Below, piece after piece: positions 1 to 64,000 of a DNA stretch of 64,000 bases (positions are counted from its first letter, which is position 1; each line of letters opens with the position of its first letter). The notes under the pieces are model-generated. The model was not told the origin of the DNA. It ran no database searches and saw only the letters and a list, made by a program, of their open reading frames with translations. The stretch lies in NCBI RefSeq assembly GCF_964355755.1, contig NC_092675.1, positions 18,490,912-18,554,911 on the forward strand, given 5' to 3'. The DNA comes from Antedon mediterranea. Its lineage: Eukaryota; Echinodermata; Crinoidea; Comatulida; Antedonidae. A program made the translations under genes and the position numbers.

Positions 1-255
1 ATCAGAAAGGTAGGTAACAGAACAATTATTCATTCTATAGTCAATTTCAAAGCTAAATCCGAAAATATTTGTTTTATTTTATCCCCCATATCAAATCCTT
101 TGTGCTATTTGTATGTTGAACATGATTATTGTTTTTAATATAAATCTGAAAATATATTGCACAGCTGTGGTGCTTATATTGAAATCGCAGGTGAAGAGGA
201 ACAGTAACTTAACTGTACACCACTTACCAATATTTTAATCAGAAATAAAGCATAC

Positions 256-3200
256 CTTTGCTTGATACACATGACTGGAATCTGTTGGTTCCAGCTGACT
301 GTCACTCTTGGTCAATGGGTCCACCTCCTTGTTCATGACATGAAAAAAGCATGGATTGTCCAGTGAGATGGGTTTATCAATCGGAAAAGCATCTAACCAG
401 TTCATCTTAGCTTCATAAAAATCACTTGGCGTGTACATATTGCTATAGCGTCCTCTCAGTTGTAGTACATTGGCCATGGGACTAAATATAAGACACAAAA
501 GAACAAATGTATAAGTTAATGTTTAGAATACCTCCCAAAATCATTTTTTTCATTAATAGCTTGTTTTATCAGATTTATATTGTCTTATATGTATAAAGAA
601 GTATTACAGCATTAACTAATACCTAAAACATTTTTTACCATAAAATGGGTTACTTTCATGTCTCTTATGTTTGTTTTATACTTTTTTTCTTTATACTTAT
701 TTTCTTTGGAAATTAATAATATTTTATCAGAGTTAAGTAATCGGAAATACTGTAATAAAGATGTTTTAACAGAATTTATGCATGTAGCCTAGGAGAAAGA
801 AATCATGTAGTTTCACTCACTTATTGATGACATGTCGAGCTATTTGAACAATATATCTTGGTGTTGCCCTGCGTGTCCTACGAGGTGATCGACGTGGAGA
901 CCTAGAACGCCGTGGTGAGCGAGATCGCTTCCTCACTGGAGATCTTTCTCTCCGCGGCCGTTCTCTTTCCCTGGGGCGATCACGGTGTTCATCTCTCCGT
1001 TCTTCACGCCTGAAGCTCTCTCGTCTACGTGACGGTTGGTTGCTTTGTAAGTTTCGCGAGTTTTGCATCAAAACTGGAGAAGCTATTAACAAGTATTTAA
1101 TAAAAACTTTCAGTAATTAAAAAGTGTATGTCCAAAATATGTCAAATACATGAGAGTGAAAATGCTTAGATACTTAACAATACAGAAAACTACTATTTAC
1201 TCAATCATACATAAGCCAACTTAATTATACATTGAGACCGGTGCACAAAAGAGATTTAATAAATTGTAAAGAATGTTTCATATTTAAAAAACATAATTTA
1301 AAAATATTGTGGTGTAACACACGTACAATGTGTGTGTATGTGTGGGAATCATGAGCTTAATTTGAGCAAAGAATTAACACTACAGTAGCTTGATATTTTG
1401 TTTGGCCTTCTGTCTTAAGTTAAGTTATATATTCAGAGTGGAGTTGTGGCTTGGTGGTTATGATGCTTGGCTACCACTCCAAGGGTCCTAGGTTCAAGGA
1501 CAAAATTACAACGCCACTCCCAAAGACTTAATAAGATTTTGTTTATGTAGAGCATCTTGTGTATATGTTTGTTGTGTAAACCTCCGAGTGTCTCTAATGA
1601 TCAGCAATTGCTCAATATGGTAAAAAAAATACATTTAAGAGAGAGGGAAAGACAATAAAATATTATTAATCAGTCCAGAGGCTATGTTCAAACACTGCCA
1701 ATCATATCAAACTAAATAAAAAAAAGTGACCCACTCGATAGGAGTGGTTGTGCTTGCTTTATTTGAATTTGGACAATTGTGAAATTTTGATCTGGCATTG
1801 TGAGCCTACTGTAAAGTACTTACATCCAACTTGAGTTGAGAGAAGAGAAGGAATGTTACCAGGGTTGATTTGACCAGATCCGCCAAGACCAAGACCACGT
1901 AGAACTTGAGCATTACTTCCAACCATCGATGGACTCTAAGTAAAACAAAAAAAATGGAATGAATAAAAAAAAACTGTTACTGTTACAGTATCCACATTAT
2001 TGTGCGACTAAAACATATTTTTTATGTTCCAACAATATGCACTATTAAAAGATACAGTAACCATTAAGCTCGTTTCCACTTGGATGCAACACGATGCAAA
2101 CCCAGTGAAAGTAATTTGACCAATTACAATCTTCTGATGTTGTTTATTTTTGTTACTTACCTTCTTGATGTTCATTTTATCAAACTTGTTTTGATTTATT
2201 AAGAATTGAATCAATGCGATGGGTTATTTATTATTATCAACTAACTTGTGTTGCAATGCATCCGAGCGAGAACTAAGCACTTTTTATTGGCCAACTCGTT
2301 TGCGTTGGGTTTCTTCCTAGTGGAAACCAAGCTTTAGACTAAACTGAAGAAAAATACCGCAGCAGCAGCACAATTATGTTATGTTTCAACTAACCTGACT
2401 TGGCAACACCTGAATGCGAGTTGCATTCCATTTAAATGGCATATTTGCATTAAATGATGCTTCCACTAAAACACGGTCGTTAACCTTTGGCATAGAGCCT
2501 TTCACACAACTAGGGATAAAAAGAAATAAAAATTTAACATATAACAAGATAAATACAATTTGAGAATGTTACTGTAAAGCTCTAGATACTACTGTAAGAA
2601 ATACCACCCTTCAACTTACCTTATCTGAAAGAACACATCCTCATCGACAAAGCCGAAGGTATCATGTAATTTTGTAACTGTACCAGTGAAGACACGTTGT
2701 TTTGGTTGTGGTGTCTGACCTACCCTCTGAGTAGGGTAACTGACAGTAAGCTGACCGCCACTGCTTGCAACACCATGACCCATTGACTGCAAAAGAAAAG
2801 GCAATCCACAATGTAAGAATATGTAGGATATGCAAACAAACTGGAGAAACTGTACGATTAAAAACAAACAAAAAATTCGCATAGGGCATGTGGCGCAGTG
2901 TGTTGAACATTTGACTATTGATCATGAGTTTAAATCCAAAATCTCAATGCATTGCCTGTATAATGTAAGGATACTTTACTTACATTTGTACAAATGGGTA
3001 CTGCACTGATACTGGCTGCAACATTATGAGAGTATGTTTCCAGATGTATTTGATTCAAACATGACCGAGAGGTAATAATGTGAAGAGCATAGAGGCTTTG
3101 TGCATTAAGGGGCTATATAAGATTAGGGTACTGTTATATAACAAAATTGTTCATGATGATGTTGCAATACACTGTAGTTAATTAGGAAAGACAATACAAA

Positions 3201-3848
3201 ACCTGTAAAGAGTTCTGCTGAGCTGCCATAACTTGCTGCTGTTGAAGTTGATAAGCTGCACTAGCTTGAAGGCTAGCTGCATTCTGACCTCCCAGTGATT
3301 GTAAACTCTGCACATACCCACCAGGACCAGGTCCAAGTAAAGCTGATTGAGATTGTGTCTGTAAACTGGCTTGAGCTTGAATATAAAGACAAATTGGCAT
3401 AAAGTAAAGAATTAGTAGAGAAATAAGAATTAGTTAACTGTCAAATGTGTTAATGCCCATAATTAACAGACACACCGGCAGACCATTTTCAACAATCAAT
3501 GCCTTTAAAACAGAACTTTGTCGAGTTAAATTTCGTTTCCCTCTAACCAAATACCTTTCCCTAATCAAGAGTAAGCTTACTGTGCTTTAGAAGTATTGTA
3601 AGGAGTGTTACAATGCATCCAATATGTAGGTTGTTCGACGATTAAGCATCATTTGTTTTGATTGGAAGTGATTATTTAGTGGTTATTTTTAGTTGTTAGA
3701 AGACTAGAGAGATTACTGTACAGTATATTAGCAGGCAGAAGCAATATAATAAATATATAATAAATTACAAATTACCTAAGCCAGTCTGGCCAGCTGCCAT
3801 TGCTGCCCATGGTGGATCCTTCCTTGAACCAGCTCCAAATTGTGCCAT
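256..3848 (-). CDS. CCAR1: CCAR1 (cell division cycle and apoptosis regulator 1), N-terminal third, seven exons, partial
   Basis: CCAR1/CARP-1 is a nuclear coactivator and RNA-associated regulator of transcription, splicing and apoptosis. Exons in transcript order, each with GT/AG borders: 3776-3848, 3203-3375, 2620-2786, 2395-2509, 1824-1935, 821-1082 and 256-481. The exons total 1128 bases, 376 codons, and the phase is kept at every junction. The start reads MAQFGAGSRKDPPWAAM, like the family N terminus. Exon 2 (residues 25-82) is Q/A/L-rich. Exons 3-4 encode the S1-like/cold-shock-type domain (about residues 112-175), recognisable by QRVFTGTVTKLHDTFGFVDE and MPFKWNATRIQ. Exon 6 is rich in RS/RE dipeptides (about 230-290), and its end plus exon 7 carry the LAIKA region (ATPRYIVQ, then LRGRYSNMYTPSDFYEAKMN). 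Vertebrate CCAR1 has about 1150 residues, so SAP, DBC1-like and coiled-coil parts lie beyond the left edge. The last donor is at 254-255. Identity is recognised from family memory, not from a search. Confidence 0.93.
1436..1630 (+). repeat. tRNA-derived SINE, copy 1 (CCAR1 intron)
   Basis: The copy starts GAGTGGAGTTGTGGCTTGG and has a pol III box A-like TGGCTTGGTGG and a box B-like GGTTCAAGGAC. It continues with the family body (CCACTCCCAAAGACTT, TTTGTTTATGTAGAGCAT, GTGTATATGTTTG) and ends near an A-run at 1622-1629. The copy at 27808-28062 shares these blocks in the same order. It lies in the intron between the exons at 821-1082 and 1824-1935, opposite in sense to the gene. Confidence 0.7.
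2066..2334. mobile_element. MITE (about 270 bp) with imperfect terminal inverted repeats, CCAR1 intron
   Basis: The left end reads AGCTCGTTTCCACTTGGATG. The reverse complement of the right end reads AAGCTTGGTTTCCACTAGG. TA dinucleotides flank both sides, as in Tc1/mariner-type insertions. There is no coding capacity. Related end sequence occurs at 17640-17762 and weakly at 14860-14930. It lies in the intron between the exons at 1824-1935 and 2395-2509. Confidence 0.6.
2885..2965 (+). repeat. Decayed tRNA-like (SINE head) repeat in a CCAR1 intron
   Basis: The stretch contains TGGCGCAGTGTG, a close box A match, and about 25 bases later GAGTTTAAATCC, a degenerate box B. Neither a cloverleaf nor an intact anticodon arm is convincing, so it is read as a worn SINE head and not a tRNA gene. 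Confidence 0.35.
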
Positions 3849-3886
3849 TACTTTACAAACTTGTACAGTACTGTAGGCCTACCTAC
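3849..3886 (-). other. CCAR1: CCAR1 5' UTR end of the first coding exon, with splice acceptor
   Basis: On the minus strand a TTATTCAG acceptor ends at 3887, 38 bases before the ATG at 3846-3848. This implies a 5' intron and at least one non-coding exon further right. The acceptor is inferred from sequence only. Confidence 0.45.
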
Positions 3887-4374
3887 CTGAATAACAAACA
3901 TTTAAGAATAATAATTGTTTAGGCATTTAAAGGTCGTTAATATTATTTAATATATTTACATTAGCACATTCCACCAACAATGTTGTTTAATGCAATGTGC
4001 ACTTTTCAACTACAGTACATGGTTCTCTCAGGGTCATGTCATGTTGGTGCTCCCAACTACAGCTCTATGTCGCATGAGCTATGAATGTAGTACACCGAGG
4101 TAACCCTTACTCGTCTCAAACTACAGTACTACTACAGTACGTTCTTTAAAGTACTGGAGTACAGTAGTCGTTGTTTGTACTGTGTATGATCTGTGGCAGA
4201 TATGGCTTATCACAAGGCTTTTAATACTATTATTATTAATATTAATCTGATGCCCCATCTCATGCTTGCACTGTACAGCTGAAAAGATAGTTTTGTTTTA
4301 AAAAATGAAATGCTTCTTCAACCAAAATTATAAATATGAATATATATTATTATTTAAAAAACATGAGGGGGCTA

Positions 4375-4836
4375 ACTGCATGTAGGCCTAGGCCCTAGGC
4401 CTAGCAGAACGCCATCTCATTCACCACGAATACAGTATGTATCACTTTCTACTACTACTAGCCTAGGAGGCTATAATATAATAGTATTGTATATAGCCTA
4501 CTACTAGGCCTACTACTACTAGCAGGCTAGAGTTTAGACTAGTAGTGTAGGCCTTAGCCTAAGTAGCTAGGGCATGACTATCCGGCCTAGCTAGGAGGCT
4601 AGCTAGGCCTATATTATTATAAGATTAGCTAGGTAAGGCCAGGGGAGGTAGGCCGGGTGCCGTTGGCGTTGTTGACTAGTAGTAGAAGTAGCCCTCTACG
4701 CCTCGTACGTAAGTTAGTAGTAGTACTCTACTACACAGTAGCCTAGGCCTCCTAGCTAGCCTTGGTAGAGAGGCCGGCCTAGCTAGTAGTAGGCTAGAGG
4801 GCCTCCTCTACTACTAACTAGGCCTAGGCGGATGCT
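4375..4836. repeat. AGGCCTA / CTAGTAG low-complexity tract
   Basis: Dense overlapping copies of the palindrome TAGGCCTA, of GCTAGGCC and of TAGTAGTAG fill this stretch. The same sequence type resumes right of the neighbouring element (6725-6765), suggesting that the element inserted into a pre-existing tract. No gene is seen. Confidence 0.7.
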
Positions 4837-4842
4837 AGTCAA

Positions 4843-5040
4843 GTCGCCCCATCGCAAAGTCGCCCCATACAAAGTCGCCCCTTACACAGTCGCCCCATCG
4901 CAAAGTCGCCCCAAAACAAAGTCGCCCCTTACACAGTCGCCCCATCGCAAAGTCGCCCCAACGCAAAGTCGCCCCAACGCAAAGTCGCCCCATCGCAAAG
5001 TCGCCCCATCACAAAGTCGCCCTATCGCAAAGTCGCCCAA
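4843..5040 (+). repeat. Left terminal array, 13 units of 15-16 bp
   Basis: Units start GTCGCCCC at 4843, 4859, 4874, 4889, 4905, 4921, 4936, 4952, 4968, 4984, 5000, 5016 and 5032. The consensus is GTCGCCCCATCGCAAA, with variants ATACAAA, TTACACA and AAAACAAA in the second half. Divergence rises toward the inner end (CCCTAT, CCCAAAA). Confidence 0.9.
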
Positions 5041-6518
5041 AACGTTAAAAAATAGTTTACAATTGTGCGTAAAATGTCGCAATGATACACAAAATAACAC
5101 GGAACGTGTAGGCATAAAAGGGGAAGCCCCGCCATGTAGTCTCAGGTCACACGATCGGCACGCACCCCCATCATCAGAGTGAAAACCTCGACTAATCACT
5201 CAGCGGTCGCACTAACGTGCTATAGCTTACCAGCAGAGGGAAACCCCGTAATTACTCCGCCGTTGTCGCACTACAATGCACCATTCTGAAGATGGGGAAA
5301 CCCCGCCGGAGTTTTACGATGATATCAGTCGCGTTCGAAATCGGTCGCGTTTAATTTTGGTCGCGATAAAATGATGTTATAGGCCTACGATCTAGATTAT
5401 TTTTACTTTGGTCGATGAATATTTATTGTTATTATTAGGTCTATATTAATAATTGATTTTTGTTTTTATTTTACAGGTCAGTATGATGGGAAAGATGTGT
5501 GCCTTAAAAAAATGACAATTTGTAAACATAGTTTAAGATTATATTATTATCCAGCATAATGTCATTTGACAGTACATAATTATTTAAATGTGAAATATTT
5601 TATAGGAAACGTAGGCTGCGTCTGTGTCTTTTATTTTATATGCAACAAATTACGTAAAACAATTTATTTATAAACATTCAGTTTACTATTATTATACATA
5701 GTATTACAATGAACATTGATTATAATCCTGGAAATGCAATCTCATCATTATATCCATTATAAAATTGCATCATATCACCACTATATGTCGTAAATGATGA
5801 CGTGCGTGTGTGTATTCGTCGTACGTCTGTGTACGTATTATTCCGTGCCTCTTCACTGTCTTGTTTAATTTAAAATTAAATATACACCCGATATGAGGAT
5901 ATTTATTAGGCATGTTAATTAGAATGTTCTAAAACCAAAAGGGTTGAAAAGAATTTCTTCAGTAAAATGATCATTGTGCTGTTGAATAAAAGGCGACTCG
6001 CCATCTGAAACATTCTCTCAAACCAATCGGAGCTGCGCCTTCTGGTATCTGTTTCCTCACAGCTGCTACGTCTTTCTGCTGACCGTCGGGGATTCCCCTT
6101 TTTAAAAAACACGCACACGATACTGTACGATGGTTTTTTTCCATGGTCAAAATGTAGCGTTTTAAACTTTACTAAAATACCTGCATGTAAAACAATCATA
6201 TCGGCGATGAAATCCTTTTTTTTCCTTCATTTTGAAAAGTCATTATAAAAGTAAGACACATAACTTGTCAATAAATGCAAAATGATCAATAAGTAGCCTA
6301 TAACACTCATTGTCTTACAACACTGTTTTACAACTCATTGTCTTACAAATCTATACGAAGGCCTACACATTTATACATTTATTATATTATCCTAAAAAAT
6401 GAGCTGGTATTAGCGCGACCAAAGTAACAACGCAATCGATATCAAACGCAACCGATATGAAATAGCGTAGGCTACTACTAGGGCGGCGCTTCATAATCAT
6501 ACCGAAATAAAACCGTGG

Positions 6519-6711
6519 GCGACTTTGCGATGGGGCGACTTTGCGATGGGGCGACTTTGCGTTGGGGCGACTTTGCGCTGGGGCGACTTTGTAATGTGGC
6601 GACTTTGCGATGGGGCGACTGTGCCTGGGCGACTTTGTTTTGGGGCGACTTTGCGATGGGGCGACTTTGTATTGGGCGACTTTGTATGGGGCGACTTTGC
6701 GATGGGGCGAC
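6519..6711 (-). repeat. Right terminal array, 13 units of 14-16 bp, inverted
   Basis: GCGAC starts lie at 6519, 6535, 6551, 6567, 6583, 6599, 6615, 6629, 6645, 6661, 6676, 6691 and 6707. The reverse complement gives the same consensus as the left array, and the outermost units of both arrays agree best. Confidence 0.9.
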
Positions 6712-6876
6712 TTGACTGGATCCCGCCTAGGCTAGGCTAGGCCTAGTAGGCCTAGGCCTAGTAAACTAGGCAAATTATAGCAACAAAGTAGGCTTTATGA
6801 TTCTACAAATAATTGCAAAAGTTTAACACACAAATTCTTTATACAATTAAAATAATAAGAACAGAGAATAGCTTAC

Positions 6877-7010
6877 CAAAATTAATATTTACATCGAAAA
6901 TATAACAATGAAATGAAGAGTGGTGATGGTTTGTGAAAAGAGAAGAGCTTCTAGCAAAAAAAAAGAAAGATCACCAGTAAACCTAAAGAGGGCGGAAATT
7001 GAACTTCAAA
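6877..7010 (-). other. Candidate non-coding first exon of CCAR1
   Basis: On the minus strand a good donor (TTTTG then GTAAGC) begins at 6876, preceded by a stretch that includes TTTCCGCCCTC. If joined to the acceptor at 3887, the fold-back element at 4837-6717 would lie inside the 5' intron. There is no coding evidence and the 5' limit is arbitrary; transcript data would be needed to decide. Confidence 0.2.
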
Positions 7011-10000
7011 ACGAACAATGAAAATGGTTCATAAACCATCATGGGTGGTATAAATTAAGGAAACAGTAATAACGAAAATCAAATAAAAAAGAAATCCATT
7101 TCAGTTGATTTAAATATACTTTAATTTCTGAAAATAAAACTCAAATAAACGTTTATCCGTTTAAAATCAGTGTAATGTGCTATTAAAAAGTAGGCCTATT
7201 TATATTAACTTCAGATTTAAATCAGACTGAATAATCATCGATTTACTGAAGTTAAAGAGTGAGTTTAATATAATATATGTCAATCTAATAGTGTCAATTT
7301 CAAAAACAATAAATCTACAAAATAAAATTGAAATGTTGAACATAATTGGATTTGTTATTGATATAATTAATCGATTGTCAAACAAGTTAATTTCGTTATT
7401 GTAGACGTTTTTCTGCCATTCTTAATTTGTCAATTGCATCACGTAATACCGTACACAATTATGATTAAATACAAACTCGTGCAAAATGTGTACCATATTC
7501 TTCAATTTTGTTCAAAATTTGTATTAGATTACAGTGTATTATTTATATTTGTTTACAAAAATATCAATACAGACTAGGTCTACGTTGATGATGTGTACGA
7601 GCAATCCCCCATCATCGGTTTTACATGATGGCGCCTTCGGCAAGTCACTGAGTCTAGTAATGTTGATGATGTTGTTACGATCTGGATTGATAACTGAATC
7701 TGTCAGTTGAATGTTCATCATGCCCATTGTATTTACATTCTTTCATGTATTTCAATTATGTTAAAATACATGTCTATAACTCTCTCGTCAACCCATCTCA
7801 TCAGTATTCTTCAGTTTTGTGAATTTCATTAATCCATACGATTTGTCATACGTCACCGTCAATCAAACAATATGGGAAGAAAAGAAACAAATGTTATGTT
7901 TATCCTCTAGGATAGAGTAAGTAAGTGGGCCTGTCGTGAATAAAAGATGGCTGCAAGTAACATGACACGTAAATTATTTATAAACCCCTTAAAAATGTTG
8001 TTAATGTTTGCTGAAAAGGAAGTTTTTTGGCACATAATAGTAGTTTTTCAGTTTGAACAAAATTTGAATTGAAAAAAAAAATACAAAATTGGATTTTATT
8101 CATCCTTTTTTTTTGCTATGCAAAATGTAGAGAGAGTGACAACGGAGGGCGTGCTAGTTAATTTTCGTTCCATATTAAGATACAGATAACTCAAGATATT
8201 AATAAAGCTTTTGTGACATTATTATTTCGCCAAAAAAAAAAAAAAAAAAAAAAAATGTTCATTTCTAATTTCATTCTTATCAAAATCAATCGTAAATATG
8301 ACAGTTACCACAGGTGGTATAGCTGCTGTATTCCATTAAACATGTACAACATATAGATGTAATTTAAGCACGGCGAGTTGTCATAAATAGTAAAACCAAT
8401 TCCATATCAAATTACTGAAATTTTTATTTATTCATTTACTACTAGTTCTCTGCAAGTTATCATTTTGTTGTGTAGTCTGTATTATATTTATACTTTCGAA
8501 CGTAGATGTGTGACTTTGTTTTGTAGTCCTATAATTAAGATTATCACTGAAATAATTAAACAATAACACAAGTATAGTAATATAGTATTATAAATGAGGA
8601 TTATTCAGAATATTATAGAATTTATATTAAAAAACTCTAAATCATTTTAAATAAGAAACATTGATGGTAACTAAAAATAACCTAGCAGTTTAGTATTATT
8701 TTTTACATCTTCTTCATAATGATCATTATTATAATATCTAAATTATTAAAAAACAATTATTAGGACGACATAATAATGGTTATAATTCCAATGGAAATGC
8801 ATTTTGTGACGTATATATGATTCCTTAACTTCCTTTGTCCCATTTTGGTGTTCTGATATTGCTTTCCTAATTTTATTTTACCACCCCTCCACCACCCCCT
8901 ACTCTGAGCAATATAGAAAATATTCGATATTCGACTATATCCAATTATAAACATTAAACATTTTCTAAAACAAATTAATTTTGTAAAACACAGTCTTAAT
9001 AACATTTTTAGCCGATCATTCAAATCCATTCATCAATTTATCTTATGCAGATCCGGTGTTGAACTTTCCAAAAAAATTTAAAGAAAATGAATGCAGAAAA
9101 CTCCCGACGCCATTTCAACATTCTAAAAATAAGTGTTATATGATGCTCTTGTTTTTATATATTTACATATGTTGTAATTTTCCATTAATTATATTTGTTA
9201 ATTCAAATTCCAGGTAGTATCCAGTTGTAATGACAATACATTTTATATTATCTCAATCATTTAGTATTTTTATGATTGATATGTAATTGGGTTAAACATT
9301 GAACAAAATATTATTGTTATAAGTACATGCACATTTCTGGGTGAATGACATGTAATGGACATAACATTAGTGATGCCTTCCTACCACCAAGGCCTCTTAA
9401 TAATGTTTTATTGAATGTTACCAAAACATAAACTTACAATGATGAAATGAGCTAACGATCAACCTCACTGAACTGGAAATGTTATGGCGGAAAACGTGAC
9501 TCGTCAAAGATAATGAGATGGGAGGATAGCTAATTATGTCTTCAATCTTGTTTTAATAATTTTATATTCCGGCAATTAACTGTTGTAGTTTTTGTCAACA
9601 AACGGAGAAAGAATTTCTTCATTCTTGTTTTCACTAAACATATTGAAATAATTTGATTGGATTATTGTGTTATGTTACTTGTTATTTTTTTGTGCATATT
9701 TTTAACAAACAAATGTATTTGGATTTTGTGGGAAGTATCCTGGTCTATCCAATCTAAGGCAAAATATAAAATGTTCATTTACAACATCAACAACATCTGT
9801 ATACATGTTTAAATAGGCCTAACTGTATTTGTTAATCGTTGAACTATTTTTTATTTAATTAATTTCTTCTTCTGAAACAATCAAACATGTTTTTTAAAAT
9901 TTCTTCTATAAACATTATTATTTGTTATTTCTTCCAATTTTCAAAACCCCAATTTTCTGAAAAACAATTTTTCCTATTCCAATGGATGAAGGAACATCCT

Positions 10001-12653
10001 GATTTTTCTCATTCATCAATATGTATAATAGAAGATTTTTTCTCATTATCTCACAATAATTAAACAAAATATACATACATGTTTCTCGCCTTCTTGCCTT
10101 TACACAAATACTAAATGAGTTGTAAATAGAAAGATTTTATCTGTGAAAACAATATTATTTAAAAGTATTAATATATTGAAGAAATATTTTCTTTTTATAT
10201 TTTTATTTTATGATGAAAAAATAGCGAGGCAGCACAAAATTACATGACTTAATAAAGCTATATTGTTAGTAGTATACCGGAAGACTATAAACATACGAAT
10301 GTGTTTAATGGTATCGAGAACACCATCACAGCCTGATTCCTGTACGCACATGCATCATTCACATCTTCGTCACTTCTTATGAATTTCTTCAAGTGTACTC
10401 TAGCATTCATTATTTCATTATCAAAGGTGTTGACGCTAAAATCGCACTCGCCGTTAGCGGCAATATATTATCTAATATTCTTTTGTTTGCACAGCATCGG
10501 TATTATTTCTAGCACTCTTGGGTGTGATACTAACTCCCAAGAGTGCTGTCCAAGACATTCCATCAAAGACGAATATTGTCAATTATTGAGCATGTACTCA
10601 GTAATGTTGACGAGATTATTCTCGACATCATTGAGAATGTCATTTTGTATATTTAAAGAGATATCTTTAATTGAGAAACTATGTAGTTAAGAAATAGATT
10701 AGGATATAGATTACATTTTCATTATTACAGATTAGAACATATCGTGCCGTACTTTATGACATAATAAATGTGTATTTTATTAACAAAAGAAATATAAGAG
10801 GCATAAAGATAAATTTCAAAATTGGGGTTTCTAAAATTTGAAAATATAACTTATTTGGCGTATTATAAACAAAATATTCTACAATCCATTCACAATGAAA
10901 ATCTCCCATCTGTCAGTTGTTGACAGCATTGACAAATCAAATCATCTCTGAAAAAATTAATTATAGTTGCTCGTCTATAAGGTGGTGTACTTTACATAAG
11001 AGGAAAAGCTCGTGTGTTTTCTGAATTAACTAAAGGGTGTACTGGATTAAAAAAGTCGTCAGACAGTTTGGAAAATGGTCAATGCATGTACATATTGTAA
11101 TGTTTCGTACGACAAGGCAAGGGACTTGCAGTAATTTGTTCAGTTATGTATTTTACAGTACCAATACACTATATGTGTTTACTTTATTACTAAAATAAAT
11201 ATTAAAATAATAGTATTCATTTCTCAGATTAATTTGATAATAAATGAATAATTATGCTAAAATTGAATGAGTCTCACAAAATAGAAAAAACATTATTCAC
11301 TTGCAAAATGCATCTTGATGAACATATGATCTGGCATGCGAAAAGATCGTTGTCTTAAGTGACGTAACATTCTAGATGCAGAGTGTTTACTAAGTGTCGA
11401 AAATGCATGATAAGCCTAAGAGTCTAGCCCATCATAAAAATGATGGACCAAAAATGTCTCAAGCGGGTAATAAAAATAGATTGAAGATGGGCGCGACCTC
11501 TACAATGGTCGTATTATTCATTTTATTCATTGGTTGAAGCGGTGTAGATTAGTTGTTCCATATGTCAACTCGTATTTGAATTTTCTTCACTTGTATAACT
11601 CTTTATCAATGTATGACCATAGTATTATAGATTATTGATCAAATAACTAGCGCTTAAAAAGGAAGAAACGCTGATTTGTTAAGGCATTAGTTTGAACGGA
11701 TGTTGAATTTGGAATCATTATATGAGGACGCTGTTTACCGCCTGTAACTTAGTTAAACTTGGATTGCTTTGGTTAAGTATCAGGAGTCCATCCAATTTAT
11801 CATTACTGTATTAGTTTTTAATTTGTTTCCTAATTATTTCTTACTTTATCTGGATTTAATTTGTAGATGGACCATGCAGTATAGACTTAAGGTAAGATTA
11901 AACCATTTAAGATCATTTAGTTAATTTATTGTATTAGGTAGACAATTCACTAGGTGTGAATCTATAATTAGGCCCACATCCATAAAAAAAAGTCTACGAT
12001 CAACACATGGACTGTAGAAGAAGATTATTTACTTTCATTAAATGGATTATGGGGGAAACATAGATCAAATATGAAGAAAGCTGTTAATGTTCCATTTTAC
12101 AGCTGGGAACATTTTACTGCATTTTGGATTCATAAAAGCTACAATTAAACTAATCACAGAAACGAAAGAGTCTGGAAATAATATGTATTGTTTATATTTT
12201 ATTATTTCCATCAATGAAAGTACATTTTAGAGTTAAATGAATATTTTTTAAATTAATATTCATTTATTGAATAATCTGTGAACGTGTGTATATAGTTTGT
12301 CTTCAACGTATACGTCAGATTCTTTTACCATTAGATCAAATTCATCGTAATACATAGTTAGATATCAAACGACATTGTTCCATTAAAACATTATATGATA
12401 CCAACCACTACAATATGCTTCAAGTGCAAAGATTAGAAAGAAATTGATTTAATCACCAGTTTGTCAGTTACTGGAAAGAACTTCAAGTTTAGAATAGAAT
12501 ACTATATACTATAATATGCGCAAAGGAGGCCTGTTTTAAGAAAATTACATTAATGTTGAGAAAGAAAATGAGGTATGTAATTGTATTTTAGACAAAATAC
12601 ATTCATGCATGTTGTACAATTTAGAGAAAATATAACTATATATTATAGTAAAA
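7011..12653. other. AT-rich non-coding stretch
   Basis: No reading frame here looks like protein. Visible items are a 24-base A run at 8232-8255, a C-rich run near 8880-8900 and the perfect hairpin at 10511-10547. Confidence 0.6.
10511..10547. repeat. Perfect 12-bp hairpin
   Basis: AGCACTCTTGGG (10511-10522) is followed after 13 bases by its exact reverse complement (10536-10547). No flanking pairing extends it to pre-miRNA length. Confidence 0.7.
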
Positions 12654-14450
12654 TAAAATAAATAAAATATTAAATAAATTTAAAGACAAAAACCCTAAAG
12701 CAGCATGGAAAGCAATTAAAACACTAACCGGCTACAAAGAAACCATATTGCGTGTACATGGAAGTGAGAACTTCGCTAATGACTTAAACAACTTTTTCTG
12801 TCGTTTTGAATCCGAGATATTAGTTACCAAAAATGAAAATGAAGACACAGAAATCCACGAAAATGAGACTTCATTAGTAAACAATGCAGTCATAAATGTA
12901 GTTGATGTGCGTAATGTATTCGCCAAAGTAAAGCTTGGTAAAAGTACTGGCCCTGATGGAATTGGAAATCGTGTTATTAAATACTGCAACCAAGAGTTGG
13001 CACCGATATATACCAAACTTTTTAATGAGAGTTTAGCAAGTGGTACAGTGCCCAATCAATGGAAACGGCATGTATCTCACCTATTCCTAAGATAAAAAAT
13101 CCCAAGGAACTTAATGACTATAGGCCAATAGCTATCACATCCAATGTTGGTAAGTGCCTAGAAAAAATTGTACTTAGGCAGTTGCTTGATCAGACCAAAT
13201 TGTTTCTCGATCCTCTCCAATTTGCCTATCAGAGTAATAGAAGTGTTGAAGATGCTGTGCTCTTCCACTTACATAATATTTACCAACATTTAGATGTGCC
13301 TAAATCATATGTAAGATGTTTGTATATAGATTTTTCTAGTGCTTTTAATACCGTTGAACCTGGTTCATTAGTACGCAAACTTAAAGAAATGAACGTAAAC
13401 GACACATTGACTTCATGGATATATAATTTCTTAACAAAAAGGTTCCAGTATGTTAAACTAAACGGTATTTTATCTGATAAAAGAACTGTTAGCATTGGCA
13501 CGCCACAAGGGTCTGTTATCTCCCCAATGTTGTTTTCACTGTTCACCAGCAGTTTCAGAGCCAATTCAAATGAATGTTGTATAGTAAAATATGCAGATGA
13601 CACAGTCATCACTGGATACATTACTGGCAATGATGAAACAAGCTATAGACAACTAGGATGTGATTTTTATCACTGGTGCTGCAATAACAACCTGAAACTA
13701 AACATAAAGAAAACAAAAGAAATGCAAATTGATTTTAGGAAAATTAAAGAACCCTTAGAACCTCTGATTATAAATGAAAATGAGATTGAAGTAGTAAATG
13801 AGTACAAATATCTGGGTTGTATAATTGACAATAAGCTAAATTGGATAAATAATGTAAATAAAGCCACATGCAAAGCCAACCAAAGGATGTTTATTTTAAG
13901 AAAAATGAAGTACCTACAAATTGACAAAACTATACTTAAATTGTTTTATAACTCTGTAATTCTCAGTGTAATACTTTTTTGTAATGTTTGTTTCTATGGT
14001 AATACAATGCAAAAAGATAAAATTAAACTTAATCGAATAGGAAATAGAGCAATTAGACTAGTAGGAGAGCACTTACCTGATGTTGAATCCTTGTATAAAG
14101 AAAATGTGTTAAAAAAAGTAAAAAGTATCATTGATGATGAAACACATCCTCTTCACAAACAATTTGCTCTCATGAATTCTGGCATAAGACTACGTGCACT
14201 TAATACCAAAACAAAACGGTTTAGGTGCTCGTTTGTACCTAATGCTATACACTTATATAACTCCAGAGTACAAAGGTAAAATGTAACCGATAATTTTTAT
14301 CTAATTTTAACAATTTTTAGCCTCTTAACTTTTTGTGTGTGTTTTTGTAAATTGTATTTTATATTTTTGTATTTTGCCAGTTTTCAAATCACATTTCTGT
14401 TTTTTAAATGGACAATAAAGTATATATGACTATGACTATGACTATGACTA
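12654..14450 (+). mobile_element. 5'-truncated non-LTR retrotransposon (CR1/L2/Rex1 group)
   Basis: Reverse-transcriptase coding sequence starts abruptly near 12655 and runs to a stop at 14277-14279. It is followed by a short 3' UTR with AATAAA at 14414-14419 and a tail of TATGAC hexamer repeats (about 14425-14450), the kind of short tandem 3' end typical of this group. No endonuclease domain is present, so the copy is truncated at the 5' end, as is usual for target-primed insertion. AGTAAA occurs at 12648-12653 and again at 14450-14455, a possible but short target duplication. Confidence 0.85.
12661..14279 (+). pseudogene. Reverse transcriptase domain, frameshifted
   Basis: The frame open from about 12661 through 13060 carries the upstream RT region (KNPKAAWKAIKTLTG, then KLGKSTGPDGIGNRVIKYC). 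It shifts at about 13055-13070 into the frame that continues to 14279. The second frame carries ISPIPKIKN, NDYRPIAITSNVGKCLEKIV, YIDFSSAFNTV, IGTPQGSVISPMLFSLF, VKYADDTVITG with the catalytic YADD intact, and the downstream NLKLNIKKTKEMQIDFRK typical of CR1/L2/Rex1 elements. One frameshift, the missing 5' half and no endonuclease make it a dead copy, although the catalytic core reads cleanly, so it is not very old. Clade assignment is from motif recognition only. Confidence 0.85.
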
Positions 14451-15697
14451 GTAAACCTCAAATGGTAACAGTGATGATTCTCTTTCGACGTCTATCAATC
14501 TTAAACAAATTTAAATATATTATGTGATGGCGCTAGTAACAATCCGTTTTGCGTGACTAACTAAATGAAAAACATAATGCATAAACGGGCATAAATACGG
14601 AGGGTCCGGTTTGTGTCATGTTATTGTAACAAACCAGATATGTTGTAAATAAAGGTGGAATGATTGCCTTTGTTTTGTAATTGTCAGAAGATTATCGACA
14701 TCATAATTCTACCAATGTCTTTTCAAATTGACCGGTAACACCGATGGTATCTACTGGTAATTACTGGTATCTAAAGGCAATTCATTGCCGGTGTTTACCG
14801 ATATTCTTCACAAAATAATATGCATAGGATCCTCTTGATATCAGGAACAGATATAAAGCCTGTTTTCCACTAGGCGAATGTATTCGTGCGAATAGAACAT
14901 TTCTGAGCTATGATTGGTTGCGCACTTAACTCACGTCACTAATATAGCAGATAGAAATACGAACACACACATGTGAATTAGATAGACGTTAGCTTAAACA
15001 AAATGCTCAATCATTCTCCATTCTGTGTATAGTATTAGGAAAAACGAAAAACGCCACTGAGTATAGTTCGCCCATTCTTTGAACCAAGACTAAGATATAA
15101 TCGCTATTAAACTTCGCTTATTCAACTAATTGTTATGTAATGATTTTAGATCATGCAAGGTTAGTTAGTTTTGCATCAAAATTATCAATAATATGATATA
15201 TTAAATGTATAATTATTCTGGAAATAGGTCATTTGAAACAGATTTGTGATGTTGTGACCTGTATTCCAAGAAAGGTCTAAGAAGGACCTTGGCAGTACAA
15301 CCTCCTTGCTAAAATACAACATTGTCTTGGACCATGGTTCGGTACCCACTTGAATAATTGAGTTTGTCTACTCCTTTCAATATAATTACATTAATATTAA
15401 TTGGAAACAATTTATAAAATATATAAAATATATCGTAAATGAATCATTAGACATTAGTGTATAAGTATTGAAACCTAACGTCAATTAAATTGCATAGTAG
15501 GCCTAAAGGTATTGAAGTGGACTTTGTTAATATTCCTCTACAAATAACAGTGACATTTATTAATCGTTTTGCTTAAGTCAAAAATAGTTAATCTGTTCTT
15601 AAGTTTTGAAAAAATAAGCTCAGAAGAAAATTAGTATAACATAGGCCTATTGACATTAAAGTTGAAACAGAAATATTTTCTTTCTGGTTTTTCTCCA
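14451..15697. other. Non-coding stretch
   Basis: No protein-like frame is present. It contains an inverted repeat at 14729-14802 (CGGTAACACCG against CGGTGTTTACCG) and a possible MITE end near 14860-14930 (TTTTCCACTAGGCG, then TGATTGGTTGCGC). Confidence 0.5.
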
Positions 15698-15859
15698 AAG
15701 CTGTCTACACATCAAACTTTATGTGACAAAAAATGTGATGTGCACATATATAGGCATGATGATGTCATATCACTACCATATTTGGGAATATCACTACCAT
15801 ATCTGGGCACATCATCACACTCTTTTGTAACATAAAGTTTGATAGTGTAGACAGAGCTT
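15698..15859. mobile_element. Short MITE, copy 1
   Basis: The left end AAGCTGTCTACACATCAAAC matches the reverse complement of the right end, AAGCTCTGTCTACACTATC. The core has CATGATGATGTCATATCAC followed by a duplicated CACTACCATAT(T/C)TGGG. Flanks are CA (left) and TA (right), consistent with one mutated TA target site. The same family occurs at 60118-60283. Confidence 0.8.
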
Positions 15860-16178
15860 TAGTAACCTTTAACGCGTTTGGACGTGTGTTCAAATACAAA
15901 AAATTACTCTATAATTATATAAGAATTCTTTTTCATTTCACACAGATGACATATCTATAAATCGCCTCAATAACTTATCATTTCGCGTTATTACATCCGT
16001 AAACAATGCTTTCCCCATCCTAATAGCGTCAACGAATTACGAGAATGACGATAGTTAACACTCTGGCAACGTGAAAGTCGTCACTAATCGCAACCAATAT
16101 CATGAATATGATTGTAATGTGTTGCAGCGTTCATATAGATATATTTTACAAGATAACAACTTTCTATATTGCTGTATT

Positions 16179-16385
16179 GGAGTTGGGTAGTCGAGTGGTT
16201 AGAACACTTGACTGTCCTACAGAGATACTCGGGTTCAACTCCCAGTCTTCTCAGCTGTATAAAATGAGTAGACATACCTGGTTGAAAATACAAAGGAGGA
16301 TAAGGCGGCTTGGAAAGGAACTGGCCACACAACCACATAATACCGAGACTTAGTAAAATGAACTCATAACAGCTCATTCCCCTAC
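16179..16385 (+). repeat. tRNA-derived SINE, second family
   Basis: Box A-like TAGTCGAGTGG (16189-16199) and box B-like GGTTCAACTCC (16232-16242) have tRNA spacing, followed by a non-tRNA body (GAAAATACAAAGGAGGATAA, GGAAAGGAACTGGCC, AACAGCTCATTCCCCTAC). The tRNA part does not fold into a clean cloverleaf with a CCA-ready acceptor stem, so it is not called as a gene. Confidence 0.65.
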
Positions 16386-17639
16386 AATAATGAATACGGG
16401 ACTTGCCAATATTACTATGTACCGTACCACTCCAATTGTTTAACATACCATCAACCCTTTCTTTCTGAAGTGACGTCATGCTTACGTTTGATTTACAAAG
16501 ATAAAGGCTGCTACACCTAATATAACTATAATAACTTTATTTATTCAGATTCGTAAATATGTTTTGCATTACAATTAGAAAAGAATGTGATATTAGGTGT
16601 TTATGTGTCAATAAGTTATGTTTCAACACATCGTTCAGCGCATTAACTTTCCAAGACAATGACTATGAATATTAATGATTAATAATGAATATTAATGATT
16701 AATAATGAATATTAATGAGCTGAAAGTGTAGCACCATTATGAGGCAACAAACGCTCATTTATTAAACAAATACAACTTTTTTAAGGTAATGATACTGGTA
16801 ATGTTATTTTTATTAATCTTTCTTTAATTATCACAGAGTGTGATTGTATCACTTTCCTTGTGTTGGCATGCCAATGAAACTCTTTACCGCCTCATGATCA
16901 TCATTCTGTTCAGCTTTGTTCTTTTCTTTTCAAAACTTGTAACTAATCCATAGGAATAGTAAAAAGGATATTTATAGAAAGGCGTAAGCTATGTCATGGT
17001 GAATATCCAAACTTATCTTATAATTATATCAACATAATGTTTGTTGCACATAAAAATGTATATATATGCATTTCGATGCAATGTTCACGATGTTTACATT
17101 TCATTCTGTCTGAATATTACGCCTACCGGTTTTTTTTATAACACATTATTTTATGATTGGATTGCTATTATTCTTCAACAATTAAAATCTATATCAACAT
17201 GTTTACTTACACAAGGATTTGATTTAACACATGACGTTTCGGTGACGTCACAATGTAAATATCAGAAAGATTGATAACTCACTTTAGATGATAGGATAAG
17301 TTTTTTATCGTCAAACGTCCAGTCGGAAGTGCGAATTAAAAGATTTGACATTAGTGTAGATTGTGAACCACCGAACGTAAACCTATTTACTATCTGTCTT
17401 CAAGACTTCTACATAACATTAGACGCGGGTGATATGCCAAATAGATGGATAACTACCGGAATGGAAGGCAAAGTGGATATTATTTGTCAAATCCTATAAA
17501 CGATCTATATATTACTTAGATAATGGAATCTTGACTGTAGTAAAGTGAGCTTTTAAGCTGTATTGTCTGGGTCATCATTCATAGTAAGATTGCATTTGTT
17601 GGAGCGTTTACTATTTAACAATAACTTCGTTTGTAAAAC
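16386..17639. other. Non-coding stretch with a 20-bp tandem repeat
   Basis: It holds 2.8 copies of a 20-bp unit (AATAATGAATATTAATGATT) at about 16664-16718 and two TGACGTCA octamers at 16471-16478 and 17243-17250. No gene is seen. Confidence 0.55.
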
Positions 17640-17762
17640 TTGACACAAGAAGACATAATCGCAACGCAAATTGATTTGACCAGACACGACACGTGAAGTC
17701 ATACGAGACTGTGATTGGTCACTTGCGTTGCGCGTACGCTGCATCCAAGTGAGAACCAAGCT
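17640..17762. mobile_element. Partial MITE related to the element at 2066-2334
   Basis: The reverse complement of the right end reads AGCTTGGTTCTCACTTGG then ATGCAGCG, followed by CGCAACGCAAGTGACCAATC. This resembles the end of the CCAR1-intron MITE (ACTTGGATGCAAC and GACCAATTAC). The left end is not clear. Confidence 0.45.
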
Positions 17763-19050
17763 ATTAGAGTGTATCTACATATCCCATGCTTACCGTAACT
17801 TCACATAACTTTATCTTTTTTTTCAATAATTTTGTTTAAAAAATGTATTCATCAGCATTCAGATTGAAGACGCCAAGATGCAATCAACTTCTCGTTTGCT
17901 CTGAAATATCATGAAAACTTATTTCTACATTACAATGTCATTCAATTCCTTGTGATACACTCTGAAGTCACAGATAAACAGTGTGTAAGCTCGCCTTACG
18001 ACAACTATTTTATTAAGAGTATTACAAATAAATCTGAATAAAAACGGCTGTCATTAAAACATAAAAAAAAAATTATTTTAAAAACAACCATCGAAAGAGA
18101 AGAGCAGATGATAATTTATAGAAAAATAATATTTTAGGTAATACTTGTCTTTACACTGTCACGTCATTGCATGATTAATCCAAAATTTAATAAACAGTTC
18201 TTTAAAAAGAAGGAATAGTTCACTCTTCCCTGATGATGATACTGTATTTATCGTTGTACTTGTTATATACCTATGCGATTATATGATATTATAGCTTTAT
18301 TATTATTTATCTATCATAATGATGTATTTTAATTTGTATGTTTCTTCAATAATTTCTACAAAGTTAGTAATCGATTCAACATCCTGTACAGTACAGTTTA
18401 ATTAACCAAATATATGAATACAAGACTCAAGCGGTATGTTTTTAATCAATCACCTTACTGTGTATGAACATTTTCAACATACTAGTAGTAGTACAGTACA
18501 TCAGAGTTAAATAATTGAATATAGTATCGTTGATAGGTTAAAAATGAAATAACATCTCTAAAAATTTAAATGAACTTCAAATAATTAAATAAATACATTA
18601 CGGTACAGACTAAAGTTTATAAACTACCATACTATCTATACTACTACACTATCATCGAGGAATGGAGTGATGTAAATCCATATTTTGCACTTATTGTTTT
18701 CCTGTATGATTCCTAATAAATGTCTTCTGTATGAGAGAAGTGTTTTAATTTAGTTGTTTCACAGTTTCCATAACATAATATGTAAACAATATACGATACA
18801 GCGTTATATTTGGTCTGTCGTTTTATCTTTTTTTTTTACTGTTGTCTTTTAAAGTGCGTTTTCCGTATATACAATGAATGTATGGCGCCCTCGTATGCAT
18901 ACTTAAAATGTAATTGAATTATTTATTGATAAGTCAATTGAAAAATGTCGTACCGACAATGAGCGTTTGCCAATTTTGAATATTTTACACACAATTAACT
19001 TAGAAATATGGTTTTGTCAGTTCCTACTTATTTACATTAAGATGATTTAA
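17763..19050. other. Non-coding stretch
   Basis: AT-rich, without a protein-like frame or a structured repeat that I could recognise. Confidence 0.5.
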
Positions 19051-19370
19051 AGATATATTGTCCCCCTAAAAAAATTTTTTTTTAAATTTTTTTGTTGAAT
19101 ATGTTATTTTAATGTCACATAATAGTTATTCACTCTCACAAAAAATTGGGTCTGAAAAAAATTTAATTTAAAGCAAAAAATGGTCAAATTGTCTGGAAGA
19201 CAATGAGTTTTTGGGTAATTTAACTGTTTATTTTGTCTTTTTATAGGTGAAATAATTTTTTCCCCCGTTTTTGTTCTTATGGAAGTGAACAATTAAAACT
19301 GCAAAATGGCCTATTCAAAGTCCGATTTTAAAAATCTTTATTTTTCATGATTTTGGGGGACAATACATCT
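19051..19370. mobile_element. 320-bp MITE flanked by TTAA
   Basis: The left end AGATATATTGTCCCCC and the reverse complement of the right end AGATGTATTGTCCCCC differ at one base. TTAA stands on both sides (19047-19050 and 19371-19374), the target preference of piggyBac-type transposases. The interior is AT-rich and non-coding. A diverged relative of the interior lies at 48750-48930. Confidence 0.75.
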
Positions 19371-19374
19371 TTAA

Positions 19375-22300
19375 TATGACAATTTATTGCACTTTATGAT
19401 TATCATAATACAAAACAACAACCCCACAGTATTGAAAAGTGTTGAAATCAAACACACATATAAAACGTTGCAACTATTAACTATATTATCTATATTGATA
19501 TATGCTTTTATATACAACTTATTATTATTGAATTGATCAACGTTTACACAACATTGATGTATTTTCAGATTGGCTAAAAAAAGATTCTAAAAGATTTTTT
19601 TATGTTAATACTGTATGAGAAGTGAACTTACGCAATAATCAATTTCGACACAAAAATGCCAAGAACTATGCCCTCTATATGGCAGGCTAATGACCAAACG
19701 TGAAGACATTTTCTAATTACATTAACGGTAACTAATCATATTATCAATTTGATCGATTGTATAGACTAATGAAAACAACTGGAAATGAGAGGAGAGTACT
19801 TGCTATATCTCCAAGCTATGCTAAACGTATAAGATACATCGTATGTAGGTTATTCATAAAACCCTGTATCATAGGAGCAGTTAGTCGAAGTAGACTCTAT
19901 AAAAAAGGCCTTGGAGAATAATTCTAAGCATGAAAAGAAAACTGACCCCAACCAAATCCATATTTTGCTCTGTCTTCTAGTAATTCTAGAAGATGCTAAA
20001 ACAAAAGTCAATCAAACATAATATCCTGAAAAAAATCAATTTAATTATGAGTAAGACAGCTGGCTTGCTCGTTTGAATGATGTCATCCGTATATTTCTAG
20101 AAGCAAGTCTCCATAAAATAATATGAAGATTGGTGATCTCTATACATTCATGTTCTCATTAAAATTCGGTAGCAACTCATATGCCTAACGTTCAGAGTGA
20201 CAAAGAAATTGTTCAAAATAACTAGATAAAATGTTTAAAGTATTTATTCGTTCAAAAAGAAACTTTACTATAAGTATTAAGTATAATTTAACATTTTTTG
20301 CAGTTTTGTCAAAATAGTTCTATTTTTAGAACTTTGCAATTGTCTGAGGGCGCTATAGAACATCGATAACAGTCACAATCAATATTAATTATTACACTCG
20401 ACAGACAAGCATACTGCTAACGGAGTATCAATTTACAAGTCCAAATATCCCCAGTATTTATTTTAAAATCGTGTTGAAGATCCGTATTGCCGTTCAATCC
20501 AGGGTCCTAAAACTCTGCTTATTACCATTATTTTAAAAACTGCCACTCTGTAGAAAACGCAGTAAATATAGGTTAAGTGACAGTGTTACCTCAGGAGGCC
20601 ATAACTATATATACACGAATATTGAATATTATTTAGTTATTACAATACCCACCTCGTTATGGATTAGTAGGACTTTGTCGGATTTGGAGAAGTTAACACT
20701 CAAATCGTAAAAATCACCAATTTTAATGTCGGTGTTAATAAAAGTTAGACGGACTTAACCGGAACATTGTACGTACAGTATGTACGGTAAGTTTGGGCAT
20801 ATATAAATTTAACTTAAATAATATAATTATAGAATTTCATTTTTATTCATTTTAGAAACCCCAGAATATCATACAGTTAAAAAGAATCTATGTTTTGAAT
20901 TTTGCATAGAACAGCCAACATCTCAGTGATTTTATAAAAATATACTTTCAATTGTATTGACCCTGATTTTAGATTAATTGAAATTATAATGTCTAATTAG
21001 TACGAAAGTTTTAGTTATAATATAATTTCATTGAAAAAGGTATGAGCCTATGCCTTTAATGATAAAATAATGATATCGTACGAAAGCGTCATAACGCCTC
21101 TTGTCAAAAAAGAGTCAATACAATAATGCAACGGTGCCTGAGGATGTAAACAAATGTTACTGCTCGTATAGCGATTATTCTTAATTACAACTTCACTAAT
21201 TTAGACCAATACTATGTTACTACTAAATCACACAAGTAGAAACTTGAATGTCCAAAGTAATTAGGACATAATAAACTGCAAATTGTAATCTTGATTCTAT
21301 ACTTATCGCACTGCAGTAACAATGAGAAAATATTGGAGGAACACAGCTGTATGTTAGTGCAACGTTATTTAGTGTCGATTTCTGCAAACAAACCGTGAAT
21401 CATTTATTATATTATCATTGAGCTAAATTTCTCACACGCTATGAATTAATTAGTAGCGATCAAATATATCAACCACTTACAAAAGGTATAAATGTAACGT
21501 GAAACTCATTATTGTGTTTGTTTTTTGCTGCACGTTTTTCCAATAAAGACCTAAATTTATTTGTAATGGGCGGCCTAGTAACTCAATTTAACAACTTAGT
21601 GTATTTTGCCACCGGTAGGTAAACTTTTATACGAGACATACATATGTTGGTTCAGATTACGTATAAATAAGAGTTACATAATTAAAATGCCTTGTATTAC
21701 ACTAATAAGTAAATGATTAGTTTATGCACAGTAATCGTTTTCTTATTAAAAACTTCAAATCTTCCTAATTCCAAAACATTTTGTTAATGACAGTCAATAA
21801 TATTGCATTCCTTAAGCCTTTTGTTTTAAACAAATATTTATCTAAGCTTAGATGTGTGTGTACAATGACTGTTAATGTATCTCAACGTATCGAAAAACAG
21901 CACTTTTTGTTTGTTTTTTAGGCCTACGATTTTTTTTTAATGCATTTCTACTCCATTCTTAAAAAATGTATGTGAGTGGTGTAATTAGTATTAATACTAG
22001 AATAATATTATCTTATTATTCTTTTCTTTGGATTATTAAAGATAAGCAAGAATTACATTATATAAAAAGCACATTCTCTATAAATATTATTGTTGCGAAA
22101 CATATTAGAACATTCGCCTTGACCAAAGCTAATGCCAAAAGAAAATCATCAGCATGATTTTGTTTGTAGCTGCATAAGTTACAACTGTTTTGTTCTCATT
22201 CCAATCATCATCAATAACAATACATTAGTGGTTATATTACTAGAAATGAGAGAATTGCACATCGAATAAAATAGGACATTACAAGCTCTAAATCCAGAGC

Positions 22301-25300
22301 ATTCTTACTTATAGGTTTTCACTTGTAATATTTAGTTGCAACTATCAACTGGCTAATATACGGTATTATCAGATCTCGTTACAAAAGCTATTGTTCCTAT
22401 CAATTCATTTTATCATAAAGGAAATCAGCACGAGAAAGCAATTGATTGATGTCAAGAATGTGTAGAATTCAGTATTAATATACATCTGAACAGTTGAGCG
22501 CTTGAAACATTAGGTGAAATCTAGCTAGCCAAAATCCCTGTTTTAAGCGAATCTAGGATTAGTCTTTAAGATGTTTCCAAAGTCATGCTTAACGAGTAAC
22601 TTCAGAATTATAATTTCAATTGTTTATTGAAAAATATAAATCTTTGCAACAGTTTCTTAACTGAGGTGAAACAGAAAGAGCCTCTAGAATAACCCCATTT
22701 TAAAATGTGGTGCTACATGATGCTATAAGATAGAAATTTTACTGACTTACTTACAAGCGTCAGTCAGGTATAAGGTAACTAAAATCGTATTTTCTTAAGT
22801 GAAATTGATTCTTCAAATTTACAAAAAAATCCCAAAACAATGACAATTTTGGTAAATTTCCTATATATCTTTAAGGAAACGTTGCACTGTTTTAAAGGTG
22901 TAGCTTAAACCATTATCAATCACTTTATCGATATATTATTAGTCCTACAAAGTTTAATAATTGGACATTATTCAACAGTATTGATTATACGTACGTTTGA
23001 AAAGTCACTTTTGTGATTCAAATCTGTAACTGCTTACGTTGTGTATTAATGGATTTAAAGTGAAAAGCTGAAAATCTGCTCCACCAATTTACGAATAAAT
23101 TAGCATAAATTTTATCGGTACAAATTCATATAAAAATGTTTGATATTATTTTGAACGTATTTCCATAAATCAATATTGGTAAAAATCTCGACATATCTTT
23201 ATTATTAAAGGTGAAAACAATTATAGTAAGTGGAACATTTTGAATCTGAAACAATTAAATTGGTTTCGTTAATTAAGTAGGCCTATGTTACAACATAACT
23301 TTATTAAGGTTGATTAACAATTTAATCTATGTAAATTAATTAACACGGTAATGAATTATGCTGGAAGAGCGCCATCATGTTTATTCTTGTTTACATTTAC
23401 AAACCCTGATCATGATTATTAAATATTGTTCTCATATTCTTTCTCAATAGCGTCATTATTATCTTTATTTTCTATAATCATAATAATCACTGTCAAATCA
23501 TCAACCACATCCTCCATTAATTAGGCCGTTATTGCCTTCTTCTAATGATGTTATTTTAACAATTCACTTTGCATCGCATGTCATATGTACTCAGACAAAT
23601 AAATCGAATGATTTAAGAATAAACAAAGTGATGGCAAGGATATTGCTGATACAATAGTTCTGCCGATGGTTTACTATTTCGACAAAATACAATTTTCCTT
23701 GGCAAAATATTAACGGATCAAAAAATTGTAATAATCAAATACTGTCAAATAATATAATATAATTATAATTTTAAAATATTTCAGCCTCCTCCTAATATAA
23801 ATATAGACCTATACAATAAACCTATTAAAATCAAAGTTAGTTTTTACTTCTATAATTTAGGTATGTAACTCGAGTTATCATGTTGTTGACACGACGGACT
23901 TTTTATTTCCGTTTGCTCACACTCGGTAAATTTCCTGTCAAAATCAAGAACTGATTTATTTGAGTATAAATTTGTTCGTCTTAAGGCAGAGGCCATAAAC
24001 TAAGATCGTGTTAAGTTTATTCTTGAAACAAGTAATACCTACAAATCTATATGACGGTGTTGCCGAGGCAGAACTAAATATGATTGCAAAAGAAAAAAAG
24101 AGGAAGAAATACACGTTATAGTATGTCAGTACGTCTTATATCCCAAAGAAAAATAAACAAATCAGACTTAATATTATTTATCAGTTTTCTATACTGTATA
24201 CGAGTTCTTCTTGTATACTGGATTAAAAAAATAAATAAATAAAATCACGATTTTGTTACCAGTCAAATAATTGGTGAAAACCACTAGACATAAAGTAATT
24301 AACATCACTGATTATTACATTGGTCGTATCACTGCAACGAGGGAGCATTTTTACGAGCAATGCCTTGTAAGCCTGCAGTCATCTCGTCCAAGATTCTGAT
24401 CATTATGCCAGTATAACACACTAGCCATCACGGGCAAATTGAATCATAGCAAGAACATTCATTCTGACAAATTGTATTTAACGGCCAGGTTTAAGGCGGT
24501 CGTCATTACCTTAATTCAGTTAGGATAATTTTCAAACAGAAACGTTGATGGTGCAATTGATTTGCGTAAAGCTACCTGAGTCTAATCAGTTTCTCTAAAA
24601 ACACGAGCATCAACACGTTTAGAACATCAAGAGCTCACTTAAGAAGTTAAGCCGCAAAGTCTTGAAAATTCAAAGAGTAAAGACTATATGATTGGCATAG
24701 TTAATTAAAAGCATTGCTCATCAAGAAAGAACATCTCAGCTTCAAGAAGGACCCCCTACAATATCAATTGATAACTCGTGAGATTATGTACATTTCTGCG
24801 CATGTCTATAAGTTGGTAAATTTAGCGTCAGGATCGATTTGCAAGCGAGTAGCGCACACTCACGCGACTTTTCTTCTCAGTCCTTACGTCGTCGCTACAC
24901 ATCCACGTATTTGAACGGATTTTCCACGACTTACACAAACGTGTAATAATTGTTGTTTCGTATTTCTATTTCGTCGATTTCTGGACATCCTACGAACAAT
25001 CGGCAAAAAAAAGTAAGTACAGCACAACTTTTTTATTTAAAGAAACGAAATTGCCTCAGTTAAACATTGACAAACACTATTCTCAAAAAGAATGGAAATA
25101 CAGTTTATAAATTTAAACCGGTCGAAGTTACATTTATGTTTTATATATATAATTCGGAAAAACTATGGCTATAAAACAACAGTACTTTCTTAATCTATAG
25201 AAGAAATAGGTCTCAACATTTCGCTGTGATCAAATAAAATACTCAATTAAATGAATGTAATTTATCGGCCCGTAGTAGAGTTTTTTTTATATAAAACGAA

Positions 25301-27807
25301 AAATTCAAGTAGACATTAACGAACCTGATACTCTATTTATTCAAACATTTCTGTCACACTTGTGACCTTTGGCAAAAGTGTAATGATTGTATATAATATT
25401 ATAGGTCTATAAATAAATTACATAGTACTAAAGTGTGTATTTTAATACATACATTTTGGTATAATATATCTCAAGAGTTTTGCCAATAGCTAAAATACTC
25501 GATTACAAAATGCATGTCAACTTTGTTTTCTGTCAATGTTTATGCAACAGTATAATATAACTTTATTAATTATTATGTAGTGTAGAAAATATAGTTTAAT
25601 CGTACTTTATAGGATTAAGATTAATTTAAATGTAGTATCACTGACAGTATATAATATATTGTTGAGCGTTTTAGTATTTCTTTACAAAATTTGACTATAC
25701 TGTAATTAGGGAGCCGTACACAGAAAAACTATATTATTTTATTGAATTGGAATCAATGCAATGAGACGCTACCAAAGCAACGTAATTTCATGATCGTTCA
25801 AATTGGCTTAAATAACAACAGTTTAATAAGCTAAATTGACAGAATGGTATTGTTTTATCAAGAGAACTCGCGTCTGATGTGTCTTATATTACCAATTTGA
25901 ATAAATCTATACGGCAACCGTAAGAATAACGTTTCAAAGAAAGAATTCAAGTTAACATACAACATAACTGATTAATTTTTTTTAAACTTCGTAATATAGC
26001 ACCATTTTGAAAAAGAAATATGTCGAAGGTGATGGTAAGTGATTGTAGAAATCAATATTTCCGCAAAATTTTCAATTTAGTGCCTTTCAATTTATTCAAA
26101 TAAGATAAATGAGTTGAATTACATATTGTATTACATTTTATCAATGGTGATCAAGAAATGATAAAAACTCGAGTACTAGTATGTTTTTGATACTATAGTG
26201 TTTGTCTTGGAAGAAACATCGATTTTTAACGGTCATAGAAAAATAATGAAACTTATTTGCATAATTGATGAGCATCGGTTGTTTGAGCATTAACCCCCAA
26301 TTATCGATGATCAATTTAATTAGTGACGTCACCAACCTGAAACCGATTTTAGCATAGTCATTGGCAGCAGGGACAAGACAGTGTGTGAATAAGATATAAA
26401 AAACTTATTTCTTTTCTAAAATGTCGAAGCAAACTAAGTTGACTAAAAACCTAATGTTAACTTATACATTTAGTGAGTGGAATCATGATGGATGTGTATT
26501 AAAATAATAGGCCTACAATACGCAATAATCTTATCTTCTTATAAGAAAATTGATTCATTTTAAAATAGCCTATAAACGTATTACAAACGATAGAATTTAA
26601 ACATTATGCATTCAGAATTTAAATTAAGTGAAACCGTTTTGTACCGTAATAAGTTATTGTTTTTTTGTCATAAAATTACTAGTCATGGTTTTAGCATGGA
26701 GTGATTCCATCAGTTTAGTCTGAGTCTTCTCTTCATGCCAGTATTTATCAAGTAAAGTGTTCTCAAACTAGCTTGACAAAATTAATCAGAACATCTTAAA
26801 TCAATGTAAGTGCGATGGATAGCCAAGCATCATAGCTCAGTATTGACATAAGGAATTCAATTCATCAATTTTAGAAAGACTCTATAATTAATTTAGTCAG
26901 TCAGTTTCCGACAATTGCTTCAGTTAAACATCGTGTGTATAGTTATCCTAGTTAGTTTGATAATTGGTCGAAGCCAATGGGATGCCTGCGAATTGCCACA
27001 CGAGTGGCGTGTTAATTTACGGAAGAGGAGTGAGATGATTACAGGCAGACAATAAACAAGAATGGAGCAAGAGGGTCTCCTTGAACTACGCCAACCAATG
27101 CGCGCCGGTGTTAGAATAACAATGCGGTAAATGAATTCGTGTCACATCGTCCCATAAATCTTCACAGATGATAACATTCATTTACTTTGACAACAATCTA
27201 AATATAGGTAACGCTGTGTAAGAAACTTTCAACAACATTTATGAAACTTGAAATGATACACAATGTATTCTGTAATAATGATAATAATGAATAATTTATT
27301 AGCAAAATCTCAAATATTTTGTTTATCGTCTATTAATATGTTTTTATCTTTCGTGAATGTATGTACAAACAACCACATTATTCTTCACTAGATTTTCCGT
27401 TTTGTTTTAACTTTTTACAATTTACATTCTTGCCCAAGTACAGTACCTTTCATAATACTCGCTAACTCTTATTGAGAAGCGATGTTATCAATAGTTTAGT
27501 TGGAAATCTAAAAATTGTTTAGTTCATACACAATCATTCCATGATGAAACACACTCACAATTTAGCAAAATTCTAAAAGTATTCTTTCCCGTAACTCACA
27601 ATTACGAGGTAGTGCATTCGTATATGACTGTGGAAGCAATGAAACATCAACCTCCTGTGTCATGTGTTCATTCATTTGAATTTGTCAAAAAGTCGAGAAA
27701 GTTTTGAAAAAATAATATGATTGTAGTAATTCTTTAACACTCCTTAATCTATCAATGTATCAATCTCTTACATTCTGAGTACAGTTGTGACTAATACTAC
27801 ATTAAGT
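19375..27807. other. Long AT-rich non-coding stretch
   Basis: No protein-like exon was recognised. The segment 24830-25012 is less AT-rich, has several CpGs and ends in a consensus donor (GTAAGT at 25013), so it could be a non-coding 5' exon of a rightward transcript. This is a guess. A TGACGTCA octamer sits at 26324-26331. Confidence 0.5.
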
Positions 27808-28062
27808 GGAGTGGAGTTGTGGCCTGGTGGTTATGATGCAAGGGTCCTGGGTTCAAGTCCTGTCATATGTCAGGATTTTTTCTAATGACAATTTACAACT
27901 CCACTCCCAAAGACTTGTAATAAAGACTTTGTTTATGTAGAGCATTGTGTGTATATGTTTGTCTCGTGAACGGATTGCCACCTTTAAGAAGGAGTGATTG
28001 AATTTGCTTATGGTTATCCTTGGCAATTTGCCTAAATATATAAAAAATAAAATAAAATAAAA
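27808..28062 (+). repeat. tRNA-derived SINE, copy 2, with (AAAAT)n tail
   Basis: The start GGAGTGGAGTTGTGGCCTGG, box A-like TGGCCTGGTGG and box B-like GGTTCAAGTCC match copy 1 at 1436-1630. Compared with copy 1 it lacks about 16 bases between the boxes and has a longer body with a small stem (TCCTGTCATATGTCAGGA). It ends in AAAATAAAATAAAAT. Confidence 0.75.
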
Positions 28063-28199
28063 TTAATTTCTTTTCGTAATCATTGTTTCTTTAATTTTAA
28101 ACCTAAATAATCAATTTCTTTCTTCGTTAACTTTTATTGTACTTTTTCCAAAAAGTCAACAAGTTTTGACAAAATTAATTTAGTATCACTACACCATTT

Positions 28200-28525
28200 C
28201 TTAACTATAATCAACAGGAAAAAGTAAAAAAAAACTTTTATAAATATAACAGAAAATATAGTCCTATTCCTCAACTCATTGTTGCATCAAACTAAATTAA
28301 TAATACGAATTGTGACTTATACTTTAATTTTCTTTCTTCTCATTTTGTATTAAAAAAAACAAACTAGTCCATTTCTTAATTTCTTAAAGGAAGCAAACCA
28401 GTCAAAGAAACTTTTGAAAAATGTAAGAGAAATTGCTGCATCAAATTAAGATTGTGACTTAGGCCTAATGTAACTTTTTTCTCATTTTGTATTATCAATT
28501 TTTTAAACAGTCCATTTCCTAATTA
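28200..28525. repeat. Decayed tandem duplication, period about 154 bp
   Basis: TGCATCAAA, TTGTGACTTA, TTCTCATTTTGTATTA and AGTCCATTTC occur in the same order from 28283 and again from 28437, with substitutions and small indels. No coding content is seen. Confidence 0.55.
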
Positions 28526-31500
28526 AACACTAACCGACAATTCTTTTATATCTGCGATATGAATTACAGAACTGATGCTGCATATCGATGAGATAATATC
28601 TACGAATGGTTCTACTTCAGCGTAAATTGATTTGAACTTATCCTTACATTCACAATAATGAGTGAGTTGTTCCTCTAGGGAGATAATAGTATTCGCTGGG
28701 TGAATCGTCCTCAATATCCGTTATTGATTTACGTCTCTAACGTTTCCCAATAATGCACTCGTTTTGAGAGCTGAATAAACATGGAACACAACCTTAGGTG
28801 GTTTATGTATTATTGTATCTTTCTCTTGTGAAATACTTAGAGAGTAATTAGGAGAACAAGAAAGTAAATGCTGACAATGTTTGAATTAGTAACATGTGAA
28901 CAATCACGAAAAAAGAACACAGCTAAACTGAATATACACGTTTCTTTAAGCCAACAATCGGTTAGATTTACAATAATTACTTTTTATAGGCCATACATTT
29001 TGCACTTTTAAGGCTGATTATACAATTAAAAATGTCACAACGCATTTGTTTATGCTGTGATTTAATGAGTTATTAAAATTACATAGTAAGACAAACAAAG
29101 GCTAATACGTTAATGTTTCATTATAATATAACAACATTTTACATTCAGTTTTGAAAAATGGTTCTTTTCTAGGCTAATATTGAAAAACAAAGGTATATGT
29201 TTTTCCCTTAAATTCGTCTTTTTAGTCATTTGTAATTGAATCTGCTTTCTCTTTCAACATTTTTATTTAAGAGCTATGCAATCATGAATCATGCAAATTT
29301 GACATTACATTTAGGTTTAAAAAATGCAATTGAAAAATATAACCAAATCTATAATTGAAATGCAAATTAGCGGTCATCGTCATTTGACACGACCTTTGAT
29401 CTAATTATCATCGTCACAGGTGGATATTATCGTCACGTGGGAGATGAATAGCGCAATCATATTTCCCTCGTGGGTAATTTAAGTCCCGTACAATATAGAG
29501 ACATCAGATTTCATCAATGAATTACATTCTGAACAAGCAACTAGATTGCATTTTTTATGCACCTAACTTAGACACTTTACAAGAAGAATCAAGAAATGTA
29601 TTTAGCAATAACGCGAATGATATCAGTAGCTGAATAATTACAGATAGCAAGTGTCCGTTACGGGTAATAAATATTTAGATATTTCAGTGCGCATATAGCG
29701 CTGACGTTCCGTGATATAAATCTTGAACTTTGCATTAAGAAAAAAAAAACAAAAACATAGCAGTTTTACAACAACCTGCACCTTTTTTCCTAAAAAAAAT
29801 ACATTTGAAATGAAAATTACCTTAAACAATACAAGCTACTAATAACTACTGTATAATAACAAATAAATCAATGGTACAAAATAAGTTTGTTATGATTACA
29901 ATAACAATAACAACAGAGGCCTATTTGTATGTCTAATTTTAAGAGTAGATGTGACTATGCATAGTATGATATTGATATAACAAAAGTTGTTTTAAAGAAG
30001 ATTATACGTTTTATTTTATGTCGTTTTTTTTTTCAAAATAAAATATTATCGAATTTATACCAATGATTTATAGCACCGATGTCCGGCCGTTACCTTGATC
30101 GTTAAAATAGTCTTCAATGGAAATCTACAATTTCGCATCTCTGATTTGGATTTATATTTTGCATAAATGTCAAAATATAAAACCAACATAATACGTTGGT
30201 TTATTTTATGATGCAATATTACCTAACGTATACAATAAAAAAGCAAAAAAATATATATATATAAATCTGTGATTGTTAAGATTAAAATACCATGTTACCC
30301 CGCAACTGTTATTCGTTTGTGCAACATAAATTACACGTGCGTATTCGTATTTTTGCACGCAGTCTCTTTTTAAACTAAGTGCATTTCAAAATAAAATTAG
30401 TCATTTTACTTCCCATGATAACTTAATACCTAACACTTATACGTTATTATTGTTAGGATAGATATCAGGTCCTAATCTTTTATGCAAAGTACAAAATTAG
30501 ATGATTTGTACTTTCTAAAGTTTATTGTTGAGTTAATGGAAAGTTAAAGTAAATTATTGAGAGTTTCTCGTAAAATGTCTATGTTACCAACAGGATTAAA
30601 TTACAGATACAATTTAGTAAAATAAATAAATCAAATAATGTATGATCATTTTGTCTTAATTAAGATTCTTCAAAACATGTTATGGAAGTATATATATATT
30701 TGTAATTATGAACTTTCTTTTCTCGAGGCCCCAGGGAAATGTTATCGTATTCTGGGTCGAGTTGAAGAAATAAAATTAAAATACAAGCAAATGGTATTTT
30801 AGATTTTGAAGATGTGTAATATAACATTCTTCAATTATTGAAAACTTGACAAACTACGAATAAGGCCATTGAAATTCACCATTGGAATTCGAAAGCAATT
30901 CGTTTACATATCAACTGTTGACTCGACCCCTATTTGTGACAGATAATATTATCATTATTAAATGCTTTATATTCTTAACATTCAACAAACGTGACCTTTT
31001 AAAAATAACAATACATTACATAAATGGATTAGAAAACATATAATATATTCAATGTATGGCAAGCGACCATAATTTACAAAGTTGGAAATAAACTATGCCA
31101 GGAACGTTTTAAACAATCTAGAAAGTTGAATATTGTGATACAGTGTGTTAACTTTATTTTAACTTCACTATCGCAGGTTTAAACGACCCTTTCTAATACA
31201 CACAATGATGAACAGTCAGTATTATTAGCAATATGTTATATTAATGTGTTAACATCAAAAAGCGTTGTTGTTTTTCTAAATTCTTGCTTACCACTTTAGT
31301 TCTCCTACACGTCCATGGATAACTAATCATAATAAGGTTTCATACAATTTATATTAAAAGTTTTTTATAAACGTATGTTCTTTTGTTCTAATTATAAACA
31401 TAATATTATATAATAAGAAGAAAACAGAACATAATGACGACACTTTTCCATTTTTAAATTGAAAATTTGAAATAAAATACAAACTAAACCCCATACATTA

Positions 31501-34019
31501 TAAAAGTATTAAAACTGTTACAAAAATGATTTATTATTTTCAATTTTAAATATGCATAACTGTTGTAAGTAGTAAAATCACAGTAATTGTATACAATTTT
31601 AAAAACATGCACTATAAATATTTTACTATACTGTGGTGCGCGTCATTAATTGTATATCTATAATTACACGATAAAATATATGATGGTACTTTTCTGTTGC
31701 ATAATAGTTGTAATCCTATTAATAATTCATTAGAAAATTCAATTAATTACCTAATGGTTGTAATATCGAAGAATAAGATCCTTAGTAATAATTAGAAAAA
31801 TACAAAATAGCTTAATTAGCAACAATAACCGTAATTATTCACAAAAACAAATCAATACAAATGAACAGCAATTACCAATAAACGTCAATAACTGTAGTCA
31901 CTCATTCGAATGATCTAAGCAAGGTCATTGAATTGTAGGCGATCCATCGCAATCAGACAGAAAACTAAATTATTCCATCAGATTCGATCAGTTTCTGTCC
32001 GAAGCAAAGACAAGGAGAATTGAGTAAAGTAATTTGATTCCAAAACTGATAAAAACCATGAGATTACTTATTTAAAAAAATCAACCATTTTTGCCTTAAT
32101 TTCACAACAAATAAAATATTACTGTGATGCATAACGTAGCCAAGATAACAAAGATTTATTTTGTTGTTTGTATACGTCTTACAGATTTTAATATTGATAT
32201 GTGTTATTTTAAAGAAAATGAATAGCTGTTAAGATAGGTTAATTCAACACTTATGAAACCTTTCCTAAACACGTTTGCATTTAAATAAAAGTAAATTCGT
32301 TTTATATCTGGAAATGTTACCGTGTTGATAAAAAGTCACTTTAAACAATAATGAATTCAGTTAAAATGTATACCATTTGTCATATCTCAATTTTCCAGGT
32401 TTTTTCTGGTTCAACTACCAGGAAACCTAATTGTAATATTATTGTAACACATTACTAATAATATTTTTTGTCCCTTAAACCCGGGATATCAAGCTAGAAT
32501 GTAGAGTAATACACGGTATTATGGGAATCATTATTTTCAATTATACTTGCAAGATATGCTTTTATATGTTAATTTCAAAACTATTATCAATCAATACGAC
32601 AATTTAAACGAACAATAGTTTGTTTTACTTGTATTTTGTAAACAATGGGGAGAAAATAGGATTCTGTTCTGCTTAGTATTTTTTATACGATTTGCTTGTT
32701 TAATCAATACATGTGTCATTGTCTCTTATACAACCATTGTACTAATATACATATACCATTATAATTTTAGTCGGATATTGTAAATGAAGCTGTAAAAGGT
32801 AGAAATGAGTATATGAAGGTTAGATTATTCTAAAGGCAAATTACTCAAAATGAAATGATGTGGGTCATTTATAAGAAAAATAATATGATTTATATAAGCC
32901 TACTATGTATACACTGCTGACTATTCTGGCAATTATTTTGAAGAATAATAAATTCTATTATTATTTTTCATTTTGACAATATCTAACAGCAAATACATTT
33001 TACTGGATTGGAAACCCCATGCTTTCTGATTATATAAAATGAGTTAGTGGCCATCATAACAATCCTGGAACTGTGGCAGGATTTTAAACAAGGACTGGGA
33101 TTGGTAAGCTAGCATGTCAACCATCATGCCACAGTTTCACTTATAACATTTAATTAATATTAAGCATTAACAAACAAAATGAAAGAACATGTAAAATGAT
33201 AAATTTGTGCTTATTTTGTGTTTTTTTTCTAAACTTAGATCAAATCAGTTACCCACAGCATTGTTTTTTTCCTTTTAGATAATATGTTGATACTAAACAA
33301 TGTTATGAATATTATAAGATTTTGTTTTAATCTTCCAAAATTTAATAGAAATACAACAGGCAATTTGAAGAACTATTGACAGTACATTATTCTAAAGGTT
33401 ATTCAGTGTAAGAATACAGTTTCTGATGTAATGATAAACTCCCATCGATATTATCACTCGGCACACTACCGGCGGCCACACTGGGCGCCAAGTGCAATGC
33501 ATATGACCAACTCCTCAATTGAGTTATTTCTGTCTCTCAATTGCACCTCAAGGTTTAAATTAAGCCGTTGGAAACCATTACTATAGTAAATTTCAACGAA
33601 CATTATTCACTTTGGTAGTCAACCAAATACTCCCACACTGAAACTCTTTCTCTTAGACAAATCCATAATTTCATTAGTTGCTTTCATCTTCATCGTTGTT
33701 ATTGGGAATCAATTGGCTCTCCGATTATGCTTAAAGCAATATATAGAAATAACATTACCCCTTCATATCTCTCCCAATAAGTTGATTCTGGTACAGAATG
33801 TTTATGATATAGGCCTAGGCTTACGAATATTTAAACAAAATATTTAGAAAGGTTTTAGACTATTTATGTATATTAAAAGTACAGCATTTCTGCAGACAGG
33901 AACGTGTATAACTTGCTATAGTTTTATAGATAGATACCTCTTGACAGTAGCAGAATCGGCTGATTATTATCTTACTATTATTGTCTTGCTTAAAAATACT
34001 TCTTTATTCATAGAATATG
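28526..34019. other. Long AT-rich non-coding stretch
   Basis: No protein-like frame is seen. It contains a 10-bp perfect inverted repeat at 33069-33078 / 33127-33136 (AACTGTGGCA / TGCCACAGTT) enclosing 48 bases, possibly the remnant of a small hairpin element. Confidence 0.5.
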
Positions 34020-34096
34020 ATGTGAAGCGCCTTTGAGCATGAGTTTTCATGAAAAGGGCGCTATAGAAATCTGGTAAATAAATAAATAAATAAATA
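34020..34096 (+). repeat. Retroelement 3'-end fragment with (AAAT)n tail
   Basis: GCGCCTTTGAGC, then GAAAAGGGCGCTATAGAAAT, runs directly into five AAAT units. GGCGCTATA-type ends followed by short tandem repeats are common at non-LTR and SINE 3' ends in marine invertebrates. No coding part remains. Confidence 0.45.
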
Positions 34097-37000
34097 GAAT
34101 AGGCCGATAACACAATTAAAAGTAAAAATATAATTGTAAACACAAGTTTCCTTCCTTATATATTTCGTGTATACGTGATATTAAGTGAACTGAATTCAAG
34201 TATTCAATGTATTGTGTATACCAAATGATAGCAGGAAAGATTGAGAGTGTAAAAATGTTGGATTTGTGGTTTCAAGTTTATATCAAATGTACAATATAAA
34301 AAATATTTACGGCGCCATCATTGACTTGACTATCTAGGCCATTACGATCATGTAGCTATATATTTCATAACTTTACAATTAAATAATTGTTTCAGTGAGT
34401 TGATCTCATTTAAGACTTGCAAGTTTTCAATTAATATAACTTAAAGATACATCAAATGCAAATTCAATAGTTATTTTAAAGGAATAGGTTGCCGGCAATA
34501 CACTGCTATTAGTGTATTGTTTTTAGTAAATAGTAGGCCTAATTATGCTAGTCACAAATCGAGATACATTGCCTTAATCGACCCACTTATATTATAATAC
34601 GCAATGTTATAAGTTAATATTATGACAGTGAAAAGGAAAATAAAACCCTGTGACATTCGACACGATACTTGGTTCTCAATTTCAGGTAAATACGAATGAA
34701 CTATATATTATGCTTATAATCGTACTAGATAATTTTTTTGTGTGTGTGAAATATTCAATTGAGACAGAAAAACGGTGATTTTTCATTTCGACATATTAAT
34801 CGACTTGAAACTCTTAAGGCTAAGCTGAAGAAATCTTCTTTCAATGCAGAAATTAAGAGATGAATTAATGTTCTCATAGCACATCGGAGTGCTCGTTATA
34901 TGTTTCTCATAGTTCGTATTCGTAACTATACTTGTAAGTCACGCTGTGCGCGCGCATACCACCCCAACAACGCCTTCTTTAAAGTAACGGCATTACATAG
35001 CTTAATCGAGTCAATGGGACAGATACATCACTGTCTTTAGACTTTCTGCAATGTTTTTTGTCTGTGAAAGATCAGACGTAAACTTGAGTTGAAAATCGAT
35101 GTTTTAACAATAGTTTGTGCAATATTTTCTAGTTTAAGATGTTGAACTTAATCAGTGTGATTGTATAATAAACACCCGCCACCATCCATCACTATGTCAA
35201 AAATACAATCGTGAAAGTGATATTGATTTAGTTTCAAAGATGGCTTAATCCCAGCTACTATTGTTTGTATATATTGGAAACACTGTACTATTTTTCTAGA
35301 TTAGAAAATGTCAGTTCGTGTAGACGCATACGTTTTATTATTTTGGCATTACTTAAGATTCGAATAAGTATATGAGATTGACGATTTTAGAGAGGGTGTT
35401 GATATATAAGAGAAAGGTGCAATATCCAAACAGATGAAGGTACTCTAATCTAATACATTTTATCTTATTTTCTTTAAATGAATTACTCAAGAGCCACTCA
35501 AAATCACTTCAGAATTTATAATTATAAATGAACGAGACTGAAGACTGGGAGAGAAGTAATATCATCAGTTTTTACATTTATGAACTATCGTACATAACCA
35601 GTCTTTCATGGATTTCTTGATTAACGTTGTATTCATAATTAATATCTATTTCGTATAACACATGTCCATCGATACTAATTTCAGAATGTTCGAACCACTT
35701 TTGTCTCAATGATATTTAAGCTAACAACATTATCTCGAACTAGTAGAGGACTTAACTATTCGATTAAAAAAACAGTAATTCCATATAGGCCTAGCCTAAA
35801 AATAATGTTCATTTTGCTGAAATGAATATATCAAAGAGAAAACGCGTCAGATAATCTATATTTTACAGAAGGTGAACGCTCGTTTGACTGCCGTCGCTCT
35901 TCCGTTGCCTATCAAAACATCGTGACGTCACAATATACTTTTCATGGTTTTTGAGATTTTATCGTTGATTCCGTTTCAAATGCTTGTAAGTGTTCGTTGC
36001 CATTATTTTTTCTCCCTGTTTCTAATTTTATCGACCTTTTACATCTCTCACCTTTATCCATTCGCGACAATTGCTCAAATACTACGTTACATGTATGCGT
36101 GATTTCCCTCTATGGTAATATTTTCGACGCTAAAACTTTAGCTTCTACGAATCTGATGTTTTTTCTGTCTGTCATGCGTTAAGTGCCATAAGATAGGAAT
36201 ATTAGGCGTTGTTTTATGGCTATGCCTAAGTGTGTGCGTACATTTGTTGAGTGCACACTAGAGTGTTGAAATTGGGTGAGAAGATCCGACTAAGCTTCCA
36301 ACAACTATTACATTATCAATAAAAGGCACTTTTCCTAGGTCATAAAAGGTCAGTTTCTTTATATTAATTACAAGGGAAATTATAGTGTAAAGCAAAATTA
36401 CACTTTCCATCTAAACATCGTCATTGAAGATGAACAAATAGTGTTCACTAATAATTAATGAATTTAAATAAGCAACATAAGGTGATATGTTTAATTAACT
36501 AATACAACTATGTCGTAATGGCATATTTTGGTTGTTTACTTATTGTTATTTGTTATCAACAAACTATGCAATCACATGTTATATACATATAATATTCATT
36601 AGAAGAATAGATCTATCAGATTTTTTTTTTTGCTTTCAAGATCAGGATAAAATTAATTATTAACGTAATATTCGACAAATTGGCTAACCTGTTTTATCTA
36701 CGAGTATGCCAATGATGTCAACGTGTGCTATACATCAAAGAGAAAAATCGACGAGATAATGTGTGACTTCCAAAGCAAGTAATTACAATACCTAACTATG
36801 GTAACTTATACCAACAATGATTTCTATAATTATCTGTTAAAGTGTAGTTAGCAGTATAAAAAGGGGAACATCACTCTCCTCTAAACAAAATGTTAGTGGG
36901 ACGCTTTAGGTTTGCCTGTTTAGGAGCCATAAACATACATTTTACAGAATGAAAGAATCAGTTTAATAGGGACATTTAGTCTTGTCTCGTAAACAAAACG

Positions 37001-38039
37001 TCTGGAGTTTGATTTATCTAAAAATATATTTTTTCTAAAAACAATCGAATCAATGGCCATTGTGTTTTTGTGTCTTCAGACTTATATTGCAGCTTATGAG
37101 ACCATAGTGAAAACAACTAGCTAGTCAATAATATTTTTAAACAGATCAAAACAAAATAACTTTAAGTGGCTTTAATTGATTTCGTTTTTTTAATTATCCA
37201 ATTACCATTGTGTAGTGTTATCGTGTGATATTGATCCCTTACAGACACTAATTTACAGACATTCAATGACGTCATTCAATGAAAAGGATGCGTAACAAGA
37301 TATAAAACTAATTTAAAATCTATCTTTTAGTTTACATCCACAGTTTTAAGTAAATTAGACAAGAAAATGGTATACATTATTCTCTTTAGTGATGATTAAT
37401 TGAAATTTTAATTATTAAATAAATGTTATACTACAATATTATCAATATTGCATTCTCTGCTGTTGTAAGAGTATCATAATTATCTCCTTTATTGTATTCT
37501 ACTCTGTAATTTATACAAGCAGTAGCTTAATTTCAACCAACTTGATCATTATATGCTGATGTACAAATTATAAATTTTAAATCAGAAACATAACTCCTGA
37601 AATAAAAGGATTGATGCAGTAACATAACGATAAAATATATCTGTTGTAGCTATTAAATTGGATCATTCTTTATGGTAGCCAAACATGTCTGAATCTAGTC
37701 ATTCCTCATTATAGTTTTGCTTGAAATCCATCATTTGTCCCTAGGCAGATAGAATCACAATTGCTCATGCCAATTGTGAAAATTTGAAATGCTAAATGGA
37801 CAGATTTAATAATTGCTCTCAGCCTCAAGGAGAAAGTGTTTAAATTAATCGATAAACTCCAAAGTTGAGACGTCAAGTGATCAAGTAATGCCGACAACAC
37901 TATATATACATTTTGCACAGAACGACTTTGAGTATAAGATTTCATAGTATGTATGTGATACCTAAACAATTTGTTTACAATGTAAAATCTCAAACAAACA
38001 TAGTAGGCCTATGGTTTGTTGAACTTTAATTAGGTTGAA
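34097..38039. other. AT-rich non-coding stretch
   Basis: No gene was recognised. TGACGTCA octamers occur at 35923-35930 and 37267-37274. Confidence 0.5.
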
Positions 38040-38076
38040 CTAGATGGCACGCTCGCTTCGCTCGCGTACCATCTAG
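38040..38076. repeat. 37-bp near-palindrome with a CG-rich centre
   Basis: The arms CTAGATGGCACGC and GCGTACCATCTAG pair over 13 positions with one mismatch around TCGCTTCGCTC. Its CpG-rich centre stands out against the surrounding AT-rich DNA. It may mark the end of a mobile element. Confidence 0.6.
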
Positions 38077-38621
38077 GTCGTGCCCACAGATGGTTCTCGA
38101 ATACACAGTATTTCCAGCGAGAAAAAAATGGAGATTTCAAATGTACGTATACCGCAGGACTATAATACATTGTCGTTTACAGAAACGAATAAATATACAC
38201 AATGATTTATGTAGTCAACCAAAATTAGCACCCTGGGAATTACTTCCGAGAGAGAAACAAAATGAGTCAAATTTTTTTATTTGGACTCATTTAAACAAAC
38301 CCAATTTGTGTTTTGTATGTAACATTAAGGGTTGAGGGATGGGGGAAGAAGATAGGTACAAAGAGGAAACATTTTAAAATATATTCTTATCCACTCAGTA
38401 ACGAAATATTGTTTTTAATGTTTTATAGGCCTATAAATAATATACCACTAAATACAGTAAAACATTTACGATTTAATACGGTACTTTGTTAAAACTCTCA
38501 CTGTCATAGTCGATTGAAATAGTAAAGTACATGTAACGATACACCACTACGACGTTTATATATTTTTAAATTATTAATTAATACAAACGTTGAGAAGCAA
38601 CTGTCAGTATTAACGTTTATT

Positions 38622-39407
38622 TATTTGTATATTATATGTTTATAATCTAACAGTAGGGCCTACCCACACTCACAGTAATAAAGTTTATTTGTATATATTT
38701 TTATATTACATCTAACAGTACCAACACTCACAGTAAGAAATTTGCGATTCAAATTGCGATCAAAAGTGGTTAATACCATAACAGTATTGTACAGCATTGC
38801 AATACTATTTATGTTTATTCTCCAAGGGGGCCCATAAATCTAAATCTATACCTCTATGGTTAAACCAAATAATTTGGAATGTTTATTTGTATATTATATG
38901 TTTATAATCTAACAGTAGGGCCTACCCACACTCACAGTTATAAAGTTTATTTGTATATATTTTTATATTACATCTAACAGTACCAACACTCACAGTAAGA
39001 AATTTGCGATTCAAATTGCGATCAAAAGTGGTTAATACCATAACAGTATTGTACAGCATTGCAATACTATTTATGTTTATTCTCCAAGGGGGCCCATAAA
39101 TCTAAATCTATACCTCTATGGTTAAACCAAATAATTTGGAATGTTTATTTGTATATTATATGTTTATAATCTAACAGTAGGGCCTACCCACACTCACAGT
39201 AATAAAGTTTATTTGTATATATTTTTATATTACATCTAACAGTACCAACACTCACAGTAAGAAATTTGCGATTCAAATTGCGATCAAAAGTGGTTAATAC
39301 CTTAACAGTATTGTACAGCATTGCAATACTATTTATGTTTATTCTCCAAGGGGGCCCATAAATCTAAATCTATACCTGTATGGTTAAACCAAATAATTTG
39401 GAATGTT
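38622..39407. repeat. Threefold 262-bp tandem repeat
   Basis: Three head-to-tail units start near 38622, 38884 and 39146 and end exactly at 39407 (786 bases in total). Only a handful of substitutions separate them (for example AATAAAG against TTATAAAG, CCATAAC against CTTAAC, CTCTAT against CTGTAT). Each unit also contains an internal, more diverged duplication of a segment of about 65 bp (TTTATTTGTATAT through ACTCACAGTA). No coding frame runs through it. Confidence 0.9.
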
Positions 39408-40386
39408 CCATTCATCACAAATCAATACATTTGTAAAAACGTATATTAAATGTATCAAAATAGTATTTTTTTAAAGAAAATCGGCCTGTCTTCAACATTA
39501 TGATGCTGTACTCGAACTGTTCAATCGGTTTTCAGCTATTAAAAACAATTATCGTAGGAGGAGGTAGGAAAATGCGAAGCCTCCTCCCATTTTTTTGGCG
39601 GGTATTTTTCAAGATGGACATCCATTAGACAGTGTATAGCACGATCGGAAAACACCCCTATTTGGGGCAAATTGTTGAACCTAAATTCGTTTTAATCGTC
39701 AATAACTAATTATCTAACTTAATTTAATTAGTAAACAGGGTTACATCAGGTGGTTAAAATCAGTACCGAAAGTACGAACCAACTTTACATACCATCGAGT
39801 AAAAATTCTAGAAGTAAGGCGCGATTTACCGAATTTTGCCCTTACGTAAATTTATATATAGATGGTGGGTGCCACACATTACTGTACAACGTATCGACAT
39901 TAAATGTATACTGTTTAAAACTACGCATAAGTAACACAAACCAACGATAAACTGTTTCGCTAAAATAGCATAGAAAACAGTTTCTCGATATAGGCCGAAT
40001 AAAAATATGCCAATTGATTGGACAAGATATGAAATTCTTAAAATGAATGACATTCTTTAAATATCACAATTAGTACATTGCCTAATTAGTAATTGTATGT
40101 TACATTACCGTGATATAATTTCTTTTCTTCAAAAATATAATAACTAAAGTCACGTACAAACATTCATGTTTTTCGTTCCGCCAATAATGCTAAATTTAAT
40201 AAGTAATCAAAATTCGGAATTGAGTTTTCGAGTATTTCGTATGTTAGACTGTAACATTCTTTTTTTGGCTTTCCAATGTATGTATCTCCTTTGAGATAAA
40301 GTAATTGTTTCCCACTCGTTATAGGAAAAAAAAACATGCCTACAGTATTAATTGTTTAATGATTCTGTTTTAGAGTTTTACAGCAC

Positions 40387-40465
40387 CACCCGATTATGCA
40401 GCTCTATCTAACTGACTTCCAATATTCAGTTAGATATTATCTAATGAAAGCTGCAGAACTGGGTG
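40387..40465. repeat. Branched inverted repeat
   Basis: Three nested pairings are visible: CACCC with GGGTG (40387-40391 / 40461-40465), GCAGCT with AGCTGC (40398-40403 / 40449-40454) and ATCTAACTGA with TCAGTTAGAT (40406-40415 / 40426-40435). A 13-base bulge on the right arm argues against a canonical pre-miRNA. Confidence 0.5.
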
Positions 40466-40666
40466 ACGATCCAAATTTATAGTTACCCTTATTTTTAACA
40501 AAACTAATGCGCATGCTTGTTTGTCAAAAGTGTGCAGAGTGTTCATAGACATAAAGTATAGCAAATCTATAACAATAACTTTATCGATAATGTTCATGTA
40601 TTCAATATAACGTCGTCCAAAATGACACTTTTTGGGCTATATTGAAAAAAATATTCACATTTTCAG

Positions 40667-40674
40667 TGACGTCA
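40667..40674. promoter_or_regulatory. Perfect CRE octamer nearest upstream of VAChT
   Basis: TGACGTCA is the full palindromic CREB/ATF site. This copy lies 2.8 kb upstream of the VAChT ATG. Others are at 16471, 17243, 26324, 35923, 37267 and 50173. Function is not shown by the sequence. Confidence 0.3.
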
Positions 40675-41530
40675 CATAATAAAAGTTGACATGACCTGCA
40701 ATTGAACACAGTGTTACAATTGATGTTTTTATTTTTATTAGATCGAAAAAATACTTTATTACGCATGAATTTGCAATTAGTAGTAAATTATTATACGGTG
40801 ATTTTGATTGCTTTTTTAAATCGTAATATTTAAAACAAATGAAATACAGGCCTGCTTTATATTTTGAATCTGTTCAGATTTAAAGAAAGTAGTCGAAACA
40901 CAGATTGTTACTATGCTCTACTAGGTGCATTATAAATAAATAAAAATAGAGGACAATTTAAAATGTATGACAAGTTCTCTTTGTAGAGCGTTAAGTTTAT
41001 GTCAAATTCCTCAAGTGTGATAGGCATGTAATGTAGTGGGTATTTTTCAAATAACTTTGAACTGTACGAACTATATAAAAAATGGAATGTGTGAAAAGAA
41101 TGTTTTTTTAAAGAACAGGATTTGACACAAAATGTAAGGAAAGATTATTGAGAAGATATTATGGAACGCCATTGAAGACAAATTCTATTCATTTTAGAGT
41201 ATTGGAAGCTGTTATATGTACAATTTCTAACTATATTGTTTAACAGCAACAAAAAAGCCTATTAACGTACTGATTATGTTTTATAGCATGTTCACTTATA
41301 CATCATGTACCATATATGGAATATTGATTAATGCGTTATACTTGACTGAACTCTAACAAAATTACAAGCTCGAGCATCCATCAAAACATTCAGATTTTAC
41401 TAACGTTTTTATCGTTTTCAAACTAAACCCATGTAAAATGTTATCAAGAAAGCAGTTGATTCACTTGCCATATTTCATGTGCTTTATGAGAATGGCGTAT
41501 AAAAGTTAGTGACATTTCGCAACTGTTTTG

Positions 41531-41584
<54 letters not shown>

Positions 41585-42719
41585 CTGGTTTTAACTATGC
41601 CTATACAATCATCTTTATTTCAATCAATGACTAAGTTGTAAAATAATTATACGTCTGCTCTTTATAACGGAGACGTTAATTTATATTTTAAAAACAAATC
41701 TACGCATGCGTTGAAACCTAGTATTCGTTATTATCACCATGAACCATATAAATCCTGCAAATCATCACTTTATAAAGTTTTTCCTCCATGCGTGTATTTC
41801 ACTACATCAACTTCTGGCGAATAAAAAGTAAAAGATGGCCATGTGCACTTAGCTATTGGTTCTTGATAACAGTGTCGGTTGAATTGTAAAAAACATAAAG
41901 TATTGATGTTATTGAAATAAGTCAACTTAATCGCAAAATGAATGTATAGTTCATGTTTTTTTCGTCAAGTGAATCATAGATAAAATACTATGTAATCAAC
42001 TGGGCGAAAAATTAAGCTTCGGAGACGAGAGACTGGAATTAACCGATTCAAGGAGATTACACTGGATTTAAGTAAAGGTAACTTAAGGTGGAAAATTGCT
42101 GTCATTAAGACGCATCAATGCTGCTTATATTCAAAATTCGTGATTATAAGGTTTAAAGAATTCTGTCATATAAGAGAGTGAATTGAAATTTCACCAATGT
42201 GTACTTTACGGATTGGCCTCGTTGTCTATAAAATCACTATCTGTTTTTCTTTTCATAATCAATCACGGTCCAATGTAGGCCTATAACGGCTTTATTTATA
42301 AATGCATCTACCTACTTTTGTAAGTTTTAAATTACTCTTGATAGATTCTTAATTTTGTAAGAATAATTCGTTTGAGCTGGCTTTTGATGAGTCAAAAAGA
42401 GTAAATTGCCTGATGTACAATAAATAAAAGTGGTTGTACACAACTGATGATGCTCATAAGACTCAGGACGCCATTTCATTACCAATGTAAACGATTTTGT
42501 GGATGAATCAAGTTGTTGCCATGGACAGTTGAAGTTGGATTGGACAAAGTATTAGGTCAATCAAAGGAAGAAACGAGTTTTTAAGTTTGCTTACGTCATT
42601 CCAACGAAATCAAGTTTCAAAACATTTGATGCAGCTGTTATGTGGAAATAAAATAAATGTCTGATTCATATTCAGAGAAGTAAACTTCAAGTGATTTGAC
42701 GCAATGTTACCTTAAGTTC

Positions 42720-42889
42720 GAGATCTCGGTTTAGTTTCATCATGGAGTCGCTTAGAGACATTTCATGCGGTGCGCCACGCAATTAGATAGCTGTTGAGTC
42801 TAGCAGCAATAGTTCTACGTATGTTCATATTTTTATGAGTGTGCGCAGAATGACTTCTCGACTCGATAGATACATAGTGAAAAAGAAAG
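42720..42889 (+). other. Candidate 5'-UTR exon of VAChT
   Basis: A less AT-rich stretch with several CpGs ends AAAGAAAG before GTAATT at 42890. Joining it to the acceptor at 43386 would give a 497-bp 5' intron. The left limit is arbitrary and no TATA box was found. Transcript reads would decide. Confidence 0.25.
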
Positions 42890-43386
42890 GTAATTAGAAC
42901 ACTACACTGAAACCAAAACGGACGGCTTCTTTACACTTTATGAAATACATTATTGCTAATTAAATTGTTTTTTTTAAAACACAGATTGATTTAATGCTAG
43001 TTTATGTTCCAAATTAAAACAAGTTCACACATTATTGTTTCAAATATTATTAAAATATTTTGTGGTAGTTTTTTAAATGTTTTAGGTGGTGATAAATCAT
43101 ATAAACAAAATCTATTGTCTATTTTAGTAAGTCTATTTTGATAGAAATTACTTATCATATATAGGTAATATTGTTATGTTCTTACATTTTGCGTCAGGAA
43201 AATACATCTGCTTTTTAATTTGTCCAACCTGACGTGAAATGTACTAAATACTTTACCGCTTTTCCTCAGGTGGAGATCACTTTACTATTAATATGTTGTA
43301 TTGTAATGGATATTTCACGTCTGCAAACTAAAATCTATAAAATTGCTAATACAAATTAAGTAATTTTTATTTTTGTTACCTTTCAG

Positions 43387-43434
43387 AGGTGAAATATCCA
43401 TCAGCAATACTCGACCCAATTTGTTAAGAACAAG
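43387..43434 (+). other. VAChT 5' UTR adjacent to the ATG, with splice acceptor
   Basis: TTTTTGTTACCTTTCAG ends at 43386, a strong polypyrimidine acceptor 48 bases before the start codon. A spliced non-coding leader fits the VAChT family, whose 5' exons are often shared with ChAT. Confidence 0.6.
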
Positions 43435-45006
43435 ATGGCGTCTTTACACGAAGTAGGTTCGGGCATTGGAGACCGGATTACAGCATTCATAGAACGTCTC
43501 CGTGAACAAGAAAATCAACGACGTATTATTCTTGCAATCGTATGTGTTGCGCTGCTACTGGACAGTATGCTTTATGTGGTTATTGTTCCGATTATTCCGG
43601 ACTATTTGCGAAGTGAGTGGGACGGTAAAGGATCAGACGATTATGGAGATTCCAACAACACCGATGATAAAAGCGGTGCTAAAATTGGATTCTTATTTGC
43701 ATCAAAAGCGATTATTCAATTGATTGTTAACCCATTTGCTGGAACTCTGATTGACAGAGTTGGATACGATATTCCAATGATCATAGGGCTCATAGTCATG
43801 TTTCTGGCAACTTTGGTTTATGCATTTGGAAAAACTTACGGCATTTTGTTTTTTGCTCGAAGCCTCCAAGGAATTGGCTCAGCATTTGCATATTCTTCTG
43901 GATTAGCTATGATTGCTGACCGATACCAAAGAGAAGAAGAGCGTAGTAAGGCAATGGGAATTGCATTAGCCTTCATGTCTTTTGGGTACCTTGTTGCTCC
44001 GCCATTTGGGGGTATATTCTATGAATTTACGGGTAAAAAAGTACCGTTCATTATTCTAGCGTTTGTTGCCCTCTTTAACGCAACGTTATTGTTAACCGTC
44101 ACAAATCCGTCTGCTACAAACCGTCATTGGACAAAAGAGAAAGGAACACCGATTTATAAACTAATTTTAGATCCTTACATTCTTGTAGCAGCGGGAGCGC
44201 TTACCATGAGTTACGTACCTTTAGCTTCACTTGAACCAACCATAGCACTTTGGATGGAAGATACGATGCACGCATCAAGTTGGCAAAGTGGAATAATATG
44301 GTTGCCTGCTTTTATACCCCACGTTATTGGTGTGGTAATTATTGTAAAGTTAACTCAAAAGCGACCAGAGTACCAGTGGCTGTACGCTGCAACGGGGCTG
44401 GTTGTAATTGGCATATTTGTCGTGATAGTACCCTTCTGCAAGACGGTTGGTGTGCTAATTATTCCACTTTGTGGAATATGTTTCGGTATTGCGTTAGTCG
44501 ACACGGCAGTACTGCCAACTCTCGCGTTTCTTGTTGACGTTCGTCACGTTTCTGTTTACGGCAGCGTTTATGCGTTGGCCGATATATCCTATTGTATTGC
44601 ATATTTTCTTGGGCCTATTTTGGCTGGACAGATAGCTGCAGGAGCAGGGTTTCTTACAATGAATATATGCTTAGCTCTGGCAAGTTTTATTTATGCTCCA
44701 GTTTTATTTTCACTTCGCAAGGTTCATTATATGACACCGGTACACCAAGAAGTTACGGTACTACTAAGCGATGATCCCCTAGGAAACCAATATCGGGCTA
44801 CTGATTCAGAATATGGTAATAACATAACTAACCAAACACAAGATACTGCGTATGCTCCACAACCCAATGGCTACTACCCTCCTAATAAACAGAATGGTAA
44901 CACAGTTGCCGGACAAGCAGAACAAGCTCCAACACGAATAGAAAACGAGAACTTTCATCACAGGCGAATCTCACGAAGCGAAGGCAATGGATCTGATCAC
45001 GAATAG
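43435..45006 (+). CDS. SLC18A3: Vesicular acetylcholine transporter (VAChT, SLC18A3 / unc-17), intronless
   Basis: This SLC18 major-facilitator antiporter exchanges luminal protons for cytosolic acetylcholine to load synaptic vesicles in cholinergic neurons. The protein has 523 residues, near the usual family length, with twelve membrane segments expected. Diagnostic stretches are LLLDSMLYVVIVPIIPDY in TM1 (D43), IGFLFASKAIIQL in TM2 (K91), RSLQGIGSAFA, ALAFMSFGYLVAPPFGG, GIIWLPAFIPHVIGV (W289), GIALVDTAVLPTLAFLVDV in TM10 (D356, D368) and VYGSVYALADISY (D383). The run from the TM10 aspartate through SVYA-ADISY is almost unchanged in vertebrate VAChT and separates it from VMATs. The first luminal loop is short, with one sequon at N74. 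The C-terminal cytosolic tail has a dileucine, L443-L444 in VTVLLSDDP, at the place of the family's endocytosis signal. The single coding exon fits a gene nested in a ChAT intron. The ATG follows directly on a spliced leader and no earlier in-frame ATG lies in that exon. Confidence 0.95.
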   Translation: MASLHEVGSGIGDRITAFIERLREQENQRRIILAIVCVALLLDSMLYVVIVPIIPDYLRSEWDGKGSDDYGDSNNTDDKSGAKIGFLFASKAIIQLIVNPFAGTLIDRVGYDIPMIIGLIVMFLATLVYAFGKTYGILFFARSLQGIGSAFAYSSGLAMIADRYQREEERSKAMGIALAFMSFGYLVAPPFGGIFYEFTGKKVPFIILAFVALFNATLLLTVTNPSATNRHWTKEKGTPIYKLILDPYILVAAGALTMSYVPLASLEPTIALWMEDTMHASSWQSGIIWLPAFIPHVIGVVIIVKLTQKRPEYQWLYAATGLVVIGIFVVIVPFCKTVGVLIIPLCGICFGIALVDTAVLPTLAFLVDVRHVSVYGSVYALADISYCIAYFLGPILAGQIAAGAGFLTMNICLALASFIYAPVLFSLRKVHYMTPVHQEVTVLLSDDPLGNQYRATDSEYGNNITNQTQDTAYAPQPNGYYPPNKQNGNTVAGQAEQAPTRIENENFHHRRISRSEGNGSDHE

Positions 45007-45133
45007 TCAGTTATCTAAGAAGTTTAAGATAGAGATTTAAAAAATAAGATATATATGAAAGATGTTTATTAATATAATTAAATTATTTATTAAGCAATAG
45101 GAAATGTTATCGAATCGGTTCATCATGCTCTTT

Positions 45134-45139
45134 AATAAA
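45134..45139 (+). terminator. Possible proximal polyadenylation signal of VAChT
   Basis: AATAAA lies 128 bases after the stop codon. A second AATAAA at 45425-45430 is an alternative. Which one is used cannot be told from the sequence. Confidence 0.35.
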
Positions 45140-47570
45140 GAGTAAGAATTGTGACTGAGCACGTGGTTAGATGACGACAAGATGAAAGCAAAATCGATAT
45201 TTAAGGTACATAGTACCACGTACATAGAAAAAACGAGGGCTACTTGATCAGATATCAGCTGTTTAATGTTTTATATAGAAGACTTAATGATAGTGCTTTA
45301 AATAGGCACTAGGTCAAAAGATGAATTTACACAAAATCGTAGGTTAACAATAGAATTACTTACGAACTAGTTGTGACTGTGTCTTGAAAAATATTCTTAT
45401 AGAAATATAAATGTACCGTATCGAAATAAATAGATAAATAAAAGACGTCACATTTAAAATCAATCAAACATAAAAAAATATTGTTAAGTTATAGACATGT
45501 ATTTTTGTATTTATTGAAAATTAGTTGATATAATTTGGCACAACCCGTCCATAGGCCCTATATATTTTAATTTGTGTGGTCGACAAGTCTGCTTTATTTT
45601 GTTTACGAAGATGTCTATATTATGTGTAACCAAATGAAAAGATGAAACAAACGTACTAATAACAACATTATCACAACAAATGAATGCAATATAATCAACT
45701 AATGTCATTTGTATGCCACTACATTATCATAATTTTATCTCTCTCTTTAATATTTTTTTTTGTGTTTATTAGTTAAGAACTGAAAGCTGCCGATAGAGTA
45801 ACGAATGATCATCATATAAATGTAAAATACCTTTTAAGAGATATTTGAGTCAAGAGGATATCTCCACGACAACTTAATTCCATTCGGGAAAAACTTCCAT
45901 CACACTCACTGATACTTATACTGTGGGGTTGTAATTGCAAAACTCAGTTTAATGTGATTTCAATTCAAACTTGTCGTATCAAGTACTTAAGTAGTGTTAC
46001 GTCGCGAATAATTATAGCATATGAATCCGACGCACACAGTTACGACCTTTCCAAAGTGATTTCTAATAATTATAAATGTACAACCGTATCAGGTGCAACA
46101 ATAGTGATTTATATTTTGTCAACTCATTAGTAAATGTGGTGTAGATGTTCGATTTTATATCCCATGAGATCGTAAGCCTTTATTTGCTATATTTTTTTCT
46201 TTAGGCTACCACTTAAGTTGTTTTTTCGTGTCTTATCACTACACTAAGGCGATAATGCCTAATCCTTATGGGAGCCCAATACCATTTTGGTATACGCATT
46301 TATATATGTGATGCCTAATTTACTTAGCTATAAGGAAACCTACAGAACGAATATATGCGTAAGACTATGCAAGGAATACATTTAACGCCCATACACGCAG
46401 AAAAAGATAACACTGCGTATATATAACCATTAAACAATATCGTACTAAAAGCTAACGAGTTCTTTACGAGATAATTAACTCATTTGTTAAAACTGAAAAC
46501 AAGACTTGTTCCTGATTTCAGCCTACTTTTTCATCATTTATTTTTAAAATTATAAAAACATCATCTTCTTAATCTTACCTTGTGACATTATGTAGATCCG
46601 ATTGTAATAGTTGTACTTGTACTAATTTCAAAGTCTGTGTGAAATAATAAACTAAATGTTTTTATTTATGAAACAATGTCTAGATATTCTATGACATTCT
46701 CAGTGTATCAGCAATAATATCAATAGTCTTAGCGTCCAGTTACCTCAGTCACTAAAGTTAACTATATTTTTTTTAATCCAAATATGAAATTGCCTATATG
46801 GTATATTTACATTAATTATGTTTCTTTATAGAAGGCACAAGTTTGGGTTTTTGTAAAAGTTTGTTTGTTGTATTTTTGTTGGTTAGGCCTATCATGAGTA
46901 GACGTTGTTGTCAGAATACATTGCCTCAGTCGCATGCCCTCTTCATGATAGCCTTTTGGCACATCAATGATGGTCGGCGCGTGACTATGAATTAAGTTAC
47001 CAAAAAGACTATAGATTGCTATGTCAAACTAGTTAATAGTTTAAAACGTAACTAATTTGAACTAAATACCAAGTTTAGATATCCAATGACGCGTGCAATA
47101 TATCAAATAGATAGTGTGGTGGCTAAGATATATAATAAAAGAAATGTAATTCATTTTATGTGTAATTCTTTACATGAATCACTGCATAAAATGTGCCTTA
47201 TTAGGAGAGAGTGGAACTCAAATGCATGAGAAAAAACCCTCTTACTTTGAATATAAATTTTGTATTCTGCCGGCATGTGAACTGTGAAAGTTAAGGGTGC
47301 GTAACATGCGCACGACTCGGTAGAGTCATGGTTGTTTTTATTTATACTGCGCCTAATGTTCTTTTTCTGTGTTCTGACACATTCAATTGTTGAAAAAGGA
47401 ATTACCAACACTCGTAGTCGATTCTCGGCACTGTAACTTTGTCAAGTCATAAGCAATGTAATACAGTGTTAAATGTATTGCATTTGCTTGGGCTTTGAGT
47501 CTTACCTATCCACAATATGGATGTACCACATGTCTGCCTATGCTACTGGACATATAATGCCACCTGGAGG

Positions 47571-47580
47571 TATATATAAG
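47571..47580 (+). promoter_or_regulatory. TATA-box-like TATATATAAG in a less AT-rich context
   Basis: TATATATAAG follows GCCACCTGGAGG and precedes TGCAGAGAATCGGC. AATAAA lies about 240 bases downstream. Both a cellular promoter and a worn LTR would look like this. No direct repeat confirming an LTR was found. Confidence 0.2.
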
Positions 47581-48749
47581 TGCAGAGAATCGGCTGACAT
47601 GAGCGCTTAATTTTATTATATTATCGTGTATTCCGTTAAAACGTTCTATCTTATGTTACGTTGATTTGTTGGTGTTGTATGTATATTGTACAAAATATAT
47701 TCTACTGATGTCATTGATATGAAGCAAAATGATGTGTATATTAATACTATTTAAGTTGAAATTATATTGTTGAAGATTGAATTAATTGTTGTAATTATAG
47801 ATTGAAAGTCATAATAAAATAAATATCAGTTAAACTAATCTTATGACAAATCTTTTGTTACGTCCCAAACACTAGAATGACAGTGTAAAAGTTCAGTCAC
47901 TCAAAATAAAGAATTAAAACGAGTATTGCCAAATTTTAAAAACCGAATATATGACAATGTTCATGAAATAAAAAAATAGCTAATATAGTATAAAACAAGC
48001 CATGTGACTTTAAAATAGTATGAGGAAGGGGATTTTTTTTTTCGCGTTATATAATAACATACACATCATTAACAAATAATTTCTCCCGAATATTCATCCA
48101 AAATTATAGACACGCATAGTTAAAATTTGTAAATCAGTTACCACTGCTCACACGTCCTTATCATTGGATGAGTAAGTAGATGATTATATACAAACCTTAC
48201 TGACAGCCAATGATAAACTTTCATCTATATGTTTGATTACCCGTCATGCACTATAATGTGTTAATCTAGCGAAACTTAACTTTTGTCTAGAAATCAACGA
48301 GCCCTGGCAATTTTGAGAACGCGATATGGAAAAATTAACGCGTTGTAACGAACACACATTAAACCTGCTTGGTGAATCAACTAAAACACACAAAAACAAA
48401 TGGGTAGAGGTTCTTGCTAATAATTATATATAACGTTATCAGTAGTATTTGGTAATTGTACATCTAAATTAGTTATAAGATATGGAATGTGATTAAACAC
48501 ATTTCGTCACTACTAGAAAAGAATGTAATTTGAAACAATGTTATAACAAACGTATAATTATTCAAATTGAATAAATTAGAAATGATAACTCTTATTTCCT
48601 CAAATATTTCATAGAAATATGAATAAAATAAATAAATATAATGACAACCTTTCCGAAAACTGTTCCTCCTCAATATTTACATTCCTTGTCAGCCAAGCAG
48701 GGCATATACTACAATTGCAATTCTACATTAAACAAGAAATATTTCTTTT

Positions 48750-48930
48750 ACAAATGTTTTTGAATGTGTCATTTTATTGTCACATAATAGTTATTTTACC
48801 TGAAAAAAAATGTAATTTAAAGCAACAAATACTGAAATTGTCTGTCAGACAATGGTTTTGGGGTTTTCTTTTCTCTTTTTATATGTGAATAAATATTTTT
48901 TTTTTGTTACAGAAGTGAATACTCAATTTC
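48750..48930 (+). repeat. Diverged copy of the interior of the TTAA-flanked MITE
   Basis: GTCACATAATAGTTATT, then CTGAAAAAAA, TAATTTAAAGCAA, AAATTGTCTG and AGACAATG, occur in the same order as at about 19115-19210. The terminal inverted repeats are not recognisable here. Confidence 0.6.
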
Positions 48931-51900
48931 TGTCACATTAGTTAATTTTATTTCTAAGGTCAAGTCTGGGGGTCACTTCATCACCCTAGATATTTCAAGT
49001 GTTAAGTATCCTATTACAAACACAAACTTTAATGGACTGTTTTGATAATAATTCAATGAATATCTGACAGTAAATTACAGTCAAAAGCCAGTATTATAGT
49101 CAAATGGGACTCATAAATAAATAAATAAATGGGATTTGTAATTTTAGCATGACATGTCCTAATAGACTCTTTTCCCAGACGTTTTTTGGGTCTAGAAGCT
49201 GGAATCTATAAATTATAGTGGAGTTTCCATTTTCGCAAAACTGTCGTCCTTAGAACTATAACTGCTGCTTGCTTTAGCTTCTGATTGAGTAGTCCTAATG
49301 GGACGTAGCGGGCTAGAGCAGCAGCGTAAGTACAAACATGAAAAATAATGGTTTTCCACATACACCTTTGCTTCTTATGGCGCCCCATCTCTGTGAAGGA
49401 CGTAGGCCTAATGACCAACGGAAAACAAAGAATTACCTGATACAATTTTAACTTATAACTTTTCGATTCTGTCCCCTCTGTGATGTTCCCATCATTATGA
49501 AATTAGATTAAAAACGACCCAGTCGTTAAAGTACGGTATCATGGCATGGCTATAATAGACAGAAGCCGGTATCGCGTCTGCTGACGGCAAGCTTCGTCCC
49601 ACATGGGCTACTGTATTGTTTGCAATTTGTTTTTACTTTTTATATGGGATATTTGTGCAGAGTGCAGTCAATGAATACATTTTAAATCAATTAGCGACTT
49701 AGTTTCAATGAAACGGGTGTATTCTTATTTCATGCAATTAATGTGGTTTGTTTAAACTAAAATATTGGTAGGCCAAATCCGATAGGAGGTGTTAAGTATA
49801 ATGTTTGCCTAACAATTATGTGCTATTATTATATGTCATATTATTTTATGATTAATAACAGTAACGTATGCATCTGTAATCAATTCAAGCAAGTGTATAC
49901 TCATGTATGTTTATTTTAATGTGCTAATCACATGACATGATGAGTGGTTGGCGGAGTTGTAGTAGTAATTCAGACTCCAAATGTCGTGATTTTTGGGAAT
50001 AATCTAGCTGTATAACCATACCCAGTTTACTTTACTAAGATACCATAACGAGGTTTTTTTATTGCCGAAATGTATTAGTTATTGATTTATTTATTAGCAA
50101 AAATATATTTATAATAATACTAATAATTATAACCTAGGCTATTTACCATTATAACCAATGAAATGTCAGCAGTGACGTCACATTTTTTGCCTACATTGTG
50201 TTTGGGTAATTGATAAGGCATTTATTAAATGTTTCATTTTATTAATTTTCGTTCTAATTTTCGAGTGCCTCCAGACATATTAATTCACTAACGGTTCTTG
50301 AAAAATAACCAATGCAACATAACTCGTATTTTTTATTCAATAACCTGACTTCTTAGGTGGCTTTCAAAATACTAAAGGTGAATTGAAAAGATCATTCCAT
50401 TATTCTTTGATACTGTTTCTTCAATACAGTATAATACACACAATTCTAGATATTTTCGCATATATGGTGGGAAGGTGTAGGAGCCTAAAAAGAAAATATT
50501 TATAAATAATAATAACACAACAAATAAACTAGATAATAATAATATTATGCTAATAAAACTATTAAAATATTTTCAAGTTAAGACGTGTCTAATTTAGATT
50601 AAACCAATAATCAATTAATATACGATATATTAAGTACAGTTACAATCGCTTCTTTGTGATAAACCACCATCAAGAGGACACCCCTATTAAGGGTTCTTTA
50701 AGGGGCAATATAAGTACTACATAACATATTCAGAAAACACCATTAGAGCCAGGCTTTATAATAATATTCAATTTTTGTATATCGTGACAAATATTAATGA
50801 AGTTATGTAACAAGTTCGTCAACAAAACAATCATAGATGGATATGTTTATTTTATCTTAGCATTAGTTGATTTTTAAAAGTTAATTTATATCAAGAGCTA
50901 CTCACCCAGAAGTATATATTGGTATATTTAAAGTACTAATTTGAAGTAGAAGTCTAGACAGTGAATATTAATTGTGATATTACATAATTAAAGTCACTTC
51001 TTAGTTAATATCATTATTAAAGTCCACACTCCACTACTACAAGTAGATTATAATAGTAATTTTCTTTATGACTTCTTGTAGGGCCATACATTTATATCGA
51101 AATGTTTAGTAAAAATATAGAATAAACCATTTTAAAACAGAAATGGCACTTAAATGAATTCATAGTAGTAACTTATCAGATTCCAAGAAGCATTGCATAA
51201 TCAATTTCATGAATTCATTATTTAGTGCGGAACTATTATTCACATTGCATGCCACTATTCGACTTTATAGTGCTAGTTATACGTACAGTTAATACACTGC
51301 ATTATGAAACTGATATAGAAATATTAAGTACATTTTTCATACGATATCCCTTGCCATATTTCTAGTTGTAAGGGATAGCAATTGCGTTTTGCAGTAATGT
51401 TATAAAGTGTTCTATAAGGCTGTATCGATTAGACTTCGACCGGTGTACATTAATCTCTTTTACGACTCAGCGGTATAGGAGCACTTTTTCCCCAGGAGTG
51501 CTTGAATGATTCCGACGATCGAACAGCCGCTAAGTGCTCCACTTCCTAACATTTTCTTTTAGACACATTTGTAGCTATAATGTTCATGCTGTTCTTGATA
51601 AAAACTGTCTGTAGGTATGTGTATATTGACACATTTGATTAGCCACTAGAAATGTGAATGTTGAGTGAGTGATCCAAATAAAGAATTATAAAAATGATTA
51701 ATCGATTCAGGACTCCTCGGTATTGGCATTTTAATTTATCGGGGTGTGGGTAAAATTGATTATATATTGGAAAATAGATTTATAGATCGACAAATTGATT
51801 TATTGAGAAACAATAATTGAGGTAAGATCCACTAAAAATTGCAAAATAAAATTACAATAATATTATTTTAACTGAAAGCGAGTTAATCGTAAGAAAATAT

Positions 51901-52828
51901 ATTATATAAAAAACGATTCTCTTAAGGAAAATATGGGATATAGCTTTTTAGCATTCAGTACTGATTATAATGAATAGTTTATTAATACCTCTTGGCGAAT
52001 TTAGCTCTTACCATTAACCGTTATTACTGTGATTTTACCTCTATAAGACTTATTGTTGACCACACGTATTCAATTGCTTGTTGTGTTTTTAACATTGTCA
52101 TCTGCACTCGATTCTGAATTGTGATATATATTGTGGATTAGTCAACTTACCAAGAACTGCATTTACTTGGCCGTTCAATTTACGTTCAATTATTTATCTT
52201 AAGAATGGATCAAATCCGAGCTCCAATATTTTATTTTAACGTAGAATAGCACTATCATTTCATAGCGTCTTGTTTTTTGTTTTTTTCAAAAGAGCAGGTA
52301 AGTGATGATATTGGTTAGGTTAGAAGCAAAACATACCCGAAAATGTCTTACACTGAAACCTCGGATGAAGTAGATCCAAGAAATAAGATCAAGTAACACA
52401 ACTGAAACAATGGGATAATTGCACTCGATTCCGCAGATAAATTTTAACTGTCTATTGACAGTCATCTAGATACGAATATGTGTAAATCCATTTTCTGGAG
52501 GCGTTATTTACACATTTCTGTCAGTGAAGATTTTAACAAAACTTTTTATTTACTATAATTCCGTGTTAAATACTGGCAACCTGTCTAAACATGTCTTTTT
52601 AATACAGTACTGAAACTGTTCCTAAGTACAATATCAAACACCAACAGATAATATGTTACTTTTGTAATAATTGTTTTGTACTTTTACGTTGTATTATAAC
52701 TACATTAAAATTTCAAATGAAATGTTTATCTATATAAATTATGTGTTTTGTTTCTTAGAAAGATGCATGGAAGTCATGTACACTGAATAACTCACCATAC
52801 TCATGTGTTGTTGTTCTCTTTATTTTAG

Positions 52829-52935
52829 CTGTTCGTTGTGGTTGCTCTACTTGTAGCTACGACCATATTGGCATGAACTCGTTGTGGAGTTTGTCTTTGT
52901 ACAACACACAAGGAACTTTCGAATCTATACAACAG
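52829..52935 (+). CDS. Candidate coding exon, product unknown
   Basis: A strong polypyrimidine acceptor (TTGTTCTCTTTATTTTAG) ends at 52828. A moderate donor, CAG then GTTCGC, follows 52935. Only one frame is open across the 107 bases, reading about 35 residues that include YDHIGMNSLWSLSLYNTQGT. It enters in phase 2 and leaves in phase 0, matching the exon at 63707. No family is recognised. An open stretch this short can occur by chance in any frame, so this is tentative. The internal ATG at 52872-52874 could also be a start. Confidence 0.3.
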
Positions 52936-54974
52936 GTTCGCTTTCATTTCTTCATTCTATTTCTAATAGAGCTAAAACCATCATACAAAATATAGGAAAG
53001 TGTGCCTGTGCATGTTGAACTTGGTATTAGTAAACAATTACAAAGGATTACCATAAACATTATAACGAATTGACGTTCATACTTTACTGCAATACTGGTA
53101 ATTATGGGTGCATGAACCTAGCTTTACAATAATACACAGTCTTAAACTTGGATATGAGAGACACTATAAGCTCACATTATCCATTAAATCTGCTTATTTT
53201 GCATGTACCCTGCTTGTTGAATGTCACATGGTATGAAACAGTTATTTTGTTGACAGAATGAACAATGCATACAATGTATATACAGATACTGTACAGTAAT
53301 AAATTAATAATAGGCCTACATACAAAACATAATATGAAAAACAAATAGCGTAGTTAAGTCCTTACCAGTCTCCAGACAATGTTATCGACAGGAGCAGCAG
53401 AGAAACGTGAAAGGGGTGGAAATGGTAATTTGTTGTGCCTATCAAAGTTTTACATATTTTAATTTTAATATTGATACCTTTAAACGTTTCTAATTTCAAT
53501 TGTTATCACGTGTTCAAATAATATAAATTAACTTTCATATAGTTAATGTGTTGGTAACTTTTCTATGCTACTTTACTTTGATACAGAATTTACAGATCTG
53601 TTGTAACCAAAGCAGCAAAGTATGGTACGCATTATTAATGTAGTACACAACTTCGATAGTTCAGAAATGACTGCAATAAACAAGCGTAGCTCGATTAGAT
53701 TAATTGATGGAAATCCTTTTTAAAGAAGCAAATATTTAACCAGGCCTATAAATAAATTGTTACCGTCATGCAATATATTAACATTCTGATTGATAGTTGA
53801 GCTAGGCTTACGATGCATATTGTTTGCATTGGCCTATGGAAAAATAACCAATACATATATTAGTATAATATATCGCAATATTCAATATTCCATTATGTAT
53901 AAACAGAGGAACTCATGTGGTTTTATATTGTAAATACATATAATCATATAGGATAAATTATTATTGTGTTTCGTAAACAGAGGGGTTATTAAAACGATAA
54001 TTAAACTAACTAAACACAGATTTTATGAAATTAATGAAGTTGTAATGCATTAGTTATGTGACATTTTGACTGATATGGTAATATCTCATAGTGTTTTACA
54101 GGTGTGATTAATTGGTTTCAACGGGCGGCGGTTTTTTTAACAACAAGGCTAACATCTCCTCGATGCATTAACATTAGAAATATGCCTGTAGTTGAACTAG
54201 ACAGGCAACGTAATAAATTGTCCAATGTGCCTATTAGCACGGGATCAGCCTTTCTTATCAGACACTAAGGACATTTTTAAAGCTAAAACACAACGTTATT
54301 ACAGTCATCAACACGAGATGTAAAAATCTCAATATTCTAATTACGTGAGAAGTAGTAATATTCCAATTTTTATATTTCTGTCATATGCCTATACGACGAA
54401 CCACGATAAACAACAGAAGGAATGTATGTATGTGCAAATAACTGATATCAAAACAGACTTATGTATTCAGATCATAACAACGTGATAACACCACGATTCA
54501 TGATAAAGAACATTACATTGTATTAAAAGTATTTAGGCGTGATGAATGTCTTTGTTCATAGTAATGTAACGAAAAAAATCACAATACTTAACAAAGCGAA
54601 AACATATTACTCGATTCAGAGCAGGAACTCACCACCTATAACTGCAATTCATAACTCGGTTACATTCATCTCTTGCAACTGAAATAAATCTCGTATGCAA
54701 TTATTTCTCTTCTCTTGCCTCCCAACTCAAATTATCTTTATACAACCTGGATTGATTAATTCTTTTGCAACTGAACCAAGTTATGGTATTGCAACTTAAT
54801 ACAAATTCATTGCTGTTACTTAGCTCTCATTTTTCATTCATTCATCTTTTATTTCGGAAAAAAATTAATTCTCCATAGCTCAAGAAAAAATTAGTGTCTA
54901 CATTATTATAAATATATGGAAACAAAAATATATATAAATATAAATCCAAAGGAAAATTACTGAAATAATGACAA

Positions 54975-55110
54975 TGCTGTGGGTATCAGTGACTGGATCC
55001 CAATGGAAATACAAAAAAAAAGCGAAAAGCTAAATCAAAACGATAAAGTAAAACAGCCAGAAAAGTTAGCAGAGCTTTCGGGCAACACTAGCCCTTCATC
55101 AGTGCAAGTC
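54975..55110 (-). mobile_element. Penelope-like element fragment with a hammerhead-like core
   Basis: On the minus strand CTGATGA (55102-55096), one A, a GGGC/GCCC stem with a 7-base loop (55094-55080), GAAA (55079-55076) and a minimal 3-bp stem (A-GC / GC-T closed by TCT) followed by TA read in order. This is the core layout of type I hammerhead ribozymes found in Penelope-like retroelements. The sequence on to ATTTCCATTGGGATCC also has a retroelement look. An extra A at the base of stem II and no visible stem I pairing mean that activity is doubtful. No reverse transcriptase remains nearby. Confidence 0.4.
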
Positions 55111-58100
55111 GTATATATATATAAATATATATATAATTATAAAAAAAAAACCTACGCCACATAGTCACGTGGTTAAAAACAATAGCTTCATCCACCTACC
55201 ATGCAGATTGGATGAAAGAAGAGCAAATTCATAAATACATTTTGTGACCATATTGCCTGACCATATTGCCTGTCCTCCCCAACCTGCTCAACATGCCATA
55301 CACTTTACGCTGTAGTTCGTAGAACGAGCAGATGGGGTTTTCTAAAAACGTAAACTCAAAATACACACGTCGACACGCCCTGGCGGATTCAGACTGTTGA
55401 AGTAGGTGGAGGGGTGAGGGTCTGTTAATGATAGAACTACAACATTTAAATAATACATTTTTATTTCAGTTTATTTTAATTATTCTTATAGGTCTTACAC
55501 TGACATATTAAAAAATACTGAAACAACTCTAGTTAAAACGCGGTTCGTAAAACTATATTGTAGGCCTACAGACTTTTGCTCATGTGTCCTACAGTTCTTT
55601 CCTACTTCAATGAAACATCAATTACTTATGAACAAATAGAAAGTAAGGACATTTGGTAACCCTAAATAATTCGAAAATTAAGTCCGTTGAAGTTGCTTTA
55701 AACATTATTTTATGTATTTATTATGAATGTATGTTGTAAATAAATCTTTAATAACACCACAGTCAACCTGATGTATACAGTAAACTACAGAACACCAATC
55801 ACAAATCACGACAGAGCCAACTTAATATTTCACCCCTGGGAGTAGATATAATACACAAAGACGGAATTATATAAAATACTACACCTCATGAGACAAGTTG
55901 TAAAAATGTGATGCCTATGATTTTGGCCGAGCGACCGACATTTACTCATTCCTCAAGAAAATACTAAAAGAATAGCATGTTAAAATATCACATAATGATA
56001 ATAACATACCTTAACTATATGTGCCTAATGATAATGTGACCTAGAAACTGTATTACCTGTAATAAGATAAGATTTAGTATGTCATTATTAATAATTATTA
56101 TCATTTTTGTCATAGTTATTACCGTATAAATTATTATTTAAAACCTTATGTTTAAATATTATTTGGTACGATATTTTCATTTAATTTCTTTATTCAAATT
56201 CAAAACAATATTAAAAACAGTCAGGGTAGCACACAGCATTAGTCAATGGCCAAACTTATTTCCATTGTGGCCATGTGATACTTAACGTTTTGTGATAGTT
56301 GTTTTATAGGATTTTATTATATTGAAATATTTAAAAAAAATTGTTTATCTTGGTGCGTTTTGGTTGGGGTGGTGGAATTTAAACTTACGACATTGAGTGT
56401 GCCTTTGTCAGATCTAATGTGACTCAAAGACATTCGTATATCAAAACACGAGTTTATGCTAACCATACCATTGACTTTCAATAATTTAATCAATCAATCT
56501 CTATATTTTTTTGGTGATCAAGTTATCTGTAATTATATTATTAATCTGATTCATAATATATAAATTTAGCAGCAACGTAATTTTGGTAATAGCGAAAGAT
56601 AATGAGATGATATCCCTCGTTTTCCAATAGACTCATGTTATTTCGGATGAATTCAATATATTCGGAACATGACGTATATTTCGATATTAATGTAGGACGC
56701 TGTAGGCTACAATAATAATGACAAATATACATACATCTAGATAAATCATTCAGACAAAGAGACTGTCCTTTTTAAAAAAATGTAACGTTTAAATAAATTA
56801 AATAACTGAGTTGTTGTTTCATTAAATATTTTAATCTGTATTATAACTCAAGTCGAGTTAATGTCATTAATAATCATGATGAAATTGTAATGTAATTGTT
56901 ATCAATAAATATATCAATGAATACTGTATATTCAAATAGTATTTAATTAAAAAATAAATTATAATAGCCGTAATACAAATTGCAGCAGATGACTATAACT
57001 GTATTATAGTTATACCAACAATTCGGAACGTCTTGGTCATGTTTAGTATAGAGAAGCACTGTTTCTATTTGTTGTTATCAATTGATAATAAGGCATGATG
57101 ATTAGAATTAGTTAACATAGTCATTTAAATTGCAATAATTACATTTTTATCTTCAGTATGATTTTAAATGTGTGTACAATTTCATACATACCGATGAAAA
57201 AGATATCGATTAATTCACTTTAAAAAACCCCACAAGTCATTTTTACAATAGAACTAAAAATAACAACAAACGTTTTGAAATAGGTATGCCATTGACTAAT
57301 TAATTAAATACAACACAAATTCATCAAGCATAAGGCCAACAAAACACATTAGTTCGTGCAACTATTGAGTCAAATCTAATCGAAATACCAATAAATCAAT
57401 CGGCATGCTAGCTTAATTAGCCAATCGGATCGATACACTCCGGAAATAAACAATAGATTCTGGCAAGACAAATTGCAGCAGATGACTGCCACAACGAGAA
57501 ACTTTTCCGGAATTGAACGACATAAGTAAATGCTGTGACGTAACCCTTGATGTAACGCGCCAACAACCAATGTCAAAACTAAATCAACTTTTATTGCCCC
57601 GTTTAAGATCACTCGATTTGCGACTCAAAGTGTTGTATTTCCTACGCAATGATTTTGCTAATTAACATTAAGCATTCGTCATTCAGAATAGTTAGTGAAA
57701 TAATGTTTCCAGTTAATAAAGAGTGTGCATAATAATTAGTAAAAATACGTTGGAAATATAATGTTATAAGACATTTGAGAAGAAAGGAGATAAGTAATAA
57801 TTTACTAAAAATTCCATCTAAGCCACATTTTAACATTATTTTAAAGAGAAAATACAAATTAGACTTCTATGAATTCATGATTCACACTGTATAACTAACT
57901 CATTAAGCAGTTTGATTTGTTTGTCTTTAGTTTCCTTAAAGAAAAAATCAGATCGAAATCAATAATATGAACAATGTTTAAAGATCTTTTCTCTTACTAT
58001 TACGAATCTGTTAATATGGTAATTTCTAGGGAATATACTTGACATCATAATTAGTTTTCATATGTATAGAATTACAGTATTTTAATAATACAACATATTT

Positions 58101-60117
58101 ACCACCAAATAAGAACTTTAAGCCGATATCACCTGTAATCGTTTTGTTGATGTCCAACCCTACAAAGTGTTCTAATTTGTAAATAAAATATGAAAAATAT
58201 ATATGAAACGCCTTAAGGGTCGAAATTGGATACTCACATTTTAAAGATCGATGTTTTAAGCGTTGTTCTAATTCTCAATCTTAAATAAGTAAACCTCATA
58301 GTATCGGTATGCTTAGTTTCACATATTGTATTTCAAGCGAAAATTGACAAAATTGAAATTGATCTACATCTTATAAAATAAAGTCGATTTTCAAGAGGTT
58401 ACTTAATGTTAGCCTTTGTTTTAGTGACTTAATACAAAATTATTATAGATACTAATACGTTTTCTTCTGAAAGTACAATTTCCTTTAGGCACAGTACACA
58501 ACAGTAAATGCCAATCAAGCAAGTCTGTCTGTATCTTAGTTAACATATGCATGCGTTTATTAATGACAATGTTTTTTTGTGAGACTAATTTTTCACTAGG
58601 ACTATTTAAGTTCATAATTATTAGTATCATTATCATATTCCGACAACAGTCTGTACAAAACATATATAAATGTTACATTTTTATGAACATACAAAATTAA
58701 AAATAAAACATACGTTCACAAACTTTATTTCGTACTAACTGTTCTAACTTTCTAAGTAATTTACATTATCACTTTGTAGAAAATAAACCACATTTAGTGT
58801 CCCTCTCCTATATACGTCAGATAGATATGTGACTTATTACATCTAGCCTATTACTTAAATATCAAATTCTCTATGTTTCATGTTCTTATAAAAAAAAACA
58901 CGTGGTAATCTACTTTACAACAAATGTATTTGAAAATCCTTTTATTGTGATAAATTGGCTCAATTTGTACGCATTGTGAACGCTCTGCTTACATTATGTG
59001 TACATGTCTCTAAGTGTTTATGTTTATCGTGCATATTTTCGGTGTAATACTGCTTGAATAGGGCCTGGATAGAATAGGGTTGTACTATGATCACTAAACT
59101 TTAAAAAAAAATTTAGTATTAACTTAAATCTTGAAGATAAAACAAACAAAAGACAAATTGTTTTATTATGCTATCACATTGTTATTAAATTCATAATATA
59201 CAGTAATATCTTGGTGAATTTTTTTAAAGAATCAAATCGTAATTTGAAATATTAATATCTTTTCAATCGTTTTAGACACTTCGTTATCTTACGTACGTAC
59301 TTATGTCCTCGCGCAAATCTTGTAAACTTTAATATCGTAATATTCTAATGTTATAGTTATTTAAAATTAAAATATAACGCGTTACAACGTTTAAGCGTTA
59401 CGAAAGCTTCGTTTGCTGCATGCGTAACGCATTGACGTGCTCTATTTTTAATGCCTGGGGCATTATATCTAATCAGAATGTGTTTTTGATAGACACTATA
59501 TCATATTTCACTTTTTAGCGCAAAAGTCAGCTTCAACTAGCGATTTATATAGCCAATAACTATACTATAACTCCAATGATATATGAACACCTTTCAAAAT
59601 GACGAATTAGTTGGTGATTTATAGACTTAATTTTGTCGTAAACGCGATTCGTCTCGTCCCAACTAGTATAATTCTTACTCGCTCACGCGTCTCATTACGC
59701 TAATAAAATCTACTTCGACATCTCTAATTGGACAACATATCCTACGTACATGTTATGAAATTAGTTTTCCTTATTCAGTTTGAAATTATTAATTTTACGA
59801 TTGGAAATTTAATAATTGACATTTTTTTTTACCAGAGGCAAGACCATATTTAAATTAATTTAAGCTGATAACAAATTGCATGATTTAGTTGTATTTAAAT
59901 GTATTCTTTCTTATGATACAGTGTGTCATACAATGCAATAACTCTCACAAAATTATGGTTGTATTATACAAAATGTAAATTAACAAAACAAGATTCAAAC
60001 CTCCGTACTAAAAACAATTAAATAATTAATAACATTATAGAAAATCATCGTTGATCAATACTAAAACATGCATCAATGACCCATACATGAAGTTGCGTTC
60101 ACCAAACACCAGATGTA

Positions 60118-60283
60118 AAGCTCTGTCTACACTGTCGAACTTTATGTGACAAAAAAAATGTGATGATATGCCCATATATGGACATGATGATGTCATATCA
60201 CTACCATATTTGGGTATATCACTATCATATTTGGGCACATCACACTTTTTTTGTCAAATTAGTTTGATAATGTGACAGAGCTT
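60118..60283. mobile_element. Short MITE, copy 2, with TA target duplication
   Basis: The left end AAGCTCTGTCTACACTGTC and the reverse complement of the right end AAGCTCTGTCACATTATC pair as terminal inverted repeats. TA stands on both sides (60116-60117 and 60284-60285). The core (CATGATGATGTCATATCAC, then CACTA(C/T)CATATTTGGG twice) is nearly the same as in the copy at 15698-15859. No coding capacity. Confidence 0.85.
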
Positions 60284-61889
60284 TAGCCCGGATGAACGGT
60301 AAAAAAAATCAACTTGTTTCCAATAGGCTCCGTTACAAATTGGAGACAAAGATTAACAATATTTGTAAAAATTTTAGAAAAGTTACATAAACCTTAACCC
60401 CTAAAATATAACCCAGTGCTGTCAACGCGTAGCAAATTATGTCTGTTTTATTACACTATACTCAGGTTTCACAATAATTACGAATAATAATTGCATTGAA
60501 ACGACTTATAATCACATTTTAAATTACCCCACCGTAATTCTAATCTATAGGTCTATTAAATTATTATTGAATCTAAATCTGAAAGAATTCAAGTTTTTAT
60601 AAACATTTTAAATTAAACCTATAGAAGACTAATGGCGTTGTTTTCTCACACATTCAAAATAATATTAGGCCTGTTGTACTATTTTGTCTCTATTGATGTT
60701 GTTATAAAATCTTTTTACATACAATACAATAAGGTTGTATTGTCCCACTTAACTCATAAATAAATATTTGCCGTTTTGCTTAATAAAAAAAATCTTGATA
60801 AATAATTGTCAGTTTTGATTGATTGATTGAAAATCAGACTGTAATTAGGCAAGCGTGACGCACTTACCATGTTATTTGCATATTCATTACCCCCGTATAT
60901 TATAAGCGTTTTCTGAATGAGAATCAAAGTTCGTCTAATTAATTTACCTTACAAAATTGATTTATATTAAGCATTCATACTAGATGTAGGCTATTTGGCA
61001 TGACACGCTCAATGTATGGATATAAATAAAAGTAATTTGATGGAATTATACGTAAAGTATGTGTGTTAAATATAAGTTCACCTTATTATAGAGTATTATA
61101 ATAATCATGTGTTATTTAGTAAATAAATATAAATCAATTGAATGATACTTCTACTAAATAACACAGTTTTTATTAAACTAATAATAAGTGAAATTATCAA
61201 TGTTACGGGAGTCAGTAATCGGTAGTAAAATGTAGGTCTAGGAACGACGAAATACATTCAAACGGTACTGTACGTAGTTGCAGCATACTTAATATGACAT
61301 ATTTATTATCAGTAGCTTATGTTGCGGCCAAGTGCGTATTAAGAGATTTCTCCATAGCGCCATGATGACTCTAAACAGCTGGGCAGTCGACGTAACTCTT
61401 TTGAGCAATTAGTGCATAGTACGCGCCCCATACGTTATATATACACAAATCTACTCATTTGCTTAGTACAGAGGCTTCTTTACTACATAGTTATTGTAAA
61501 CACTACAGGGCCAACCACATACAACTGTTTATAAGTCACACAAGTATAATATAATTTAAATGTAAATATTGTTTAAATCAAATATAATTTTGAATTAGAA
61601 ATAAGATTTATAATAAATTATAATAAAAAACTATGGTCATACTTTAAAATAGAGCATAATTAGTGCGCCACACTACACTCCTCTTTCAATTTGAAAACTT
61701 TCTTGGAAACTGGTGGCGCACTTTGAAATCATTATGCACATTTACCATCGATTGCAGTTTATTCATAGCTTAAATTCAATTGATATAGTCCTACATGTAT
61801 TTATTTCGCTTTCAAAAATATAAGACGAAATTTAGGTTCTATTAAATGATTATTTTTTAAATTTTAGTCCCGGTTTTATATTTATATAT

Positions 61890-62010
61890 ATATACATTTT
61901 TGTTTTTGTTCTATGAGCTCTTAGATGAAGGTTTTTTTCTTTTTTCTTTTGCTATGGATATATTATGTCACCATGGTATTCCGAAATAAAAAGATGAATG
62001 AATGAATGAA
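61890..62010 (+). repeat. Non-LTR retroelement 3' end with (TGAA)n
   Basis: A T/C-rich stretch, then TATTCCGAAATAAAAAGA, runs directly into four TGAA units (about 61995-62010). This matches the habit of L2/CR1-like 3' ends. No reverse-transcriptase part is present. Confidence 0.4.
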
Positions 62011-63706
62011 TTACTTTACACAGCACGGTATAGGCCTAATGGTAAATGTTAATCGTATCGGCATGTATTCTGTTTCTTAAAGAGTTATTATTAAGTTAAT
62101 AATTGGGTCTGGCCATTTCACTAATATATTACTATGACTATACTAAAGATGGCCGCATAACCGCAACATTCTAGGACTGTTGACTCCTCAAAATATGAAT
62201 AAAACATCACTTATTATTATGATTAATAGGATTATTAAGACATATAAAGTTTTGTTGTACACGCCGCTACGTGCACATGCATGTTCGCCCATTTGAGCGT
62301 AAATAAAGGTTTGAAGTAAATAATGCCGATGACCGTGGTTCTGTTTATGAGAATTCAATAGTGATATCCAATAATTGACATCGATATGCATACCAAATGT
62401 AATTCTACCACACTATACATTTTGTTCATGATTACAATGCGCTAACAACGGTGCTTGAGAAGATCTTCAGGTACAGTTTCTTTAATTTTCTGTGTATGTT
62501 TATTAGGCCTACTACAAATTCATTAGGAAGAAGCTAGCTATTATTTCGAGATGAGAGGATTAGTGATGTAGATGTGCGGGTTGGGAGGTACAGGTGGCCT
62601 AATATTTATAGTTTTTATAATATTTATAACAGTTAATATTTTGAGCTACCAGATAATGATGTCATTTCTCAATACAATAACAGAAATTTAGAACAATAAC
62701 TAGTGATTTTTGTTAGTTAGGCATAATGTTATACGGTGGTATGATGCAATTCACATTTATTATACGCTTACACTAATAATAAGCATATTACCTATTGCCT
62801 ACTGGTAGGCCTATTATCATTAGATAATTATTTTGTAGGCCTACAACAAGTTAAGTTAATTAAAGTACAATTCTTAGTATTAACAATTAATTTTACATAA
62901 TTTTAGTAACCTTGAGTGGTAATGCTAATCAATAACCTAATTATTGAACTTAATGAGCGCATTTTCTGACAGCACAGTTTGATGCCTTCTTCAGTCATCA
63001 CGTGATGTCAAAATATTTAACCTATGACCTGTCAGACTACTCTCTGACAATATTTGATTGTTTAATATAATGATGACATTTAAATCGATGTCATAATTAC
63101 AGACTTATATATTAAGTATAGTAATAAATGTTGTAAGCCGTGGGAGGTCTGTTACTAATGGTAATGTCGTTGTTTGCTTTAAAAGTTCTGTGATGCTGTA
63201 AAGCTGCTGGTATTGACAATTTCTATTGTAAATCTTAAAAGCACAATTTTTAGTAGAACATTCATAAAAACGGATTTTCTTGTTATTACTAGCTACGCTG
63301 AACATTTATTTTCCTTTGGGTGAAGTTTAGATATTTAGTAAAATTACCATGTTTGTAATAAAATAACAACGCAATTCTAATATTATACATTGTAACCCGG
63401 TAATTGTTAAAATGCATCGCAACCATTATATATAAATATTGACAAAGGAAACAATAAATATGATTTGTCGTCAAATGAAAATATGTATGATTTGCATTAG
63501 GTTACAATTTAGATAACAATTCGAAATAGTTGGTATAACCTAAGTTCTATGTTGGAGGAAATAAACTAATACATGATAAAAGGTTCATCCAAGTAATAAA
63601 ATAATAATTTCGACTAAACACATGAAAATGCTAATGACATGTTCAAATGCTAAACGCGTTACGTTTACTTTGAAGATAACATTTACATAAATAAATTGTC
63701 TTTCAG

Positions 63707-63892
63707 TTGTATACATCGATATTATCAGCTGATAAGGTAGTGTTTAGTCGTAGCACACACGGGGAAGGGGGAGCTTTGGAAGGTGTGAACGAAGACTTGG
63801 AGAATCTGATGAGTACTAAGAGGGCCACAGAGCGTTACCTTAACAACGCGTATGTTGTAGAAGATGACGAGATTGCCAATCCGATATGTTTG
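63707..63892 (+). CDS. Internal coding exon of an unidentified gene, partial
   Basis: CTTTCAG ends at 63706 and GTAAGT begins at 63893. The 186 bases are open in one frame only, 62 codons in phase 0 at both ends, while the other two frames hit stops early. The peptide is hydrophilic, acidic and probably helical (ADKVVFSRSTHGEGG, VNEDLENLMSTKRATERYLN, VVEDDEIANP). The less AT-biased base composition and the consensus donor support a real exon. I do not recognise the family; it does not look like choline acetyltransferase, which might have been expected downstream of VAChT. The rest of the gene must lie mainly beyond the right edge. Confidence 0.6.
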
Positions 63893-64000
63893 GTAAGTAT
63901 ACTAATCTTTTCAGTTCAATGCAATAATTATTTATTTTCCATTCCTCAAATAGCAAATAAATTAGGCCTAAGGTTAAACACAAATTAAAGGATTTTTTTA

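Follow-up and report, generated by a model that had tools for sequence, protein, structure and literature searches.

A probably non-autonomous transposon family with fold-back (TU-like) ends in the crinoid Antedon mediterranea

We analysed a 64,000-nucleotide stretch of the A. mediterranea genome (contig NC_092675.1), referred to below as the window, in which two arrays of short tandem units lie in opposite orientation, upstream of CCAR1-like exons on the minus strand. The question raised by this locus is whether the arrays are the ends of a mobile element, as a first-pass annotation proposed, or a satellite that was rearranged in place, and, if they belong to a mobile element, which enzyme moves it. 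The proposal of a fold-back transposon is borne out by further copies with the same ends elsewhere in the genome, by precise boundaries at which 8-bp target duplications stand, and by empty sites. We place the probability that this is a DNA transposon of the cut-and-paste type, non-autonomous and with fold-back (TU-like) ends, at about 0.93; its movement presumably takes place in trans.

Limits, copies and target sites of the element

The copy in the window (Table 1) carries the exact 8-bp target duplication GCCTAGGC on both flanks. Its earlier limits, 4837-6717, were 7 bp too short at each end because the reader had halted where both ends turn identical; the duplications lie directly outside the corrected limits. 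The outermost seven bases are unlike between the ends (GGATGCT at the left and GGGATCC at the right, read inward), and the two end sequences of the family are GGATGCTAGTCAAG and GGGATCCAGTCAAG.

Table 1. Coordinates of the fold-back element and neighbouring features in the window.
Feature	Position	Strand	Remarks
S1-like domain ORF	2619-2921	-	PF14444, E 9.8e-13
Left target-site duplication GCCTAGGC	4822-4829	.	
Fold-back element, window copy	4830-6724	+	1,895 bp (C6:18495741-18497635); left end GGATGCT to right end GGATCCC
Left terminal heptamer GGATGCT	4830-4836	+	Exact in 32 of 34 distinct copies
Left array	4842-5038	+	13 units, consensus AGTCGCCCCATCGCAA; Tandem Repeats Finder 4841-5038, period 16, 12.6 copies
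Core, common to other copies	5039-6516	+	
Longest minus-strand core ORF	5918-6226	-	103 aa
Right array	6517-6713	-	13 units, opposite orientation; Tandem Repeats Finder period 16, 12.6 copies
Right terminal heptamer GGATCCC (inward GGGATCC)	6718-6724	-	Exact in 34 of 34 distinct copies
Right target-site duplication GCCTAGGC	6725-6732	.	
Proposed CCAR1 5' exon	6877-7050	-	Sole support, TTG/GTAAGC donor at 6876; end coordinate guessed

The search for other copies with the same ends, suggested with the original proposal, was carried out on 354 Mb in 18 contigs. Genome-wide, a 28-base end is found in exact form 306 times (152 forward and 154 reverse; positions listed for 100) against 0 occurrences of a reversed-pattern control, which excludes chance. 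Judging from these numbers, some 150 copies may have two intact ends, and the genome holds about 150 or more copies in all. A DNA search gave 434 rough candidates for the left end and 411 and 372 for the two core halves, and the best 40 of each were scored, so that the copies read lean toward the well-preserved ones. The sample consists of 41 regions (40 fetched regions and the window); in 34 of them, with 35 elements since locus L017 has two, both ends are present and carry no more than two changes. Of these 35 elements, 28 have the same 8-mer on both flanks, or 27 of 34 independent ones, as locus L008 equals L006 including its flanks (1,140 bp, 100%). The two 8-mers are one base apart in L013 and L056 and do not match in register in five of the 35 (L010, L014, L046, L047 and L050), with L046 matching after a one-base shift. 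L044, in which the 8-mers are identical and the right end has an additional partial unit, was left outside the 35, and the duplication count also leaves aside L049, L052, L058, L059, L061 and L062, whose second end was not matched in the fetched stretch. The family is made up, as expected of fold-back elements, of dispersed copies with target-site duplications. In L017, the two copies lie in tandem and the 8-mer GTATCATC is present three times; one copy seems to have entered precisely where the other has its target duplication. At L086:60-160, a very short derivative has only about 100 bp with two forward units and three reverse ones.

The insertions at L006, L008 and L054 are 12 bp apart in copies of a single host sequence, L054 being the paralogue in which the element sits at this distance from the L006 position. 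We joined the L006 flanks with one 8-mer removed, which places the junction at position 60 of the query, and judged the matches from their alignment coordinates. Among the 41 matches listed, 21 cover the query from position 1 to at least 107 uninterrupted, seven of them at 89% identity or more; the others are partial matches, filled sites or reverse-strand matches. On these alignments, uninterrupted and apparently empty paralogous sites exist for one insertion. A local inversion or amplification of a satellite with no insertion, which would account for two tandem arrays in opposite orientation, is effectively excluded by hundreds of dispersed ends in other copies, precise boundaries with target duplications, and empty sites.

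The family has moved recently. Not one of 2,013 bp differs between L015 and L045, and the two have different target duplications and flanks, which points to recent movement. L014 and L020 likewise agree at each of 2,039 aligned bases, ignoring a gap by which L020 is 28 bp longer, and the identity of L055 to L057 is 99.9%. The 19 copies that measure 1,890-2,150 bp have a mean pairwise identity of 0.968 with gaps ignored, and within this set the nearest relative of the window copy is L047 (98.3% of aligned bases). Relative to L047, the window copy is without about 215 bp at about position 6410, near the right array.

With regard to the host gene, we take the S1-like domain ORF in Table 1 to be a CCAR1 exon; further minus-strand ORFs at 238-522, 820-1116, 2389-2568 and 3185-3433 are presumably CCAR1-like as well, and no Pfam match was found in the first two of them. 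An insertion of the element into a CCAR1 5' intron is plausible from the sequence and hinges on the putative exon ending at 6877. The GTAAGC donor of that exon is one of 11 GTAAG sites listed on the same strand between 2,000 and 9,000. Elsewhere, the window contains a reverse transcriptase ORF (13029-14276; PF00078, E 2.2e-32), three copies of a 262-bp tandem unit that are 99% alike (38620-39407), and an open frame of 537 codons in which a major facilitator domain is recognised (43393-45003; PF07690, E 4.8e-43).

Structure and descent of the terminal arrays

The first-pass annotation had described thirteen units of 15-16 bp at each end in opposite orientation. Number and orientation hold; when the arrays are cut at every AGTCGCC-type start, the units of the window copy (AGTCGCCCCATCGCAA or close variants) measure 13-16 bp at the left and 14-16 bp at the right, a wider range than first given. 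The two arrays are inverted copies of each other and 93% complementary over stretches of 106-108 bp. Counted by eye, 44 bases are identical between the arms of the window copy from AGTCAAG inward, in agreement with the 45 or so noted before. In a predicted fold with a 10-base spacer, the arms pair nearly end to end, with about -412 kcal/mol for either strand. Long inverted ends built from short direct tandem units are the structure by which fold-back elements are recognised.

Unit number, whose comparison between copies had also been proposed, is nearly constant. Among 34 distinct copies, the left array has 13 unit motifs in 21 and 12 in seven (range 2-16), and the right array has 12 in 18 and 13 in eight (range 9-15), so that 28 of 34 left arrays and 26 of 34 right arrays have 12-13 units. 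The arms were compared in 26 copies with arms of 185-225 bp. Left and right arms inside one element are on average 92.4% identical, while between copies left arms are 98.1% and right arms 97.1% identical. In a tree of these arms, the 26 left arms fall on one side and the 26 right arms on the other with support of 100/99, the bootstrap correlation of the tree being 0.90 and not fully settled. This separation indicates that the arms have not homogenised each other in these copies, and that the element has a fixed left and a fixed right end. Near-constant unit number and separate arm descent agree with a function of the ends, but a short time since expansion predicts the same picture.

Since unit number is near constant, the arms descended separately and the outer heptamers are unlike, the 13 + 13 arrays may be thought of as a selected, direction-coded platform for a transposase rather than a drifting satellite, with the families nested in L002, L004 and L076 (described below) as convergent customers. 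We consider this idea unlikely as it stands. If it were true, several families whose fold-back or repeat-built ends consist of other short units might be customers of a similar transposase that makes 8-bp duplications.

Coding capacity and candidate transposases

The longest minus-strand core ORF of the window copy (103 aa) gave no Pfam match. Four copies, L001 (8.7 kb), L002, L003 and L004, combine pieces of the standard core with a large extra segment, which measures 1.5 kb in L003. All four were considered as autonomous copies and rejected; for L001, L002 and L004 the best interpretation is a standard element that took up a nested insertion. The insert in L002 (2051-4114; 2,064 bp) stands between two copies of TTCATAAT, and its inverted ends, 77% alike over 135 bp, are built of GCGAGGCA-type units; it represents a second family of repeat-ended elements, and a similar translated stretch was seen in L078. 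L004:244-1890 is a nested fold-back of about 1.65 kb with ACTACCCCCCGGACA-type units and arms 87% inverted over about 205 bp. For ten further ends (L078-L087, taken from the 100 of 306 positions listed) an exact partner is missing; they lead to pieces of the standard core, to other sequence or to arrays of very small size, with no transposase recognised among them. Ten ORFs (three from L078, one each from L080, L087 and L002, and two each from L001 and L003) gave no Pfam match at E 0.01, and the remaining ORFs of the unpaired ends and large variants were judged by eye. As no transposase of the family's own was found in the copies examined, its class is assigned from its ends and duplications.

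Our proposal is that a transposase made elsewhere would bind the ends, probably as many molecules, one per array unit. It would then excise the element and insert it by an 8-bp staggered cut, the resulting 8-bp duplication being observed directly. Internal deletions and nested insertions would give rise to the length variants. The core supplies nothing recognisable, and the arrays may act as many equal binding sites for the enzyme working in trans. For one Galileo element, the excerpted text of PMC3573991 places secondary transposase binding sites in the tandem repeats of the ends.

The best-surviving candidates are Merlin and Mutator (MULE) transposases, which together we regard as a tentative assignment with somewhat less than an even chance. 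GG termini and 8-bp duplications fit these two better than P, with the fit looser for Mutator than for Merlin. In the parts of PMC8101967 available to us, Merlin elements have 8- or 9-bp duplications and a conserved terminal GG, and the fold-back family has both features; most fold-back elements seem to be MULEs according to the accessible part of PMC4079207. The genome contains both kinds of enzyme, with 11 domain matches for Merlin (IS1595-type transposase) and 36 for MULE. Against them, no array was found beside the matches examined, which were six of the 11 for Merlin and 15 of the 36 for MULE (exact 7-mers and a relaxed detector; most flanks 1.5 kb), three MULE loci having one or two isolated 7-mers. 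The relaxed detector found 13 units in each of three control copies. A 16th MULE match, L041, lies 4 kb from a separate, unrelated fold-back copy. The MULE match at C3:9339044, near a fold-back end, was considered as linked to it and rejected, the two being separate elements. Five MULE matches (C2:1382286, C2:15352026, C3:9339044, C5:1627366 and C11:21020252) have the same score and a 651-aa open frame, and two of the five, L041 and L042, are 99.5% identical over 6 kb.

Duplications made by hAT elements follow a T2/A7 pattern. In the 27 duplications tabulated here, T stands at position 2 in ten and A at position 7 in nine, which does not favour hAT; the outer positions are mostly G or C (position 1 in 25, position 8 in 20).

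P elements also make 8-bp duplications, and membership of the P-element superfamily, as in Drosophila Galileo, was at first accepted for the family, with a THAP/RNase H gene as its own truncated transposase. A profile search for P-type transposases (PF21787) gave 35 matches, the best of them inside a fold-back copy at C3:13620618-13624296. This copy is 3,679 bp long, has both family ends with 12 left and six right units, and carries GTTGGAGC on both sides. A P HTH (E 6.2e-13) and an RNase H-N domain (E 1.2e-40) lie between its ends, together with a THAP domain in two pieces on separate ORFs, of which the first stays below the Pfam cut-off and the second exceeds it. The P gene matched one solved structure, P transposase 6p5a (E 3.2e-15), in an alignment that ends at residue 328 of 569, which indicates that the gene is without its C-terminal part.

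Superfamily membership was dropped on account of L089 (on C2). This element, which is separate and decayed, belongs to the same P family as the gene; its inverted ends (51 bp, 84%) start with CAAAGAACTTATAACAC, and no exact 8-bp duplication was seen around it. The similarity of L089 to the 3,679-bp copy starts at 324-326 of that copy, and the sequence common to fold-backs stops at 321-322. As P similarity starts where fold-back sequence stops, L089 places a P end inside the fold-back copy, and nested insertion is the best interpretation of the P gene. Moreover, the ends of two P families in this genome (L077 and L089) appear to start CAAAG, in contrast to the GG of the fold-back ends (GGATGCT/GGGATCC), and L075, the closest relative of the P gene, has no array in 11.5 kb. 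Of the 35 P-type matches, 12 lie in the loci examined, among which L063/L070 alone has an array, and the search for further P-containing cores was dominated by two unrelated repeats within that core. The one THAP/RNase H gene found between family ends reads as nested rather than native, and we now regard P-superfamily membership as improbable.

Most likely, the P gene in the 3,679-bp copy is a nested, truncated P insertion and not the fold-back family's own, a reading based on sequence comparison that cannot be closed because the right P end is gone from this copy. A P element would have inserted into the fold-back first; a deletion reaching from the RNase H exon to within the right array would have followed, there or during a later move, and this order is our inference.

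Some other P-type loci deserve mention. L065, L066 and L067, on three contigs, are more than 99% identical over 3.4 kb, each with a 794-aa open frame, and represent either a recently moved P family or a recent duplication. L076:3640-4521 is an 882-bp inverted structure (89%) of 14-bp units TGAATGAAATGTTT with GGAACGCC at both ends; it directly adjoins a P-type transposase ORF, and no matching duplication was seen around it. L075:3120-3540, inside an old P-element copy, bears an apparent resemblance to a 5S rRNA-derived SINE.

Comparison with known fold-back elements

TU elements of sea urchin, said to go back to Liebermann et al. in 1983, have inverted ends with an outer domain of about 15-bp tandem units and an inner, non-repetitive domain, and make 8-bp target duplications. 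PMC4079207 cites that 1983 work. To our knowledge, fold-backs of the TU type have been known for decades and were never assigned to a transposase. The TU-like label given to the window copy at first reading fits this architecture with respect to the long inverted ends of about 15-bp tandem units and the 8-bp duplication, the label being one of architecture. As to an inner domain, L020 has a weak inverted match between its own halves (67% over 143 bp), and nothing comparable was found in the window copy.

In a limited literature search we found no paper on this family, which we take to be a new one of a kind already known. Being young, with identical copies at different sites, it is good material for finding the TU-type transposase. 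The nested P gene serves as a warning that a transposase between fold-back ends need not belong to them.

Among elements of other lineages, Galileo (P superfamily, Drosophila) has fold-back ends with internal tandem repeats, as here; it differs, in the excerpt of PMC3573991, in that its duplications measure 7 bp and it encodes its own P-type transposase, as against 8-bp duplications, GG termini and a nested P gene in the A. mediterranea family. Merlin shares the terminal GG and, with 8-9-bp duplications, the target-site length (PMC8101967, in the portion consulted), whereas the array is absent at the six of 11 Merlin matches examined. Tetris of Drosophila virilis is alike in being a non-autonomous fold-back with 8-10-bp duplications for which no transposase was found, as the available part of PMC4079207 has it. 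There it is given three structurally complete copies and ends of up to 1,735 bp, whereas the family described here has many near-identical copies with arms mostly of 207 bp.
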